The position numbers were made by a program, and so were the translations under genes. The notes beneath the pieces were generated by a model that did not search any database, was not told the origin of the DNA, and saw nothing but the letters and a program-made list of their open reading frames with translations. From Sphingomonas xanthus (GTDB taxonomy: Bacteria; Pseudomonadota; Alphaproteobacteria; Sphingomonadales; Sphingomonadaceae): DNA of 64,000 bases. The DNA is taken from the NCBI RefSeq assembly GCF_007998985.1, contig NZ_CP041659.1:2163319-2227318 (forward strand), written 5' to 3'. Shown here piece after piece: positions 1 to 64,000 of this stretch; within the stretch, counting starts at the first letter, position 1, and each line of letters begins with the position of its first letter.

Positions 1-1
1 C

Positions 2-1756
2 GATGTTCTCTATGTTGGGAAAGCCAAGGCGCTCAAGAACCGCGTGACGAATTACACGCAGGTAGCTCGCTTACCGAAGCGGCTGCAGAGAATGGTCGCA
101 CAAACGCGGTCCATGACGATCGTGACTACGCGCACCGAGGCGGAAGCTCTGCTGCTCGAGGCGCAGCTGATCAAGCGCTTCCGGCCGGCGTACAATGTCC
201 TGCTACGCGACGACAAAAGCTTTCCATTCATCCTGCTGCGTGAAGATCATGCCTTTCCGCAGGTGCGCAAGCATCGCGGGGCGCGGCGCGCCAAAGGGCA
301 ATATTTCGGGCCGTTCGCAAGCGCCGGTTCGGTCACCAGCACACTTAATGCGTTGCAGAAACTGTTCCTTCTAAGAAGCTGTTCAGACAGCTTTTTTTCT
401 AATCGTACGCGGCCTTGTCTATTGTACCAGATCAAGCGTTGCTCGGCTCCATGTGTCGGACGGATCAGTGAAGCCGAATATGCGGAATTGGTCGAGGACG
501 CGAAGCTGTTCCTGGCCGGTAAGTCGACCGGAGTGCAGGCGCGGCTTGGCAAGCAGATGGCCGAGGCGGCAGCCAGGCAGGATTTTGAGCTCGCGGCGGT
601 CTATCGGGACCGGTTGCGTGCGCTGACCTATGTCCAGGGCAGCCAAACGGTGCATAGCGAGGGGCTGGGTGACGGCGATATATTCGCGCTCGCATGCAAG
701 GCGGGCCAGATGTGCATCCAGGCATTCTTCATTCGCGGCGGCCAGAATTGGGGACATCGAAGCTTCTTCCCAGCGCATACGCAGGACGTGCCCGAGGACG
801 AAGTGCTGAGCGATTTCCTCATGCAGTTTTACGAGGAAGTGCCTCCGCCCAAGCGGATATTGCTCGATCGGGATCTGCCGGAAGCCGCGCTGATCGGCGA
901 GGCGCTGGCGGAGCGAGCGGGGAGCAAGGTCGAAATTGCACAGCCGCAGCGCGGCGCGCGGCGAAAGCTGATCGAGCAAGCGCGGCGCAATGCCGAGGAG
1001 GCGCTCGATCGGCGGCTGGCGGAATCGACTACCCAGGGAAAGCTGCTGCGCGAGTTGGCGGATGCGTTTGAATTACCCGAGCCGCCCAAGCGCATCGAGA
1101 TTTACGACAACAGCCATATCATGGGTGCTCATGCCACTGGAGCCATGGTGGTTGCCGGGCCCGAAGGCTTCCGCAAGAACGCCTATCGCAAGTTCAACAT
1201 TAGGTCATCGATTACACCCGGCGACGATTTTGGAATGATGCGGGAAGTGCTGGAGCGGCGCTTTGCCCGTCTTGAGAAGGAAGATCCGGACCGTGGTGGA
1301 GGTGAATGGCCTGATTTGCTGGTGATCGACGGCGGCAAGGGGCAATTGTCGGCAGTGCTAGAAATCATGGAAGAAATGGGCGTCCAGGACGTGCCTGTCG
1401 TCAGCGTCGCCAAGGGTCCGGACCGCAACGCCGGACGCGAGATCTTTCATATGCCGGGTGGCCGCGAAGTGAGTTTTCCTCCGAATTCGGGGCTGCTGTT
1501 CTTCCTCCAGCGGCTTCGCGACGAGGCGCACCGCTTCGCCATCGGGACCCACCGGCAGAAACGTGCCAAGAGCCTGACGACTTCGACCTTGGACGAGGTT
1601 CCCGGCATTGGTCCCAGCCGCAAGCGCGCGCTGCTGATGCACTTCGGGACAGCGCGTGCGGTAAAGGGCGCAGCGCTCGAGGATCTTGAGCGGGCACCGG
1701 GGATCAGCAAGGCGATGGCGCGCCAGATCCACGATTACTTCCATCCCGGCAGCTGA
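2..1756 (+). CDS. uvrC: UvrABC excinuclease subunit C (5'-truncated by window edge)
   Basis: UvrC makes both incisions in nucleotide excision repair, together with UvrB. The reading frame is open from base 2, where [15 protein letters not shown] is the end of the N-terminal GIY-YIG nuclease domain, so the true start lies outside the window and the GTG at 44 is internal. Next come a UVR (UvrB-binding) motif near [18 protein letters not shown], the RNase H-like endonuclease domain with its acidic and His residues ([19 protein letters not shown]), and C-terminal helix-hairpin-helix motifs ([22 protein letters not shown]). The TGA overlaps the recO ATG by one base (TGATG), which suggests co-translation. 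Identification is firm; only the first residues are missing. Confidence 0.97.
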
Positions 1757-2493
1757 TGCGGATCGTTACGCCGGCCATTGTCGTCGCCATGCGCCCGCAT
1801 GGCGAACACGGCGCAGTTGTGCGCTTGCTGACTCCAGAGCACGGGCTTCAGGCGGGCTATGTGCGAGGAGCGCGGGGGCGGCGGCTACGCCCGGTATTGA
1901 TCCCTGGGAACCTGGTCGAGGCGACACTAAGCGCGCGAACCGAGACACAACTCGCCCAGGCTATGGTCGAACCGGTGCGAAGCCGGGCGCCGCTGCTGCA
2001 GGAGCCGCTTCCAGCTGCGGCAATTGATTGGGTTTGCGCGCTAACGGCGACCGTTCTGCCGGAAGGACAACCCTATGCCACGCTATATCAGGCGCTCGAT
2101 GGCCTGATCGGCGCGATTGAGGCAGCGCCTGCCGCGAGCGGTTGGGGCAGCTCCCTGGTGAGGTATGAATTGCTACTGCTTGCCGAGCAGGGATTTGGTC
2201 TCGATCTCGGCCAATGTGCCGCAAGCGGCGCGACTGATCGGCTTGTTGCCGTCAGTCCACGGTCTGGAAGAGCGGTGAGCGCGGCAGAAGCGGCGCCATA
2301 TGCGGGAAAGCTGCTGCCGCTCCCGCCATTCCTCGTGGGGGGCGGTACTGCGGATTGGCCGGACATCCTCGATGGGCTGCGGCTGACCGGTCATTTCCTG
2401 AGCCGCGACCTGCTTGGTGACCGGGTCGCGCCAGTGGAGGCAGCGCGGGATCGGCTTATCGAACGCTTGCGTAGGGCTGCTGGAACGGCCTAG
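1756..2493 (+). CDS. recO: DNA repair protein RecO
   Basis: RecO works with RecR to load RecA onto SSB-coated single-stranded DNA (RecFOR gap repair). The 245-residue length is normal for the family. The N-terminus ([19 protein letters not shown], then [12 protein letters not shown]) matches the RecO OB-fold start. The helical C-terminal region contains the usual [18 protein letters not shown] segment. No four-cysteine zinc site is evident, as in many alphaproteobacterial RecO proteins. The ATG overlaps the uvrC stop, so the two repair genes probably share a transcript, and apaG follows after 8 bases. Confidence 0.93.
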
Positions 2494-2501
2494 CGTTAAC
2501 C

Positions 2502-2897
2502 ATGGCCGACACGCTTGCCCTATTATTTCCTGCTGAAGCCACCACCGGCGCCATTACGGTGCGCGTAGCGGTCAGCTATTTGGTCGAGCAGTCTGCTCCC
2601 GAACAGCAGCGTTGGTTCTGGTCCTATCACATCCGGGTTGAGAACAACGGCGAGAACCCAGTCCAGCTCCTCGCGCGTCATTGGAAAATTATCGATGGCC
2701 ATGGGAATGTCCACGAAGTCCGCGGGCAGGGCGTCGTCGGCGAGATGCCAGTCATCAAGCCGGGTGAGAGCTATGATTATGTGTCAGGGTGCCCTCTCGA
2801 CACGCCATCGGGCTCGATGAGTGGATTTTACCAGTTGGTGGACGACCAAGGGGACGCGATTGAAGCCGTCATTCCCAAGTTTGAACTGACGAGCTGA
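2502..2897 (+). CDS. apaG: ApaG/F-box-associated domain protein
   Basis: A small 131-residue ApaG (DUF525) protein with an immunoglobulin-like beta-sandwich fold; its molecular role in bacteria is not settled. Family hallmarks are visible: VAVSYLVEQSAPEQQRWFWSY, then YHIRVENNGENPVQLLARHW, then the glycine-rich GQGVVGEMPVIKPGESYDY and the C-terminal SGSMSGFYQLVDDQG. It starts 8 bases after recO and is probably the last gene of that operon. It ends 28 bases before the 3' end of a convergent pilin-like gene. Confidence 0.95.
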   Translation: MADTLALLFPAEATTGAITVRVAVSYLVEQSAPEQQRWFWSYHIRVENNGENPVQLLARHWKIIDGHGNVHEVRGQGVVGEMPVIKPGESYDYVSGCPLDTPSGSMSGFYQLVDDQGDAIEAVIPKFELTS

Positions 2898-2925
2898 ATA
2901 ACGAGGGCCGGGATGAGGCTAGTCT

Positions 2926-3312
2926 TCAGTCGGGAATGACGAGCAATCGTACCGGACCGGATGCATCGCTCCGATTTGACAATGCGTGCCTAATCCCAGC
3001 GCAATCTGCATGACCTGATGAAATTAGAGGGAAATCGGCACGACCGGGAACCTGCTGTGCCTTGCTGTTCGGATGTTCAATAGCCACTCGATAGCTGCCC
3101 ACGGGCATGTTTGAATGTAGGCACCCGACTGCATCGTCAGGGCTTGATGACGACACCATTTGTATCCTGACGGCGGGTGCAACGGAAACCCTGATGTTCA
3201 CAATTGCTTTGTCCGAGGCCCCTTGGCCAGCCTCGCCCAAGGCGGGGGCGGTCAGCAATGCTGCACCCGAAAACAGGACTACGCTCGAAAGTGTCCGGAT
3301 GCTTGCGATCAT
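2926..3312 (-). CDS. Secreted pilin-like protein, divergent from the pilus operon
   Basis: A 128-residue exported protein of unproven function. The reading frame extends upstream to 3387, but the ATG at 3312 has an AGGAG ribosome site about nine bases before it and opens a clear signal peptide (MIASIRTLSSVVLFSGAALL, cleavage likely after the Ala-rich stretch). The mature part resembles the two pilus subunits encoded divergently: VNIRVSVAPAVRI against VNINASVPARVRI, a Cys followed by a GSYRV strand against RGYNV, and a terminal VRLLVIPD against LTLLVAPE. I infer a third, diverged subunit of the same chaperone-usher pilus. It shares the 3313-3525 promoter region with the main operon. Confidence 0.7.
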   Translation of the reverse strand: MIASIRTLSSVVLFSGAALLTAPALGEAGQGASDKAIVNIRVSVAPAVRIQMVSSSSPDDAVGCLHSNMPVGSYRVAIEHPNSKAQQVPGRADFPLISSGHADCAGIRHALSNRSDASGPVRLLVIPD

Positions 3313-3379
3313 GAGTTTCACTCCTGGTGAAACACTCTGCCGCCGCAAGGCGTAGGATCCCCTAACTTTCCTTCCAGAA

Positions 3380-3396
3380 CGGACCATTGCCTAACT
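3380..3396. promoter_or_regulatory. Shared 17-base intergenic element, copy 1
   Basis: CGGACCATTGCCTAACT lies between the divergent pilin-like genes. A near-identical copy (16 of 17 bases) lies at 17825-17841, upstream of the MASE1 histidine kinase gene. The intergenic position of both copies suggests a promoter or operator element; the factor is unknown. Confidence 0.4.
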
Positions 3397-3483
3397 GCGA
3401 TGCGCAATCCGCATAGCATCATGGAAAGGCGTTTAATTCAAGATCGTTAGGCGAAAATTAACCGTCTCCTTCTACCGGAGGAA

Positions 3484-3498
3484 GGTCCGAAATGGACC
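3484..3498. promoter_or_regulatory. Perfect 15-bp palindrome before the pilus operon
   Basis: GGTCC-GAAAT-GGACC, 27 bases before the ATG of the first pilus subunit. Exactly the same 15 bases occur at 14801-14815, in front of a winged-helix regulator gene. The symmetry, exact duplication and promoter location point to a binding site for a dimeric regulator. Confidence 0.6.
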
Positions 3499-3525
3499 AT
3501 TTGTCTTGTAGAAAAGGAAACTGTG

Positions 3526-4071
3526 ATGTCCGCGACTATCAAACAGTGCGCTCTTGCGCTGTTGCTCGTCGGATCGTCCGGCGTCGCATATGCGTCGACG
3601 CAAGGCACGGCCGGAGCGACTTCGTCGGGAAGCGTCAACATTAATGCTTCAGTGCCCGCGCGGGTTCGGATTTCCAACCTGTCGGATGTCAATCTCAGCA
3701 ATGTGGATCCAATGGTGGACGCACTCAACGCTCAAAGCGTTTGCGTCTGGAGCAACACGTCTACTCGCGGCTACAATGTCACTGCGAGCGGAAGTGGGGC
3801 AGGAAACGCCTTCACGTTGAGCAGCGGCGCCCTCCCGGTTGTTCCCTATAGCGTCGAGTGGGCGGCCTCCGCCGGCCAGAGCACGGGTACTGGGCTCGCC
3901 ACGGGCGTTGCGCTTACCGGCCTGGTGTCGACGGCAACCTCGGCGGACTGTTCCTCCGGACCTGCCAACAGCGCCAGCCTTGTCGTGAAGATTGCTTCCC
4001 CTGAGCTGCAGGCCATGCCGGCCTCTACCAACTATACGGGGTCGCTGACTTTGCTCGTAGCGCCCGAGTAA
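3526..4071 (+). CDS. Chaperone-usher pilus subunit 1
   Basis: A 181-residue secreted protein. The ATG at 3526 is preferred over the in-frame GTG at 3523 because AAAAGGAAA sits at suitable spacing. A signal peptide (CALALLLVGSSGVAYAS) precedes a Ser/Thr/Gly-rich mature domain with two cysteines (SVCVWSN and ADCSSG), probably a disulfide. The protein ends in the alternating strand GSLTLLVAPE, typical of pilins that donate strands. It is similar to the next gene product (shared AQSVCVWSN, SGSGAG.AF.LSSG). With the usher and chaperone downstream it is inferred to be a structural subunit of a CS1/alpha-type or spore-coat-U-type pilus. It may be the major subunit, as the first gene. Confidence 0.75.
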   Translation: MSATIKQCALALLLVGSSGVAYASTQGTAGATSSGSVNINASVPARVRISNLSDVNLSNVDPMVDALNAQSVCVWSNTSTRGYNVTASGSGAGNAFTLSSGALPVVPYSVEWAASAGQSTGTGLATGVALTGLVSTATSADCSSGPANSASLVVKIASPELQAMPASTNYTGSLTLLVAPE

Positions 4072-4088
4072 CCGGGCTGCTGCCGGCC

Positions 4089-4622
4089 GTGCCAATGCAC
4101 CGATCTTGGATGCAACCTCTGCGCCATCAGAATGGCGTGGGGAGGCGTTTGGCTGCTGCAGCGTTATGCATTGCCGCCGCTGGCAGCTTGCTGCCCGCGG
4201 CGGCTCATGCCCAGCAGGTCAGGGTCACCTCGCTCACAGACGTGAACTTCGGCATGGTGAACAACCTCACGGTTGATGCCGTGCAAAGCCAGAGTGTCTG
4301 TGTTTGGGCTAACGGATCTGCTCGCGCCTACAGTGTCCGGGCGACGGGGTCGGGAGCGGGCGGAGCATTTGTCCTCTCCTCCGGGCCTGCTTCGATGGCG
4401 TATCAGGTGCGATGGAATGATGCCGCCGGAATGTCCAACGGCCAACAGCTGAACCCGGGCATTCCGCTGGGCGGACAAACCACCAATGCTCAGAACCAGC
4501 TTTGTACAAATGGGCCGCCGGCAACTGCCAGCCTGATCGTGGTGTTGCCCGCCACGTCTTTGATGACAGCCAGCCAGGGCGCCTATTCGGGGACGCTGAC
4601 GCTTTTAGTTGCGGTGGAATAA
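4089..4622 (+). CDS. Chaperone-usher pilus subunit 2
   Basis: A 177-residue secreted subunit. Start options are GTG 4089 or ATG 4095, two codons later. The signal region is long, with a basic N-terminus followed by AAAALCIAAAGSLLPAAAHA. The mature part starts QQVRVTSLTDVNFGMV and retains the cysteine pair (SVCVWANG, QLCTNG) and the C-terminal GTLTLLVAVE strand seen in subunit 1. The usher GTG follows the TAA with no gap, so translation is probably coupled. Whether it is a minor or tip subunit cannot be told from sequence. Confidence 0.72.
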   Translation: MPMHRSWMQPLRHQNGVGRRLAAAALCIAAAGSLLPAAAHAQQVRVTSLTDVNFGMVNNLTVDAVQSQSVCVWANGSARAYSVRATGSGAGGAFVLSSGPASMAYQVRWNDAAGMSNGQQLNPGIPLGGQTTNAQNQLCTNGPPATASLIVVLPATSLMTASQGAYSGTLTLLVAVE

Positions 4623-7079
4623 GTGCGCCCGCAGGGAATTTATCGCCAGGGCATCCGATTGGCAGCCGCGTTAACCATGTTGGGCGGCGCGGCGCAGCCG
4701 TCGATGGCAAAAGCGGAGTTTTCGCTTCTCGCCCAGGCCCCGGACGGATTTGATGATCTTGAAACGCCGCGCGAGGTCGCGGTCGAGGTCTTTTACGGCA
4801 ACCGTTCATTGGGACTTACCCGGGCGATTGTTCGCCCGGGCTTTCTCCGTTTCGTCGATCGTGACGAAGTTGCCGGATACCTCGCGAGCGTCGCGGATCG
4901 AGGTGCGATCGCGTCCAACTTGATCGGCGATCTGCCGACGAACGCCAGCCAGGCATGCTCAGCGATGAAAACAGCCGGCTGCGGCGTCCTGGATACCAAT
5001 GGCCTGGCGATCATTTACCGCGAAGACCAGCTTCGGGTGGACGTGTTCCTCGGACCGTCGGTGGCAAAGCAGGCCGCTGCCGTAACCCGCGAATATCTGG
5101 AACCAAGCTCGTCCGATCTCGCGTTGGTGAATTCTTTCGGGGGTTCGGTGGCGGGAAGCTTCAACGCCAGTCCCGACTATAATCTGCAATCTCGGACCCT
5201 GATTGGCTGGGGATCGCAGCGGGTGCGTGCCAATACGAGCGTCGCTTCTGGATCGGGGTTCATGGTCGATGACCTGGTGGTTGAAGTCGACCGGCCTGGC
5301 CAACGCATCTATTCCGGGCTCTTCTGGGCTCCCGGGACAACATTGATTGGACGGAGGCGCATCGTCGGCGCGGGGGTGGCGAGCCAGCTGGATACGCGGT
5401 TAGGCCACGAGAAACTCCGGGCTACTCCGATCAGCGTCTTCCTGCAGCAATCTGCCCAAGTTGATCTCTTGGTCGACGGCAGGCTGGCATGGTCGCAGCA
5501 GGTTGAGGCCGGGAACCAGCTGATCGACACAACTACATTACCCGACGGGACATATCCCGTCGTGGTCAGGGTTCGAGAACCGGGACGAGGGGTGCGGGAA
5601 GAGACACGCCTTATCACCAAGGACCGAGGTGTCGTTCCTCTCGGGGAAACGGCCTACCACGCCTATGCGGGTTGGCTTGCGCCGGTCGCTTACGGTCGGG
5701 CGCTCAGTCTGGGTGACGAACTCTTCTACCAGGTGGGTGCTGCTCGCCGCCTTGGGCAAAAGTCGGCGGTCGAGGCGACGGCGCTTGGAACATCGGAGAA
5801 GATCGTCGCGGACCTTGGTTTCGTTCATTTCTCGCGGTTGGCAAGGCTCAGGGTGGGGGTTTTGGCTTCGACTAGCGGGGAGCGCGGCGTCTCGCTGCAG
5901 ACGAACTCCACGTCAGGCGGGCCTGCACATTTCAGCCTGGACCTGCGCAAGGTGTGGGGAAGCCGGGACGGACCAATCATTCCGGGAGGCTCTAGCGGCT
6001 TCGGATTTTCTTCTGATTCCGCTCGTCCTTCACTTAGCCGCGGGACCAATCTGTTCCAGGTGAACGCGGCTTTCAGCTACCAGCTCAAGCGGGCAAATTT
6101 TCGCTTGTTTGCCAACTACTTCGACGGCGATGTTGGTAAAGCAGATTATGGAATTGGACCGAGCGTTGATTGGCTCGCGGTCCAACGCTCCCGATTTCAA
6201 CTGCGAGTGGAAGCGGATGCCCAAAAGAGCAGAAACGCAACGTCCTTCTATGCAGGGGTTAGGTTCCTGACCGTTGCAGGAAGTCTTTCGCTCAATGGTT
6301 CGGGCGGGGTTCGCTCGCGGTCGCGGGACAATGAAACGATTGTCAAAGCGGTCGGAAGTGCAGATGCCGAGCTGTCGGGGACGACATCGGGTGGCACCCG
6401 TTATACCCTCGGAGCGGGGATCGATCAGGGCACGGATTCGACTGGTTTGCGCGCCTCGAGCGCAGCATATTCGAACTACGGCAACCTAAGAGCCGATCTG
6501 CTGCATAGCTTTGGGCGATCAACGAACTATTCGCTCAGTGGTCACACCGGCGTCGTAGTTGGCTACGGAGCAAGAGTGGGCGGCCGTTCGGTTCAGGAAA
6601 GCGCTGTCGTCGTGAAACTCGATGCCAATCCGGATGCCGGCTTGTACGAGATCCTGGTGAACGAGCAGCCAAGTGGACGCGTCCATGGTGGTCAGGCGAC
6701 GACTTTGTTTCTTGCGCCATACCGTCAATATCAGCTCCGCCTCCGACCGGTCGCTGATGCGGCAACCAATTTTGACGCTTCGTCGAAGTCCGTCTCGCTC
6801 TTTCCCGGGACCGTTCACCACGCCAGATGGACCGCCGTGAGAACGGTAACGGCCTTCGGTCAGCTGATCGATCGAACGGGACAGCCGCTTGTCGGCGCGA
6901 ACATCCAGGGCAAATATGGGGTCGCTCAGACAGATGGGCTCGGATATTTTCAGCTGGATACAGCGCAACAGGACAGCATCGAGGTACGCACCTCGGCGGG
7001 TGTCACGTGCGAACTCCACCTCGATGGAAAACCATCACGTCATGGCCTGGCCTCAGTTGGGAAAGTGAGTTGTCAATGA
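4623..7079 (+). CDS. Outer-membrane pilus usher, CfaC/CooC/TcfC-like
   Basis: An 818-residue usher, the outer-membrane pore that assembles and secretes pilus subunits. It begins at GTG 4623 directly after the preceding TAA, with a signal-like N-terminus ending near QPSMAKAEF. The segment around residues 270-340 (LLVDGRLAWSQQVEAGNQL, LPDGTYPVVVRV, then EETRLITK) resembles the plug/E-set region of alpha-family (CS1, CFA/I) ushers. A long series of amphipathic strands follows, then C-terminal beta-sandwich domains with two Cys near the end. The length fits the family. The last four bases overlap the chaperone start (ATGA). An archaic Csu-type assignment is the main alternative. Confidence 0.85.
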   Translation: MRPQGIYRQGIRLAAALTMLGGAAQPSMAKAEFSLLAQAPDGFDDLETPREVAVEVFYGNRSLGLTRAIVRPGFLRFVDRDEVAGYLASVADRGAIASNLIGDLPTNASQACSAMKTAGCGVLDTNGLAIIYREDQLRVDVFLGPSVAKQAAAVTREYLEPSSSDLALVNSFGGSVAGSFNASPDYNLQSRTLIGWGSQRVRANTSVASGSGFMVDDLVVEVDRPGQRIYSGLFWAPGTTLIGRRRIVGAGVASQLDTRLGHEKLRATPISVFLQQSAQVDLLVDGRLAWSQQVEAGNQLIDTTTLPDGTYPVVVRVREPGRGVREETRLITKDRGVVPLGETAYHAYAGWLAPVAYGRALSLGDELFYQVGAARRLGQKSAVEATALGTSEKIVADLGFVHFSRLARLRVGVLASTSGERGVSLQTNSTSGGPAHFSLDLRKVWGSRDGPIIPGGSSGFGFSSDSARPSLSRGTNLFQVNAAFSYQLKRANFRLFANYFDGDVGKADYGIGPSVDWLAVQRSRFQLRVEADAQKSRNATSFYAGVRFLTVAGSLSLNGSGGVRSRSRDNETIVKAVGSADAELSGTTSGGTRYTLGAGIDQGTDSTGLRASSAAYSNYGNLRADLLHSFGRSTNYSLSGHTGVVVGYGARVGGRSVQESAVVVKLDANPDAGLYEILVNEQPSGRVHGGQATTLFLAPYRQYQLRLRPVADAATNFDASSKSVSLFPGTVHHARWTAVRTVTAFGQLIDRTGQPLVGANIQGKYGVAQTDGLGYFQLDTAQQDSIEVRTSAGVTCELHLDGKPSRHGLASVGKVSCQ

Positions 7080-7762
7080 GTTACCGATTCTTGTCGCTGG
7101 CGACGGCCGCTGTGTCTGTCGCGGCTTTTCCGCAAATCGCTGCTGCCGAGATCGTGCTTAGCCAGCTGGTACTGGATATTCCTGCAACTCGTCCCGCGCG
7201 TCAGGATATCGAGATTTGGAACAGTGGCAGCGAGCGGACTTATGTTTCCGTTACTCCGGCGGAGATGATTGAGCCGGGCACGGCAAAGGAAAGACGGCTT
7301 GAGCAACCGGACCCAGAAAAACTCGGCCTCCTGGTCTCGCCCGGAAGGCTGATTCTCGAGCCTGGTCAGCACAAGATCATCAGAGTTACGCCGCTTGATG
7401 ACGCTAGTGACCGTGAAAGGGTCTACCGGCTGACTATCCGACCTGAAGTCGGTGAGGTGACTGGAGACCAAACCGGCCTCAAGATCCTTGTGGGTTATGA
7501 CGTGCTTGCGCTCGTCCGCCCAGACCAACCCGTTCACCGGTTAACGGGCACGTGGGCGGGGTCTCAGCTGAAGATCCGAAATGACGGGAATACGAGCGTT
7601 GAACTCATCGGGGGGCGCAGCTGCACGGCACCTAACCAGTGCACCGATGTTCCTGGGAAACGGCTATACGCCGGCGCAGAGTGGAACGTTCCTGTTACCA
7701 CTAAGGCAGCGGTCGAGTTTCGTTACATGGCGAACGGCAAGACACAGACCGTCCGTTTCTAG
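7076..7762 (+). CDS. Periplasmic pilus chaperone
   Basis: A 228-residue PapD-like chaperone that escorts subunits to the usher. The ATG at 7076 overlaps the usher stop. A signal peptide (MSYRFLSLATAAVSVAAFPQ, cleaved near AAAEI) is followed by two Ig-like domains: domain 1 with the strand ARQDIEIWNSGSERTYVSVTP and LLVSPGRLILEPGQHKIIRV, the usual donor-strand G1 area, and domain 2 starting near VHRLTGTWAGSQLKIRNDGN. A Cys pair (RSCTAPNQC) in domain 2 may form a disulfide. It is the last gene of the pilus operon; a short inverted repeat, CCTCC-N5-GGAGG, follows at about 7790-7804. Confidence 0.85.
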   Translation: MSYRFLSLATAAVSVAAFPQIAAAEIVLSQLVLDIPATRPARQDIEIWNSGSERTYVSVTPAEMIEPGTAKERRLEQPDPEKLGLLVSPGRLILEPGQHKIIRVTPLDDASDRERVYRLTIRPEVGEVTGDQTGLKILVGYDVLALVRPDQPVHRLTGTWAGSQLKIRNDGNTSVELIGGRSCTAPNQCTDVPGKRLYAGAEWNVPVTTKAAVEFRYMANGKTQTVRF

Positions 7763-7878
7763 GCCGACCCTTTTACCAGGATAAATAACCTCCATTGTGG
7801 AGGATTTAGCAAGCGTTCCTAAGGCATTGCTAACTACATGAGTGGGGGCGGTCTCCTCGAGGCCATGGCCTTTGAGCC
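7763..7878. other. Intergenic region between the pilus operon and a GGDEF-EAL gene
   Basis: Contains CCTCCATTGTGGAGG, an inverted repeat without a T-run, then TTAGCAAGCG and GGCATTGCTAAC. TTAGCAAGCG recurs at about 31810-31819, upstream of the diguanylate cyclase gene on the other strand. AATAACCTCCA recurs in the leader of the winged-helix gene at about 14848. These are short matches and only suggestive of common regulation. Confidence 0.35.
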
Positions 7879-9939
7879 ATGAAAACTCGCTTCATCGCCG
7901 CGGCGGCGGGAAACCCCACATTCCCGCCGCCGCATCACGCGAATGGGGCAGGCGGGGTGTTGTGGATGTACCAGATCAAACGCTGGGCCAATATTGACTA
8001 CCGACTTGCTCCTAAAGCGGGAGAAAGCTGGGCCGACGAGGCGTTCTATCTCCTGGCGGGCCGCCTGGTTCACCTTTACCTCGTGGTCCTTGGCACGATG
8101 TGGGTTTGTGCCTTCCGCTTCCTCGCAACGGTGCCGCCTGCACTCGGGATCGGTGCTCCTACCGCCTTCACGCTCCTGATCGTCGGCCGGCTACTGTTCT
8201 GGCGCCGCCTCAGCGCTCGTCGGTCTGACCCTACCGCTATCCGCAGCAGCATCCAGCAGCTCCAGATCTTTGGCCCGTTAGTCGGTCTTCTGGTCGTTGG
8301 CTGGGCCATGGCTGTGTACGGTTACGGCGACGCCCCCCAGAAGGACATGGTTCACTTCCTGACGTTGACCTGCGGGATGTTTGCGGTGCTTTGCCTCGGC
8401 GCCACGCCCTTTGCCGGCTCTCTTGTGGCCTGCTCAGTGATCGTACCGTCAAGCATGGTGTATTTCTTTGAGAGCCATCCCAACAGCTTGTCAGTGGGGA
8501 TCATTCAGCTCGTTGTATTTCTCATCGTCGTGCGGGTGGCCTTTTCCTATCAAAGAAACTTCCTGTGCCTGTCCGAGGCGCGCCGCCAAAGCGCCGAACG
8601 GGCGCAGGCAAATCATCTCCGTGCAGAGATAAGTGACCATCTGGCTTCGACCGATCCCTTGACCGGGTTGCTGAACAGGCGCGCCTTTTTGGCCGCGTTG
8701 GAGGGTCAAATCGCATCGCCGCGATCATCTATTCAACTCGCGATGATCGATCTTGATGGCTTCAAGGACATCAATGACTCTCTGGGACATGCGGCAGGAG
8801 ACGTACTCTTGCAGGTGCTCTCCAATCGCCTGGTGTCGGTTTACCCGGGTGCTGGCGTTGGCCGGCTTGGCGGCGATGAGTTCGCGATCCTTTTTGACGC
8901 AGGCAGTGATGTCGACCGCAGTGATCTGGTGAAGCTGGCTGAGAAGCTAAGCGTCCCGGTCGTTCATGAGCAGATGAAGTATAGCGTCAGTGCCTCGATA
9001 GGACTTTTGAAGGCGGCGAATAGCGATCTGACGGTTGCGTCTTGTCTCGAGCGAGCAGACCACGCCATGTACGCGGCCAAGCAGCAAGCAGGGCCATCGG
9101 TGGTCGTCTATGGCGAGCGGCTCGATAGGCAGCTTCGCAACCGCCAAAAACTCCTTGGGACAATTTCCCGGCCGGGCTTCGAAGAGTATTTGTCGCTGGC
9201 TTACCAGCCCATCGTCGACACGAAATCGAGCGCTTGCGTGGGAATCGAAGCGCTAGCCCGGTGGAATTCGCCCGGCCTCGAGTCTCTTGGCGCTGCGGAG
9301 TTCATTGCGACCGCCGAGAGCTGTGGCCAGATGCACGAAGTGACACGCGCAATCGTCGCCAAGGCAGTGAAAGAATGCCCGGCGTGGGAGAGCGGCGGTT
9401 CCCTGTTTCTCAATATTAGTGGCCGCGACCTGATGGTTGAAGAATCGATGGACTTCTTGGCGACCACGATCGTCGAGGCCGGATGCATGCCGGAACATAT
9501 CGTATTCGAGATCACCGAGACGGCGCTTATCAATGTCGAAGCTGCCGTTTCATCGATGCGCAGGCTAGGCGAGAGGGGATTCCGCTTTGCCCTGGATGAC
9601 TTTGGATCGGGACAATCCAGTTTGAGCCGGGTTCATCGCCTGCCGATCGACGTACTGAAAATCGATGGCGCGTTCATCGAAAACATCGTCGACGATCCCA
9701 GGTGCCGAGCGGCCGTCGGCACCGTCCTCGAACTGGCGAGGCAGATGCAGGTTGATTGCGTGGTTGAGGGTATCGAAAGCGGCGAGCAATCCGTTCATGC
9801 CGCGCGTTTGGGCGCCCGCCTGATGCAGGGCTATTACTTCGCCAGGCCGAGTTCGGCATTGGACGCGCTCCAAGCCCTCAGCGGGATGCCTGGCAGCAAT
9901 CTAGCTGCCGGTTTGCCGCAACTTCGGGTTGCGGGTTAG
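7879..9939 (+). CDS. Membrane GGDEF-EAL cyclic-di-GMP enzyme
   Basis: A 686-residue (from ATG 7879) or 657-residue (from ATG 7966, better ribosome site) protein. The N-terminal third holds about five or six membrane segments (LVHLYLVVLGTMWVCAF, FGPLVGLLVVGWAMAV, HFLTLTCGMFAVLCLGA, VGIIQLVVFLIVV). A GGDEF domain follows (DPLTGLLNRRAF, RLGGDEFAIL) with an intact active motif and no RxxD inhibitory site. The EAL domain keeps EALARW, FLNISG, EITETA, DDFGSG, the Lys of LKID and GIES, so phosphodiesterase activity is expected. Which activity dominates cannot be told. It is organised like the protein at 28386-30356. It follows the pilus operon, which suggests control of attachment. Confidence 0.9.
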   Translation: MKTRFIAAAAGNPTFPPPHHANGAGGVLWMYQIKRWANIDYRLAPKAGESWADEAFYLLAGRLVHLYLVVLGTMWVCAFRFLATVPPALGIGAPTAFTLLIVGRLLFWRRLSARRSDPTAIRSSIQQLQIFGPLVGLLVVGWAMAVYGYGDAPQKDMVHFLTLTCGMFAVLCLGATPFAGSLVACSVIVPSSMVYFFESHPNSLSVGIIQLVVFLIVVRVAFSYQRNFLCLSEARRQSAERAQANHLRAEISDHLASTDPLTGLLNRRAFLAALEGQIASPRSSIQLAMIDLDGFKDINDSLGHAAGDVLLQVLSNRLVSVYPGAGVGRLGGDEFAILFDAGSDVDRSDLVKLAEKLSVPVVHEQMKYSVSASIGLLKAANSDLTVASCLERADHAMYAAKQQAGPSVVVYGERLDRQLRNRQKLLGTISRPGFEEYLSLAYQPIVDTKSSACVGIEALARWNSPGLESLGAAEFIATAESCGQMHEVTRAIVAKAVKECPAWESGGSLFLNISGRDLMVEESMDFLATTIVEAGCMPEHIVFEITETALINVEAAVSSMRRLGERGFRFALDDFGSGQSSLSRVHRLPIDVLKIDGAFIENIVDDPRCRAAVGTVLELARQMQVDCVVEGIESGEQSVHAARLGARLMQGYYFARPSSALDALQALSGMPGSNLAAGLPQLRVAG

Positions 9940-10107
9940 CCATCACCAGAAAAATTTCCGGTTATCCATTGCGCCGCCGGTCCGACCGTGCCAGTTTTTC
10001 GTTGGACGGACGGCAATGATCGTGGCTCAGCGCCGCGACTTTGAGGCTATTGCGGAGTAGGATGAACATCTTGACTGGCTCAGTCGTTGTCGCTTGGTGA
10101 GGCGACA

Positions 10108-10749
10108 ATGAACAGCAGAGGTCCGGTGTATGTCGTAGACGACAACATCGACATGTGCCTTTCTTTGAAGGCACTTCTCGAGGCATGCGAATTCGAAGTA
10201 GATACGTTTAATTCTCCGACACTATTCTTGGAGGCAATTGAACGCCTGGAGCCAGGCGTTGTCTTGCTAGACCTTAGGATGCCTGAAATGAGCGGGCTCG
10301 AGGTCCTCGCCCAGATGAACGGCTTTGTGGAACGCTTTCCAGTCATCTTTATCACCGCGCACGGCGAGATTGATGTGGCCGTCAAGGCGATCAAAATGGG
10401 CGCCAAGGACTTTCTGCAAAAACCCTTTGATGATGACGCGCTGATCGGGGTCATCGAGCAGGAGATGAGCGGGCTTCAATCAAATGGCGATGTGGGGACG
10501 ACCTCGGAAACGCCCAGGCTGCACAGTCTCTCACCGCGCGAACGAGAAGTTGTCGAGGCGCTCGCGCAGGGCCTGCCAAACAAGGTGATAGCTAACCGGC
10601 TGGGCCTCAGTGTGCGTACAGTCGAGATGCATCGCGCGCGAGCCATGAGTCGTCTTCAATGTCGTACGTTTGCGGATCTGCTACGCGTGGTACTTCGGCA
10701 AGGAGGCGAGACGCCTCAGGGGCGAGAGTTCGGGTCGACCGCTGAGTGA
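10108..10749 (+). CDS. FixJ/NarL-type response regulator
   Basis: A 213-residue two-domain regulator. The ATG at 10108 is chosen over the upstream TTG. The receiver domain shows VVDDN, the phospho-acceptor Asp in VVLLDLRMPEMSG, the Thr of FITAHG and the Lys of LQKPF. The LuxR-type helix-turn-helix follows (LSPREREVVEALAQG, NKVIANRLGLSVRTVEMHRA). The FixJ-like layout and the FixL-type kinase encoded at 11448 suggest a two-component pair, although a winged-helix gene on the other strand lies between them. The 3' end overlaps the end of a small antisense frame at 10607-10909. Confidence 0.92.
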   Translation: MNSRGPVYVVDDNIDMCLSLKALLEACEFEVDTFNSPTLFLEAIERLEPGVVLLDLRMPEMSGLEVLAQMNGFVERFPVIFITAHGEIDVAVKAIKMGAKDFLQKPFDDDALIGVIEQEMSGLQSNGDVGTTSETPRLHSLSPREREVVEALAQGLPNKVIANRLGLSVRTVEMHRARAMSRLQCRTFADLLRVVLRQGGETPQGREFGSTAE

Positions 10750-10909
10750 CTGCTGCGGATTCGGCTGGATAGCGCGGCTTGCACAAAGACAACATCGACA
10801 GATAATGGTCCGCGAGCTTTAGCTGCATGGCGCGGTGCCTCGGCGTCCTTGCGCTTTCGACGGCGATTAGCGCGATTTCCAGCCTGAGCTGCCAATAGGC
10901 CTGGCTCAT
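10607..10909 (-). CDS. Possible small protein coupled to the winged-helix gene
   Basis: A 100-residue frame whose ATG overlaps the stop of the upstream winged-helix gene (ATGA), a sign of translational coupling. The first half (MSQAYWQLRLEIALIAVESA, then MQLKLADHYLSMLSL) looks like an amphipathic helical protein. It faintly recalls the 65-residue protein at 14450, in which a small helical protein lies near the other paralogue. The last 140 bases lie antisense within the FixJ-like gene, so the C-terminus may be non-functional. No family recognised. Confidence 0.4.
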   Translation of the reverse strand: MSQAYWQLRLEIALIAVESARTPRHRAMQLKLADHYLSMLSLCKPRYPAESAAVTQRSTRTLAPEASRLLAEVPRVADPQTYDIEDDSWLARDASRLYAH

Positions 10910-11361
10910 TGCGGGGATGGCATTAGCGCGTGGATCCCGCGCAGGTAATCACGCATCTGCATTGCCGCTTCAGGGGAAAGCTCGATAATCTTGCGCCGGG
11001 CATCGGTCGTATCATCGAGCCGTCGCAACAGACCCTGGTCGGTCATCAACTTGATCCAGCGAAGTGCAGTGGTTTGAGGCACGTTCGCGCCAACACAAAG
11101 GCTCGATACCGTGACACGGCGTTGCTGTAATTCAGCCATGTAAAGATCAAGAAGAATATCCCAAGCCGGATCAGCGAAAAGCACGTCGTCGAAGAACGAT
11201 GTACGAAGCCGACGCGTCCGAAGGATGGTGTCGACCATCCGACATTGTTCAGCAGCGCTCAAGTCATCGCCGTCGGCACCGGCGCGCGGTGATCGTGAAA
11301 GGGTTGGTGCGATATGCGCCAAGTGGGCGCTAAGGCCGGCAAAAGAACGGGTCACAGACAT
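10906..11361 (-). CDS. Winged-helix (MarR-like) DNA-binding protein, paralogue A
   Basis: A 151-residue regulator. The core, FADPAWDILLDLYMAELQQR then VSSLCVGANVPQTTALRWI and MTDQGLLRRLDDTTDARRK, is a winged helix-turn-helix with recognition helix PQTTALRWI and a basic wing. It is clearly paralogous to the protein at 14899-15384 (DLFGEPAWDMLLALYI, PPTTALRWIDTLIE, ARKVPNPRDARS). The N-terminus is a variable linker with no sensor domain. The promoter side contains GGACCGAAAA at 11393-11402, 32 bases from the start, matching half of the palindrome found before paralogue B and the pilus operon, so autoregulation is plausible. Confidence 0.8.
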   Translation of the reverse strand: MSVTRSFAGLSAHLAHIAPTLSRSPRAGADGDDLSAAEQCRMVDTILRTRRLRTSFFDDVLFADPAWDILLDLYMAELQQRRVTVSSLCVGANVPQTTALRWIKLMTDQGLLRRLDDTTDARRKIIELSPEAAMQMRDYLRGIHALMPSPQ

Positions 11362-11392
11362 ACTCCACTTTATGACTCGGCGATGTCAATGT

Positions 11393-11402
11393 GGACCGAA
11401 AA
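11393..11402. promoter_or_regulatory. GGWCCGAAAW half-site before winged-helix paralogue A
   Basis: GGACCGAAAA, about 30 bases upstream of the start at 11361. It matches GGTCCGAAAT, the first ten bases of the palindromes at 3484 and 14801, apart from A/T changes. Confidence 0.4.
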
Positions 11403-11447
11403 TCCTCGCGGATAAATATCGCGATACTACTACGGTAGTCATACGGT

Positions 11448-13565
11448 ATGATGGATCGACCCAATGATGGTTATGGTGCCCCATTAACTTCGACGGGATC
11501 CAATATGGATCGAGACACGCGACTTCCAACGGCCATAGCCTCATCGACACAATCGCGATGGGTGGTCATCGTCGCGGCTGTAGCGGGAATTTTAGCCCTC
11601 TTGGCCGTTGCGGTCAGTCAGGCCAACTATCAGCGTGTGCAGGCAGAAGAGACGGCTGTCGAAAGTAACCGGGCACGCGTGATCGCCTTCGAGCAGTTTG
11701 TCCTGCGAACGCTGGAAGCGGCTGAACTCGCGACCCAACATCTTGTCGAGCATGTCCTGGACCGCGTCCCCGATGATGCAACGCTGCTGTCACGGCTCAA
11801 GCATGACCAGACAGCTGCCATGCCACTTTTCTCAGGTATCGTGATCAGTCCTGATGGCCGCAATCCGGTTTTCAGCGGCATCGAACGGGTGCCTTCTTCT
11901 ACCCTTGACGAGATGGATCGGGTCTCGCGGTCAAGTCGGGGCGGCTTGGTCGTTACTCGTCCGTTGCCAGTTGCAGGCCGGGGCAACCTGGTCGCGGTTG
12001 TCCGCTCAGTCCCTGCTGACCGCGGCGGAGGTTTTGTCGCGGTGCTGATTGAACCTGCCAAGTTCACGGATTTCTCCGTCGGAGTGTCATTTCACAGCGA
12101 GGATCTGATTTCCCTGATTGGCCTCGACGGCATCACCCGGGCTCGACGGCAGGGAAGCATCCATTCGAGTGGCGAAGACGTCAGAAACACTCTCGTCATG
12201 AGAAGGCAGTTCGCAAGGCCTAACGGGACATATCTGGGCCCCAGTGTCCTGGATGGCACCTGGAGATATTTTTCGCACCGCCGCATCCCTAAGTACCAAC
12301 TCTTTGCAACGAGTGGCACATCTCTCGCGGTCGTCAGGGAACGGATTGAACAATGGCAGATAGTTCGACTTTCGATACTTATTGCCTTGGTCCTGGCTAT
12401 TTGCGCAGCGAGCTTCGCGCTGCTGACGTCGATGGATCGTCGCCAGCGTCGGCTGAACAAGATAATGGCGGCAAATATCCGGTTGAACGAGGCGCAACGC
12501 ATTGGGAAGATCGGTGACTGGGACTATTTTCCAGGAGAGGACCGGCTTCATTGGTCAGATAATTTGCGGGCCATGTACGGCCGGGATGAATCGGAAACCG
12601 TTTCGAAATTGGGCGATATCGCTGAATATTCGGACTCGCGCGATATTAGCCGGGTAACGGGGGAGATCCGAAAGGTTCTCGAGACCGGAGCAACTCGTAG
12701 TTACGAATTAAATGCGCGAATGCGCGACGGAACTCTCAGTGCGCGTCGCATCATCGCAGCCCCCGTTTACAATGACAGTGGTGAAATCATCGGTGTGCAC
12801 GGCATCGATCAGGATGTCACCGGCGAGGTCAACCTGCGCCGCGCGGAAGAGCGCCTACAGGAAATCGCTCGGCTTGATTCCATGGGCGCGTTGGCGGCGA
12901 CATTAGCTCATGAGCTAAACCAGCCGCTGGGCAGTGCGACGAACTATCTGGCGGCTGCCAAGCGCAGATTAGGCATGAACAGCCCGAAGGAGGTTATTGA
13001 GGGTCTCGTTCGGGACGCGTTGAGGCAGCTTCATCATCTGAGCAAAATCATCGAGAGCGCGCGAGACCTGGTCAAGCATGATGCCGCGATCGAGGAAGTG
13101 GCATCAGTGCCCGAGATACTGGCCTCGGTTGTCGAGCTGCTCCGCTCGATCCGGAAAGGCCGAAGGACCATTATTGAAACCTATGTTGAGCCCGACGCCC
13201 AAGAGGTTTGGGCGAACGTCGCGCAATTGAAACAGGTTTTGTTCAACCTCGGCAGGAACGGCATTGAGGCCCTGGCGGATAGTGATGAGCCGAAGCTTGT
13301 CTTCACCGCTCAGGCTACTTCGGACGGGTGGCAGTTTTGCGTTACTGACAACGGACCGGGGATGCCTGAGGACTTTGATCCGTTCGCCACCTTGACGACC
13401 AACAAGAAAGAGGGGTTAGGGCTGGGGTTGTCCATTTGCCGGACGATCATCGAGGCTCACGGAGGCAGGATCTGGGTCGACAAAAGCAGCGCGAGGGGGA
13501 CGACTGTTTGCTTCTTCATCTCGTCGCAAAGCAGTCGACTGGAAGTGGCAAACGAGCCAGCGTAG
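11448..13565 (+). CDS. Membrane sensor histidine kinase with PAS domain (FixL-like)
   Basis: A 705-residue hybrid-free kinase. A first membrane segment (VVIVAAVAGILALLAVAV) and a second near residue 305 (LSILIALVLAICAASFALL) bracket a periplasmic sensor of about 250 residues with a Cache-like feel. A PAS domain follows (IGDWDYFPGEDRLHWSDNL to IGVHGIDQDVTG). The kinase core has H-box AHELNQPLGSATN, N-box NLGRNGIEAL, G1 DNGPGMP and G2 GLGLGLSI. HELNQPL is typical of FixL/DctB-type kinases that signal to FixJ- or NtrC-like regulators. Start could also be ATG 11451 or 11505. The phosphatase gene begins 34 bases downstream. Confidence 0.92.
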   Translation: MMDRPNDGYGAPLTSTGSNMDRDTRLPTAIASSTQSRWVVIVAAVAGILALLAVAVSQANYQRVQAEETAVESNRARVIAFEQFVLRTLEAAELATQHLVEHVLDRVPDDATLLSRLKHDQTAAMPLFSGIVISPDGRNPVFSGIERVPSSTLDEMDRVSRSSRGGLVVTRPLPVAGRGNLVAVVRSVPADRGGGFVAVLIEPAKFTDFSVGVSFHSEDLISLIGLDGITRARRQGSIHSSGEDVRNTLVMRRQFARPNGTYLGPSVLDGTWRYFSHRRIPKYQLFATSGTSLAVVRERIEQWQIVRLSILIALVLAICAASFALLTSMDRRQRRLNKIMAANIRLNEAQRIGKIGDWDYFPGEDRLHWSDNLRAMYGRDESETVSKLGDIAEYSDSRDISRVTGEIRKVLETGATRSYELNARMRDGTLSARRIIAAPVYNDSGEIIGVHGIDQDVTGEVNLRRAEERLQEIARLDSMGALAATLAHELNQPLGSATNYLAAAKRRLGMNSPKEVIEGLVRDALRQLHHLSKIIESARDLVKHDAAIEEVASVPEILASVVELLRSIRKGRRTIIETYVEPDAQEVWANVAQLKQVLFNLGRNGIEALADSDEPKLVFTAQATSDGWQFCVTDNGPGMPEDFDPFATLTTNKKEGLGLGLSICRTIIEAHGGRIWVDKSSARGTTVCFFISSQSSRLEVANEPA

Positions 13566-13599
13566 AGACGTTCCTCCCCAATCCCGGTAAGATAACCGC

Positions 13600-14367
13600 G
13601 TGTCGTTCAGTTTCCCCTTTTTCTCTCGTCCCAAACGGTCTTTATCTCCCAAGCCACGCGTGCCCGAAGGGCTGCGCGTTTACGCAATCGGTGACGTGCA
13701 CGGCTCATTACGGCACCTTGAAGCGCTCCTGAGCGCCATCGCCGAGGATCTAAGACGGCGTCCGGCTACTGCGCATCTCGTTTTCCTGGGTGACCTAGTC
13801 GATAGAGGTCCCGCCACCGCTGGCGTTATCGAACGGGTAATGGCTGATCTACCGGGCGACGCCGCCAGCTTTCTTTGCGGAAACCATGAAGAAGTGATGC
13901 TCGCCTGCTATGACGGCGAGCCGGATTCCTGCGAAAAATGGCTACAATATGGTGGGCTCCAGACCCTGGAGAGCTATGGGATTACAAGGTCTGAAATTTT
14001 CAGCCGGGCTGCCGATATTCCGGCTCTCATGCGGGAGTGCATCCCTCGGCATCACATCGAATTTTTGCGGGGCTTTGATAATTATGTCGTCCTTGGTGAC
14101 TACGCATTCGTCCACGCGGGCATTCGGCCGGGACGGGCAATCGAGGACCAGGATGTAGCTGACCTGCGCTGGATAAGGAGTGGTTTTCTCGACGATCAGA
14201 CCAATCACGGTTTCACGATCGTGCACGGTCACACCATTGTGCCCAAGATTGAGGTCCGTTCGAACCGGATTGCTGTCGATACCGGTTGTTACCAGAGCGG
14301 AATTCTGTCGGCGCTTGTTTTGGAGGGGATAAAAAAGGGGACATTGATCGTTAGGCGGGGGCCGTGA
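13600..14367 (+). CDS. PrpE/ApaH-like metallophosphoesterase
   Basis: A 255-residue calcineurin-like phosphatase with a complete metal-ligand set: GDVHG, GDLVDRGP, GNHEE, VHAGIRPG and HGHT. These match the bacterial serine/threonine phosphatase (PrpA/PrpE, PP1-like) family; Ap4A hydrolase activity is an alternative. No signal peptide is evident, so it is probably cytoplasmic. The start is GTG 13600. It lies 34 bases after the kinase gene in the same direction and may be co-transcribed. Substrate unknown. Confidence 0.88.
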   Translation: MSFSFPFFSRPKRSLSPKPRVPEGLRVYAIGDVHGSLRHLEALLSAIAEDLRRRPATAHLVFLGDLVDRGPATAGVIERVMADLPGDAASFLCGNHEEVMLACYDGEPDSCEKWLQYGGLQTLESYGITRSEIFSRAADIPALMRECIPRHHIEFLRGFDNYVVLGDYAFVHAGIRPGRAIEDQDVADLRWIRSGFLDDQTNHGFTIVHGHTIVPKIEVRSNRIAVDTGCYQSGILSALVLEGIKKGTLIVRRGP

Positions 14368-14449
14368 CGGCTTATGTTCAGATTGGTCAGTAATTAGCTA
14401 TTATTTAAGTTATAGCCGCTATATAATTGACCGGTGCGAGGGGGGAATA

Positions 14450-14647
14450 ATGAGCGACAACCTGGCCTGTTTGTCAGACCAAGACGGGCGGCTGCCTGCG
14501 CTTGCTTTAAGCCACATGATGCAGGCACTTGAGTTCCTGGATAGGGACCCAGCGCTGCCTGGAATTATCGGCGCTCGCCTTCAACATGCGATCGATACTC
14601 TGTGCGATGAGTGCGGCCTGGAAACACCGACGCCCCTGATTTTTTAA
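14450..14647 (+). CDS. Small helical protein of unknown function
   Basis: A 65-residue acidic protein (MSDNLACLSDQDGRLP, then LALSHMMQALEFLDRD and GARLQHAIDTLCDECG). A strong purine-rich ribosome site (GAGGGGGGAATA) precedes ATG 14450, and a clear Rho-independent terminator follows at 14721, so the gene looks genuine. The upstream 80 bases are A+T-rich with a TATAAT at about 14422. Two predicted amphipathic helices and three Cys are visible. Not recognised; possibly a regulatory partner of neighbouring signalling proteins. Confidence 0.65.
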   Translation: MSDNLACLSDQDGRLPALALSHMMQALEFLDRDPALPGIIGARLQHAIDTLCDECGLETPTPLIF

Positions 14648-14720
14648 GACCCCAGTTCGCAAAGATCGGGGATTTATTACCGGAACCCGCCGACGGGCTA
14701 CAGCGTGCCGAAACGCTACA

Positions 14721-14752
14721 GGCGACCGCTCAGTTTGAGCGGTCGCCTTTTT
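14721..14752 (+). terminator. Rho-independent terminator
   Basis: A perfect 11-bp stem, GGCGACCGCTC with GAGCGGTCGCC, around the five-base loop AGTTT, followed by five T. It terminates the small gene at 14450-14647. Confidence 0.93.
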
Positions 14753-14800
14753 CCCGCCCGCCGAAAGCAGTTACGCTCAGATATTTTCCCAAAACAGACC

Positions 14801-14815
14801 GGTCCGAAATGGACC
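14801..14815. promoter_or_regulatory. Perfect 15-bp palindrome before winged-helix paralogue B
   Basis: GGTCC-GAAAT-GGACC, identical over all 15 bases to the site at 3484-3498. It lies 83 bases before the ATG at 14899. A second inverted repeat, AATAACC-N8-GGTTATT at about 14848-14869, lies closer to the start and may be another operator. Confidence 0.6.
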
Positions 14816-14898
14816 AAATGGTTACGATTTAGTTCAAAGCTACGGTAATAACCTCCAGCTCGGTTATTCATTTGGGCCCATCGGCCTTGGAGGATATT

Positions 14899-15384
14899 AT
14901 GAGCGCACGGCACGAGTTTGGTCAGCACAGCCATCTGGACCGTATCTCTTCCTCTGATCTCGAGGCAGCAGCTCGCATCATCCGGTCTGTCAGCCAGATC
15001 GTTGAAGGTGCCCAGCCTACCAAGGTTTCTCACCCTGATACGACGGTCCTGGGGCTGGCCAAGAAGCTCAAGGGTATTCGGGCGATCAGGAATCAAGCTT
15101 ACCCCGCGGACCTTTTTGGCGAGCCGGCTTGGGACATGCTGCTGGCCCTATATATCGGGCGCTGCGAACAATATCGGATGAAAATCACGGCCCTGACGAT
15201 GGAAAGTCATGTGCCGCCGACTACGGCCCTTCGCTGGATCGATACGCTCATCGAGCGGAACTATGCGAGGAAGGTCCCCAATCCTCGGGATGCGCGCTCG
15301 ACTTTCGTGGAAATGACGGATGAGGCGTTCGACCAAATGACGGACACTCTTAAAGCCATACTAAGCCGCGAAACCTGGAGATAA
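14899..15384 (+). CDS. Winged-helix (MarR-like) DNA-binding protein, paralogue B
   Basis: A 161-residue regulator. The ATG at 14899 has TTGGAGGATATT directly before it and is preferred to the upstream TTG at 14872. Residues 70-145 form the winged helix (FGEPAWDMLLALYI, VPPTTALRWIDTLIERNYA, basic wing KVPNPRDARS) and align well with the product of 10906-11361. No ligand-binding domain is evident. The leader carries the 15-bp palindrome also found before the pilus operon, so this protein or its paralogue is the first candidate for binding it. Confidence 0.82.
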   Translation: MSARHEFGQHSHLDRISSSDLEAAARIIRSVSQIVEGAQPTKVSHPDTTVLGLAKKLKGIRAIRNQAYPADLFGEPAWDMLLALYIGRCEQYRMKITALTMESHVPPTTALRWIDTLIERNYARKVPNPRDARSTFVEMTDEAFDQMTDTLKAILSRETWR

Positions 15385-15434
15385 TTCGGCTGCCTGCGTG
15401 GTTGGTGTGGAATTGGCGGGTTCGGTGACCAATC

Positions 15435-16055
15435 CTATTCTTTTGGCGGTTCCCATCCATCGGCCAAGGCGATTAGCTGGGCAAGGCCGGTAGCGCCCGT
15501 CTTGAGATTGATGCGGGCCCGGTGGTCTTCAATCGTTTTCGGACTGAGGCCAAGCTCGGCAGCAATGGCCTTGGTCGACAAGCCTCGGATAAGCAAGGCG
15601 AAGACCTGGCGTTCGCGGCGGGTGAGACGAGAAAGCTTCTCGGCCTGAAACCGCTTTTTTGCGCTCCAGGCAACCCCTTCCGCGACGGCGGCGAGAAGCC
15701 GGGCCTGGTCGATTGGTTTTTCCAGATATTCGAGCCCGCCGTAACGACGGATCGCGTCAACGGCATTGGCGGTCGTTGGCCAAGCCGTCATGAAGATAAT
15801 GGCCACGGCGGGGTCAAGGCTCCGCACTCGCTCCGCAAAGCTAAAGCCGTCGAGCTCGCCCATCATTACGTCGGTAATGATGCACGCTGCAGGAGCACCA
15901 GCGTAAGCCGTCAAGAGCTGTTCGGGGCTAACAAATGGTTCGGCACTGTATTTTTGGCGTCGTAGCAAGCGCGCCACTGCGCCGCCGAGATCGGCGTCGT
16001 CGTCGACGACGTAGATAAGCGCATTCCGGTCAGCGTCAGACATTACGATGCTCAT
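15435..16055 (-). CDS. FixJ/NarL-type response regulator, kinase-linked
   Basis: A 206-residue regulator: receiver domain (YVVDDDADLGG, phospho-acceptor Asp in CIITDVMMGELDG, FMTAWP, YLEKPID) and LuxR-type HTH (LTRRERQVFALLIRG, TKAIAAELGLSPKTIEDHRA). It begins inside the last 20 bases of the MASE1 histidine kinase gene, so the two are translationally coupled and form a cognate pair. ATG 16043 is an alternative start. Targets are unknown. Confidence 0.93.
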   Translation of the reverse strand: MSIVMSDADRNALIYVVDDDADLGGAVARLLRRQKYSAEPFVSPEQLLTAYAGAPAACIITDVMMGELDGFSFAERVRSLDPAVAIIFMTAWPTTANAVDAIRRYGGLEYLEKPIDQARLLAAVAEGVAWSAKKRFQAEKLSRLTRRERQVFALLIRGLSTKAIAAELGLSPKTIEDHRARINLKTGATGLAQLIALADGWEPPKE

Positions 16056-17652
16056 GTGCTGGCAAATCTATGGTGAACCTTGTCAGGCCGAACTCGAGAT
16101 TTTCCTCATGAACAGACCCTCCGTGAGCCTCGACGATGGACCTCGTTATGATGAGGCCAATCCCCATCCCCGTTCCTGCAACATGTTGGTCGGAAATCTG
16201 GTTTTCGACGCTCAGCCTGATCCGATCGTCAGCTGATTTGCTCCTTAGCCAAATCTTTCCGCCGCGAGGCGAGGCTGCAATCGCGTTGCGAACCAGGTTG
16301 AGCAGTGCCTGTCGAAGTTCAACGTCGTGCCCAAACACGCGCCCGTTGCCGCTACGATCTACGATGAGATTAACTCGCGCAGCCTTTGCTTCGGGCGCGG
16401 CGATAACGCAGACATCGTCCATTAGTTTCAGAATATCGGTTGGTAGCGGGTTGCCTGACGATTTCTCACCAAAGCTGCGCAAGCGCCGCACCATGTCCGA
16501 CAAGTCCTGGGCTTTACTCGCAATCAACCGGACTGTCGTCCGGGTCTCGGCCGAGTTGTCTTGATCGTCCTTCCGTTCCGCAAGGCCCTGCGCCTCCAGT
16601 GCGATGGTCGAAAGGGGTTGGCTGATCTCATGAATGACCGCCACCGACATAGCGCGGAGCGTTTTCAGCCGATCAGCACGGAAAAGGAGCCGATTTCGGC
16701 GCGAAAGTTCTTCCTGTAATCGGGCTTGGGCCTCTGCAAAGCTGCCGGCAAGCAATCCGATTGCACCTATGCTTGCAAGCAGCATGTGGTGCCGGATGCG
16801 ATCCGCTTCGGTCGCGACCTCCCCGGTCAGCGGCAAAACTATCAGGGCGGTGATGGCAAAACAGACCCACCCTCCAACTCGGCCCGTACGTAGTCCGGCC
16901 CAGCACGCTCCGAGCAGTACTGGCGACAATAATAGTCCAAAATCAGCAGCATAGATCCCCCAGGTAAGTGCCAGGGAGGCCGTGATCGCGATCGCGACTT
17001 CCAGCGTCAGCCGGACGGACGGCATTTTTACGCGGGCAGGACGCTTCCCGCTCAACCTCTGGATCATCCAAAGCAGCGGCGGCGACAACATCAAGATTCC
17101 CAGCATGTCGCCCAAGGAGAAAACCAACAAGGAACTCGCCAGCTTGCTGTGGTCGAGAGGGCCATTTTCGAGTGCGAGCGGGATAGACCAGGGGAATGTG
17201 GCGATGCAGGCTATAATGGGACTGATGATCGCTGTTATAGCGAAGGGCAGGGGCACCCAGCCAAAAATCGAATTGGTCGATCTCGAACCTGAACGCATGA
17301 GATGGATAACGGCGCCATACACGAGGCATGGACCGACGATTCCGGTAACGGCCAGGACGGGTTGGGGATGAAGGCTATTTTCGCCGGTAGTTAGCTGAAT
17401 GAAGAGCTCGGACAGCGCAGCCGCTGGAGCAAGCTTCGGCCCGAAATGCCACAGAAAGGCAAAACGGAGGCCCGCTGCCGGAAACCATAGGCTGTAGAAC
17501 TGACCTGTAGTCCATTCTGACGAGATCGCCCGCAGGACCGTAAAAAGAATGCCGTATCCCAAGAGAAGCGTAAACAATTTCGCGAGGTTGAAGAACGCTG
17601 CCTTGTCGGATGCGCGTTGGGCCCACGACCGGAGCTCAGCCATGGCGGTCAT
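16036..17652 (-). CDS. MASE1-domain sensor histidine kinase
   Basis: A 538-residue kinase. About eight membrane segments in the first 310 residues match the MASE1 sensor type (LFTLLLGYGILFTVL, FYSLWFPAAGLRFAFLW, LLVFSLGDMLGILMLSPPLL). The cytoplasmic core has H-box VIHEISQPLSTIALEA, N-box NLVRNAIAAS and a G2-like TGMGIGLIITRSIV. The G1 motif is weak (SVENQISDQ), so ATP binding may be atypical. It overlaps the downstream FixJ-like gene. The leader contains the 17-base element at 17825-17841. Confidence 0.9.
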   Translation of the reverse strand: MTAMAELRSWAQRASDKAAFFNLAKLFTLLLGYGILFTVLRAISSEWTTGQFYSLWFPAAGLRFAFLWHFGPKLAPAAALSELFIQLTTGENSLHPQPVLAVTGIVGPCLVYGAVIHLMRSGSRSTNSIFGWVPLPFAITAIISPIIACIATFPWSIPLALENGPLDHSKLASSLLVFSLGDMLGILMLSPPLLWMIQRLSGKRPARVKMPSVRLTLEVAIAITASLALTWGIYAADFGLLLSPVLLGACWAGLRTGRVGGWVCFAITALIVLPLTGEVATEADRIRHHMLLASIGAIGLLAGSFAEAQARLQEELSRRNRLLFRADRLKTLRAMSVAVIHEISQPLSTIALEAQGLAERKDDQDNSAETRTTVRLIASKAQDLSDMVRRLRSFGEKSSGNPLPTDILKLMDDVCVIAAPEAKAARVNLIVDRSGNGRVFGHDVELRQALLNLVRNAIAASPRGGKIWLRSKSADDRIRLSVENQISDQHVAGTGMGIGLIITRSIVEAHGGSVHEENLEFGLTRFTIDLPAHEHRNV

Positions 17653-17891
17653 GGGGTTCTCGTTGAGCGAAGGGGCAGCAAATTCATTTCGGCCTCGTCG
17701 CAGAAAAATCGTGCCTTAACCTCCCGGATTCAACCCGGATATCAATCTGGGTCAGCTTACTTAGGAGAAGTCGGTGCGAGGCTGCTCAAGCAGTTTGTCG
17801 GCATAGCTCGCGTGAAGGCAATTGCGTACCATTGCCTAACTCGTCATCCAATTGTTTGCCAAGAGCTCTGCGCTTGGCAGAGAAGTTGCCG
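17653..17891. other. Intergenic leader of the MASE1 kinase gene
   Basis: No gene seen. It holds the inverted repeat AGGCAAT-N8-ATTGCCT at 17816-17837, which overlaps the 17-base element shared with 3380-3396, and a short tandem GTCC repeat (GTCCGTCCGTCCGTCC) at the end of the PilZ gene. Confidence 0.4.
17825..17841. promoter_or_regulatory. Shared 17-base intergenic element, copy 2
   Basis: CGTACCATTGCCTAACT, differing at one base from 3380-3396. Here ATTGCCT is the right arm of a perfect 7-bp inverted repeat. Confidence 0.4.
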
Positions 17892-18554
17892 CTAACGTCC
17901 GTCCGTCCGTCCGGAAGTGGCCTCGCAAACTCCTCGGAGTTGGTCAGCTGAAATCCCGCTCTCCGCTGTATCAGCGGTCGTGGACGTCACCGCACGGGCG
18001 TTATCGACCATTTTCAGCACCCGCTCGACTCTTTGGACTGCAATGTCTAGCAGCTGGATTTCGGGGTGCGTGGCGACAAGGATTACATCGCTGATCAGGC
18101 TATTCCCCAGCTGTGACAGTTCGGCCTGCAGTTTTCTGAGCTGCGACCGAATGCATTCCTCCTCGGGAGCCGCGTCCATCCCTTCGTCGCGAGCCTCGCC
18201 GCGGTGGTAAGCGGCAACAATTTCATCGACAATCTGCTGCGACTTGTGAGGTTTTTGTACGGTCCATTCGGCGACGGTTGCGGGCGTGTTAAACTCGATC
18301 CCAGCGCAAAGGTCCTCGCTCCACGCAATCTTGCCCCTGATCTGCAAGGTTCCGCGACGCAGGATAACGGGGCTTCCTGTCGGAGGCAGGCGCGCAGCCT
18401 CCACAAGCGCTCCACTTGATGAGAAGGCTCGGATGACCACGGCACGTGACCGCTCTTCGCAGTAGAGCGTCGCCACTTGCGCATTGGATCCGGTAGCCGA
18501 CTGCTCGGCGGTCAGTGGGGATAGGGTTGCGATCTTGTTCACGACAATGCGCAT
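17892..18554 (-). CDS. PilZ-like domain protein with helical C-terminus
   Basis: A 220-residue protein starting at ATG 18554 (the upstream TTG at 18584 is unlikely). Residues 35-95 form a PilZ-like barrel: EERSRAVVIRAFSSSGALVEA corresponds to the RxxxR...[DN]xSxxG signature in degenerate form, and GKIAWSEDLCAGIEF to its last strands. C-di-GMP binding is plausible but the Arg motif is imperfect. The C-terminal half is helical and charged. GGACCGAAAT at 18597-18606 lies 43 bases upstream, linking it to the putative regulon of the pilus genes. It is surrounded by c-di-GMP and two-component genes. Confidence 0.7.
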   Translation of the reverse strand: MRIVVNKIATLSPLTAEQSATGSNAQVATLYCEERSRAVVIRAFSSSGALVEAARLPPTGSPVILRRGTLQIRGKIAWSEDLCAGIEFNTPATVAEWTVQKPHKSQQIVDEIVAAYHRGEARDEGMDAAPEEECIRSQLRKLQAELSQLGNSLISDVILVATHPEIQLLDIAVQRVERVLKMVDNARAVTSTTADTAESGISADQLRGVCEATSGRTDGR

Positions 18555-18596
18555 GGCAGAGATAGGTGAACAACTGACCGACAACTGCTCGGAAAT

Positions 18597-18606
18597 GGAC
18601 CGAAAT
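18597..18606. promoter_or_regulatory. GGWCCGAAAW half-site before the PilZ gene
   Basis: GGACCGAAAT, preceded by GGAAAT. On the minus strand this reads GGTCCATTTC-CGAG, close to the full palindrome at 3484 and 14801 and 43 bases upstream of the PilZ start. Confidence 0.4.
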
Positions 18607-18805
18607 CATGGCCGGCCGGTAGTGCGCGGATCGTTCAGCACGAGGGGTGTCGCGCCGTCGAGTTCGTCTGGTTGTCTGCGGTGCGGCCATTTGGTTGGAG
18701 GAGGTGGTCAGGGCAGGGTTGCCGCGATCTACCCGTAACGCAACGCGAGGGCATTCATGAATCTAGTGACTTGCGCCTCCAAGGCGAACAGCTACTTGAG
18801 GGCGG

Positions 18806-19507
18806 ATGAGTATGACTTTCGCGCTCAACCCGGGTGCCCAGTTCCAGCAATATGAGATCGGCCCCGAGCGCGAGCCGCTGCTGTTGATTGACGGCATACT
18901 TGCGAACCCCGCCGCGGTGGTGGAATATGCCGCCAGTGACGGTGTCTACGGCCCAGCTGGTGCAGCCTATCCAGGGATCCGCCGGGCAGCGCCCACGGCA
19001 TATCTGGAAACGATATACGAAGCGGTCGCTCCCCTATTACGGAAGACGTTTGCTATTCCAGAGGCACAGCGTTTTCGCCTGGACTCATCGTTTTCCATGG
19101 TGACGGAGCCACCAGCCAATCTACGTCACTACCAACGTGTTCCGCATATTGACCGCACCGGGCCTTATGACCTCGCAATGGTTCACTACCTTTGTGGCCC
19201 TGAGTTCGGAGGCACGCACTTTTTTTGTCACCGCAGTACCGGGTTTCAGAGGATCTCCATCGACCGCGAGGCACATTTCAACGAGGCGCTAAACCAAGAG
19301 ATCAACCAGCAGATCCTACCTGCCGGCTTCCCGGACGATGAGCATCCGCTGTTCGAGCGCGTGGCAACTGTAGAAGCCACTTTTGACCGTCTTGCGATCT
19401 ATCGTGCATCAATCCTTCACTCGCCGGCGATCACTCCGTTCGCGCAATATAGCGCTGATCCCCGGCAAGGACGCCTGACAATGACCTCGTTTCTGTTCGC
19501 CTTGTAG
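18806..19507 (+). CDS. DUF6445 family protein (2OG-Fe(II)-dioxygenase-like)
   Basis: A 233-residue protein that I assign to DUF6445, a family often found beside tryptophan halogenases in sphingomonads and caulobacters. The layout resembles Fe(II)/2-oxoglutarate dioxygenases: H114 and D116 in VPHIDRTGPYDLAM, strands GGTHFFCHRSTGF, a distal H205 in ASILHSPAIT and R223 in RLTMTSFLF. This is an inference from spacing; activity is untested. It converges on the halogenase gene with only two bases between stops. Confidence 0.75.
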   Translation: MSMTFALNPGAQFQQYEIGPEREPLLLIDGILANPAAVVEYAASDGVYGPAGAAYPGIRRAAPTAYLETIYEAVAPLLRKTFAIPEAQRFRLDSSFSMVTEPPANLRHYQRVPHIDRTGPYDLAMVHYLCGPEFGGTHFFCHRSTGFQRISIDREAHFNEALNQEINQQILPAGFPDDEHPLFERVATVEATFDRLAIYRASILHSPAITPFAQYSADPRQGRLTMTSFLFAL

Positions 19508-19509
19508 GG

Positions 19510-21054
19510 TTAAGCCGCCCATTCCTTGGCGGGGATTGTCTTGAGTCCCTCCAGCCAGAGAGCATGATCCGGCAATACGGCGATCAAATGATTGGCGGTA
19601 GCCGCGAGTTCGGCAAGGTGAGCGCCGGGATTGGGACACCATGCTGCCGCATTCCTCATGGCATCAGTCGTCGCGCCGCCCATTCCGTAATAAACAGCGG
19701 CCCAATTGAAATGGCCAAACAGCATCTTGGTATACTCATTGTCATCATCGGAGGGGTGACGGTCGTTCCATAGCGCTAGCTTGCTGGCGACGCTCGGCGG
19801 GATGTGAGCGGGGTCCGTGACGGCCTGCCAGAATGGCGTATCAGAGCGTTTCGTCAGGCAGTAATGAGCAACGATGAAATCGCGCAACTCGAGATAACGG
19901 GTGCGCATGACGTGGTTGAAGCGCGATCGCGCTGCAGGGTTGATCCCCGACAGCGGAAAATAGCGAACGAGTTGTTCCAGTGCGAGTTCGACCAGTTGCA
20001 GGCCGGTCGATTCCAGGGGTTCAATAAACCCACCGGCCAGGCCGATGCCAATGACGTTCCCTCGCCAGGTTTCGGCGGGCATGCCTACCCGCATGGCGAG
20101 ATGCCGTGCAGGAACGTCCTCGGCTACTCCCACCCATTCCCGAAGCGCTCGTTCTGCGTCGGCGGGTTCAATGAACTTGCTCGAATAGACATATCCCGTG
20201 CCTTCCCGGTGCTGCAGCCCAATCCTCCACGCCCAGCCAAAATCCATGGCTTTGGCCGTCGTATAGGGGCGGGCAACCTCGCCATCCGCATACGGTTTCG
20301 GGATGGCCACGGCACGGTCACACAGGAGATGCTCAGAAAAGCTCTCGAAAGGCACTTCCATGGCCTTCCCAAGGAGGACCGAGGCAAAGCCTGAGCAATC
20401 GATGAAAAGATCACCCTCGATCTGACGTCCATCATCGAGCACGAGGCTTTTCACATTCCCGCAATCCGAATGTTCAACCTCTGAGACGCGCCCCGATACA
20501 TGCGAAACCCCGCGTGACCTCGCGATATCGGCGAGCAAGTCTCCGAATTCCTCGGCATCGAGGTGATAGGCGTATGGCAGCGAGCCTTGATAATCGGGGT
20601 CCATCATTCGCTTGGGGGCGCGATTGGCAATCGCGACCTGGCGTTGGATGCCGCTTTCCATGTCAAATGGACCGGCTACTCCGGCTGCACTTCGGGCCAG
20701 CCAACTGGGCGCGGGGTTGAAGTTGCGGGTCGTGTCGAGCGCCTCGAACGGATGAAAATAATCGCTGTCCGGGCCATTCCAGTCGATGAAACGCACCCCA
20801 TGTTTGAACGTGGCATGGGTGCGTTTCATGAGCGTCGCTTCGTCAATTCCCAGGAACTGCGCGAATCGCAGGAGAGTGGGGATCGTTGCTTCGCCGACCC
20901 CAATTCGGCCGATGTTGGGGCTCTCGATCAGCGTGATTCGAAGCCGACGGCGATCGGGACGATTGAAGACGCGATCAAGGTAGGAAGCAGCCATCCAGCC
21001 GGCCGATCCTCCGCCCAGAATCACAAGATGTTGCGGAAATGCATCAATCGACAT
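19510..21054 (-). CDS. Flavin-dependent tryptophan halogenase
   Basis: A 514-residue PrnA-like halogenase, which uses FADH2, O2 and halide to make HOCl that is passed to a catalytic Lys. Features are the FAD motif VILGGGSAGWMAASYL, GVGEATIP, the Lys in HATFKHGVRFIDW, and the Glu in FIEPLESTGLQL. The halogenase signature WxWxIP reads WAWRIGL, with the Pro replaced by Gly. ATG 21054 is the start. The substrate may be a peptide or another indole rather than free Trp. No TonB-dependent receptor, a frequent neighbour of such genes, lies beside it here. Confidence 0.88.
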   Translation of the reverse strand: MSIDAFPQHLVILGGGSAGWMAASYLDRVFNRPDRRRLRITLIESPNIGRIGVGEATIPTLLRFAQFLGIDEATLMKRTHATFKHGVRFIDWNGPDSDYFHPFEALDTTRNFNPAPSWLARSAAGVAGPFDMESGIQRQVAIANRAPKRMMDPDYQGSLPYAYHLDAEEFGDLLADIARSRGVSHVSGRVSEVEHSDCGNVKSLVLDDGRQIEGDLFIDCSGFASVLLGKAMEVPFESFSEHLLCDRAVAIPKPYADGEVARPYTTAKAMDFGWAWRIGLQHREGTGYVYSSKFIEPADAERALREWVGVAEDVPARHLAMRVGMPAETWRGNVIGIGLAGGFIEPLESTGLQLVELALEQLVRYFPLSGINPAARSRFNHVMRTRYLELRDFIVAHYCLTKRSDTPFWQAVTDPAHIPPSVASKLALWNDRHPSDDDNEYTKMLFGHFNWAAVYYGMGGATTDAMRNAAAWCPNPGAHLAELAATANHLIAVLPDHALWLEGLKTIPAKEWAA

Positions 21055-21224
21055 CAATCTATCCCTTTATAAGGCCAGGTTCCTATGAGCGAGTTTGGAA
21101 ACTTCGCAAGAGGGGACTTGCGAGGTTGATAAAAACACTGTCTTGGAAATTTATTGTTAAGTCCGGTTGGTAACGGATGTAGTTCCGCGACCCATACGGC
21201 GTATTTCGGGGTGGGTTTTACATT

Positions 21225-24200
21225 ATGATTGCTATGACGGATCGCCGCGCGAAGCGCGGCCTGCTGCGTAACCTTATCCTGAGCTCGACAGCTCTCATAG
21301 CATTCCCAGCCCATGCCGCAGAGTATGTCGTTACCGATGCGGCGGGCCTGAGCGCGGCAATCCTCGCATCCAATGCCAGTGAAGAAGCCGACACGATTGT
21401 CTTTGCGAACGATATCGTTGCGGCCAATCTGCCTGTCATCACCGGCAGTCTGACGATCAACGGTGCCGGCTATACCCTCGACGGCGGTTCGACCCGGCTG
21501 TTCTTCATCGATGCGCCAAATTCCAGCATCAACATCCTGAATTTCTCCAGCCTGTATAATGGCCTTGCGGAAGGCGGCGATGGGGCGGGGCTCGGCGGCG
21601 GTGGCCTAGGAGCCGGAGGCGCCATCTTCGTCAACGCCGGGAACGTATCGGTCGAAAACGTCAGTTTCAGCCAAAATGGCGCTGTCGGCGGTGATGGCGG
21701 CAGCTTGGCCGGCGGCGCTGCGGCGGCGGGCGGCGGCGGAGGCCTGGGCGGTGACGGTGGCGGTGGCTCGACTGCGGCGGGCGGCGGAGGCGGCGGCTTC
21801 AGTGGCGGCGGCGGCGGGGCCGGCGGCACGGCCGTAAGCCAGTATAATTCTTATTACAGCAGCTATTCTTCGAGCACGCCCGCAGGAGCAGGTGGAGCTG
21901 GGGCAGGCACTAGCGGAAATGATGGCGGTGCTGGGTCAGCCCTCGGCGCCGGTAGCGGCGGTTTTGGGTTCGATGCCGGCCTTGGTGGTGCAGCAGGGAC
22001 GGCAGGAACCTCTTCGTACACCGGCGGATATTACAGCTATGGAGGCTGCTACTATTCATGGTGGGGCGGGAGTTATTGCTACAGCGGCTGGTACTCACCG
22101 GGCAATTACTCTGAGACGTCCAGCACCGGCGGTGGTGGCGGCGGCGGCGGCGCCACGGGCGGCGGTGATGGCGGCAACGGCTATGCCTATGGATATTATG
22201 CCTTGCCAGGCGGCGGCGGTGGCGGTGGTGGGCTCACCGGCGTAGGCGGTGCTGGTGGATCGAATGGCGATGGTGCCGATGGCAGCTACGGTGGCGGCGG
22301 GGGCGGTTCTGCCGGCTCGTACATGTCGGTCGCTGGCGGTAACGGCGGCACCTTCGGCGGCGGCGGTGGCTCCTACGATGTTGCAGGTGCCGGCGGGTTC
22401 GGCGGCGGCGGCGGCGGGTCGCTTTACGGCGCCGGGGGAGCCAGCGGTTTCGGCGGTGGAAGCGGAGGCTCCGTCTACAACAGTATGGTTGTTGGCGGGG
22501 GCGCTGGTGCAGGTACGGGAAGTACTGGCAGCAACAATCCCGAATATGCAGGCGGTGGCGGCGGCGCTGGTTTTGGCGGCGCGATCTTTGTCAATGCGGG
22601 CGCGACAATCACCATAGGCGGCAACGTTCTATTCTCCGGTAGCGCAGCCCAGGGCGGCGCTGGCGGCGGGTCGGGTGCAACTGGCGGTAGCGGTGCTGGC
22701 AGCGACATGTTCCTAATGTCCGGCACGACCACCACATTTTCTCCGGGCACCGGAAATGTCATTACCCTCACCGGCACCATTGCCGACGACAGTCGCAACT
22801 CGTTGGTCGGTGGCTCGGGGCCCGGTGCAACGATCGCTGTTGCTGGCGGCGGCTCGGTTCAGCTTGACGGCCACAGCAGTATTGCCGGCGGTTTCACCAT
22901 TGGCGAGGATACGAGCCTGGCTGTAGGTACTGACGGGCTTATCAGTGCGCCGGGTTCCGCGGTTCGACTGGTGGGTGGCGGCGCCCTTTTTGCCAACGCA
23001 GGGACCACCAATGGTGGGGCTGAAGCCGTGCGGGTTTCGGCCAACGGTACCGTAATCAATACGGGAACGATGTCGGGCAGCGGGACCGCGATCACGGTCG
23101 ACGATGGGGTCCACGCTGTCATCGGACTTGCAACCGGATCGTCCACCTTTGGCCATGTGACGGTCGCAGGGAACGGTTCGGCCGAACTTCGGGTGGACGG
23201 ATTGCTGGACGGCGGCTTCCAGGGCGGCGCTGGTGCGGACCTGCTTCACATTGGGTCCACCGGCATTGTCACTGCTGCATCCTCGCTTGGCGCTGGTGAC
23301 GACATGTTGATGTTCACCAACGGTGGCGCACATGCGGGCGTCGACGGCGGGGAGGGGCATGATACGCTCTTCCTCAGCGGCTTCTCTTCCTATGGCGAGG
23401 CTGGTCTCGATACGCTCACCGGGTTTGAAGCTCTCGGCAAGACCGGCGCTGGGACCCTCCGGTTCGACAGCGTCCCGGCAGGGTTCAACCAATTCTATGC
23501 CGGCAATGGCAGCGGCAATGACGGCGCGCTGGTGTTTAGCGGCACCTCGTCCTTGACCGGTGACATTTACGTCAACGGCGCCATCCTTCGCGCCGAGACC
23601 GCCGGCGCCTTTGGCACTGCCACGATCCACATGATCAACCCGACCGTGCAGTTCGCCGCAACGGGTGTTTACGCTAACGACATCATGCTGGAGGTTGCAC
23701 CTCCTGCGAGCGCTGATCCGACCCGGCTTGAGGCGATCAACAGCGCGGTCGCGATACTCACTGGAGTGATCTCGACCGGAACCACGCCCACGACCGATCC
23801 TGTCCAATATGTGACAATCGGCGGCAACGGCTTGATCGTGCTGACTAATGACGCGAACAGCTGGAGCGGTACCACCACGATTGAAGCCGGCGCGTCGCTG
23901 TCCGGAACTTCGAACTCGATTTCAGGCGGATCGATCGTCAACAACGGCAATCTCTCGTTCGACCAGGCTAGCAGCGGCACGGTCGGACAGGCCATTTCGG
24001 GCAATGGCTCGGTCGCCGTGTACGGCGGAGGTGAGCTGACGTTTGCAAACAGCCTGACTTTTGCCGGGTCGATGCAGGTGAGCGATAGCCAGGCCATTTT
24101 CCAGGCAGCGAATACCGTGGGCCCCGTCTTTCTGTACGGCGATGATGGAGCGGTGATCGTCGGCAGCGACGGCAGCCTTACGACGGGAGCCTCTTTCGGG

Positions 24201-27200
24201 GTTTATGGCGGTAGCGGGGCGTCGACGGTCGACAATTCCGGCACGATCCAGAGCACCTCTTATGTCGGTGTTCGGCTCGACGGTGATGGTAGCCACTTGG
24301 TCAACCGCGAGGGTGGCACAATCAGCGGCTATTATACTGGAAGCTCTAACTATGGTGTAATAACCGCGGAAAATTACGGGGTTATCCGCGGGACCTTGTT
24401 CAACGGTCTGGACGGGAACCTCTCGAGTGTCGTCAACCATGCCGGCGGTCAGATCATCGGTGAAGGCTGGGCTTCACGCACCAGTGGACTAGGCATCAAC
24501 TCCGACCGCGATGTCGTGGTTACCAATCATGGCCAGATCGTCGGCCGCTTTGCGGGCCTGGTTGCAGTCAATGGGCTAACCCTGACCAATGGCGGCCTGA
24601 TCGGCTCGGGCTGGTTGAGCGGTTCAACATTTGCCTATTCTGACGGCAATGATGGCGTCCAAGCGCTGGGCGGCGGCAGCATCGACAACTTGGCGGGAGG
24701 CCAGATTCTCGGCTCCATCACCGGCATCTACAGCCGCGGCGGGCTGCTGGAGGTCACCAACGCTGGTCAGATCCACGGCAACTCGTTCGGCTTCTATAAC
24801 GAGACGGGTCTTGCCCTGACCAATCAATCGGGCGGCGTCGTGAGCGGCGGCGATCGGGCCATTCTGGTCTTTGGCGGCGCGACGATAACCAACGAGATTG
24901 GCGGACTGATCACTGGTCCGTACGGCGCGGTCCATTCGCTGGGATGGCAACAGGTCACGGTCGAGAATTCCGGCGACATGATTGGCGCCATCAACTCTAC
25001 GCATGGCGGTGATCTCGTCATCACCAACCACGCCACGGGCAACATCGTTCGCGAAGCCTTTGGTTCAGGCATCGACGTCTCGGGTGGCGGCATGCTGACG
25101 CTAGACAATGCCGGAGACATCGTGGGCTCAGGCTGGGGCGTTGTTGGCCGCCATAGCGGCGACAGCATCGTTAACTCGGGTCGCATCGCGACTGGCTTTA
25201 TCAGCGGTGAAACGATCACCTTGGGCGGCGGCGAAGCTGTGACGTTGGCCAATGGCGGAATGATCGAGAACACCGCCACCGGTCAGATTCTGGGCAACAG
25301 CTATGCAGTTCTAGCCTTTGGCAATCTGGTGCTTTCCAATGCGGGTACGATCCAGGGCGGGGCCTCAGGTTATGTAGCGGGCGTCCGAACCGATGGTGGC
25401 GGAACGATCGACAACCTCGCGGGCGGGAGCATTTCCGGAAACACCTGGGGGGTCGTCAACAATTCGAGCGCTGACCTCATCCTCACCAATGCCGGTCATA
25501 TGCGCGGTGATGTCTTCAACGCCGTCTACACGGGTTCCGGAAGCGGTAACCAGATAACGAACCTTGCAACGGGGACGATGGTTGGCGGCAATGCCGGCAT
25601 CTATTCCGACGGCGCCAATCTCACCGTGAATAACGCGGGTATTATCCAGGTCGTCGGCGGTTCGGAAAATAGCGTGATCAGCGGTATTTTCTCCTCCGCC
25701 GCGGGCGCCAACATCACGAATAGCGGTACGATCGAGTCCACCCTGGCGGCCGGCAACGGCATTTACCTCGCCCAGGGCGGCACGATCACAAACATGGCCG
25801 GGGGCGTGATCAGCGGCGGCATCGATGGCGCAGCGATCATCCTGGGCGCTACCAGCGATTTGGACTTGCAGGCGGGATCGACCGTCAACGGCGATATCGT
25901 CGTCGGCGGCGGGCAGCTTGTAACCGCGACCATCGCGGGCACCGTCAACGGTGCGTACAATGCGACCGGCGACAACGGTGTCGACGTCATCACGCTCGAA
26001 GCGGGTGGGACGCTCAGCGCTGCCGGCCTTGGCGGCGGCGATGACAATCTGACCTTGCGCAGCGGGGGACTTGGCGGTCTTGCCGATGGTGGGGACGGCC
26101 TTGACCAGCTGCTCTTCGATATCGGCAGCGGCACGGTCAGCTACGATGCAGGCCAGTTCCTGGGCTTTGAAGTCCGGACGAAGACCGGCGCCGGCGTCCT
26201 CAGCCTTTCTGGGATTGATACGCTTACCGCTGACTTCGGCGTAAGTGGCGGCACGCTGGCGGTGTCTGGCGGGTCAGCGATCAACGACGCGGCGGCGGTT
26301 AGCCTCTCGGCGGGCGCAACCCTGCGACTGGACTCCAGCGAAGCCATCCGCACAATCATGGGCTCCGGTTCGGTTGCGCTTGGCGCCAATAACCTTGTCC
26401 TCGTGGGCAACGATACCGGCACTTTCGCAGGCGTCATCAGCGGCTCGGGTGGCCTCTGGAAGGGCGGTACGGGAACGCTGGCACTTAGCGGTGCGAACAG
26501 CTTTACCGGTGGCTTGCAGGTTGCCGGCGGGCGCGTGCAACTCGTTTCTTCCGAACGTCTTGCCGACAGCGTGCTCGTCGGTGTGGATAGCGGTGCGACC
26601 TTCGATCTCGCGGGTCACACGGAAACCATCGGCGGACTGACCGGGAATGGTTCGGTTACGCTGGGTAGCGGCCATCTCATCGTCTCATCGGCACTCAACA
26701 CCCAGTTTGGCGGCGTTATCAGCGGCACCGGTAACCTGACCAAGTCGGGCAGCGGCGTGCTGATGCTGAGCGGTGCAAACACCTACACCGGTCCAACAGC
26801 AGTGACCGGCGGCTCGTTGCTCGTGAACGGTTCGCTTGCCTCGATGGTCACCGTAAGTGGTGGCGGGTTGATCGGCGGTAATGGCAGTATCGCCGGCCTC
26901 GTGGTGAATTCCGGAGGCATTCTTGCTCCGGGTAACTCGATCGGACATCTGCAGGTCGCTGGAAACCTGACCTTCAACAGCGGGTCGATCTACCAGGTCG
27001 AAACGACGCCAACTGCGGCGGATCTTGCCACCGCAACCGGTAATATTGTCATCAATGGCGGCACGGTACAGGTACTGGCTGGCGGCGCGACCTACTCGCC
27101 GCTTACGAGTTACCTGATCCTCCAGGCTGGCGGCTCGGTCTCCGGTGCGTTCAACAGCGTCACGAGCAACCTTGCCTTCCTCGATCCAACGCTGAGCTAT

Positions 27201-28295
27201 TCGTCGAACCAGGTTCACCTGACGCTTCGCCGGAACGACATCAACTTTGCGGATGCAGCCACCACGGCCAACCAGGTCGCTGTTGCTAATGCTCTGCAGG
27301 GTCTCGACGTCGGGACGCTTTACGATGCGATCCTGGTCCAGTCCGAGGATGGCGCGCGGCAGGCCTACGACGGGCTGTCAGGTGAAATCTACGCGAGCAC
27401 GCCAATGCTGCTGGCGGAAGAGAACAACCGGCTCGTGCAGGCAATGCGCAAGGCTGAGCGTCGTCGCGCCGGCAATCTCTTCGTCTGGGCTGATGCCAGC
27501 CGCTCGGTAGGCAATCATGATGGGCGATATGAAACTGGTGCCGCGGCAGCTCGCGGTGACGGTAATGCCCTTCTCGGCGGCCTCGGCTATCTCTCCGGCG
27601 GACTTTCGATCAGCGCCGGGGGCGGCATCGCCAACAGCGACGTGAAGGTTGGCGCTCGCTCGAGCAAGGCGGACATCAAGTCGGCCCTGCTTGGTGCAGA
27701 CGTGACCTATACCGGTGAAGGCTTCGAAGTTGGCGGCGGGCTGACCCGCAGCTGGCACGACATCGACACCAATCGCCTGGTTGCCTTCCCTGGCTTCACG
27801 GATGAAGTGTCGTCGTCGCGCGATGGGCGGATAACGCAGATTGACCTGTTCGCTGCTGCGCCGACGACTGTCGCCGGCGTTGGCGTCGCGCCGTTCGCCG
27901 AACTCAGCCATCAGCGGATCAAGCTTGATGGTGCCGTTGAGAGCGGGGACGAAGCTGCTCTGACGATCGACGCGGAACGTTTCCGGAGCACTCGGACGCA
28001 GTTGGGTGTCAGGCTGCACCACGACATTGCCGGTTGGGGCGGCGTGATCACACCGCGTATGTCGGTAGGCTGGGAGCACCTCATGGGCGACCGCAAGGGC
28101 ATGATGCTCGCCTCGGTTGATGGCAGCAGCCCGTTCGTGGTCGAAGGCGTTGCGCGCGCAGCCAATGCTGCCCGGGTCAGTGCCGGCATTGACGGTGTCT
28201 TTGGCAACGTGAAGGTGGGGATCGGTTATGATGGTCGCCTGGCTACCAGCGAGGACCGCCAGACGGTCAGCCTGAATGTTGGCATCCGCTTTTAA
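21225..28295 (+). CDS. Giant glycine-rich autotransporter adhesin (type Va)
   Basis: A 2356-residue secreted protein with signal peptide (NLILSSTALIAFPAHAAEY). Residues 36-110 form initial beta-helix turns. Residues about 115-500 are extremely Gly-rich with Tyr-rich islands, one holding Tyr, Trp and two Cys (about 262-300). Residues about 500-1700 are repeated short turns of the type VxNxGxI and IDNLAGGxI, typical of a right-handed beta-helix. Two autotransporter-associated strand repeats occur near residues 1740 and 1840 (GGLWKGGTGTLALSGANSF; GNLTKSGSGVLMLSGANTY). The barrel starts near 2105 (LFVWADASRSVG) and ends VSLNVGIRF with the expected terminal Phe. Probable role is adhesion or aggregation. 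A terminator follows at 28312. Confidence 0.92.
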   Translation: MIAMTDRRAKRGLLRNLILSSTALIAFPAHAAEYVVTDAAGLSAAILASNASEEADTIVFANDIVAANLPVITGSLTINGAGYTLDGGSTRLFFIDAPNSSINILNFSSLYNGLAEGGDGAGLGGGGLGAGGAIFVNAGNVSVENVSFSQNGAVGGDGGSLAGGAAAAGGGGGLGGDGGGGSTAAGGGGGGFSGGGGGAGGTAVSQYNSYYSSYSSSTPAGAGGAGAGTSGNDGGAGSALGAGSGGFGFDAGLGGAAGTAGTSSYTGGYYSYGGCYYSWWGGSYCYSGWYSPGNYSETSSTGGGGGGGGATGGGDGGNGYAYGYYALPGGGGGGGGLTGVGGAGGSNGDGADGSYGGGGGGSAGSYMSVAGGNGGTFGGGGGSYDVAGAGGFGGGGGGSLYGAGGASGFGGGSGGSVYNSMVVGGGAGAGTGSTGSNNPEYAGGGGGAGFGGAIFVNAGATITIGGNVLFSGSAAQGGAGGGSGATGGSGAGSDMFLMSGTTTTFSPGTGNVITLTGTIADDSRNSLVGGSGPGATIAVAGGGSVQLDGHSSIAGGFTIGEDTSLAVGTDGLISAPGSAVRLVGGGALFANAGTTNGGAEAVRVSANGTVINTGTMSGSGTAITVDDGVHAVIGLATGSSTFGHVTVAGNGSAELRVDGLLDGGFQGGAGADLLHIGSTGIVTAASSLGAGDDMLMFTNGGAHAGVDGGEGHDTLFLSGFSSYGEAGLDTLTGFEALGKTGAGTLRFDSVPAGFNQFYAGNGSGNDGALVFSGTSSLTGDIYVNGAILRAETAGAFGTATIHMINPTVQFAATGVYANDIMLEVAPPASADPTRLEAINSAVAILTGVISTGTTPTTDPVQYVTIGGNGLIVLTNDANSWSGTTTIEAGASLSGTSNSISGGSIVNNGNLSFDQASSGTVGQAISGNGSVAVYGGGELTFANSLTFAGSMQVSDSQAIFQAANTVGPVFLYGDDGAVIVGSDGSLTTGASFGVYGGSGASTVDNSGTIQSTSYVGVRLDGDGSHLVNREGGTISGYYTGSSNYGVITAENYGVIRGTLFNGLDGNLSSVVNHAGGQIIGEGWASRTSGLGINSDRDVVVTNHGQIVGRFAGLVAVNGLTLTNGGLIGSGWLSGSTFAYSDGNDGVQALGGGSIDNLAGGQILGSITGIYSRGGLLEVTNAGQIHGNSFGFYNETGLALTNQSGGVVSGGDRAILVFGGATITNEIGGLITGPYGAVHSLGWQQVTVENSGDMIGAINSTHGGDLVITNHATGNIVREAFGSGIDVSGGGMLTLDNAGDIVGSGWGVVGRHSGDSIVNSGRIATGFISGETITLGGGEAVTLANGGMIENTATGQILGNSYAVLAFGNLVLSNAGTIQGGASGYVAGVRTDGGGTIDNLAGGSISGNTWGVVNNSSADLILTNAGHMRGDVFNAVYTGSGSGNQITNLATGTMVGGNAGIYSDGANLTVNNAGIIQVVGGSENSVISGIFSSAAGANITNSGTIESTLAAGNGIYLAQGGTITNMAGGVISGGIDGAAIILGATSDLDLQAGSTVNGDIVVGGGQLVTATIAGTVNGAYNATGDNGVDVITLEAGGTLSAAGLGGGDDNLTLRSGGLGGLADGGDGLDQLLFDIGSGTVSYDAGQFLGFEVRTKTGAGVLSLSGIDTLTADFGVSGGTLAVSGGSAINDAAAVSLSAGATLRLDSSEAIRTIMGSGSVALGANNLVLVGNDTGTFAGVISGSGGLWKGGTGTLALSGANSFTGGLQVAGGRVQLVSSERLADSVLVGVDSGATFDLAGHTETIGGLTGNGSVTLGSGHLIVSSALNTQFGGVISGTGNLTKSGSGVLMLSGANTYTGPTAVTGGSLLVNGSLASMVTVSGGGLIGGNGSIAGLVVNSGGILAPGNSIGHLQVAGNLTFNSGSIYQVETTPTAADLATATGNIVINGGTVQVLAGGATYSPLTSYLILQAGGSVSGAFNSVTSNLAFLDPTLSYSSNQVHLTLRRNDINFADAATTANQVAVANALQGLDVGTLYDAILVQSEDGARQAYDGLSGEIYASTPMLLAEENNRLVQAMRKAERRRAGNLFVWADASRSVGNHDGRYETGAAAARGDGNALLGGLGYLSGGLSISAGGGIANSDVKVGARSSKADIKSALLGADVTYTGEGFEVGGGLTRSWHDIDTNRLVAFPGFTDEVSSSRDGRITQIDLFAAAPTTVAGVGVAPFAELSHQRIKLDGAVESGDEAALTIDAERFRSTRTQLGVRLHHDIAGWGGVITPRMSVGWEHLMGDRKGMMLASVDGSSPFVVEGVARAANAARVSAGIDGVFGNVKVGIGYDGRLATSEDRQTVSLNVGIRF

Positions 28296-28311
28296 TCACC
28301 TCTGAAATTGA

Positions 28312-28342
28312 AAAGGCGGCTGGGTGACCCGGCCGCCTTTTT
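28312..28342. terminator. Bidirectional Rho-independent terminator
   Basis: AAAAGGCGGC, then a GGG-N3-CCC inner part, then GCCGCCTTTTT. The T-run serves the autotransporter gene and the A-run serves the GGDEF-EAL gene on the other strand. Confidence 0.88.
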
Positions 28343-28385
28343 GATTCCCGCTCGTCCTCGTCGGTGGTGCGCCGCGACTTCTCGG

Positions 28386-30356
28386 TTACACGGCGATCTT
28401 CTCGAAGCCGTCTACTGCGAACAGGCCCGAGAAACGCTGTGCCTCTCTGGCTTGAAGTGGCTGTGAAAGCAGGAAGCCCTGGCCATAGCGGCAGCCGAGA
28501 CTTTGGAGCGCATTCAGCTGGAGGTCGGTTTCGATATGCTCGGCGACACAGGGAACGCCGATTGACTGGCAAAGTGCAAGAACGCCGCTGATCAGCGGAA
28601 GGCTGTCGGGGTTATGGATCAGAGACCTGACCAGCGAGCCGTCCATCTTCACGCAGTCGAACCGGATCTCGCGAAGATAGGTGATGGAGGCATAGCCGGA
28701 GCCAAAGTCATCCAACGCAATTTGCATATTGGATTCCCTGAGCTTCGAAATGCAGCGCCGGGCAGCATCGAAATCGCTGAGGAGGGCTGTTTCGGTGACC
28801 TCGATCTGGATCCTACTAGGATCGAGACCACTAGCTTTTACGACATTGATGATCTGGTCGGCCGCGTCGGTGGAGCAAATCTGGCAAGGGCTGAGGTTGA
28901 AGGAGAGTTTGACCGGGTTTGGCCATTTCAGCGTGTCTCTGCACGCCTTCGCCAAAAGCGCCTCGCTGAGCGGCTCGATGATGCTGATCTGCTCGGTTAT
29001 TGGAATGAATTCGGCAGGCGATATCCAGCCAAGCTCGGAGTGACGCCAGCGCGCCAATGCCTCGAATGAAGCGACCTCCATTCTCTGCAGGTCAAAAATG
29101 GGCTGATAGGCAACGTCGATCTGCTCGGTGATATTGGGTTCGCGCAGGGCCTGTTCGATCAGGGTTCGGCGTTCGACCTGGTATCTCACGTCTTCGGTGA
29201 AACACTGAACCTGGCCGCGGCCATGACCCTTTGCGATGTAGAGAGCGAGATCGGCCATGCGCATGATTTCTGAACTGGATTCCGGCATCGGGCATGCCGC
29301 GACGCCAGCGCAAGCCGTCACGGTCATTCTTCGCCCGTCACTCGTGAACGGGGTGTCGATTTCCTTGATGGCCTCCAGTGCCAGCGCCTGGATTTCATCG
29401 ATCGAGAGATTTGGGCGCAAGATTGCAAATTCATCCCCGCCCAGTCGGAACACAGAGGCTTCACCGACGAGCCCGCAGAGGCGGGTTGCGACATCCTTGA
29501 GCAGGGCGTCGCCTGCGAGGTGACCATAGGTGTCATTGATCGGTTTGAACCCATCAAGGTCAAAGATCGCGATGCCTACGGTTTGAGCCGAGGGGGCGAT
29601 CTGGTCGAGTTGAGACAAGAATCCTCGGCGATTGAGGAGACCGGTGAGCGCGTCGGTCCTGGCAATCTGCGCGACACGGGTCTTTTCGAGCAAAGCCTCA
29701 TTTTCCGCAGCCAACGCGCGGCTTCGCTCGCGTTCGGTATCGATGTTGGATCTGACCAACTTTACGAAGGCCGCGTCATGCGCCGCGATCGTTCGCGTCA
29801 TCATCGCCAGTGCGGCGATGAAGCTGAACGCAATGCTGATCTCGAGTATCCCACCTGAGATCGACAATAGGACAATGAATGGGGCAAGCGTGCAGTAGAT
29901 CACCGCGTGGGCGGCCGCCGGAAAGTTGATCAACCCGTAGCAGGCCCCGATTCCGAACATGCCAACGAAGAGCGGCGCTACCAGCGACATTGGAAGCGGG
30001 AGCTGCAGAAAGATGCTTACGCACCAAGCCGTAAACAGCAGGGTCACGCACGAGCTGAGGATAAAGCTCTTCTTGAGGTGGGCCTGGATTTCGGAAACTG
30101 ACAGGGTCTTGTGACGGATCCGATACCAGTGCGCCATCCGCGCGACGATGATGGTGAAGAAGACGGCGCCGGCAACCGTTCCGCCGGTGTAATCGGAGTT
30201 GCGGAGGGCACCTTCGACCCCGATCACATTGGCTCCGAGAATGCCGAATATCCACGGGACCTGCTGTCTTAGGGAAGCAAATCTGTTGCGGAGGACCTCC
30301 CGCTCGAAGGGAGCCGAAGCCGAAATACGCAACCAACGAACAAGGTAGGAATCCAT
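28386..30356 (-). CDS. Membrane GGDEF-EAL cyclic-di-GMP enzyme
   Basis: A 656-residue protein with the same architecture as the one at 7879. An N-terminal region has about six membrane segments (VAGAVFFTIIVARMAHWY, FILSSCVTLLFTAWCVSIF, LVAPLFVGMFGIGACYGL, LAPFIVLLSISGGILEISI). The GGDEF domain (DALTGLLNRRGF, RLGGDEFAIL) is intact and has no RxxD I-site. The EAL domain has EALARW, FNLSP, EVTETA, DDFGSGYAS, VKMDG and AEHIET. His replaces the common Gly in the AEHIET loop. Both activities look possible. It converges on the autotransporter gene, and the diguanylate cyclase gene lies just upstream in the same direction. Confidence 0.9.
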   Translation of the reverse strand: MDSYLVRWLRISASAPFEREVLRNRFASLRQQVPWIFGILGANVIGVEGALRNSDYTGGTVAGAVFFTIIVARMAHWYRIRHKTLSVSEIQAHLKKSFILSSCVTLLFTAWCVSIFLQLPLPMSLVAPLFVGMFGIGACYGLINFPAAAHAVIYCTLAPFIVLLSISGGILEISIAFSFIAALAMMTRTIAAHDAAFVKLVRSNIDTERERSRALAAENEALLEKTRVAQIARTDALTGLLNRRGFLSQLDQIAPSAQTVGIAIFDLDGFKPINDTYGHLAGDALLKDVATRLCGLVGEASVFRLGGDEFAILRPNLSIDEIQALALEAIKEIDTPFTSDGRRMTVTACAGVAACPMPESSSEIMRMADLALYIAKGHGRGQVQCFTEDVRYQVERRTLIEQALREPNITEQIDVAYQPIFDLQRMEVASFEALARWRHSELGWISPAEFIPITEQISIIEPLSEALLAKACRDTLKWPNPVKLSFNLSPCQICSTDAADQIINVVKASGLDPSRIQIEVTETALLSDFDAARRCISKLRESNMQIALDDFGSGYASITYLREIRFDCVKMDGSLVRSLIHNPDSLPLISGVLALCQSIGVPCVAEHIETDLQLNALQSLGCRYGQGFLLSQPLQAREAQRFSGLFAVDGFEKIAV

Positions 30357-30396
30357 GTCGATTGGTTAAGTCCGCATTGTTTACGCCTGATTGAAA

Positions 30397-30419
30397 TTGC
30401 CACCAAAATGGTGAGGCAA
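30397..30419. promoter_or_regulatory. Inverted repeat upstream of the GGDEF-EAL gene
   Basis: TTGCC-acc-aaaa-tggtga-GGCAA, containing the inner palindrome CACCA-AAA-TGGTG. It lies about 45 bases from the start at 30356 and is a candidate operator. Confidence 0.35.
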
Positions 30420-30492
30420 ACCGACTGTTAGGCGGCCTCCAGGGGGCTCATTGCGTTCGCGCTGGTAGGTCGGGCGCCGAAAGCAGGAAAGT

Positions 30493-31743
30493 TCAAGCAG
30501 CCAGGGACGCCACGTTCTCGACGCGGTTTCGCCCCGAGCGCTTTGCTTCGTAAAGTGCCTTGTCCGCGAGCTCGACCCATCGGCCAATCGAAAGACCTCT
30601 TCCTGCCTCGATCTGCGCCAGGCCCATGCTGACCGTGACGATCCCCATCTTGTTGCCGACGTGAGGGATCTGCATGGCCTCGATGGCTGCACGGAAGCGT
30701 TCGGCAGAGACCTTGCCGGCTTCGAGCGACGTCGATTTGAGCAGCAGGACGAATTCCTCGCCGCCATATCGATAGACCTGGTCATCGTAACGGGAAGCCG
30801 CCTTGAAAGCGTCGGCAATGGAGCGAAGCACTTCGTCGCCGGCGAGGTGGCCGTAATTGTCGTTGTAGAGCTTGAAGTTGTCGACGTCGCACATGATCAG
30901 GGAATAGGACTCTCCATCCTGAAGTGCGCGTGGAATGACGTTCTCGACATCCTCGTTGAACTTTCGCCGGCTCTGAACGCCTGTCAGCGCGTCAACGCGA
31001 GCCTGTTCGAACAGATTCTGGTTTGCCGCTTTCAACAGTTCCTGGGCGCTCCGGAGATCCACCAGCGCCGTTTCGGTACGCTCCTGTGACAGCTTGAGTT
31101 CGCGTGCCCAACTGCGGGCAGGACGACCTGCGGCGAATGTCCCCACGATGAGGAACAGGAACGACGCAAGGCTGAGAGTGAGAATGGCGGTCAGGTAGGA
31201 ATCCAGGCGACGCTCGCTACTCATGAAATGCTCGGTCGCCCGCTGTTCGATCTCGGCGATGCTGCCGTAATAGATTTTGAGATAGCGATTATAGTCCTCG
31301 CCGTGGATGAGCTCTTTGGCCTCGTCGAGCCGGCCACGGCTGGCAAGGTCCAGGGCCTGGAATTCGCGCGCGGTGAGAGCAAGGTCGGCGCTGTTAACAT
31401 TGGAGGTGGCAACGGTTGTAACCGCCGAGGGCTCGAGGTTCGTGCGCAGCTCCTTCAGTGTCTCACGCAGCTGGGGCTGCACCGCGCGGTAACGGGCAGC
31501 AGCCTCGGGATCGCCAGTCGCGACGACTGCCTTGATCGATAATTCGAGAACGCTGCCATAATGTTCAAGGCGCTCAGCTGCGGTCAGGATCTTGGTCTGG
31601 GACCGGACCGAGGTGCGGATCTGCTCGCCAAGGTGCCAAGTCATGTAGCTCGATATTCCGAGCATCAGGATGATCGCGCCGATGCTGGCCGCGACGATCG
31701 TCTTGGGGAAGCTGGGGAGGGCGGATTTACCTTCAATAGTCAT
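30493..31743 (-). CDS. Diguanylate cyclase with periplasmic helical sensor
   Basis: A 416-residue protein. Two membrane segments (TIVAASIGAIILMLGISSYM and LTLSLASFLFLIVGTFAAG) flank a helical periplasmic domain of about 140 residues. A coiled linker leads to a GGDEF-type domain (DALTGVQSRRKF, YRYGGEEFVLLL). RYDD five residues before GGEEF is an intact RxxD allosteric I-site, so product inhibition is expected. This is the only one of the three GGDEF proteins here that has it. No EAL domain. It is likely to make c-di-GMP for the nearby surface systems. Confidence 0.92.
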   Translation of the reverse strand: MTIEGKSALPSFPKTIVAASIGAIILMLGISSYMTWHLGEQIRTSVRSQTKILTAAERLEHYGSVLELSIKAVVATGDPEAAARYRAVQPQLRETLKELRTNLEPSAVTTVATSNVNSADLALTAREFQALDLASRGRLDEAKELIHGEDYNRYLKIYYGSIAEIEQRATEHFMSSERRLDSYLTAILTLSLASFLFLIVGTFAAGRPARSWARELKLSQERTETALVDLRSAQELLKAANQNLFEQARVDALTGVQSRRKFNEDVENVIPRALQDGESYSLIMCDVDNFKLYNDNYGHLAGDEVLRSIADAFKAASRYDDQVYRYGGEEFVLLLKSTSLEAGKVSAERFRAAIEAMQIPHVGNKMGIVTVSMGLAQIEAGRGLSIGRWVELADKALYEAKRSGRNRVENVASLAA

Positions 31744-32046
31744 CGGTCAGCGCGATCCTGCTTGATGGTCAGTAACCTCACTGGCGTGCAGGGGTGAGCG
31801 CTGACCTGGTTAGCAAGCGCATTAAGCCACGCGCCTCTTCCGGCGATTAACCGTCGCTCCGAAACGGAGGGATTGGTGAGACGTTCAAGTCGCTGGCTGT
31901 TGCCCGAGAGTAGTGGAGACGAGTAGGGGGCGCAGCAGGCTGTTCTTTCTCATGCTGGGCAACAGGCAGGGTTTCTCCCGGATGTGCAGACTGCTTAACG
32001 CGAATTAAATCCCCACGTTATGTTTTTGCCCTTGGGGGAGGGGTTT
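31744..32046. other. Intergenic region upstream of the diguanylate cyclase gene
   Basis: No gene supported. It contains TTAGCAAGCG (shared with the 7.8-kb leader), ATTAACCGTC (shared with about 3459-3468) and GCTCCGAAACGGAGG at 31856-31870, a CTCCG-AAA-CGGAG palindrome that resembles the GGTCCGAAATGGACC sites at 11 of 15 positions. Confidence 0.4.
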
Positions 32047-32223
32047 GTGAAAGAGTTATGCCGTAAACTGACAGGGCACTTGCGTTCGAAGCGCCGTGCC
32101 AAGCGTACGCCGGATGGCTGGGAGAGTGTTTGCAGCGTCTGCGGGGCGCGCCTTCTGCGTACCCAGCCAGGTAAATGGATCGAGCTGGCCAGAGCCGAGA
32201 GGGAAGAGAGCACGACAGCCTGA
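32047..32223 (+). CDS. Small basic CxxC protein
   Basis: A 58-residue basic protein from GTG 32047, which has GGGGGAGGGG just upstream; the frame extends to 32020. The sequence runs VKELCRKLTGHLRSKRRAKR, then WESVCSVCGARLLRTQPGKW. The single CxxC in a zinc-ribbon-like hairpin with a conserved-looking PGKW suggests a small metal- or nucleic-acid-binding protein. Another Cys lies near the N-terminus. No family recognised. Confidence 0.45.
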   Translation: MKELCRKLTGHLRSKRRAKRTPDGWESVCSVCGARLLRTQPGKWIELARAEREESTTA

Positions 32224-32268
32224 AATTCCGGCTTTGCGATGTCCTGTCCTGAGAGATAATTCGGGCCG

Positions 32269-32979
32269 ATGCTGAACCAACTTCTGTTCGCCGCGATGAT
32301 TGCGGCTGCCAGCAATGGCGTAGATCCCGTGGTGGGTACCGCTACGGCCGGGGATGGAGATTCCCTGGACATTGGTGACGTGCGCGTGCGCCTGTTCGGC
32401 ATTGATGCGCCGGAGCTAAGCCAGACCTGTCAAAAGGGCGGGCAGAGCTGGGATTGCGGGCGCGACGCCAAAGACCGGCTCGCGTCCCTGGTGCAAGGCC
32501 GCGAGGTGCGCTGCGTACCGACCGGTTTCGATGTGCATGGTCGCACGATCGCGAGATGTTCGGCCGGAGGCGTCGATCTCAACCGGGCGATGGTCGCGAG
32601 TGGCTATGCCTTGGCGTTTCGACGCTATTCCCATGACTATGTCTCGGCTGAGCAAAGCGCAAAGCTCGGCAAAAAGGGGCTATGGGCAGGAACGTTCCAG
32701 GCGCCTTCCGAGGTGAGGGCGGAGCAAGGTGTTGGGCGCGCCTCTGGCCGCGGGACCAAGGCCGCTGGAAGTTCGGCGCGCTCCCAGTCGCAGCGCCGGC
32801 CCATGGCTGCGCTGAGCTCTTCCAGGGGCTGCAACATCAAGGGTAATCACTCGCGGAAGGGCGAGTTCATCTATCACCTTCCGGGAATGCCCTATTATGC
32901 GCAGACGCGTGCCGAGGCGATGTTCTGCAGCGAAGCCGAGGCCCGGGCCGCGGGATATCGCCGAGCGAAGGTTCGATAG
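32269..32979 (+). CDS. SNase-like (thermonuclease) nuclease with C-terminal Cys domain
   Basis: A 236-residue protein with a short hydrophobic N-terminus (MLNQLLFAAMIAAASNG) that may be an export signal. The staphylococcal-nuclease domain shows GDGDSLDIGDVRVRLFGIDA with PE following, and GRTIARC, carrying the Asp/Arg/Glu catalytic set. Cys pairs (SQTCQKGG..WDC) suggest disulfides and an extracytoplasmic location. After a Ser/Arg/Gln-rich linker the C-terminus (CNIKGNHSRKGEFIYHLPG, YYAQTRAEAMFCSEAEARAAG) is a small two-Cys domain seen after some SNases. Its role is nuclease scavenging or defence; the exact substrate is unknown. Confidence 0.85.
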   Translation: MLNQLLFAAMIAAASNGVDPVVGTATAGDGDSLDIGDVRVRLFGIDAPELSQTCQKGGQSWDCGRDAKDRLASLVQGREVRCVPTGFDVHGRTIARCSAGGVDLNRAMVASGYALAFRRYSHDYVSAEQSAKLGKKGLWAGTFQAPSEVRAEQGVGRASGRGTKAAGSSARSQSQRRPMAALSSSRGCNIKGNHSRKGEFIYHLPGMPYYAQTRAEAMFCSEAEARAAGYRRAKVR

Positions 32980-33039
32980 CGCGACTGACGAGAACCGGAC
33001 AGCTTGGCCCTTGCCGGCTTTTTTCTGATGCAGTGAGCG

Positions 33040-33420
33040 CTAGAGGTTCGGCCGAGGGCGCGATCTGCGCGACCGGGCACCAGCGAGCATTGTGCTGCGG
33101 ATAGTGGCCAAGAGCCCCGCGCCAATTGCGGCGCCGATCATTCCGGCAAGCCAGTCGGCGGGGTCTGGATCCCTCGTAAAAGGATGGACGCCCTGGAGAA
33201 ACTCCAGAGTTCCACTGGCGAGCGCAACGACCAGCAGGATCGCCCATAGCGACCGGCGGGGAAATGCTGCTCCGCCGAGGAATGTCACGAGGCCCATTCC
33301 TACGGCATGTTTGGTGGGGTCGGCTTCGAGGCCGGCGATGGCGGGCGGTGCCGGCAGCAGCGCCAGGACGATGGTAGCAGGGATAGCCAGGATCAGCAGG
33401 AAGCGAAGGATAGCGTGCAT
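33040..33420 (-). CDS. VanZ-like membrane protein
   Basis: A 126-residue membrane protein from ATG 33420; the longer frame to 33516 lacks a good signal. Four hydrophobic segments are visible: ILRFLLILAIPATIVLALL, GMGLVTFLGGAAF, LWAILLVVALASGTLEFLQG and WLAGMIGAAIGAGLLATI. The acidic LEFLQ..PFTRDPDPADWLA is characteristic of VanZ-like proteins, whose general role is unknown. It often lies near polysaccharide genes, as here. It is convergent with the SNase gene. Confidence 0.75.
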   Translation of the reverse strand: MHAILRFLLILAIPATIVLALLPAPPAIAGLEADPTKHAVGMGLVTFLGGAAFPRRSLWAILLVVALASGTLEFLQGVHPFTRDPDPADWLAGMIGAAIGAGLLATIRSTMLAGARSRRSRPRPNL

Positions 33421-33598
33421 TGAGGGCCTTCTAACGACAAACTCGGTCGCTCCTCTCCATTTTTCTCGCTGCGTCGATACCGGGGAAGTTCCGGGTTGCG
33501 CCCAAGTGCCACCCATCTAAGGCGGCAACGCGGGGAGGGCGCCCAGGCGCATTCAGCCTCTTGTGATCAGCGGTCTCGGGCCTTGTTGAGCGTGTTTT

Positions 33599-33949
33599 AT
33601 GTGTGGAATCCTAGCCATTGTCGGAGGTGAACCGGTGCAGCGGCGCCTCTCCGGCGGGCTAATGCGGTTCCAAGGGCGCAGCGATGCGGCGGAATGTCTC
33701 CGCGCTGTCGTTGCAATTACGCAGTGCCATCCGATCACAACCACGATCGCCTCCGAAAGGCCGGGGCAACTGGCCGTAGAGCCTGCTCCTGTCGCCGCGG
33801 GCGCCGGTGTTGTGATGCCGTGCAGCTGCGAAACGAAGCGTGGCGGTCAGGTGAGCCGGTTGCCTGCGCTAGCAGCTGGACAATTCAACTGGGAACGGGG
33901 CCCAAGACCCTGCTCCATCGCTGCTGTCGTATCCGGATCTATCTTGTGA
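33599..33949 (+). pseudogene. Remnant resembling the GlmS N-terminal amidotransferase domain
   Basis: A 116-codon frame starting MCGILAIVGGEPVQRRLSGG, then LMRFQGRSDAAE. This closely parallels the start of glucosamine-6-phosphate synthase (MCGIxGIxG..PV..RL..GLRRLEYRGYDSAG), including the catalytic Cys2. A weak later echo of RRRAxGKL is ERPGQLAVE. The rest of the glutaminase domain and the whole isomerase domain are missing, and the tail is unrecognisable. Its TGA overlaps the GTG of the epimerase gene, so it might still be translated as a leader. A degraded 5' fragment is the simplest explanation. Confidence 0.5.
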
Positions 33950-34998
33950 CGGTTGAGACCCTCGCCAACGGCAATCCGGCCGAGCCCCGTCGTGTCCTGA
34001 TCACCGGGACAGCCGGTTTTATCGGATTCCACCTTGCAAAAGTACTTCTAGCTGAGGGCTTTGTCGTCCACGGCTACGACGGGATGAGTGACTATTACGA
34101 CGTCAACCTGAAGCGTCGTCGTCACCAGATGTTGCTTCAGAATGCCAATTTCACGGCGACTGAAGCCCTCTTGGAGGATGCGGACAGGCTGTGGGCTGTA
34201 GCTGAACTTTTCAAGCCCGAGATCATCGTTCACCTCGCGGCGCAAGCAGGCGTTCGATATAGCCTGGAAAACCCGCGCGCGTACATCGACAGTAACATCG
34301 TTGGCACGTTCAACGTCATGGAGATTGCCCGCCGGCTTGGGGTTGATCATCTCCTCATGGCGTCGACGTCATCGGTCTATGGCGCGAACGAAGAAATGCC
34401 ATTCGTCGAGACCGAAAAGGCCGATAGCCAGCTAACCATCTACGCGGCGACCAAGAAGGCAAACGAGTCCATGGGGCATTCCTATGCGCACTTGTGGAAT
34501 CTGCCGACGACGGTGTTCCGTTTCTTCACCGTTTATGGTCCGTGGGGTCGGCCGGACCTGGCGCTCTACAAGTTCGTTGACGCCATCCTCGATGGCCGGC
34601 CGATCGATATCTACAACCACGGCGAGATGGCGCGCGATTTCACTTACGTGGACGATCTCGTGCGAGGAATCCGACTTCTGATCGACACGCCTCCTGTGAG
34701 ACCAGACGTGCCATCGGGCATCCGGGACGGGGATTCCTTGAGCCCGGTAGCTCCCTTCAGGATCGTGAACATCGGCAACAGCGACAAGGTTCGACTGCTC
34801 GATTTCATCGATGCGATCGAGGAGGAAGTCGGCATTAAAGCTGTGCGCAATTACATGCCCATGCAGAAGGGTGATGTGCCTGCCACCTGGGCAAACGCTT
34901 CTCTCCTCGCCGAGCTTACGGGCTACCAGCCTAAAACCAACTTTCGCGATGGCATCCGGCAGTTTGTGGCCTGGTACCGCGACTATGCCAACAAGTAG
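33946..34998 (+). CDS. UDP-glucuronate 4-epimerase-like NAD-dependent epimerase
   Basis: A 350-residue extended SDR. The frame reaches back to 33694, but GTG 33946 gives the normal N-terminus. Features are VLITGTAGFIGFHLAKVLL (NAD motif), GYDGMSDYYDVNLKRRR (typical of CapI/LspL-like UDP-GlcA epimerases), AAQAGVRYSLENP, the Ser of STSSVYG, and YAATK with catalytic Tyr and Lys. It converts a UDP-uronic acid between gluco and galacto forms for polysaccharide synthesis. The dehydrogenase gene follows after 14 bases, consistent with a pathway making UDP-galacturonic or UDP-GalNAc-uronic acid. Confidence 0.88.
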   Translation: MTVETLANGNPAEPRRVLITGTAGFIGFHLAKVLLAEGFVVHGYDGMSDYYDVNLKRRRHQMLLQNANFTATEALLEDADRLWAVAELFKPEIIVHLAAQAGVRYSLENPRAYIDSNIVGTFNVMEIARRLGVDHLLMASTSSVYGANEEMPFVETEKADSQLTIYAATKKANESMGHSYAHLWNLPTTVFRFFTVYGPWGRPDLALYKFVDAILDGRPIDIYNHGEMARDFTYVDDLVRGIRLLIDTPPVRPDVPSGIRDGDSLSPVAPFRIVNIGNSDKVRLLDFIDAIEEEVGIKAVRNYMPMQKGDVPATWANASLLAELTGYQPKTNFRDGIRQFVAWYRDYANK

Positions 34999-35012
34999 AT
35001 CGGTTTTTTCCA

Positions 35013-36302
35013 GTGAGCGTTCCCATGCATAAACTCGAGGATCTCAAGGTCGCGGTGATCGGCCTTGGCTATGTTGGTCTGCCGCTGGCGGTCGAATTTG
35101 GAAAACGGCGCTCCGTAGTGGGCTTCGACATCAACGAGAAGCGGGTCTCTGAGCTCAAGGACGGGGTCGACCGTACTCTGGAAGTCGAAAAGGACGAGCT
35201 AGCCGAAGCGGGAGGTTTGAGCTTCACGACTCATCCTGCGGATTTGGCGAATTGCAACTGCTACATCGTCACTGTTCCGACCCCGATCGACGAGCATAAG
35301 CAGCCTGACCTGACGCCGCTGCGAAAGGCGTCTGAAATGGTCGGTCGAGTGCTGAGTGACGGTGACATCGTCATCTATGAGTCCACGGTTTATCCCGGCG
35401 CCACCGAGGAAGTCTGCGTGCCGATCCTGGAGAGGGAGTCTGGCCTCAATTTTAACCAAGGCTTCTTCGCGGGATATAGCCCGGAGCGCATTAATCCAGG
35501 CGACAAAGAGCATCGGCTCCCGTCGATTATGAAGGTAACGTCGGGATCGACTGCAGAGGCAGCCGATCTCATCGACGATCTCTACGCATCCATAATCACG
35601 GCGGGCACCTTCAAGGCGCAATCGATCCAAGTGGCTGAGGCCGCGAAGGTCATCGAGAACACGCAGCGCGACCTCAATATCGCGCTCGTGAACGAGCTTG
35701 CAATCATTTTCAATAAGATGGGAATTAATACTGGTGCGGTGTTGGAAGCTGCCAGCACCAAATGGAATTTCTTACCGTTCCGACCAGGGTTGGTAGGCGG
35801 TCACTGCATCGGCGTAGACCCCTATTATCTGACGCATAAGGCACAGGCAATTGGGTATCACCCTGAAATCATTCTTGCTGGGCGTCGTCTGAATGACGGA
35901 ATGGGTGCATATGTAGCCGGCCAGTTGGTCAAAGCCATGTTGAGACGGCGCATCCATGTCGATGGCTCACGCGTAGTTATCTTTGGTTTAACTTTCAAAG
36001 AAAACTGCCCTGATCTGAGAAACACTCGGGTTATCGATGTGGTACGCGAGTTGCAGTCATTAGGGGTCCATGTCGACATTTGCGATCCGTGGGCGAGCTC
36101 GGAAGATACCTTGGAAGTCTTCGGTCTAGAGTTGACCCAAGAGCCTTCGGAAGGTGTGTACGACGGGGTGGTTCTAGCCGTCGCCCACGATAAGTTTAGG
36201 GGACTCAATGCAGATGCCTTTCGCCGTTATGGCCGAACAGAATCTGTGCTTTTCGATATGAAAGGTTTGTTTCCCTCGGCCGCGAGCGACCTAAGGCTTT
36301 GA
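35013..36302 (+). CDS. UDP-N-acetylhexosamine 6-dehydrogenase, TviB/WbpO-like
   Basis: A 429-residue nucleotide-sugar dehydrogenase (GTG 35013 or ATG 35025). It shows VAVIGLGYVGLPLAVEFGKR (NAD site), VTVPTPIDEHKQPDLTPL, YESTVYPGATEEVCVP, the central helix VAEAAKVIENTQRDLNIAL, and the catalytic Cys in GLVGGHCIGVDPYYLTHKA. These match the TviB/WbpO/VipA group, which makes UDP-GlcNAcA or UDP-GalNAcA in Vi-type and O-antigen pathways. The C-terminal part of the gene begins a shift towards more A+T-rich sequence. Confidence 0.9.
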   Translation: MSVPMHKLEDLKVAVIGLGYVGLPLAVEFGKRRSVVGFDINEKRVSELKDGVDRTLEVEKDELAEAGGLSFTTHPADLANCNCYIVTVPTPIDEHKQPDLTPLRKASEMVGRVLSDGDIVIYESTVYPGATEEVCVPILERESGLNFNQGFFAGYSPERINPGDKEHRLPSIMKVTSGSTAEAADLIDDLYASIITAGTFKAQSIQVAEAAKVIENTQRDLNIALVNELAIIFNKMGINTGAVLEAASTKWNFLPFRPGLVGGHCIGVDPYYLTHKAQAIGYHPEIILAGRRLNDGMGAYVAGQLVKAMLRRRIHVDGSRVVIFGLTFKENCPDLRNTRVIDVVRELQSLGVHVDICDPWASSEDTLEVFGLELTQEPSEGVYDGVVLAVAHDKFRGLNADAFRRYGRTESVLFDMKGLFPSAASDLRL

Positions 36303-36440
36303 TCTAAATGCGAAGAATTCCGCGGTTCAATCTGGTGGAATTGGCCAGCCGGACGCGTGGGCTCCTGCTGATTGTTCTCTACCCCATCGAGGCCAGGACC
36401 GAAGTCGAGGGCCGATTACATCACGATTCGGCGGTCAATT

Positions 36441-38456
36441 ATGGCGCGTGACGATCAAAATATAAATGCGCTCCACACAAAGAGCATAATATATCGCCCA
36501 GAAATAGACGGACTAAGGGCTTTAGCTGTTTTGCCCGTGATGATTTACCACGCGGGTATTAGCGGGATCACCGGTGGATATGTCGGCGTCGACGTGTTCT
36601 TTGTAATTTCCGGATACTTAATTACCTCCATTCTTATTGCCGAAGTGGACAAAGGGAAGTTCAATATTGCGACGTTCTACGAGCGGCGCGCTAAGAGAAT
36701 TTTGCCAGCACTTTGCCTTGTATCTTTCTTAACAACTCCGGTAGCCATTCTAATTCTTTCTCCTAGCGATCTGATTGATTTCGGTAATAGCTTAATATCT
36801 ATTGCGACTTTCAGTTCCAATATCTTCTTCTGGCTAGAAGCAAATTACTTCGAAGAAAACGTAGATCTGAAGCCAATGCTCCATACCTGGAGTCTTTCAG
36901 TAGAAGAGCAGTTTTATATTGTATTCCCATTCTTTATACTATTATTGAGACGTCTGTTAAAGAGTCATACTTGCAAACTGTTTATGATTGCAGCTGCTCT
37001 AAGCTTTGCTCTGTCACTCGTGACGTATAGAGCCCATGCAAGTGCGACTTTCTACCTTCTTCCAACTCGGGGTTGGGAGTTGCTTATGGGGGCTGTGCTG
37101 GCGGTTCCAGCCTCTAACTATAATGCGGCTGCAGGAAAGGCAGCCGTGAAGAATTGGCTCGCGATTGCGGGGTTGTCGGCCATTCTTATCCCCGCATTCG
37201 TTTATGACAAAAATACGCCGTTCCCCGGGCCATATGCAATTGCGCCAGTGGTCGGAACAATGCTCATAATAAAATATGCGACGCCAGGGACAATCGTTTA
37301 TCGTCTACTAACTGTTCGCCCCATGATCGCGATAGGCCTGATTAGCTATAGCGCTTATCTTTGGCATCAGCCTATAATTTCGCTCTTCCGGTACGCGAAA
37401 GTAGAAGCGCTTTTTCTTTGGGAGCAGATAGCTTTAATCTTCATCTCGTTAGGGATGGCGTTCGCGACTTGGCGATTCGTTGAACAGCCCCTGCGCGCTG
37501 CCAGAGTTACCAGTAAACGGTCGATCTTCGCTTGGAGTGCTGTAGCGCTCGCAGCAGTGGCGGCAACAGGCGCCATATTGGTTCAACTGAAGGGTATGCC
37601 GGCGAGGTTCGGCTCTAATGAGCTCGGTTGGGCAACCCTCGAACATAGCGATGAGGCTAGAACTTGTTTGGATAAAGCCGAGCAGTGCAACTTGGGAAGT
37701 TCGAAAGGCCCGCCCAATTTTGCAGTTATTGGCGACTCCCATGCATGGGCGTTGTTTGACGCGCTAGACGATGTTGCGTCTCGATACGGTCTGCAAGGAA
37801 GATTTTTGGCGTCGTCAGCTTGCCCACCGCTATTGAATGTTCACCTGATAAAAGCGAGCCCAGCGAAGTCTCGCGCGTGTAAGCGGGTTCACGATCAGAT
37901 AGTTCCGATGTTGGAGCAAAGTCCCTCGATCGGGACGGTATTCTTGGTTGGAAGGTGGCAATCTGCAGTTGCCCAGAATTATGATTTCCGTGCTTGGGGA
38001 CTGCGTACCGACGCCCCGGCTGATTTGCCGTCGTCGAGAGCCGCGTTCCGAGCTGGAGTGAGGCATACGGCTCAGGAGCTTAACGCTATGGGGGTCAGGG
38101 TTGTATTTGTAAAACAGGTACCTCAACAGCGCGAATTGCTAGAACCGCTGCTGGCTCGGTCATGGGCGGCGCTTCCTTGGGCAGATCGTGAGCATTCACT
38201 TTCCAATGGGTCGGTACTGGTTCGGGAACACATAGAACGGCAGCGCGAAGCCAATGCGATTCTTCTCGAGGGCGCTGACTTCGGTGCTGACTATTACGAT
38301 CCTGCTTCGGTAATGTGTAACAATTTTAGGTGCCCAGTCGCGGCAGGCTCGTCTAGCTTTTACTCTGACGACGACCACCTTTCGCCAGCTGGCGCGGCAA
38401 AACTAGCCTACGGCCTTGTCGCGCTAATTCGACCGCACCGGCGCCCGCCGCAATAG
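36441..38456 (+). CDS. Acyltransferase-3 with SGNH domain (polysaccharide O-acetylase)
   Basis: A 671-residue membrane protein (ATG 36441; the frame is open to 36372). The N-terminal acyltransferase-3 domain has YRPEIDGLRALAVLPVMIYH, GYVGVDVFFVISGYLIT and SLSVEEQFYIVFPFF, with about ten membrane segments. The periplasmic C-terminal SGNH domain has VIGDSHAW (catalytic Ser) and DDDHLSPAGA (Asp/His). OafA-like proteins move acetyl from acetyl-CoA across the membrane onto surface glycans. The base composition is clearly richer in A+T than that of the flanking chromosome. Confidence 0.92.
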   Translation: MARDDQNINALHTKSIIYRPEIDGLRALAVLPVMIYHAGISGITGGYVGVDVFFVISGYLITSILIAEVDKGKFNIATFYERRAKRILPALCLVSFLTTPVAILILSPSDLIDFGNSLISIATFSSNIFFWLEANYFEENVDLKPMLHTWSLSVEEQFYIVFPFFILLLRRLLKSHTCKLFMIAAALSFALSLVTYRAHASATFYLLPTRGWELLMGAVLAVPASNYNAAAGKAAVKNWLAIAGLSAILIPAFVYDKNTPFPGPYAIAPVVGTMLIIKYATPGTIVYRLLTVRPMIAIGLISYSAYLWHQPIISLFRYAKVEALFLWEQIALIFISLGMAFATWRFVEQPLRAARVTSKRSIFAWSAVALAAVAATGAILVQLKGMPARFGSNELGWATLEHSDEARTCLDKAEQCNLGSSKGPPNFAVIGDSHAWALFDALDDVASRYGLQGRFLASSACPPLLNVHLIKASPAKSRACKRVHDQIVPMLEQSPSIGTVFLVGRWQSAVAQNYDFRAWGLRTDAPADLPSSRAAFRAGVRHTAQELNAMGVRVVFVKQVPQQRELLEPLLARSWAALPWADREHSLSNGSVLVREHIERQREANAILLEGADFGADYYDPASVMCNNFRCPVAAGSSSFYSDDDHLSPAGAAKLAYGLVALIRPHRRPPQ

Positions 38457-38602
38457 TCTTCTCATGAAGGTTTGTTTTATGAGCAAGTTGTTTGTGATCG
38501 GCAATCGGCGCCGGCGCCAGATTTGGTTCTGGTTTGCTCGGCGTTCAGCTACTTGCTCCCCAACTGCTGCCAAGCAGTGTCACCCCCTCGCAGAGATATG
38601 AG

Positions 38603-39889
38603 ATGAGGTTGACTTCTGTTGGGCAATTCAAAGCACTTTTTCGCTCACGTTTTGTTAAGAACGTCGCGCTTCTCGGCGGTGCGACTCTTATTGGACGAGG
38701 CGTTGCTTTGATGAGCCTGCCTCTGATAACTAGGCTATACTCTCCAATAGACCTGAGCGGCCTTGCAGTATTTACGGCGATTGTTAGCGGTCTCGCTGTT
38801 ATCGTTTGTCTGCGATTTGACGTAATGATAGTCGTGCCGGAGAGTGATAAAACTGGAGCAAACCTACTAGCACTTTCACTTTTATCTACAGTTACATTGT
38901 CTGTCTTATCAATCCCCGTGATGATGTTGTTCCTGAGCCAAGGATGGATTGATATCCCGAGGGTATCGGGCGGGATGGCTTGGCTTGTTGCACTAGGGCT
39001 ATTTCTATCCGGCTGTTACGCGTCACTCCAATCATGGACTACTCGCCGAAGTAGGTTCGTTGACGTCAGCATCACGCGAGTTAGCCAATCGATCTTTGGT
39101 GCTGCCGCCACAGTTGGTAGCGGACTGATAGGATGGGTGCCACACGGACTCTATGCTGGCCGCATCGTAAACATGGGTGGAGGTAGTTGGTCTTTAATTA
39201 AGGGCGTTGCCAAGCACGATCGTCCAATCTTTCGGGACTTAAGTTATCATTCAATGTCTCGGACAGCAGCGGCATATTTTAACGCAGCGCGGCTTTCGTC
39301 GACCGAAGCGTTGCTCAATACGGGCAGCCAGCAGGCGTCAATTATTCTCTTGGCTGTGACGACGGGCCCTGCAGAGCTAGGGCATTTTTTCGTCGCCCAG
39401 ATGGTAATGTTTATACCCCTTAGGTTACTTGGCTCATCAATCTCCCAAGTGTTCCTACCGCTGGCGTCGCGTGCCCAAACGCAAGATGAACTGCGGCGCC
39501 TTTTTGCCAGGACGGCCTGGGGACTGATCACGACAGCAGTCTTAATCTGCGTTCCGATTGCGCTGATTGCACCGTTCACGTTTGGCGTGATTTTTGGGGC
39601 AGAATGGATGGACGCCGGTCGCCTCGTCGTTTGGATGCTCCCTTGGTCCGCATTTCAGCTGATTTCGTATCCGCTCTCCGCAGTAATGCACGTCTCGATG
39701 AGGCAAGGGACGCACGCTCGCCTTTCCGCTGCCGGTGCGTGCTTACGAATTGGCGCGGTGGTGCTAGTCGGAAATCACCTACCTAATTTCGCAATCGAAG
39801 CTTTCTGCATCGCGAACGCGATTTTTTATATCCTAAGTACTATAGTCTACTATAACAATATATCTTCTTTTAAATCAATTAAGAATTGA
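38603..39889 (+). CDS. Wzx-type polysaccharide flippase
   Basis: A 428-residue membrane protein from ATG 38603; the frame extends to 38534 but lacks the family N-terminus. About 12 segments are visible, e.g. FVKNVALLGGATLIGRGVAL, LAVFTAIVSGLAVIVCL, ASIILLAVTTG. The motif LPLITRLYSPIDLSGLAVF is typical of Wzx/RfbX flippases, which move undecaprenyl-linked repeat units across the inner membrane. The next frame starts at a TTG overlapping this stop. A+T-rich coding. Confidence 0.88.
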   Translation: MRLTSVGQFKALFRSRFVKNVALLGGATLIGRGVALMSLPLITRLYSPIDLSGLAVFTAIVSGLAVIVCLRFDVMIVVPESDKTGANLLALSLLSTVTLSVLSIPVMMLFLSQGWIDIPRVSGGMAWLVALGLFLSGCYASLQSWTTRRSRFVDVSITRVSQSIFGAAATVGSGLIGWVPHGLYAGRIVNMGGGSWSLIKGVAKHDRPIFRDLSYHSMSRTAAAYFNAARLSSTEALLNTGSQQASIILLAVTTGPAELGHFFVAQMVMFIPLRLLGSSISQVFLPLASRAQTQDELRRLFARTAWGLITTAVLICVPIALIAPFTFGVIFGAEWMDAGRLVVWMLPWSAFQLISYPLSAVMHVSMRQGTHARLSAAGACLRIGAVVLVGNHLPNFAIEAFCIANAIFYILSTIVYYNNISSFKSIKN

Positions 39890-39894
39890 ACAAT

Positions 39895-41064
39895 ATGTTG
39901 TCAATCACAGAGTCACGGGAAAAATTCGACTACATATCAGTAAATTTTGTTGATATGTCTATGCATAATGGTCCCGCGGTCAACGAGATAGAATTTAACA
40001 GATGGTTGTTGTCATCGTTCTCTAAATCTTTGCTGTTGTCCCCGGTCGCGGTCAGCGAATTACACGGGCTTAAACAAGTCGCATTAGGAAGGTGTACCTT
40101 AAGAAGGCCAATTAGATTCATTTTAACTCAGATCGAGGTTGCTAAGGCAATTGCAAGATTGGCTCGCCGCGACGGTGCAATCTATTACAGGCACAGTCGT
40201 TTGAGTGTTTTGCCTATATTATTAAAATGGCTTCGACCGGATTTGAGACTATTAGCGACCCGTTTAAATGGCACTCGCAGCGCGGATGCCGCAATTGAAA
40301 AGGGCATCAAGGCGCGACTCAGCGGTCTCGTGGAGCTTGCCGATTGGGCTCTCAGAAAACACATCGCGCGGACTGCGGAGTGGGTGGACACAACAACTCC
40401 GCAAATGGCCGCAAACCTCGCCTCCGTCGCAGGCCGGAAGGTAGAGTACGTGCCAAACGGCGTTAATTGCGCACAGTTCAAGCCTATTCCAGCCAAACTT
40501 AGAAGTGAATTTCGTGCTGAACACGGCATTCCTCAGGACGCGATCATCGTGGGCTATGCTGGGGGATTTCCCACGCAACGCGGCGCGTTACAGGCCTTGG
40601 AGATCGTTCAGCATAGGGAGGACGCATATGCAATTGTGATTGGAAAATTAACAACTGACGAGGAGCTTCGTCTGAAGCATCCGCGCGTGTTATGCTTCGG
40701 CAAGGTGCCTTATAATCACGTTAGTCAGTTGATCGGGCAGTTTGATGTCGGGCTTTCTTTTGACGTTCCTGAGAGGGTGGCGCTCATAGGGAATTCACAA
40801 CAGAAACTCCGACAGTATTTAGCTTGTGGTGTGGTGACCATCACGGCCTCTACGGATCTGCCCTTACGGGAGGATCCAATTTTGGGGTGCGATCTCTTTG
40901 TGGGCGAGTTATCCATCATTGAGGCATATGACCGGGTAGTAAGGCTGTTGGAACCACGGCATCGTCGACACCGATATGAGTTTGCAAGATCGAATCTTTC
41001 ACCAAGTCGGATTTTCGGTCGTCGGCATGAAAAAATTGAGAGCCGTGAGGCCACAGATAGATGA
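39895..41064 (+). CDS. Glycosyltransferase (GT-B, family 4-like)
   Basis: A 389-residue protein from ATG 39895; TTG 39886 overlapping the preceding stop is an alternative. The C-terminal half carries GT4-type features: the VEYVPNGVNCAQFKPIP segment that links the two Rossmann domains, IIVGYAGGFPTQRGALQAL, a VPYNHVSQLIGQFDVGLS segment, and the KLRQYLACGVVTITAS nucleotide-binding region, where the common EX7E motif is weak. Donor and acceptor sugars are unknown. The stop overlaps the next ATG (ATGA). Confidence 0.8.
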   Translation: MLSITESREKFDYISVNFVDMSMHNGPAVNEIEFNRWLLSSFSKSLLLSPVAVSELHGLKQVALGRCTLRRPIRFILTQIEVAKAIARLARRDGAIYYRHSRLSVLPILLKWLRPDLRLLATRLNGTRSADAAIEKGIKARLSGLVELADWALRKHIARTAEWVDTTTPQMAANLASVAGRKVEYVPNGVNCAQFKPIPAKLRSEFRAEHGIPQDAIIVGYAGGFPTQRGALQALEIVQHREDAYAIVIGKLTTDEELRLKHPRVLCFGKVPYNHVSQLIGQFDVGLSFDVPERVALIGNSQQKLRQYLACGVVTITASTDLPLREDPILGCDLFVGELSIIEAYDRVVRLLEPRHRRHRYEFARSNLSPSRIFGRRHEKIESREATDR

Positions 41065-41867
41065 GTGCTAAAACGAAAGAAATCACGGTACCGGCCCCGC
41101 AACACCTGGTTACGGTGATCATGGCATCGACGCTCGAAGACGTCGGCCTTCTGCGCAGATCATGCGCATCCATTTTGGAGCAGACCCACACAAATTTTGA
41201 ACTGCTGCTCTTGATTGACGGCCCTGTGCAAGGCGAATTGATCGCCGAACTGAAGCGTGACCTTAGTGATGTTAGAATTTGTGTTTTATACTCTGCGAAA
41301 CGGCGAGGATTAGCGCGATCACTGAACATTCTCTGTCGTTTGGCGAAGGGCGAATTAATCGCCCGCATGGACGACGACGATGTTGCTGTGCCAGAGCGCT
41401 TAGAATGGCAAGTAAAGGCGATCGCCGCCGGCTATGATGTGGTAGGCGGAGCTATTAGATTGTTTTCCGAAGATGCATGCGAGAACAACCAGCGTGTCGT
41501 TCCAGGGTGGAACTTCGAGAAACGGCCTTCTCCGTTCGCGCTGGTATTCCGCCACCTCATAGCCCACCCGGCAGTGATGTACCGGAAGTCATGGATTCTT
41601 CGCCATCGCTACGACCGCGCATGGGGGAGAGGGCAAGATCGCGAACTTTGGGTGCGCACGATCGATGACGGGAGATTTCATTCTGTAGAGAACGTCGTTC
41701 TGTTATATCGCCGGCCGCTACGGCTAAAACGCGTTCAGTTGGCGAACGCCAGGAACACCTCGCGCGTGATATTGAAGCACTGGAGGAAGCTGAGCTGGCA
41801 AGCGCCCATGCTGCTCTTGGTAAGTATGGTACGCGAAGTTATTTATCGACTCCGAGCGTTTCAGTGA
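41061..41867 (+). CDS. Glycosyltransferase family 2 (GT-A)
   Basis: A 268-residue protein. It has VTVIMASTLEDVGLLRRSC, a typical GT2 start, SILEQTHTNFELLLLIDG, then KRRGLARSLN and the metal-binding DxD in IARMDDDDVAVPERLEWQ. The acceptor part has AHPAVMYRKSWIL and WGRGQDRELWVR, like other GT2 enzymes. It adds one sugar to the lipid-linked repeat unit; specificity cannot be read. It starts in the preceding stop and ends in the GTGA start of the polymerase. Confidence 0.87.
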   Translation: MSAKTKEITVPAPQHLVTVIMASTLEDVGLLRRSCASILEQTHTNFELLLLIDGPVQGELIAELKRDLSDVRICVLYSAKRRGLARSLNILCRLAKGELIARMDDDDVAVPERLEWQVKAIAAGYDVVGGAIRLFSEDACENNQRVVPGWNFEKRPSPFALVFRHLIAHPAVMYRKSWILRHRYDRAWGRGQDRELWVRTIDDGRFHSVENVVLLYRRPLRLKRVQLANARNTSRVILKHWRKLSWQAPMLLLVSMVREVIYRLRAFQ

Positions 41868-43117
41868 GAGGTATTGACTCTATGCTAGATCGGCGGCGGT
41901 CAATGGCCTTAGAATGGCTTTTCGTCATTTCATTAACGCTTGCACCAATCTACGCTTTTGCATCCGGAGGGTTACAAATCGCCCATATTGTAATGGGACT
42001 ATATTGCCTTGGGAGATTAGTTAGCGTTAGGCCAGCATTCGGCGCTCCAGAGACTGCTCTAAGTTTCCTGTGCGTTGTCATTATTATCCGAGAATGGACA
42101 GCCACTAATTTTGGTTATGGTTCAGGTTCGGGTTTGATGGAATTTCTCTACGTTGCATTTGGTCTTTTAATACTGTTGTGCGTACGGACATCTGATCTTA
42201 ATCGACTTGCTGGCGCAGCTGCTTGGGGCGTGTGGGGTGGTGCCATCGTTGCCTTGGTCGGTGTTGCTGCCACAGACGGGCTGAGCATCCGCGGCGTCTC
42301 AATCGATCGCGCAATCGGCACTTTCAATAATCCAAACCAGCTAGCGTATTTTGCATTGTTGAACAGTTGCTTGGCCATGGTGTTGTGGCTCAGCGGGCAT
42401 ATGAGGACATTAACCACTATTGTCTTGCATGTTATGATGGCAATTCTTTCGATGGTCGCGCTGTCGAAGGCTGGACTTATCGCTCAAATGGCAGTTTCAG
42501 CAATTTTCTTGTGGTATATCGTATCCAAGTACTCAAGTAATCATTGGGGAACAATAGTCGTATTGCTATCGGGCGCTGGCGTTGTGCTGGCTGTGGCCGC
42601 GGGATTTTTCGATCAGTTTCTGTTTGTGCAGCGCCTCGCGAGTACTGGGTCGGAGGCGGACGACGGATTTCTTAGCCGCGGGTACGCGGTATGGCTTGAC
42701 GGTTCTTGGACGAGTTTCTTGTTTGGTCTAGGCCAAGAAGGTGTTCTTCTGAAATTTGGTCACGAAGTTCATAGCACGTTCGCATCCTTCTTCGGTAAGT
42801 ACGGAGCAATTGGAGGCACTCTATTTCTGAGTTTTGTAGGTGGTTGGTTCCATCGTACGAAATCTAATTTTGGCTGGACTGGTATTGGACTAACATTCTT
42901 GCCGGTAGCACTTTACGGGCTGACACATAACGGTTCGCGATTTATGCTGTTTTGGGTATTAGTTGCGCTAGTTGGTTCGCTTAAGGCTGCTCATGGGTCC
43001 GTGCGCTGCTATCCCTTGCGCGTTGGTCAGCGATCACTTGCGCACAATCGTATTGGTGATGGCGCGTTACCCGGTGGGGGGGGAGGGGGCTCCCTAGGCC
43101 ATGAGCGCCTGTTGTGA
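41864..43117 (+). CDS. O-antigen polymerase (Wzy)-like membrane protein
   Basis: A 417-residue protein with about ten membrane segments (LFVISLTLAPIYAF, LCVVIIIREW, FLYVAFGLLILLCV, TIVLHVMMAILSMVAL, TIVVLLSGAGVVLAVAAGFF) and a periplasmic loop with NNPNQLAYFALLNS, characteristic of Wzy/WaaL-type O-antigen polymerases. A late GLGQEGVLLKFGHEVHSTF matches the second loop. The C-terminal tail is odd: the last 12 or so codons cross a G8-A-G5 tract at 43076-43089 (ALPGGGGGGSLGHERLL), suggesting slippage or a decayed end. The stop overlaps the next frame (GTGA). Confidence 0.82.
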   Translation: MRGIDSMLDRRRSMALEWLFVISLTLAPIYAFASGGLQIAHIVMGLYCLGRLVSVRPAFGAPETALSFLCVVIIIREWTATNFGYGSGSGLMEFLYVAFGLLILLCVRTSDLNRLAGAAAWGVWGGAIVALVGVAATDGLSIRGVSIDRAIGTFNNPNQLAYFALLNSCLAMVLWLSGHMRTLTTIVLHVMMAILSMVALSKAGLIAQMAVSAIFLWYIVSKYSSNHWGTIVVLLSGAGVVLAVAAGFFDQFLFVQRLASTGSEADDGFLSRGYAVWLDGSWTSFLFGLGQEGVLLKFGHEVHSTFASFFGKYGAIGGTLFLSFVGGWFHRTKSNFGWTGIGLTFLPVALYGLTHNGSRFMLFWVLVALVGSLKAAHGSVRCYPLRVGQRSLAHNRIGDGALPGGGGGGSLGHERLL

Positions 43118-43131
43118 CCTGTGAACATTCG

Positions 43132-44247
43132 ATGAAAATTCTTTTGGTCGCCGGCGAAGCTCGCTCTCTCCTGAATTTTCGAGAGCCCCTTATTAAGGAA
43201 TTTCAAGCTAGGGGATATAAAGTTACTGCGGCAGCTCCCGAACTGAGCAGTTCTGATGTGGTCGCTGATTTGATCAAGTTGGGAGTTGTTTGTAGAGACA
43301 TTCCCCTTTCCCGGACAACCTTCAATCCTATCGCAGATTTGCGTACTTTGTTCGCGCTTTTTCGTCTCTTCAAGCGAGAGGGGCCGGAAGCCGTTGTGGC
43401 GTACACCGCAAAGCCAGTGATCTGGGGAATGCTGGCTGCTAGATTGGCGCGTATTAGACATCGTTGCGCTCTGGTGACAGGACTGGGATTCTCATTCATC
43501 GGGGGGCACGGCATAAAGCAGAAGGTTGCTCGGGCCTTGGTGCAGAAGCTTTATGCCATTGCACTTCAGTCACCTAGTCGCGTCGTCTTTCAAAATCGCG
43601 ATGACCGGGAGTTTTTCGAAACTCTGCAGATCATTCCAGTCGGCGCCGCCAAGATAGTAGCTGGATCAGGGGTGGATTTGCAGCGCTTTAAGTCAACCGC
43701 TCCCCAAACTCAGCCAATCCGCTTCTTGATGATTGCAAGACTATTAAGAAACAAAGGCATCTATGAATATATTAATGCTGCGCGTCTTATAAAGAGACTT
43801 GAGCCGCAGGTGGAATTCCATTTAGTAGGGCCGCTAGAGAGAAATCCGGACTCTGTTTCTGAAGCCGTAGTAAGGCGCGCGGTGTCTGAAAATGTAGTTT
43901 TCTGGCATGGCGGACAAGCTGACGTACGACCGTTTATTCAAAATTGCAGCGTCGTGGTCCTTCCCAGTTATCGAGAGGGTGTGCCCAGAAGTTTGTTGGA
44001 AGGTATGGCCATGGGGCGGCCGATAATAACTACCGATGTTCCGGGCTGCAAAGAAACCGTTCGTCATGGGCAGAACGGTTACATAGTGCCAGTGCGCGAT
44101 TCCAAGGCACTTTCTGAGGCATTTCTCAAGTTCATTCGACAACCAGGTCGCATTGCGACCATGGGTGCTTTCTCGTTGAAATTGGTGCGTCAAGAGTTTG
44201 AGGCTGTCCAAGTAAGTCGACAAACTGCCGACGCCTTCGAGCTTTAG
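43132..44247 (+). CDS. Glycosyltransferase family 4
   Basis: A 371-residue protein from ATG 43132; a GTG at 43114 overlaps the previous stop. The N-terminal domain (MKILLVAGEARSLLNFREPL, VVAYTAKPVIWGMLAARLA) and C-terminal donor domain (FLMIARLLRNKGIYEYINAA, VVVLPSYREGVPRSLLEGMA, GRPIITTDVPGCKETV) are standard GT4. It resembles the PglA-like group that adds HexNAc to undecaprenyl-diphospho sugars. The signature EX7E (E-GVPRSLL-E) is intact. It is the last gene of the A+T-rich block on this strand. Confidence 0.9.
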   Translation: MKILLVAGEARSLLNFREPLIKEFQARGYKVTAAAPELSSSDVVADLIKLGVVCRDIPLSRTTFNPIADLRTLFALFRLFKREGPEAVVAYTAKPVIWGMLAARLARIRHRCALVTGLGFSFIGGHGIKQKVARALVQKLYAIALQSPSRVVFQNRDDREFFETLQIIPVGAAKIVAGSGVDLQRFKSTAPQTQPIRFLMIARLLRNKGIYEYINAARLIKRLEPQVEFHLVGPLERNPDSVSEAVVRRAVSENVVFWHGGQADVRPFIQNCSVVVLPSYREGVPRSLLEGMAMGRPIITTDVPGCKETVRHGQNGYIVPVRDSKALSEAFLKFIRQPGRIATMGAFSLKLVRQEFEAVQVSRQTADAFEL

Positions 44248-44546
44248 GCTCGTGGCCTAACCGATTGGTCCGGGCGTGGTGTGGGCACAATCGGCGTTAT
44301 CACGGCGTGCGCCGTCGTGCCTCTCCTGCTCACTGACATGTTCAATGGCGCAAAGTTTTGCTAACTTTGCTGCAACCCTCTGCATGCGAAGGGTTACCAT
44401 TCGTTGGCCCTAGAGGATCGATTAGTTGGACTTGACGTGCGATGAGGTATTTGTCGCTGAAGGCGATTATTGGAGCTATCGGATAAGCTGTAGAAGGTTG
44501 GAATTGAGCGACCTGGAATCGAAGGCCACAAAACAGCAGCGGGGCG
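44248..44546. other. Convergent intergenic region with two hairpins
   Basis: No gene seen. GCAAAGTT-ttgct-AACTTTGC at 44350-44370 is a perfect 8-bp hairpin, followed by AACCCT-N11-AGGGTT at about 44374-44396. They lie between convergent genes and may terminate both transcripts, though no T-run is present. Confidence 0.5.
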
Positions 44547-45728
44547 TTAATTGCCATGTAGCACTTTATCTCCGCGACCTTTACCTAAAAAAGTACTGAG
44601 TAGAATCTTTAGATCGAATTGCAGTGACCGCAGGGCGCTGTATCGCTCGTCCCAGATCGCCAAGCGGGCTGGATCGCTCATGTCGATGCCATTCACTTGA
44701 GCCAACCCGGTAATACCGGGTCTCATTTCGAAGACACCTCGTGCCTGGCGCTCTTGGATCAATTTCCGTTGGTTGGGCAAACAAGGGCGAGGGCCAACGA
44801 GAGACAATTCTCGCTTCAGCAGGTTTACCACCTGAGGCAGTTCGTCGAGTTTGGTGCGCCTTAAGAAGGCGCCAATCCGTGTGACAGACGACGCGCATGT
44901 TTCATGGGTTGCCCGGTGCGCCGTCCCGACACGCATTGTCCGAAACTTCCAGCAAATGAATTTGGCTTGATTCCGCCCGACCCGTTCTTGTCGGAATAGC
45001 GCCGGGCCCGGGCTGTCCAGTCGCACTGCTATGGCGATGAGCAAGAGCAACCAGCCAAAACCGATTAAGATCGAGATCGCAGCTACATAGTCCAGACCCG
45101 TGGTTGCCATGTCATAATAACGAGGTCGGGGGTGAGAGCTCGAGATAAGTTTTACGCGTGGGCCGCTTGGCGGGCGGCGCAGTTCATCCGCAATTACAGA
45201 AGCTACCGCAGAGGTGGAGATGGTTGGCTTCAGCCCGCCCAGTAATTTCCAAAAGACAGAGGTCCAGCGCTGGCGATGGTCGTAGATTTTGGGCGCAACA
45301 ACCTCAACTATGTCGATCCCGGCAACCTCCGCGAGCCTATTTGCCAGTTCGCGTTTGGTTTGAGCGTAGAGCGACTGGTTGTCTGGATCCAAGGCATGCG
45401 TTGAGGACATGAAAATGAACCGGGGAACGCCCTTTTCCCGAGCGTGACGTGCCAGTTGCAATGGCCAGTCAACGTTGACGCGGCGAGCCGACTCTTCCGT
45501 GACGGAATCCACATCGTTATTGATGGTTGCAAGGTGAATGATGGCGTCACAGCCACTCAGTTGATGGCTGATCTCGGAGTTATGGTGCACACTGCACCCC
45601 GGAAATATCGACTGAATCCGCTCTTTGCTTCGACCGAATAGGCGGACATCAATACCAGTAGCTAACAACTCTGGGATTACTGCTTGGCCGACGCGTCCGC
45701 TGGCGCCGGTCACTGCTACGGTAGTCAC
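44547..45728 (-). CDS. Fusion of NAD-dependent epimerase and initiating sugar transferase
   Basis: A 393-residue protein from GTG 45728, which has AGGAAAGG about ten bases upstream; the frame extends to 45815. Residues 1-190 are a short-chain epimerase (VAVTGASGRVGQAVIPELL, HLATINNDVDSV, FMSSTHALDPDNQSLYAQTK with Tyr and Lys). From about residue 210 there is a membrane segment (YVAAISILIGFGWLLLLIAI) and the bacterial sugar transferase domain (FRQERVGRN, FICWKFRTMR, RRTKLDELPQ, LVGPRP, PGITGLAQVNG). The latter moves a sugar-1-phosphate onto undecaprenyl phosphate to start repeat-unit synthesis. Usually these are separate genes. It is read opposite to the other glycan genes. Confidence 0.85.
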   Translation of the reverse strand: MTTVAVTGASGRVGQAVIPELLATGIDVRLFGRSKERIQSIFPGCSVHHNSEISHQLSGCDAIIHLATINNDVDSVTEESARRVNVDWPLQLARHAREKGVPRFIFMSSTHALDPDNQSLYAQTKRELANRLAEVAGIDIVEVVAPKIYDHRQRWTSVFWKLLGGLKPTISTSAVASVIADELRRPPSGPRVKLISSSHPRPRYYDMATTGLDYVAAISILIGFGWLLLLIAIAVRLDSPGPALFRQERVGRNQAKFICWKFRTMRVGTAHRATHETCASSVTRIGAFLRRTKLDELPQVVNLLKRELSLVGPRPCLPNQRKLIQERQARGVFEMRPGITGLAQVNGIDMSDPARLAIWDERYSALRSLQFDLKILLSTFLGKGRGDKVLHGN

Positions 45729-46068
45729 GCTGAAATGCCTTTCCTGAGGCGTGCGGTCACAGAAGGTAAAGTTTCCAGCATTGCGGAAAAGTCTTGGCCA
45801 AATGTCGGCCTTCACTAGCCGTCGCCCGATTGTTCGCCAATCCCCGGGTAGAACCCCGATATCAGCTATCTCAGTCCCGCCAAGCCAAAGAGCGCACGGC
45901 TATTTCCATGGTGGCCCGGGCTAGCAGCCACGGCCCCGGTGCCGGTGCGCGGGTCCGACGACCAACCCAAGTGGAAGGAGTGAAAGCGAGGAGCGGGGAG
46001 CAATAGCTCCACCCCTCTAATGAAATGCGTTCCTTGGTGGAGCCGGAACGCGCTGGAGAACAGCAATT
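45729..46068. other. Left flank of the putative mobile element
   Basis: No gene supported. It contains GATTG-N5-CAATC near 45820-45845, GGAGC-AATA-GCTCC at 45997-46010 and the 25-bp inverted repeat at 46027-46051. The element's left boundary probably lies here; no direct repeat matching the right flank was found by eye. Confidence 0.45.
46027..46051. promoter_or_regulatory. Inverted repeat before the HUH-gene pair
   Basis: GCGTTCC-N11-GGAACGC, 17 bases before ATG 46069. A likely operator or recombinase-binding site. Confidence 0.45.
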
Positions 46069-46680
46069 ATGGCTTCGACCTTCAACCAACCAAACCAGGC
46101 CGTTCGCCTGCTGAGCACGACAGACCCGGTCCCCTTCGACAGCCAAGCTGAAGACGCGCCGCAGGAGGTCAATTGTTCGGTCCAAATCCCGGTGCCCCGC
46201 CGCCGGGCTTCGGCGATCATGCGATCGCTGGCGACTGCGATCGGAGATCGGGCAATGCCACTTTGCATGGCGGGCCAGGCAGGCAACATTGGCTTCCGCT
46301 TGCCAGACCTCGGCATCACCATTCTTGGAACTGGCTGTCATCGACCGCTGCTCTGTGAGCAGGCGCAGGACATGCGCCTCGTAACAGGCGACCACATGCT
46401 GATCGTGCGGATCGAGGATGAAGCTCACGGCTATGGGCCGTTCACACTCGACCTTCTCATGTCCGGTACGGAACGCTGGCTCACTCGCTACCGGCTTTGG
46501 CAAATTCACCCGACCGCGGATCTGTGGCTGGTGCCGAGCCAAGGGGAAGGGCGGTCAGTACGGGTCCTGTCAGGCTATCTCGCAGCATCGCCGCGAGCAC
46601 CCTTCTTCAGCCTGTTCGAGCGTGAACATGGGTGCGCTGTCGCCGCGCAATCCTTGGCTGCGCGTCAGGGGGACAAGTAG
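46069..46680 (+). CDS. Unknown protein, first gene of the element's forward pair
   Basis: A 203-residue protein I do not recognise. It has no membrane segments. Visible parts are a polar N-terminus, a segment with ASAIMRSLATAIGDRA, then strands GNIGFRLPDLGITILGTGC, MLIVRIEDEAHGYGPFTLDL and RYRLWQIHPTADLWLVP. It ends one base before the ATG of the HUH-like gene, so the two are surely co-expressed. It might be an accessory factor for that protein. Composition resembles the recombinase genes rather than the A+T-rich glycan block. Confidence 0.6.
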   Translation: MASTFNQPNQAVRLLSTTDPVPFDSQAEDAPQEVNCSVQIPVPRRRASAIMRSLATAIGDRAMPLCMAGQAGNIGFRLPDLGITILGTGCHRPLLCEQAQDMRLVTGDHMLIVRIEDEAHGYGPFTLDLLMSGTERWLTRYRLWQIHPTADLWLVPSQGEGRSVRVLSGYLAASPRAPFFSLFEREHGCAVAAQSLAARQGDK

Positions 46681-46681
46681 G

Positions 46682-47353
46682 ATGGCTCGTAAACCTCGCT
46701 CCAAGAGCAATAAGGCGCGCGTGCCAGCAATCGTCGCGCCGACGAAAGAACGGTCCAACAATCCCATGGACTGGCTCTATGACAATCCGCTTGGTGGGTA
46801 CCCCAACTTCACCTTTGGTGTGCTCGAGCAATCATACCGAGGATATCCAAATACCCCCTCCGAGTTCGCCTTGCGAAAGCTGAGGCCGGTGGGAGGGCTG
46901 GACCATGCCGGGAGCTTCGACGAAAAGACGTTCACGGCATACCGCTACGGGAGCGTTCTTCCCGACGACGCCCCAGATAATCTGGATGCGGCGGTGCCGC
47001 TGATCCGGGCCATGGATTTCTCGCTTTGCTCCAGTCACCCGGCTGCGCTCATCTATGCAACGCTGGATTTCCCAGACACGCGGCGCCTCCATCATGCATG
47101 GGAGGAGAGCAGGGCATTCGCCTATCACCAACTCGCTCAGAAGCGGCACTTGCCGGTACTGGTCGTTGAACATCGTCCCGGCGATGCGGGATCGGATAAC
47201 CCGGTCCATTGTCATCTCCTCATCGGGGCTCGCAAACTCGATGGGACAGGCTTTCGCGGGTTCGCCGATGATCTGCTGACCGACCAGGGACAGCGGATCC
47301 TGTATGACGAGTGGATCGGCTTTCGGTCCCGATGGGAGGCACTAAAAGCCTGA
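46682..47353 (+). CDS. Small MobA/MobL-like HUH-signature protein
   Basis: A 223-residue protein. Near its C-terminus, SDNPVHCHLLIGARKLDGTG (H176 and H178) then FRGFADDLL and DEWIGFRSRWEAL parallels MobA/MobL relaxases (DNPHxHxLLTTRxLDGxGF..W..LW..L), an HUH nicking motif. The preceding helix AFAYHQLAQKRHLPVLVVEH also fits. The rest of a relaxase, including the helicase or primase part and the usual N-terminal AYRAG Tyr, is missing; a Tyr occurs in TFTAYRYGS at about 87-89. It may nick DNA or be a derived DNA-binding protein. This assignment is motif-based inference. Confidence 0.5.
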   Translation: MARKPRSKSNKARVPAIVAPTKERSNNPMDWLYDNPLGGYPNFTFGVLEQSYRGYPNTPSEFALRKLRPVGGLDHAGSFDEKTFTAYRYGSVLPDDAPDNLDAAVPLIRAMDFSLCSSHPAALIYATLDFPDTRRLHHAWEESRAFAYHQLAQKRHLPVLVVEHRPGDAGSDNPVHCHLLIGARKLDGTGFRGFADDLLTDQGQRILYDEWIGFRSRWEALKA

Positions 47354-47362
47354 GAAGGATTT

Positions 47363-47393
47363 AGGCCGGCTTATTTCGTAGGCCGGCCTTTTC
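47363..47393. terminator. Terminator between convergent element genes
   Basis: AGGCCGGC-N11-GCCGGCCT followed by TTTTCC. It lies between the stop of the HUH-like gene and that of the tyrosine recombinase and serves the forward strand. Confidence 0.8.
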
Positions 47394-47394
47394 C

Positions 47395-50300
47395 TCATGC
47401 TGGCACACCAGCCGAGCGCTTCCCACGCTGACGCGGTGCACGGTACCGTTCCTTATGTTTTGGGCGGATTTCGAGATCGAAGTAGATCGCGACCAGGTTG
47501 AGGTAGAAGCGATAGGCATGCTTGCCGATAGCATATCTCGGAATGCCGCCATCACTCCGGCGCGCTTCGTCCCCCTCTTGGCGGGCAATTGCAGCTTTTT
47601 CCCGGCGGGCTCGCTGCTGCTCGGTCATGTTCCCTGCCTCGGCGAGCTGGGCGTCCTTTCGCTCCTGAAAATCATCAAGGATGTGCCGGGTGCCAAACCG
47701 CTCGCGCACGGTTCCCTCATCAAGCAGCCAATCAAACCAGACGGCGGCCAATTTGGCGTTCTTGGCTCTTGCGGCGGCCTCATTGATCGGTGCTCGGAAA
47801 GTTGCGCCGTTCCTACTGGTCCGCGTCATCAACCGCGGATTCTTTTTTAGCTCGATCACGTCACGATCCGGTCCGTCGGCGATGGCGACATGGTCCTCAG
47901 GCACTCCCAGTTTGTTCAAAAGCGCAACGAAGGACTCGGCCGTTTTCATTCTCATCCTGCTGAGAAAGCGATTGGGAATGAAGCCGTTCAGGAACGTCCT
48001 GACCAACTCCTTGTCATCGTCTCCTAAAATCTCGGAGCGTTCCCAAAGCTTCTGGATCATTGCCTCGGCCGCAGGGCCTCGCGGTGCGGTTAGTCCGGAT
48101 GGTCGAGGGCCGGCCTCAAACGAAGCGGCCATGTTCGCTTGGTATCGCTTACGCCAGGTCTTAACCTTCGGAGCCGCGATCGAATGCAGTGACGCCAAAG
48201 CGGCAGCGTCCTCTTCGACCTTGGTCACTAACGACCATAGAAGGCGCCAGTCGACCAGCGGCCGAGCATCCGGACTGGCGTCCGTGCCATCCAGACCAGA
48301 ACCTTCTTTCACAGGCTCGACATGCTCCGTCTGCACGACGGCCCACTTGGATGGGCCGCCTTGCTTTTTCTTTGGAGCGAGCGATTTCCGGCTGTCCTTG
48401 CCTGTTGATGCTTTTGGGCCTCGCGGCTGTTTGGGAAGTAGCGGATCTCCGCCGATAGCTCCGACCGGCCATTCGCCGGGAGTCGCATTGCCAGTCGCTA
48501 CACAAATCTGAACTTCGCCAATTTGTGGCCGATGAAAATCGGCAACTCGGGAATATATTCGCGTTCGGAACGCGGAACGCGAAGCGTTCTTGGGCCATTC
48601 GGGTACATCCGGAGGGGTCGTCGGGAGGTTTAGTCTATTCGCCACAGCGATGGGAACGCTCGGCAGATTTGCCGACTGGTTGACGTAAAGCCCAACGGCC
48701 ATATCGAGCAGATGAACATAGCTGTTCAGCGTTCGATAAACCCCGGTATGACCCATGAGCTGGCTCACGGCCTGCACCGTGGCCTGCCCGAGATTGTCAT
48801 AACCGAGCAGCCGGTTCTGCAACTGGTTCTGTCGCCAGTAGCATGTCGAATTGCGAATGGCGCGGGGCACGAGCAATTCGCTCCAATGCTCAGGAAGCAG
48901 CATCTGAAGGAGAAGGTAGCTGCCAAAGCTATGGCGGCAGGCGGCAAACCGCAATTTGGTTTGGCCGTCGCTATTGAGCGCTTGTTCAATGCGCTTGGTT
49001 GCTACAGTCTCCTGCAATGGCGTTCTGGAGCCCAGCGGCCCAAAAATCAGCTGGGGCTTGCCTGTGGTTCTGGCTAGATCCTGGCGAGGCCTGAGCCACC
49101 GGCGAAATGTCTTAAGCTCGTTACCGTTCAGCAGCACATCGAGCGGCACCACGCGGCGACTGTGGCGTGTTTTCATCGCCCCATAGCGGCTGTCATCGAG
49201 ATGTAGCTCGCAAAGGTAATCGTGTTCGATGACTTGCGAGGTCTCGAGTTTCAGAATTTCAGCGATCCGCAGCCCTGCCCTGAATGCCAGCATGATCATG
49301 AGCGCGAGCTCGCCGTTCTGGCTGTTCGCGTAAGCGTATTGGACGGCGGCGCGATAGGTATCGGGTGAAACTAGGCTGGCCGAGACACCGGCAGGACCGA
49401 AATCGTCATAGAGATCATCGTCTGCTGCTCCATGTTCATTATGTTCACATTCGGTCGGCGATCCGTCACCGGCAGCTGCTTCGTAAGGCGCATCGAGCAA
49501 GCTGTTGTCATCGAGCCCCTCGTCATTCTCACGGTCTCCGGATAGCGGATCGATGAAATCGATCCCGCCTACGCGCTTGCCGGCCCGACGCCGGATAAAG
49601 TCGCTGTAACTCCGAGCTGCGACACCCAGCAAAGTGCGTTTAGTCGGATCTGCGGTTTTCGCGCGAACCGCTCGCGCCCGCCTGAAGATACTAGCTCGGC
49701 TGACCTGGCTTAGGTCATGTACGTCTTGACCTTCAAAAATGCCTTGCAGCATCACCACCAAGCGCTGCTCGACCGTGTAGAGGGAAAAGCCTCGGCGGCT
49801 CGCTGGAGCGCGCCGGATTTCAAGCAGGTCCTGACACCAGGCGATGAGCTGTTTGCGTGCCTCTGAAGTGCCCGTCTTCTTTGCGACGGCACCAAGCAGC
49901 GAGATGCAAACCGTTTTTTCCTGGATGTGGGATTTCTGCCCAATCCGGCGCAAGTTTTTTGCATCAGCGAAGGCATAGGATTCAGGCAGGTGTCGCCCTT
50001 TATACGCCCAATACCAATCCGACGCCGCCTGGTGTTCCGAAAGGCGGTAATCAGGTTCTACGCCAAGCGGTCGGATTAACTTTTCGGATGCCCGCGCTAC
50101 ATTACGGGCATCCCAGCCCAGCAGTTCGAGATAGCGTTTGGTGTCTAGCGCGACCGTAGGGAGTTCACCCCGCGCCTGGCTTAGCATCAGCGGTGGGAGC
50201 CGCAGTCGCCAATGGCATACGGCCCATTCGAGCAATTCGTCGACGCGGTCACGCTCGCTGCGCTGCTTCGGGTTTAAATGTTCGAGGAAACAGCTCAGGC

Positions 50301-50727
50301 ACTGCCGGCCAATTGCTTGTGTCTCGCGGATAAGCTTAGGCAGATGTTTCCATTGGAACCGCCGCTGCTTGAGGAGGGCTCGGGTGACAGGGTCAGCGTA
50401 CCAACGGCGCGTGGAAATGCCCTTAGGAGATGAGCGGTCGAGAAGCAGAGTGTCGATCCACGCCATGTTCTCCAAGTGGCCGCCCGCCTGACCTTCCATG
50501 TAGTTGTGGCATGACTCGCACCATGCATCCCATGAGGTGGGGTCCAGTAACGCACCGTAGACAATCGCCGAGCAGAGCATTTGCCCCATGTGTACCGACG
50601 GCAACCGCGAGCTAAGCTGGCCTAGACTGTCCTCAAACCCATCAAGAAAGGCGGGGCGCCCGGCGCTAGTCCCGACGTTAACCCCGTTAAAAGGCGAGAC
50701 GTCGTCAAACTCTATCAGGTTCAGCAT
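47395..50727 (-). CDS. Giant tyrosine recombinase (1110 residues)
   Basis: A large tyrosine recombinase from ATG 50727, which overlaps the stop of the upstream gene by seven bases; the frame continues to 50985 inside that gene. Residues 1-450 are helical with Cys pairs (WCESCHNYM, CLSC) that may bind zinc. The catalytic core has R487 in AFRAGLRIAEILKLE, K519 in GAMKTRHSRRVVPLD, R598 in FAACRHSFGS (box II His replaced), H660 and Y670 in LMGHTGVYRTLNSYVH. The C-terminal 430 residues are charged and helical, of unknown role. Typical integrases are 300-450 residues. It is probably the active integrase of the element. Confidence 0.8.
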   Translation of the reverse strand: MLNLIEFDDVSPFNGVNVGTSAGRPAFLDGFEDSLGQLSSRLPSVHMGQMLCSAIVYGALLDPTSWDAWCESCHNYMEGQAGGHLENMAWIDTLLLDRSSPKGISTRRWYADPVTRALLKQRRFQWKHLPKLIRETQAIGRQCLSCFLEHLNPKQRSERDRVDELLEWAVCHWRLRLPPLMLSQARGELPTVALDTKRYLELLGWDARNVARASEKLIRPLGVEPDYRLSEHQAASDWYWAYKGRHLPESYAFADAKNLRRIGQKSHIQEKTVCISLLGAVAKKTGTSEARKQLIAWCQDLLEIRRAPASRRGFSLYTVEQRLVVMLQGIFEGQDVHDLSQVSRASIFRRARAVRAKTADPTKRTLLGVAARSYSDFIRRRAGKRVGGIDFIDPLSGDRENDEGLDDNSLLDAPYEAAAGDGSPTECEHNEHGAADDDLYDDFGPAGVSASLVSPDTYRAAVQYAYANSQNGELALMIMLAFRAGLRIAEILKLETSQVIEHDYLCELHLDDSRYGAMKTRHSRRVVPLDVLLNGNELKTFRRWLRPRQDLARTTGKPQLIFGPLGSRTPLQETVATKRIEQALNSDGQTKLRFAACRHSFGSYLLLQMLLPEHWSELLVPRAIRNSTCYWRQNQLQNRLLGYDNLGQATVQAVSQLMGHTGVYRTLNSYVHLLDMAVGLYVNQSANLPSVPIAVANRLNLPTTPPDVPEWPKNASRSAFRTRIYSRVADFHRPQIGEVQICVATGNATPGEWPVGAIGGDPLLPKQPRGPKASTGKDSRKSLAPKKKQGGPSKWAVVQTEHVEPVKEGSGLDGTDASPDARPLVDWRLLWSLVTKVEEDAAALASLHSIAAPKVKTWRKRYQANMAASFEAGPRPSGLTAPRGPAAEAMIQKLWERSEILGDDDKELVRTFLNGFIPNRFLSRMRMKTAESFVALLNKLGVPEDHVAIADGPDRDVIELKKNPRLMTRTSRNGATFRAPINEAAARAKNAKLAAVWFDWLLDEGTVRERFGTRHILDDFQERKDAQLAEAGNMTEQQRARREKAAIARQEGDEARRSDGGIPRYAIGKHAYRFYLNLVAIYFDLEIRPKHKERYRAPRQRGKRSAGVPA

Positions 50728-52364
50728 GCCTGTCCTTCGGCGTCGATCGGCCGCCAGCCGAGCCGGTCGAAAACCAGTTCGATGATGCTCGCTTCCGCGC
50801 GGAAAGTATGAGGGTTGAAACAGGATGTCGGTCCCCAGGGGCTGGTACCGATTTGCCAATGACCAAAGAAGGCGTTCAGCGTTTCCGAGGTACACCAACC
50901 CGACATCATCCAGCGCAGCCAGTGCCGGCCTGAATTGGCAAATAATGGGAAGCTTCCACCCACCATTTGGTTTATCTCGCCCCACACTTCGGAGAATTTC
51001 AGCGTCTCGATGTCGTTGCCGACAATTTTGAACATCGGGATGTCGCCCTTATCCACCTCGTCCATGACCCAGCGAAACGCCGCCGGTGACAGCACGGATT
51101 TCAGGCTTTGAAGATGCGCCTCGAATGCATGGATCTGTTTTCGTACCGCGGGAGCCACCCAGACCAATCGAGTGTGAGGACACTCCTTCGCCTTGTCCCG
51201 TATCGTGGCGAAGCCCGTATTCGGGTCGATTGATCGGGAGGCCAGGCTAAGTCGTAGTTGTCCGCGATGACCGGTGGCGAAGCTCACCATTGCAACGACC
51301 TGCAAGGTCAGCGCGATATGGACGTCTCGGACGTTTCCTTGAGCTTGAAGGATGCGGTCGAGAATGACGGCGATAACAATCTTGATCGTACGCCAGGAAG
51401 GGCACCTCGGATTGCCATAATGAAATTTTCGACTGCGAGGGTGAACGCGGATGTAAATGGTACCCTCGAAAATCCACAGGGTGGAGCTAAGGCGCCACAG
51501 GATTCCGGTAATCTTCCAAATCCCGTAGACGATCACTGAGCGTGACATGGGATGATCGCTGTCCGTGAAGCGTGCCGCTGGCCCGATATTGCCGCAGCTT
51601 TGATGTGTAAGCGCGACGGTCAGCCACCGTTCCAGCGCCTCAAGCGTCCTGGAGCTTTTCCGGGGTCGACCCGGCTCGCCCATACGCCGCCGATTAAGAA
51701 GCAGTTGGATCTGGGCTTTGAGTTTCTTGTAACTCGAAGTGAGGAGCGGCTTGCCCGTAACTGCCCGCCTGGCACTAAGCTTGTAGAAACACTGAGCTGT
51801 CAGGGGCGACAGTTGAAAGGCTATGAAATAGGGCTCTTCGTGGACGAAGGGGCCCTTGGTTCGCCGCTTTTTCCGAAGCCTGGCTTCTTGCCGGTTGGCC
51901 GAACCTCCGACGAGGTTCCAGTAAGGCCGGCCTTCCAGATCAAATATAATGCCTTCATGGGCCGGGTCCGGCTCAACGGTGTCGTGAACACGAAGCTGCT
52001 TGAGATAGGATAGCTTGCGCCCGGTCGTGATAATGGCGGCAATGGCAAAACGCGCCTCCGCCTCGAGGAGCGTGCAATTGTCTGGCCAAGCGCGCAGCAT
52101 CTGGCCGACTTGCGCGACGTCGACCTTGGAAAGGTGATTCCAGCTTAAGGGCAGCAGCTGGTTCCGGCGGCTTTTGCCGCGAACAGCGCCGTTGAGCTCC
52201 CTTTGCTCTTTCCGATGTGCAGCCTCATCGTCGAGCGGCGGTGAATTGTCGTTCGAAGATATAGGCGGCGCGGCTGCCGCCGACCTGTGCAAGACACTTG
52301 GTTGCGGAGAGGATTTGCGCTGCCGCTGAATAAGCGCGGCAGGGCCGTCAGATGATTTGCTCAC
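50721..52364 (-). CDS. Tyrosine-recombinase-like partner lacking the nucleophile
   Basis: A 547-residue protein translated just before the giant recombinase (7-base overlap). Its C-terminal half keeps recombinase landmarks: R367 in SFATGHRGQLRLSL, K391/K393 in IRDKAKE, HxxR at H481/R484 in NSGRHWLRWMM, and GHW at 501-503. The following stretch, QIGTSPWGPTSCFNPHTF, has no Tyr where the nucleophile should lie. It is therefore probably catalytically dead and may form a heteromeric complex with the 1110-residue protein. The N-terminus is polar and low-complexity. Remote homology is inferred from motif order only. Confidence 0.6.
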   Translation of the reverse strand: MSKSSDGPAALIQRQRKSSPQPSVLHRSAAAAPPISSNDNSPPLDDEAAHRKEQRELNGAVRGKSRRNQLLPLSWNHLSKVDVAQVGQMLRAWPDNCTLLEAEARFAIAAIITTGRKLSYLKQLRVHDTVEPDPAHEGIIFDLEGRPYWNLVGGSANRQEARLRKKRRTKGPFVHEEPYFIAFQLSPLTAQCFYKLSARRAVTGKPLLTSSYKKLKAQIQLLLNRRRMGEPGRPRKSSRTLEALERWLTVALTHQSCGNIGPAARFTDSDHPMSRSVIVYGIWKITGILWRLSSTLWIFEGTIYIRVHPRSRKFHYGNPRCPSWRTIKIVIAVILDRILQAQGNVRDVHIALTLQVVAMVSFATGHRGQLRLSLASRSIDPNTGFATIRDKAKECPHTRLVWVAPAVRKQIHAFEAHLQSLKSVLSPAAFRWVMDEVDKGDIPMFKIVGNDIETLKFSEVWGEINQMVGGSFPLFANSGRHWLRWMMSGWCTSETLNAFFGHWQIGTSPWGPTSCFNPHTFRAEASIIELVFDRLGWRPIDAEGQAC

Positions 52365-52565
52365 AATCAGACCAGTTACGCGGTTACAACAACGGCGCTG
52401 CTAAGGTCGCGTCCTTAACAAAAGGTTGGCACCGTCAAGCCGTTCGATGGCGCCGTCATGACGTCCCGCAGCGATCGATCGAAAAGAGCAGAGAAGGGCT
52501 TTGCTGACGTCGATCACAGAGGCTTTATCAACCGTTGCGTAAGACAAATCGTCTAACGCTGCCGA
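52365..52565. other. Right flank of the putative mobile element
   Basis: No gene seen. CGTAAGAC-aaatc-GTCTAACG at about 52537-52557 is an inverted repeat with one mismatch and a 5-base spacer, similar in form to tyrosine-recombinase core sites. It lies directly before the DUF1294 gene. No matching copy was found by eye at the left side. Confidence 0.4.
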
Positions 52566-52844
52566 ATGCCAATCACTCTTGAAACGGTTGTCTTCGCTCT
52601 TGTTGCCGTGAACCTGTGGACCGTACTCAGGTTCTGGCAGGACAAGCAGCGTGCGGCGACAGGCAAGCTGCGGATCCCCGAGGGTGATCTACTGGGCCTG
52701 GCCCTGATTGGCGGTTCGCCGGGAGCGCTGCTGGCTCGTCGCCTGTTCAGGCACAAGACGCGCAAGGAGCCGTTCTCCACCCGCCTCACCGTGATTGTCA
52801 TGATCCAGGCTGGGGTTCTGCTGGGGCTGGTAGCCACTTCATAG
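52566..52844 (+). CDS. DUF1294 membrane protein
   Basis: A 92-residue membrane protein (ATG 52566). It has a first segment TLETVVFALVAVNLWTVLRFW, then DKQRAATGKLRIPEGDLLGL, GGSPGALLARRLFRHKT and a final segment VIVMIQAGVLLGLVATS. This is the DUF1294 family, of unknown function. A small hairpin (CACTTC-N5-GAAGTG) overlaps the stop. It lies between the mobile element and the EPS operon. Confidence 0.85.
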   Translation: MPITLETVVFALVAVNLWTVLRFWQDKQRAATGKLRIPEGDLLGLALIGGSPGALLARRLFRHKTRKEPFSTRLTVIVMIQAGVLLGLVATS

Positions 52845-52882
52845 CGAAGTGCGGATCACGGGCTTCTCACCGGCGGAGTAAT

Positions 52883-54847
52883 TTAGGCCGCAATAGTCCC
52901 TGACATTCCACCATCCTCGGCGGTGTGGACCTGCGCATGAGAGGCGGGCGTATATCCCGGAACCATGTCCAGGATTTTCGTGACCGTGCGCGGCTCATCG
53001 AGAGCGTCGATATGCTGCTTCAATAGATCGAACTGCTCTTCAAGATGCATCCACGCCAGATGCTGCTCCCGGGCACGAACGATACGGGGGTGGCATGTAG
53101 GCTCTGCGCTCGCATCGATGAGAAGCTCTTCATATAGCTTCTCGCCGGGCCGAAGCCCCACCTCGACCAGCTCAATATCCCCGTCGGGATTCTTCTCATC
53201 CCTTACGGTGAGCCCGGAAAGCTCGACCATGGCCTTGGCAAGATCCGCAATTTTCACGGGCTGCCCCATGTCGAGCAGGAAGATCTCGCCGCCATGCGCC
53301 ATTGCGCCCGCCTGGATAACAAGTTGGGCGGCCTCGGGGATCGTCATGAAGTAGCGAGTGACGTTGAAATCGGTGAGCGTGATGGGTCCGCCGCGGGCGA
53401 TCTGTTCGCGGAACCGAGGAACGACGGAGCCGCTCGAGCCCAGCACATTGCCAAATCGAACGGCGGTGAAGATCGTGTCTGTCTGGGCGGCGGCACGTGC
53501 CTGGATGACAAGTTCGCAAGCTCGCTTGCTCGCGCCCATGATGTTGGTGGGACGTACTGCCTTGTCCGTGCTGATCAACACGAACTTCTCGCTGCCAACC
53601 CGTTCTGCATTGAGGGCGGCGTTCAGCGTGCCGATCACGTTGTTGCGAATGCCGGCAAGACGGTTGGCCTCGACGAGCGGCACATGTTTGTAGGCCGCGG
53701 CATGAAAAACCGTTCTGGGCGACCAGCGATCGAACAGGCGGGTACAATCGAGTTCGTCAGCAACGTCCGCGAGATCCGCAACGATGCTGATCTCCAAATT
53801 CTCACGGGCTGCAAGCTCGCGAAGCTCGGTGTCGATCTTGTAGAGGAAAAATTCGGATTGGTCGGCAAGGATCAGCTGCCTTGGCAATTGGCGAAGGATT
53901 TGCCTTGCCAGTTCGCTGCCGATCGAACCGCCCGCACCGGTGACCATCACGACCTGGCCATGGACGTCACGGGCAAGCAGCTCGGGCTCGGCAGCTACCT
54001 CGTCGCGGCCGAGTAGCTCTTCGATCTGGATCTCTTTGAGGTCAGAGGTCGAGACATTGCCAAACGCAATCTGCGAAAGGCTCGGCAAGGCCATCACCCT
54101 GATATGGCTCGTGGCCTTGTAGATGCTGTCGATGATTTCCCGCTTGGTCTGGCGCCGGACCGACGGCATGGCGATGTAAACGTCAGTGATATCCTCGACG
54201 ATCAGAACGCGCTCAAGCTCACTCGAGTGCCAGATCTTCTTTCCCTCAAGGACACGGTTTCCCAGGGACTCGTTGCAATCAAGAAAGCCAATCAGGTCCA
54301 AGCCAGGCTCGAGCCTCATGGACTGGGCCAACTGCCTTCCTGCAGAGCCGGCACCATAGATCAGAACCCGGCGTTGGTTCGGGCGGCGCGATCGTGCTTG
54401 CACCGCATTCCAGATGAGTTGTGCCGCAGTCACGCGAAGCGTGGCCGCGCCAAAGAAGAAGACGAGGGGATGGAGGACCGAGAGGGTTCTTGGGATGCCA
54501 GGCGGCTTAAGCGAAAAGAGGATTGCCGCGAGGCTGACAGAGACGATCGCGAAGACCGGGATCAGGCGGAACACGGTATGCCGGCCCGAGAACCGTACGA
54601 CCGAGCGATAAGTGCCGAAGGGAAGGGCAACGAGAAGCCAGGTGGCCATCGCCAGCGCCATGAATTGCAGCAGCGGCCCGTTGATCCAGTCCCACTCACC
54701 AAGGCGCAACCAGAAGGCGATCCAAACCGCGATGGCACAAGCCGCAAGGTCTGCGCCGACGATCATCAACCGGCGGACTGGCCGGGGAAGGGCTACGAGG
54801 TCTGGCAAATACGCGTACAGCACAGAAACACCCTCTTTCTCGCTCAT
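52883..54847 (-). CDS. FlaA1/WbpM-like membrane NDP-sugar 4,6-dehydratase
   Basis: A 654-residue protein. Four N-terminal membrane segments (LMIVGADLAACAIAVWIAF, FMALAMATWLLVALPFG, IPVFAIVSVSLAAILF, LVFFFGAATLRVTAA), then a first Rossmann unit (VLIYGAGSAGRQLAQSM), then the catalytic SDR (VVMVTGAGGSIGSELARQIL, FHAAAYKHVPLVEAN, ISTDKAVRPTNIMGASKRA). The usual catalytic Tyr is Met in MGASK, normal for the WbpM/FlaA1 group. It makes 4-keto-6-deoxy UDP-GlcNAc precursors. It is the last gene of the minus-strand EPS operon, 18 bases after the Wzc-like gene. Confidence 0.92.
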   Translation of the reverse strand: MSEKEGVSVLYAYLPDLVALPRPVRRLMIVGADLAACAIAVWIAFWLRLGEWDWINGPLLQFMALAMATWLLVALPFGTYRSVVRFSGRHTVFRLIPVFAIVSVSLAAILFSLKPPGIPRTLSVLHPLVFFFGAATLRVTAAQLIWNAVQARSRRPNQRRVLIYGAGSAGRQLAQSMRLEPGLDLIGFLDCNESLGNRVLEGKKIWHSSELERVLIVEDITDVYIAMPSVRRQTKREIIDSIYKATSHIRVMALPSLSQIAFGNVSTSDLKEIQIEELLGRDEVAAEPELLARDVHGQVVMVTGAGGSIGSELARQILRQLPRQLILADQSEFFLYKIDTELRELAARENLEISIVADLADVADELDCTRLFDRWSPRTVFHAAAYKHVPLVEANRLAGIRNNVIGTLNAALNAERVGSEKFVLISTDKAVRPTNIMGASKRACELVIQARAAAQTDTIFTAVRFGNVLGSSGSVVPRFREQIARGGPITLTDFNVTRYFMTIPEAAQLVIQAGAMAHGGEIFLLDMGQPVKIADLAKAMVELSGLTVRDEKNPDGDIELVEVGLRPGEKLYEELLIDASAEPTCHPRIVRAREQHLAWMHLEEQFDLLKQHIDALDEPRTVTKILDMVPGYTPASHAQVHTAEDGGMSGTIAA

Positions 54848-54865
54848 GCCATGAGCGGGATCACA

Positions 54866-57121
54866 TCAACGTCGTTTCATGAAATCCGTGAGCTTCCTCG
54901 GCTCTGATCGTGCGTAGCCATATTGGTAGGCGTAGTTGTCGCCGTAGCCCGACTGCTTCGCGTCGAGCTTGGTCAACACGGCACCCAGAACACCGGCGCG
55001 CACGGCATTAAGCCGATCGATTGCCATGCGCGCCTGCGACGCGCGTGTACGGGCAGCTTCGACCACGAAGATCGTCGCTTGCGCCACCCGGCCGAGCAGC
55101 ACGGAGTCAGCAAGCCCCAGCACCGGCGGTCCGTCGATTACGATATGGTCGAAGTGCGTTCCGGCCTGCAGGAGGAAATCCTCCAGCGCGCGTCCTGCAA
55201 GGAGCTCGGCGGGATTGAGTGGCATGCGCCCCGCGAACATGACCGAAAGCCCCGTTTGTCCGACCGATTGGCAGCCTTGCGTGAGCAGGGTTTGGCCGGT
55301 CAGCACCTCGCTGAACCCGGTCGTCATGCCGCGATTGAGGTGGCGGTGCAGCGAAGGGTTGCGCATGTCGGCGTCGATCAAGAGCACCTTCGCTCCGACC
55401 GATGCCAGGTTTCGGGCAATTGCCAGCGCGGTAGTCGACTTGCCCTCGTTCGCCTGGGTGCTGGTGAACAGCATCGACTTGGGAGCGCCCTCCGGCGACG
55501 CGAACTGGATGGCCGTCAGGATGGAGAAATAGGCTTCGGAAAGATCCGACCTTCCTTCCGTCAGCTGTTGCGTCACTTCGTCTGGAGTAAGTTTCGGGGT
55601 CGAACCCAGCAGCCGGATGCCCAGCTTTTGCTGGAACTCCGAGGGCAGGATGACCGCGTCAGCCATCTGTTCCTTGGCCAGGGCCGCGCCGCCGCCTAGC
55701 AAAAGCCCAAACATCAGGCCGACCGCGAGATTGAGCGGCACGTTAGGTTGCGACGGCGATTCCGGGGGCAGGGCAGCGTCGACGATGGAAACGTTGTTGG
55801 TGCCGACGCCCGCCGCAACGCCGACTTCCTTGAAGCGCTGCAAGAGCGCGTCATAAAGCGCGCGGTTCGTATCGACGTCTCTCTGGATGATGTTGAACTG
55901 AATCGAACGCTGCTGCTGGTCCAACACGGCGCCCTTCAGTCCATTCACGCGGGCCTGCAGCCCTTGCTCTGCGGCGAGGGCCTGCCGGTACTTGTCTGCG
56001 AGCTCTTGAGAAACGGAAGTGGTAACCCGGCCTTGTTCGCGAGCGATCTGCCGGTCCAACTCTGCAATTTGCGAACGCAACGCCGCAACTCGGGGATACT
56101 CAGGCCCGAAGTCGCTTTCGAGCTTGCTGAGTTCGGCGCTAAGTTCACCACGCTGGCCGCGCAGGGCATTTACCGCCGGATTGGCGAGCGAGGAAGCAGC
56201 GGCTGCACCACCACTATTAGCCCGGTAGTCGGCCTCGGCTTGCACTCGGGCGGCCCGCGCTAACGCCAGCTGGGTGCTGAGCTGGGTCAAATCGGCCGAC
56301 GCCAGGGTCTGTTCGCTCGATACACGCCCTTCGCCCGGCACGCCTGAGTTCGTCGCGACCTTAATGATGCCCTGCGCTTGCGCATACTCAGCAGCGCGGC
56401 GTTCGGAATCCTCGAGCTTCTTGCGTGTTGCCTCGATCCTGTTCTGCAGGAAGTTGCGGGCATAGGTGGTTGCTTCATAGCGCCGCGCCAGGTTGGTCTC
56501 GATGAAGTTCTCCGAGATCGAGTTGGCGATGGTGGCGGCAATGTTGGCGTTCGGCGCCACATACCCCACGTCGACGACGCTTGAGCCGGGGAGGGGCGAG
56601 ACCTTGGTATTCCGGTTCACCATCTCGGTTGCGAGCTTGAACCGCTCTTGGCGGGGCATGCCCTTCAGATCGTCAATTGCGCTGTCGTTGTAACCCGACA
56701 GGAAGGTGAAATTGTCCGACAGGCGCAGATCGCGCACCACGGCCTCGGACAGCGACCTGCTTTTCAAAAGCGCGTATTGGGTCTGGTAGAATTCCAGGCT
56801 GGGCCCAGCGCTCTCCTCGGCCTCGACCCCTTCGACATCGACAACCTTGGCCGCTTCGCGGGCGATCTGGATGCGCGCGGTTGCGGTATACTGTCGCTGC
56901 ATGAGCATGCTGGCGAGAATGGCCAACGCGAGGCAGGCGAAGGTAATTCCCCCGATCAACCAGCGATGGCGATAGGCCATCCGCCAATAGTGACGAAGGA
57001 GCGACTCCTCTTGGGGGAGGGGGCCATCATAATATTGCGGGCCGGCAAAGGCGGGGAGTTGGCTACGGCCATGATCAAGTGCGGGTGCTCCAGCGTCGCG
57101 GCCCGCAGGAAGGTTGTACAT
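54866..57121 (-). CDS. Wzc-like polysaccharide co-polymerase with tyrosine kinase
   Basis: A 751-residue protein from ATG 57121; the frame extends into the upstream gene. N-terminal chain-length region: membrane segment WLIGGITFACLALAILASML, long coiled coil, second segment LNLAVGLMFGLLLGGGAALA. The C-terminal BY-kinase has Walker A (STQANEGKSTTALAIA), A' (VLLIDADMRNPS), B (HIVIDGPPVLG) and a Tyr cluster at the end (YGDNYAYQYGY), which is autophosphorylated in this family. It controls polymer length and export with the Wza-like lipoprotein encoded just upstream. Confidence 0.92.
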   Translation of the reverse strand: MYNLPAGRDAGAPALDHGRSQLPAFAGPQYYDGPLPQEESLLRHYWRMAYRHRWLIGGITFACLALAILASMLMQRQYTATARIQIAREAAKVVDVEGVEAEESAGPSLEFYQTQYALLKSRSLSEAVVRDLRLSDNFTFLSGYNDSAIDDLKGMPRQERFKLATEMVNRNTKVSPLPGSSVVDVGYVAPNANIAATIANSISENFIETNLARRYEATTYARNFLQNRIEATRKKLEDSERRAAEYAQAQGIIKVATNSGVPGEGRVSSEQTLASADLTQLSTQLALARAARVQAEADYRANSGGAAAASSLANPAVNALRGQRGELSAELSKLESDFGPEYPRVAALRSQIAELDRQIAREQGRVTTSVSQELADKYRQALAAEQGLQARVNGLKGAVLDQQQRSIQFNIIQRDVDTNRALYDALLQRFKEVGVAAGVGTNNVSIVDAALPPESPSQPNVPLNLAVGLMFGLLLGGGAALAKEQMADAVILPSEFQQKLGIRLLGSTPKLTPDEVTQQLTEGRSDLSEAYFSILTAIQFASPEGAPKSMLFTSTQANEGKSTTALAIARNLASVGAKVLLIDADMRNPSLHRHLNRGMTTGFSEVLTGQTLLTQGCQSVGQTGLSVMFAGRMPLNPAELLAGRALEDFLLQAGTHFDHIVIDGPPVLGLADSVLLGRVAQATIFVVEAARTRASQARMAIDRLNAVRAGVLGAVLTKLDAKQSGYGDNYAYQYGYARSEPRKLTDFMKRR

Positions 57122-57140
57122 GTCAGACAATGCGTAAGCT

Positions 57141-57839
57141 CTACAAAACCGGGATAAAACGAAGGAACGGGAAGGTCGTCGTGGCATCCCGCAGCATTCG
57201 GCGCGCGGAGTTTTCACCAACGACGACGATGTCATTTCCGAACACTTCCGGATCCGCGTAGCGACCCGAACGGATGTCGCGCAGATTGAACATCGCGGCC
57301 ATCTTCTGGCCGTTCACGGTGCGAAAGATGATGACCTTGTCGATATCGGCGTCCTGGTTGACGCCCTTGGCCGTGGCCACTGCCTGCTGAAGGGTCATTC
57401 GCCCGACAACCGGATAAACGCCCGGCTGCATCACCGATCCGTCGACCGTCACGCTGCGCGCGATGGCTTCCTTGATGTTGACGGCGACCTGCGGATTCTT
57501 GAGATATTTGCCCCTGAGCTTCTCGGCGATAGCGTCCGATAGCTGTTGAGGGGTTTTGTTGCCGGCTTCCACCGAGCCGATCAGCGGCATCGCAAAGTTG
57601 CCGGCAGCATCGACCGCGCCTTCGCGCGCGAGTTCCGGAGCATCGAAAACCGTGACGGCAATCACGTCCATCGGGCCAATGCGATAGTTGGTGAAATCAG
57701 TGGAGCTCACCGTGGCATCGGGAGGCGGTAACGCTTGCGCTACGCGTACCGCTTTGGAGTTTTCATCTAGGCCGATGCCGCCACCACAGGCCGACAATAG
57801 CAATGCAATTGCAGCCGATAACGCAACCCGAATGCTCAC
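57141..57839 (-). CDS. Polysaccharide export lipoprotein (Wza/GumB-like)
   Basis: A 232-residue protein from GTG 57839 with AGGAGG at ideal distance. A lipobox (LLLSAC) places it at the outer membrane. The poly-export domain starts NYRIGPMDVIAVTVFDAPEL and has AMPLIGSVEAGNKTPQQLS. A single SLBB-type domain follows (SVTVDGSVMQPGVYPVVG). It is shorter than E. coli Wza, like other GumB-type proteins. It forms the outer-membrane exit for the EPS, with the Wzc-like kinase. Confidence 0.93.
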   Translation of the reverse strand: MSIRVALSAAIALLLSACGGGIGLDENSKAVRVAQALPPPDATVSSTDFTNYRIGPMDVIAVTVFDAPELAREGAVDAAGNFAMPLIGSVEAGNKTPQQLSDAIAEKLRGKYLKNPQVAVNIKEAIARSVTVDGSVMQPGVYPVVGRMTLQQAVATAKGVNQDADIDKVIIFRTVNGQKMAAMFNLRDIRSGRYADPEVFGNDIVVVGENSARRMLRDATTTFPFLRFIPVL

Positions 57840-57912
57840 TCTTATATCCTCCTAGCCAGCCGCAACTGCCGTTGCCGTGAAGCTGTCGCCATGAAGACGA
57901 AGTATCATTAAC

Positions 57913-60489
57913 TCAACGGGTTAATGGCTCCACCGACGAATCCGGACCAATCTGCACCAACTCGAAGTCATCAAATTCAGCGATAGCTGGCCGTCCTCGG
58001 CTTATGCTTTCAATGACTAGGCGAACAGCCGGGCATTTCCCGGGGATGGTGAAATTAAGCAACACCGGTTCAAGGTTGAATTTTTCAGCGATATCGACCT
58101 GCCCGACGCTTTCATTGGGAGGGCAAAGCAATCTCAGCTGAAAGGCTTCGTCCGCATCTGCCATAGCCCTGAATGTCAGTCGATAAACCCCTGGCTTAAG
58201 CGCAATATATCTGTGCGCTGCGACAGCTGTTCTTTCGCCGTCGGTGTCTGCAATGAGCCGAGAAGGGGGTGCCGTATCGATGGAAGCCGAGGTCCCTGAG
58301 GCCGCGGCAAGTTGCCAGTCAAACGGGGTCGAGCCGCGCGAATAGTCGTCGGAGCTTCGATCAAAACCCCCGTCATCCAGTAGGTTGGACCCCGTTATGC
58401 GGTCTCCAACGACTAATCGGTCGATCTCGGACGCTCGCCGATAATCTTGCTTGCTAAGAAAGTGGGTAATGAGCGTCCGGACATCGGACCGGCTTGGTTC
58501 GACGCCAGCTTTGATCATCGCGTCGATCATCTGCTCAAGGCCGCGCACTTCAGCGCTGGAAGGCTTCGGTCCCAGGTTGAAGAAGACCTGCCTCCAGCGC
58601 GGTTCGCTTCTCGTTCTGGGAGCCAGCGCCTCCGCAAATTCCCGGTCGGCAGATGCCGTGCGCAGCAAGCGCACGAAGCGAGGTTCAACGTCACTTGTCC
58701 GCATCAGCGCATCGGCCCGTAGCACGGCAGTCTCGAGCTCGCGTTGCAGAAGCGCTTGCTGGAACGCCCAAAGCTGGGTTCCACCGTCTCTCCACCCAAG
58801 CATGCTGGCTTGCGTCCAAACCCCGGCCGCCTCCTTGTCTTGGGCTTCCAACGCCTGCGCTAGTAGACGAAGCGCCGCGGGGTTCAGTGGCTGCCCAACC
58901 ACGGCCAAAGCGGCTGTTTGCTCGGCCGCAGCAGCCTTTCCTGCGTTCAGCTGGCGAGTGGCTGCATTAATCCGTTCTTGCGGAGAAGCCGGACTGAGGC
59001 GGGCAAGCAACGCGCTGTCACCCTTGCGAAAAGCCCAGCGCGCGACGTGAAGACGCAGCATCTCGGCGGACAGGAGGGCAGCGCCCAGCATGACGGCAAT
59101 CAGCAGCCCGGCGTGCCGACGGGTCTTGGGTCGATCTGCAATCGTTCGCATTGGCATGGCCAGGCCGAGCGACATTGCAGTCACCACGGCAATCGCCGTG
59201 GTCCGCAACGGATAGTCGGCGAGGCTATGGAGGCCCACCATGAAGATGATGAGGAGCGCACCGATTTGGGGCGCCTGCTGACCCTCGCCCCGGCGCGTGC
59301 TGCGGTAGATTTGCCACGCCAAGACTATGAGCGCGGCTGCCAGCCAAACCGTACCCGGCAGCCCAGTCTCGATCAGCCACTCGAGGACGTCGTTATGCGC
59401 GTGGTTGAGGAAGCCGCGCTGGGCAAGGTCGAGGTTCTCGTTGGGGGCGAAAACCGTCGCAAAAGTGCCAAGTCCGCTTCCTGCGCCCCAATATTGCTCG
59501 AGCGTGAAGAGAATGTCCGGCAAGTAGGCATAACGCGCGTCCTCACCGACCCGAAAGCTTTCCCGAACGCCGAGACTGTTGGTTCCGGGATAAAGCAGGA
59601 TGACGGCTGAGAGCAGCGACAGGGCACCAAGCAGTACGGCCGACCATTTCAGCAGAGAGCCGCGACCCAGAACAACCAGCAATGCGCCAGGTAGGCCGAT
59701 GCCGAGGAGCACGACCCCGGCTCTTGATCCCGAGCCCAGGGTCATGATCGCGAAGAACCCAATCGCCAGCCAGGCCAGCCAGCGGTTTCGGCTTGCGCCT
59801 CTGTTGCGCGGATCCCTGCTCTCGGTTCGAGCGAAGATTGCAGACGCCACCATCGCCGAGGCCATCAGCAGCGCTTGATGATTAGGGTTTGCGAAAAAAC
59901 CAGACGCCGCGCCAACGCTGGGTCCGTCATAAAAGCTCAGCCAATCGGGATGGCCCAGCGCGAGTTGGAGAGCTCCCGCCAATCCACTTAGGCCCGCCGT
60001 GGCAATCAGAACTGCCAGGAGCTGCCTGCGCTGTACCGCGCCAGCCCAGGAAACATAAAGGAAGACCGCGAGCGGCAAGAGCATGGCCCCGAGTGCTCGC
60101 ATTGTTGCCTCCGCATCGAGCGTTAGTGGCCGCCAATGCTCATGAGCGCCGACGAGTTTTAAGGAAGAGAGCGCCAGCTCCCGACCTGCCAAAGATTGCC
60201 AGATGGAGGGAGGTAATGGGACGAGCTGCACGACCGCGATCAGCGGCAGGCCCAGTGCCAGCGCTAACGTAGTGAAATCGGCCGGATGGCGGCTTGGAAT
60301 AGTGGAGGCGCGAAAGCCAAACAGTACCCAGAACAGGAGCATGCCGCCTGCGGCAGCCAGGATGCCATTTCTAAGAGGTCCCTCGGCTCCCCCACCGCCA
60401 ATCAATAAGGCGCTAACGATCGCCAGTGAAACCGAAAGCTGGGTATAGAAGGGAGGTCGCGCGGATTGATCCGGCAAAACGACCCCCAC
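57913..60489 (-). CDS. O-antigen ligase/polymerase family protein with C-terminal repeats
   Basis: An 858-residue protein. About 11 membrane segments in the first 440 residues include the Wzy_C/ligase loop: FFANPNHQALLMASAMV, GSGSRAGVVLLGIGLPG, GAGSGLGTFATVF and NHAHNDVLEWLIETGLPG. The next 250 residues are helical and TPR-like (QERINAATRQLNAGKAAAAE, ALRLLAQALEAQDKEAAG). The last about 130 residues look like a beta-sandwich (SRGSTPFDWQLAAASG, VYRLTFRAMADADEAFQLRL), possibly carbohydrate-binding. It probably polymerises or ligates the exported glycan. Confidence 0.88.
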   Translation of the reverse strand: MGVVLPDQSARPPFYTQLSVSLAIVSALLIGGGGAEGPLRNGILAAAGGMLLFWVLFGFRASTIPSRHPADFTTLALALGLPLIAVVQLVPLPPSIWQSLAGRELALSSLKLVGAHEHWRPLTLDAEATMRALGAMLLPLAVFLYVSWAGAVQRRQLLAVLIATAGLSGLAGALQLALGHPDWLSFYDGPSVGAASGFFANPNHQALLMASAMVASAIFARTESRDPRNRGASRNRWLAWLAIGFFAIMTLGSGSRAGVVLLGIGLPGALLVVLGRGSLLKWSAVLLGALSLLSAVILLYPGTNSLGVRESFRVGEDARYAYLPDILFTLEQYWGAGSGLGTFATVFAPNENLDLAQRGFLNHAHNDVLEWLIETGLPGTVWLAAALIVLAWQIYRSTRRGEGQQAPQIGALLIIFMVGLHSLADYPLRTTAIAVVTAMSLGLAMPMRTIADRPKTRRHAGLLIAVMLGAALLSAEMLRLHVARWAFRKGDSALLARLSPASPQERINAATRQLNAGKAAAAEQTAALAVVGQPLNPAALRLLAQALEAQDKEAAGVWTQASMLGWRDGGTQLWAFQQALLQRELETAVLRADALMRTSDVEPRFVRLLRTASADREFAEALAPRTRSEPRWRQVFFNLGPKPSSAEVRGLEQMIDAMIKAGVEPSRSDVRTLITHFLSKQDYRRASEIDRLVVGDRITGSNLLDDGGFDRSSDDYSRGSTPFDWQLAAASGTSASIDTAPPSRLIADTDGERTAVAAHRYIALKPGVYRLTFRAMADADEAFQLRLLCPPNESVGQVDIAEKFNLEPVLLNFTIPGKCPAVRLVIESISRGRPAIAEFDDFELVQIGPDSSVEPLTR

Positions 60490-60509
60490 AAGTCAGGTAA
60501 TCGGAGCGA

Positions 60510-60785
60510 TCAGCCGCGGCTAATGGGCAGCTGGATCGAGCCGGGCTTGTTCTTCTGCGCGGCGATCCAGAGAGCCACTGACAACGTCAGCGCCATCACC
60601 ACATATGCCGGCCATGGCGTAAGCGCGGACCCTTGCTGGAACTGGGCAGTGGCAGCATTCGAGGAAGCGACTGCTGTGGGAACGGCCGAGGACGGGCGAA
60701 CCGCACTGGCTGAGCTTGCTACCGGAACGCTGACCATCAGCGCCGCAGCCAGCGAAGCGGTAGCGATCTTACGTACCTTACTCAT
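60510..60785 (-). CDS. Small exported membrane protein at the head of the EPS operon
   Basis: A 91-residue protein from ATG 60785, with AGGGAG a few bases upstream. A signal peptide (MSKVRKIATASLAAALMVSV, cleaved near ASSASA) precedes a Ser/Ala-rich stretch and one membrane segment (WPAYVVMALTLSVALWIAA) with a basic tail (QKNKPGSIQLPISRG). Similar small proteins head EPS operons in related bacteria, but function is unknown. It is 20 bases upstream of the ligase gene. Confidence 0.7.
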   Translation of the reverse strand: MSKVRKIATASLAAALMVSVPVASSASAVRPSSAVPTAVASSNAATAQFQQGSALTPWPAYVVMALTLSVALWIAAQKNKPGSIQLPISRG

Positions 60786-60981
60786 CACGCAACTCCCTGT
60801 TTGAGCGACGTCGATTTAACTCTGAAGATGGCCGGGGCCAACCCCGGAATTCACCCGGTATTCGAATTAAAACACAAGTTTCCTAAAAGTTTACAAAGAT
60901 GATCGTTAATATCCAAGTAAACGTCCATCGTCAGAATGACATAGGATAGAAGACGGCGGCATCCACACGCCTATTGTCGAT
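60786..60981. other. Intergenic leader of the EPS operon
   Basis: An A+T-rich stretch between tyrS and the EPS operon, both on the minus strand. It should hold the EPS promoter. No repeat or hairpin of note was seen. Confidence 0.5.
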
Positions 60982-62208
60982 TCAATTGGCCGCGACGAGC
61001 AGGCCGTGGCGCTTTTTGCCCAAGGTCAGCTTCACTGGATCGCCATTGATCGCAATGGATTGCGCTGGATCGGTCACGGTGATCCCATCAAGCTTCACTG
61101 CACCTTCCGCTATCTTACGCTTTGCTTCGCCGTTCGAAGAGCAAAAGCCCAGCCCGGTAAGCGCCTGGAGGATGTTAATTGGCTCGGAGACGGCGAGGGT
61201 GGGGAGCTCCCCACCGGCGCCGCCCTGTTCGAAGGTTTGCCGGGCAGTCTCTTCGGAGAGTTTTGCTGCTTCCGGACCTCGGCACATTGCAGTCGCTGCT
61301 GTCGCAAGCGCGATCTTGGCAGCATTTATCTCGGATCCCTGAAGCGCCTCTAGCCGCTCGATCTCGCCGAGAGGTAGGTCGGTAAAGAGCCGCAGGAAAC
61401 GGCCGACATCCCGGTCGTCGACATTTCGCCAGTACTGCCAGTAGTCGAAGTGCGGAAGCTGGTCTTCGTGAAGCCAAACCGCGCCGGCCATGGTCTTGCC
61501 CATCTTCTGGCCGTCGGCGGTTGTGATCAGCGGAGTAGTGACGCCAAACACTTCCACTCCGTCCATGCGGCGGGTGAGCTCAATGCCGTTGACGATATTG
61601 CCCCACTGGTCCGACCCTCCGAGCTGGAGGCGGCAGCCGATCCGCTGAGCCAGTTCACGAAAATCGTAGGCCTGCAGGATCATGTAGTTGAATTCGAGGA
61701 AGCTGAGCGATTGTTCGCGGTCGAGCCGCAGCTTGACGCTGTCGAAGCTAAGCATGCGATTGACCGAGAAGTGCTGGCCAACGTCGCGCAGGAAAGGGAT
61801 ATACTGAAGCCCATCCAACCATTCGGCATTGTCGAGCATGACGGCGTCAGTTGGGCCGTCGCCGAACACCAGGAAGCGTTCGAAGATGCGCTTGATCGAG
61901 GCGACATTGGCCGCGATCCGTTCCTCCCCGAGCATCGCGCGGGCTTCGTCCTTGAAACTCGGGTCGCCGACCTTGCCGGTTCCGCCTCCCATCAGCACGA
62001 TCGGCTTGTGTCCGGCCTGTTGCAGGCGGCGCAGAAGCATAATTTGCACGAGACTGCCGACATGGAGCGAGGGGGCAGTCGGATCGAAACCGATATAGCC
62101 GGGCACGACCTGCTTGGCGGCAAGCGCATCGAGCGCTGCGCCATCAGTCAGCTGGTGGATGTAGCCGCGCTCGTCGAGCAGCTTTAGCAGGGAGGACTGG
62201 AAGGTCAT
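60982..62208 (-). CDS. tyrS: Tyrosyl-tRNA synthetase
   Basis: A 408-residue class I synthetase that charges tRNA-Tyr. The HIGH-type motif is PSLHVGSL, the Tyr site is [10 protein letters not shown], then [12 protein letters not shown], and the KMSKS motif appears as [10 protein letters not shown]-terminal S4 RNA-binding domain follows ([20 protein letters not shown]). ATG 62208 gives the normal start ([20 protein letters not shown]). Housekeeping gene; it marks the end of the EPS region. Confidence 0.96.
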
Positions 62209-62517
62209 GGCGCGCGGCCTTAGCAGCCCTGAGTTCGCCGCCCAAGGGGGCGTGTGAGGAGGAGCGGGTCATCACTGTAGGACAGTTGTCGTTTGATCGT
62301 TGGTAAGCGTGGGAACGGTCTTTTACGGGATTTCCAACGTTAATCTGGCCATGAAGAACTATGGGGAAATCGCCTAAATGTCTAATATTGGGACGAGATC
62401 TTAAAATTCTATTGGCCGTCTTTATTAAATGAGACACATTAACCCAGATTAAACGAGTCGCGTTCGGCTGAAAATGATCGGGCCCGGGCGTCCTCGTTTT
62501 TTTTGGGGGGATGGGGA
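62209..62517. other. Intergenic region between tyrS and the RTX gene
   Basis: The second half is A+T-rich. TTAA-N6-TTAA at about 62430-62445 recalls a CtrA box (TTAA-N7-TTAA) but with one base less. GGGGGGATGGGGA serves as a ribosome site for the RTX gene. No gene is seen. Confidence 0.4.
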
Positions 62518-64000
62518 ATGTCTGGAGCCAGTGGGCCAACAACGAGTTCTGGGACGAGCGGAAACGACACGCTCATCGGGGGCTCGGGCAGCGATACGTT
62601 GAGTGGCGGTAGTGGTTCCGACACCATCAACGGGGGAGCAGGCAGCGATATTCTTGATGGCGGATCTGGCGCCGACAAAGTCTCGGGCGGTTCCGGCGCG
62701 GACACACTGATTTATCGGGCATGGGAGAACCTCTGGGGCAGCTCGTCGGGTTCGTACACCAGTTACGATTTGTATGACGGGGGTAGCGGAGCGGTAAAGG
62801 CCGGCACTACCGGAACCGAGACGGACACATTGCTTGTTTATCTAAGCAATGAGCAGATGGCGAACGCGGCCTTCATGACTGCGTTTCAGGCTGAATGGCA
62901 GCAATATCTCTCTTTCATCACCGCGAACTTGAATAAGAATACCGGCCAAGCGTCACCTGCTCAGTTTACCTTCACGACAATCAATCTGAAGGTGTCGGCT
63001 ATTGAGCATGCCCAGTACGCCCTTGATCCCGGCTCACCTGTTGTGGGCGATGACAGCTATGTTACCGCTGAAGACACGCCCGTTTCCGTCAACGTGCTTG
63101 CGAACGATGTTGACGGTAACGGACAGCCTTTGACCGTAACGAAGATTGATGGGCAGGCGATCTTGCCTGGCGGATCCGTCGTCGTCGAGGGCGGCATTGT
63201 CTCCATGGCCCTGGACGGCTCGTTAACGTTCACTCCCAATGCCAATTTCGATGGTTCGATTTCCTTCTCATACACGGTGTCCGATCCCAATGGTCTGACC
63301 GATACCGGCACTGTTGATGTATTGATCACCGCGGTGGCGGATCAGCCGAGCCTGAGCGTGGCGGCTGCGTCGGGCGACGAGGATAGCGCGATCGCGCTGT
63401 CGATCAGTTCGGCGCTGACCGACACCGACGGCTCGGAGACGCTGTCGATCAAGATCAGCGGCGTGCCGACGGGAGCGGTGCTGTCGGCGGGGACCAACAA
63501 TGGCGACGGCAGCTGGACGCTGACCCCGGCCCAGCTTGCGGGCCTGACGATCACGCCGCCGGCCAACAGCGATGCCGACTTCACGCTGACGGTGGAGGCG
63601 ACCTCGACCGAGGCCAATGGTGGGGACACGGCAACCAACAGCGACACCATCCTGGTGACGGTCACCGCGGTGGCGGATCAGCCGAGCCTGAGCGTGGCGG
63701 CTGCGTCGGGCGACGAGGATAGCGCGATCGCGCTGTCGATCAGTTCGGCGCTGACCGACACCGACGGCTCGGAGACGCTGTCGATCAAGATCAGCGGCGT
63801 GCCGACGGGAGCGGTGCTGTCGGCGGGGACCAACAATGGCGACGGCAGCTGGACGCTGACCCCGGCCCAGCTTGCGGGCCTGACGATCACGCCGCCGGCC
63901 AACAGCGATGCCGACTTCACGCTGACGGTGGAGGCGACCTCGACCGAGGCCAATGGTGGGGACACGGCAACCAACAGCGACACCATCCTGGTGACGGTCA
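62518..64000 (+). CDS. RTX/cadherin-like repeat surface protein (3' end outside the window)
   Basis: At least 494 residues, open to the window end. Residues about 15-62 are RTX nonapeptides (GGSGSDTLSGGSGSDTINGG and further copies), which bind Ca2+ and accompany type I secretion. A non-repeat domain follows (residues 62-180), then an Ig-like/cadherin-like domain (VVGDDSYVTAEDTPVSVNVL, FTPNANFDGSISFSYTVSD). From about residue 270 come 112-residue repeats (ADQPSLSVAAASGDEDSAIA). No signal peptide, as expected for type I export. Having RTX repeats at the N-terminus is unusual, as they are normally C-terminal. Likely a very large adhesin. Confidence 0.88.
   Translation, partial: MSGASGPTTSSGTSGNDTLIGGSGSDTLSGGSGSDTINGGAGSDILDGGSGADKVSGGSGADTLIYRAWENLWGSSSGSYTSYDLYDGGSGAVKAGTTGTETDTLLVYLSNEQMANAAFMTAFQAEWQQYLSFITANLNKNTGQASPAQFTFTTINLKVSAIEHAQYALDPGSPVVGDDSYVTAEDTPVSVNVLANDVDGNGQPLTVTKIDGQAILPGGSVVVEGGIVSMALDGSLTFTPNANFDGSISFSYTVSDPNGLTDTGTVDVLITAVADQPSLSVAAASGDEDSAIALSISSALTDTDGSETLSIKISGVPTGAVLSAGTNNGDGSWTLTPAQLAGLTITPPANSDADFTLTVEATSTEANGGDTATNSDTILVTVTAVADQPSLSVAAASGDEDSAIALSISSALTDTDGSETLSIKISGVPTGAVLSAGTNNGDGSWTLTPAQLAGLTITPPANSDADFTLTVEATSTEANGGDTATNSDTILVTV
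63326..64000 (+). repeat. 336-bp tandem coding repeats
   Basis: Units at 63326-63661 and 63662-63997, with a third beginning at 63998. They look identical at the nucleotide level by eye and keep frame (112 codons). They encode cadherin/VCBS-like domains of the RTX protein. Confidence 0.95.

Follow-up and report, generated by a model that had tools for sequence, protein, structure and literature searches.

A paired tyrosine recombinase operon facing a relaxase-like gene pair in Sphingomonas xanthus, a putative mobile element of a little-known kind

Introduction

The strand-biased circularizing integrative elements (SEs) carry the operon intA-tfp-intB-srap and encode no HUH endonuclease, according to the sections of PMC10214605 drawn on here, and the same sections report no homologues of the SE or GInt core genes in Alphaproteobacteria. 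GInt elements are genomic islands with the genes ginABCD, in which GinC lacks part of the catalytic set and an accessory protein is also encoded (PMC5385486, in the part used here). Two further layouts are given in the sections of PMC10214605 cited above: RIT elements have three recombinases of 315-410 aa, all with the catalytic Tyr, and in Tn554 both TnpA and TnpB are RHRY and are accompanied by TnpC. SE- and GInt-type elements are poorly understood because the role of the catalytically dead partner is hard to isolate.

Here we describe a block of four genes, A to D, in a 64,000-nucleotide stretch of Sphingomonas xanthus DNA (the window), which is the final 64 kb of a single 2.23-Mb contig. 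By organisation, its closest analogues appear to be the SE and GInt elements. We read the block, with a probability of roughly 60%, as an inserted mobile element or its resident remnant, the motor of which is a two-subunit tyrosine recombinase made up of D and C. Its relatives on chromosomes and plasmids of related bacteria suggest that this is probably a little-known kind of mobile element.

Results and discussion

Layout of the block

All four reading frames were confirmed from the ORF list and the sequence where the initial annotation had placed them. Genes A (46069..46680, + strand, 203 aa) and B (46682..47353, + strand, 223 aa) run rightward, and genes C (47395..50727, - strand, 1110 aa) and D (50721..52364, - strand, 547 aa) run leftward. 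B starts 1 base past the A stop codon, D and C overlap by 7 bases at the C start, and each of the four is present in a single copy in its own genome. The two pairs had been described as converging on a terminator, and folding of 47350-47402 bore this out: the fold gives a 12-bp hairpin and, after it, a run rich in U (MFE -25.3 kcal/mol, z -4.1; equalled by none of 200 shuffled sequences), with the predicted terminator hairpin at 47362..47392 assigned to neither strand.

The outer limits first given, 46027-52557, proved to be approximate. On the A side, conserved non-coding sequence begins at about 45985, and the D-side end is bracketed between 52365 and 52882. A 12-base sequence upstream of D, ACCTTTTGTTAA (52415..52426, - strand), is common to the Sphingomonas edaphi copy of the block and has no other exact copy in its own genome; it may be an end or a promoter element.

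The recombinase pair

Gene C encodes a complete tyrosine recombinase, with PF00589 over residues 542-692 of its longest frame (E 1.3e-10) and the R-K-R-H-Y set. The catalytic residues that had been named, R487, K519, R598, H660 and Y670, were all invariant in a five-sequence alignment, and together with H599 they are kept in 12 of the 12 relatives examined (alignments of 5, 5 and 2 sequences), a count that omits the stop-interrupted C of locus G593.

The protein preceding C had been called recombinase-like but devoid of the nucleophile, and the residues agree. D keeps R367, K391, RHWLR (480-484) and GH (501-502), and Tyr is absent at the expected distance past GH. None of the nine D proteins scored has the catalytic Tyr at the aligned position, a count that omits split or partial copies; the D of locus L117 has a Tyr at GH+11, one place beyond the catalytic spacing. 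D has the catalytic fold of a recombinase but no catalytic tyrosine. Its predicted model is weak overall (mean pLDDT 52), and a Foldseek search gave no match at E≤1e-3. Structural matches of D include Tyr-less recombinase folds that act as phage repressors (YopR, MrpR, SroF), and these would suit a different reading, in which the block is a domesticated, non-mobile locus kept for a local role, its D-C pair serving as a DNA-binding regulator or rearranging DNA at the polysaccharide cluster. We consider this rather unlikely, and the complete active site of C in all 12 relatives speaks against it.

In two loci, D and C are joined in one chain. The frame in G815 is single and 1840 residues long, and the fusion in G593 has a stop inside the C part. 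These fusions (L132 5810-11329 and L133 5887-11331, respectively) come from another alphaproteobacterial family.

Comparison with described elements

Like the SE operon, the block has overlapping recombinase genes and combines a Tyr-less recombinase-fold protein, an active recombinase and a small accessory gene, and SEs too occur on chromosomes and plasmids, according to the part of PMC10214605 used here. The differences are in number, size and arrangement: SEs have three recombinase-type genes and the window block two; C has 1110 aa, compared with 671 aa for the SE intB used; and the accessory pair A-B faces the D-C operon, whereas the four SE core genes form one operon. No four-gene SE operon is present in the window, and a third recombinase upstream of D was seen in G165 only. 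Profiles of D, C, A and B compared with the four SE proteins of pAQU1, the genes of which were assigned by their order beside blaGMA-1, gave hhalign probabilities of at most 3.5%, a comparison of low sensitivity since single SE sequences were used.

Compared by description (the part of PMC5385486 used here), GInt elements share with the block several recombinase-type proteins, one of them catalytically incomplete, together with an accessory protein. They have four co-directional genes, three of which encode integrases, whereas the window block has two recombinase-type genes; GinC is without the first Arg, whereas D keeps Arg there and is without the Tyr.

The block might therefore be an alphaproteobacterial member of the SE or GInt group that lost intA and replaced srap or ginD, since the logic of a recombinase operon with a Tyr-less recombinase-fold protein is the same and the third recombinase before D in G165 gives an intA-tfp-intB-like order. 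We hold this to be quite improbable. The pAQU1 profile comparison found no match, within the sensitivity given above; the core homologues are reported absent from Alphaproteobacteria in the sections of PMC10214605 cited; and the third gene in G165 stands 117 bases from D and beside a tRNA-Gln gene, so that it may belong to another island. The arrangement there (L055 4757-6852) is tRNA-Gln, then the third tyrosine recombinase (638 aa, PF00589 E 1.5e-14), then D; the third recombinase might act as a third subunit in the manner of intA, or be the integrase of a separate island.

Two other layouts were set aside. By the features compared, the RIT layout does not fit, there being two genes, of 547 and 1110 aa, one of them without the Tyr, and the Tn554 layout does not fit the Tyr-less D, which agrees with the initial annotation. 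The same annotation had offered the gamma-mobile-trio (GMT) as the closest idea, and this was not supported. GMT is a multi-protein recombinase element with cargo, and the block resembles it in being a multi-protein recombinase element. In this genome, the GmtY model NF040693 (cut-off 340 bits) misses C at E≤0.001, its only match being another recombinase at contig position 456068 (28.6 bits), and at E≤1 no GMT family was matched by any protein of the block.

The A-B pair

The product of A belongs to no known family, with no match at E≤1 in Pfam, NCBIfam or PHROGs. Its AlphaFold2 model is good (mean pLDDT 81) and gave no significant structural match.

B has a relaxase-like HUH fold, and the MobA/MobL-like HxH signature attributed to the second pair is well founded. 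In the B family, H164, P166, H176 and H178 (HxP...HxH) are identical in 34 of 34 aligned homologues, and H137, E141 and R144 are conserved in 33, 32 and 33 of them, respectively. The family profile matches the solved 'Nicking enzyme' NES (4HT4) with E 1e-6 and aligns to NES residues 27-174, HxH motif included. The match of B to the NCBIfam MobQ model (15.4 bits, E 0.012) does not reach the cut-off of 200 bits, and the B of plasmid p-A-Sy has a weak MobA_MobL match (E 1.9e-4) under the cut-off.

With the MobQ relaxases (NES 4HT4, MobA/MobL), B has the HUH metal triad H164, H176 and H178 in common; it differs from them in being short, stand-alone and without a conserved Tyr. No column of the 34-row B alignment has Tyr in at least half of the rows. 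The commonest Tyr column among those listed is residue 33 (14/34), and the position extrapolated to lie beside NES Tyr25, which we take to be the catalytic Tyr of NES, holds F or W in 20 of the 34 rows and Y in one. Because the full HUH triad is kept and the tyrosine seems to have been lost, DNA binding or non-covalent action is the more likely role of B. A relaxase-fold protein without its tyrosine alongside D-C is a lead in its own right.

The putative leader RNA upstream of A

Alignment of the window with S. edaphi identified a conserved non-coding leader of A (45985..46068, + strand). Over 103 alignment columns (45985-46086, running into A) the identity was 83.5%, as compared to 68.4% in the A-B coding part; blastn between the window and S. 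edaphi gave no match for C or D. A pseudoknot is predicted in the leader (46006..46052, + strand), with stem 1 pairing 46006-46013 with 46036-46043, stem 2 pairing 46026-46033 with 46045-46052, and an ATGAAA motif at 46020-46025. Stem 2 shows a compensatory change, from GCGTTCC/GGAACGC in the window to GCGTCCC/GGGACGC in S. edaphi.

Upstream of the A homologues, ATGAAA lies inside a comparable two-stem arrangement, and in p-A-Sy it is the annotated start of A. Stem 1 joins bases at about -16 to -6 with bases at about +16 to +30 in varying sequences, such as GGCCGAG/CTCGGCC, GCTCCACC/GGTGGAGC and TGGTTGAACCGG/TCGGTTCGGCTG, and stem 2 joins bases between the stem-1 arms with bases after them. 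When the stem-1 partners were swapped among 20 leaders picked by eye, the mean score with the own partner was 20.85 versus 16.04 for permuted partners, and 0 of 20,000 permutations reached the observed score (2 of 20,000 when 11 divergent representatives were used). Individually, 13 of the 20 leaders reached p≤0.05. As judged from these sequences, the pairing of the A leader is sequence-specific, pseudoknot-like and covarying. G-T (G-U) pairs in several copies favour an RNA over folded DNA. At E≤1, Rfam gave no leader match in the window stretch or in 15 loci, and its only matches, to microRNA families, lay elsewhere. That a leader without an Rfam listing travels with the A-B gene pair across the order is a second separate lead.

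Six loci (L042, L045, L046, L048, L049 and L050) have a second A-like gene, with its own GTGAAA-containing structured stretch of another type upstream.

Distribution of the two gene pairs

In a sample of 296 genomes of the order, B was found in 32, A in 17, C in 5 and D in 4. The D profile was found in 6 of 328 genomes of the family (Sphingomonadaceae), and the C profile (E≤1e-12) in 4 of 385 genomes of the class, three of which are from another family. Among 72,556 plasmid records, tblastn found C in 187 from Acinetobacter and 1 from Sphingobium; D was present in 3 and B in 2. No C was found in 50,697 phage records.

Counting the window, D-C pairs were found at 13 loci: the window, G103 (S. 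edaphi DAC4), G165, G121, G412, G425, G517 (S. changnyeongensis pC33), plasmid p-A-Sy, G076, one Acinetobacter plasmid, G719, G815 and G593. D is split over two frames in G517, and the D-C pair of G076 is interrupted by a repeated gene pair, a putative insertion sequence. The stretch read from plasmid pMEA02 encodes only an N-terminal part of D. The neighbours vary, being HipA and toxin-antitoxin genes on pC33, RepA in G425, and PepSY and exonuclease genes in G412.

The Acinetobacter pair, on A. pittii plasmid pApiHUM3c (L092 2893-8437), is the sole homologue seen outside Alphaproteobacteria, one of the 187 Acinetobacter records having been opened. Its genes encode 779 aa and then 1066 aa, lie 4 bases apart, and are annotated as hypothetical protein and site-specific integrase. 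The C profile matched the 1066-aa protein with an hhalign probability of 98.9 (E 1e-17) and the D profile matched the 779-aa protein with a probability of 54.6 (E 1.2e-4). The same residues are kept and lost as in C and D; A and B are absent.

B adjoins C at 6 of the 13 loci (window, G103, G165, G121, G425 and p-A-Sy), all in Sphingomonadaceae, facing it in five and co-directional with it in p-A-Sy. A accompanies B in five of these six, with a weak match in G165 (E 6e-4), and was not found in the G121 locus. A-B is missing from the other 7 of the 13 D-C loci, which makes it dispensable for the motor, and in many genomes A-B is found without C-D. On the sequence comparisons, the A-B and C-D pairs have separate histories. 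That the four genes form a unit is supported, since they recur together and relatives without the block exist.

These separate histories raise the question of whether D-C is a recombination element that merely lies beside a mobilisation-type A-B module with no functional link to it. A-B alone is far commoner (32 of the 296 genomes sampled from the order have B, and 5 have C), and a MobA_MobL protein is encoded near 4 of the 16 fetched A-B loci without C-D, in 2 of the 4 above the Pfam cut-off. Against this, at 6 of the 8 D-C loci of the family B lies at most about 1.3 kb from the C end, convergent in five, and genes with one or a few copies per genome are very unlikely to become neighbours by chance. 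Among those six loci, however, the A-B sequences are widely divergent. We judge the absence of any link to be unlikely. The A-B loci near MobA_MobL genes are L057, L059, L061 and L071; a phage-type integrase gene lies by L059 and a serine recombinase gene by L071.

Proposed mechanism

In the preferred reading, a mobile element or remnant driven by D-C, the C subunit would cleave and rejoin DNA through Y670. D would be a Tyr-less partner made from the same message that, by analogy with Tfp and GinC, probably fills the other half-sites or shapes the synaptic complex. In its simplest form, C and D would act as a complex, C cutting and D binding; such a complex is supported by the one-chain fusions and by the way the two genes always overlap or adjoin. 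A-B would be an accessory module in its own right, recruited to the D-C motor within Sphingomonadaceae. For B, the role of an ordinary relaxase is less likely than that of binding or holding DNA in single-stranded or hairpin form, or of nicking with no covalent link. The pseudoknot in the leader RNA, immediately ahead of the A ribosome-binding site, is probably where A-B expression is set.

A bolder proposal, which we regard as doubtful, is that the block represents a new element class that combines live and dead enzyme folds, with Tyr-less D guiding C, Tyr-less B holding a single strand, and the pseudoknot setting A-B. If so, B would fold or hold a single-stranded end or circle such that D-C joins one strand only, which would solve the strand bias that SEs reach without an HUH protein, and the leader would be a previously undescribed pseudoknot RNA. 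The D-C system, pared down to a single dead and a single live protein and with one-chain fusions occurring in nature, lends itself to direct tests of what the partner does.

Insertion site and age

The block had been said to split two polysaccharide regions, and polysaccharide genes do lie on both sides. One flank is a polysaccharide biosynthesis gene (PolySynt) in both S. edaphi and the window; the other is a DegT-family gene (PF01041) in S. edaphi and an epimerase-sugar transferase gene in the window. Homologues of these flanks touch elsewhere: the PolySynt-DegT pair has a 4-base overlap in G321, G094 and G165 and a 7-base gap in G216, and PolySynt and the epimerase-sugar transferase gene have a 4-base overlap in G154. 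The flank clusters were made by BLAST linkage, which gives homologues, with orthology not established. Of the 11 fetched polysaccharide loci without the block, all but L099 and L103 were inspected; 5 of the 11 have touching flanks and 4 have different neighbours. The comparison with genomes lacking the block, which had been suggested as a way to obtain both empty sites and element ends, gave the touching flanks but not the ends, which could not be placed to the base because the flanks are too diverged. SEs have imperfect terminal inverted repeats with a 6-bp footprint. In the window, the two end regions share no exact repeat of at least 10 bases, shorter repeats are indistinguishable from chance, and no element ends or target duplication were found.

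Protein identities between the window and S. edaphi were 72.6, 74.1 and 81.2% for the flanks, 71-73% for B, 57-60% for A, 32-35% for C and 34-35% for D; the unequal values for A to D indicate different rates of evolution among the four genes. The two genomes have the block in the same position, following the same polysaccharide gene, and differ in its A-side neighbour. The same place with flanks 72-81% identical fits long residence better than recent movement, and the shared position implies either an old resident block with a fast-changing motor or one site used twice. The window block is single-copy and probably long resident.

The shared position and the single copy also fit the domesticated locus considered above, as does the finding that in the window, G103 and G165, all of the same genus, a polysaccharide cluster adjoins the block, its variable sugar genes lying on the A-B side. 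The relatives on plasmids and at unrelated places (pC33, G425, G412) argue against domestication and are consistent with the mobile element or resident remnant that we prefer.

Two genes beside the block were also noted. In the window, D and the polysaccharide gene are separated by a DUF1294 gene (52566-52844) that is absent there in S. edaphi. On the other side, 44547-45815 is one gene in which epimerase and sugar-transferase domains are fused; in G154, the gene that overlaps the polysaccharide gene resembles it.
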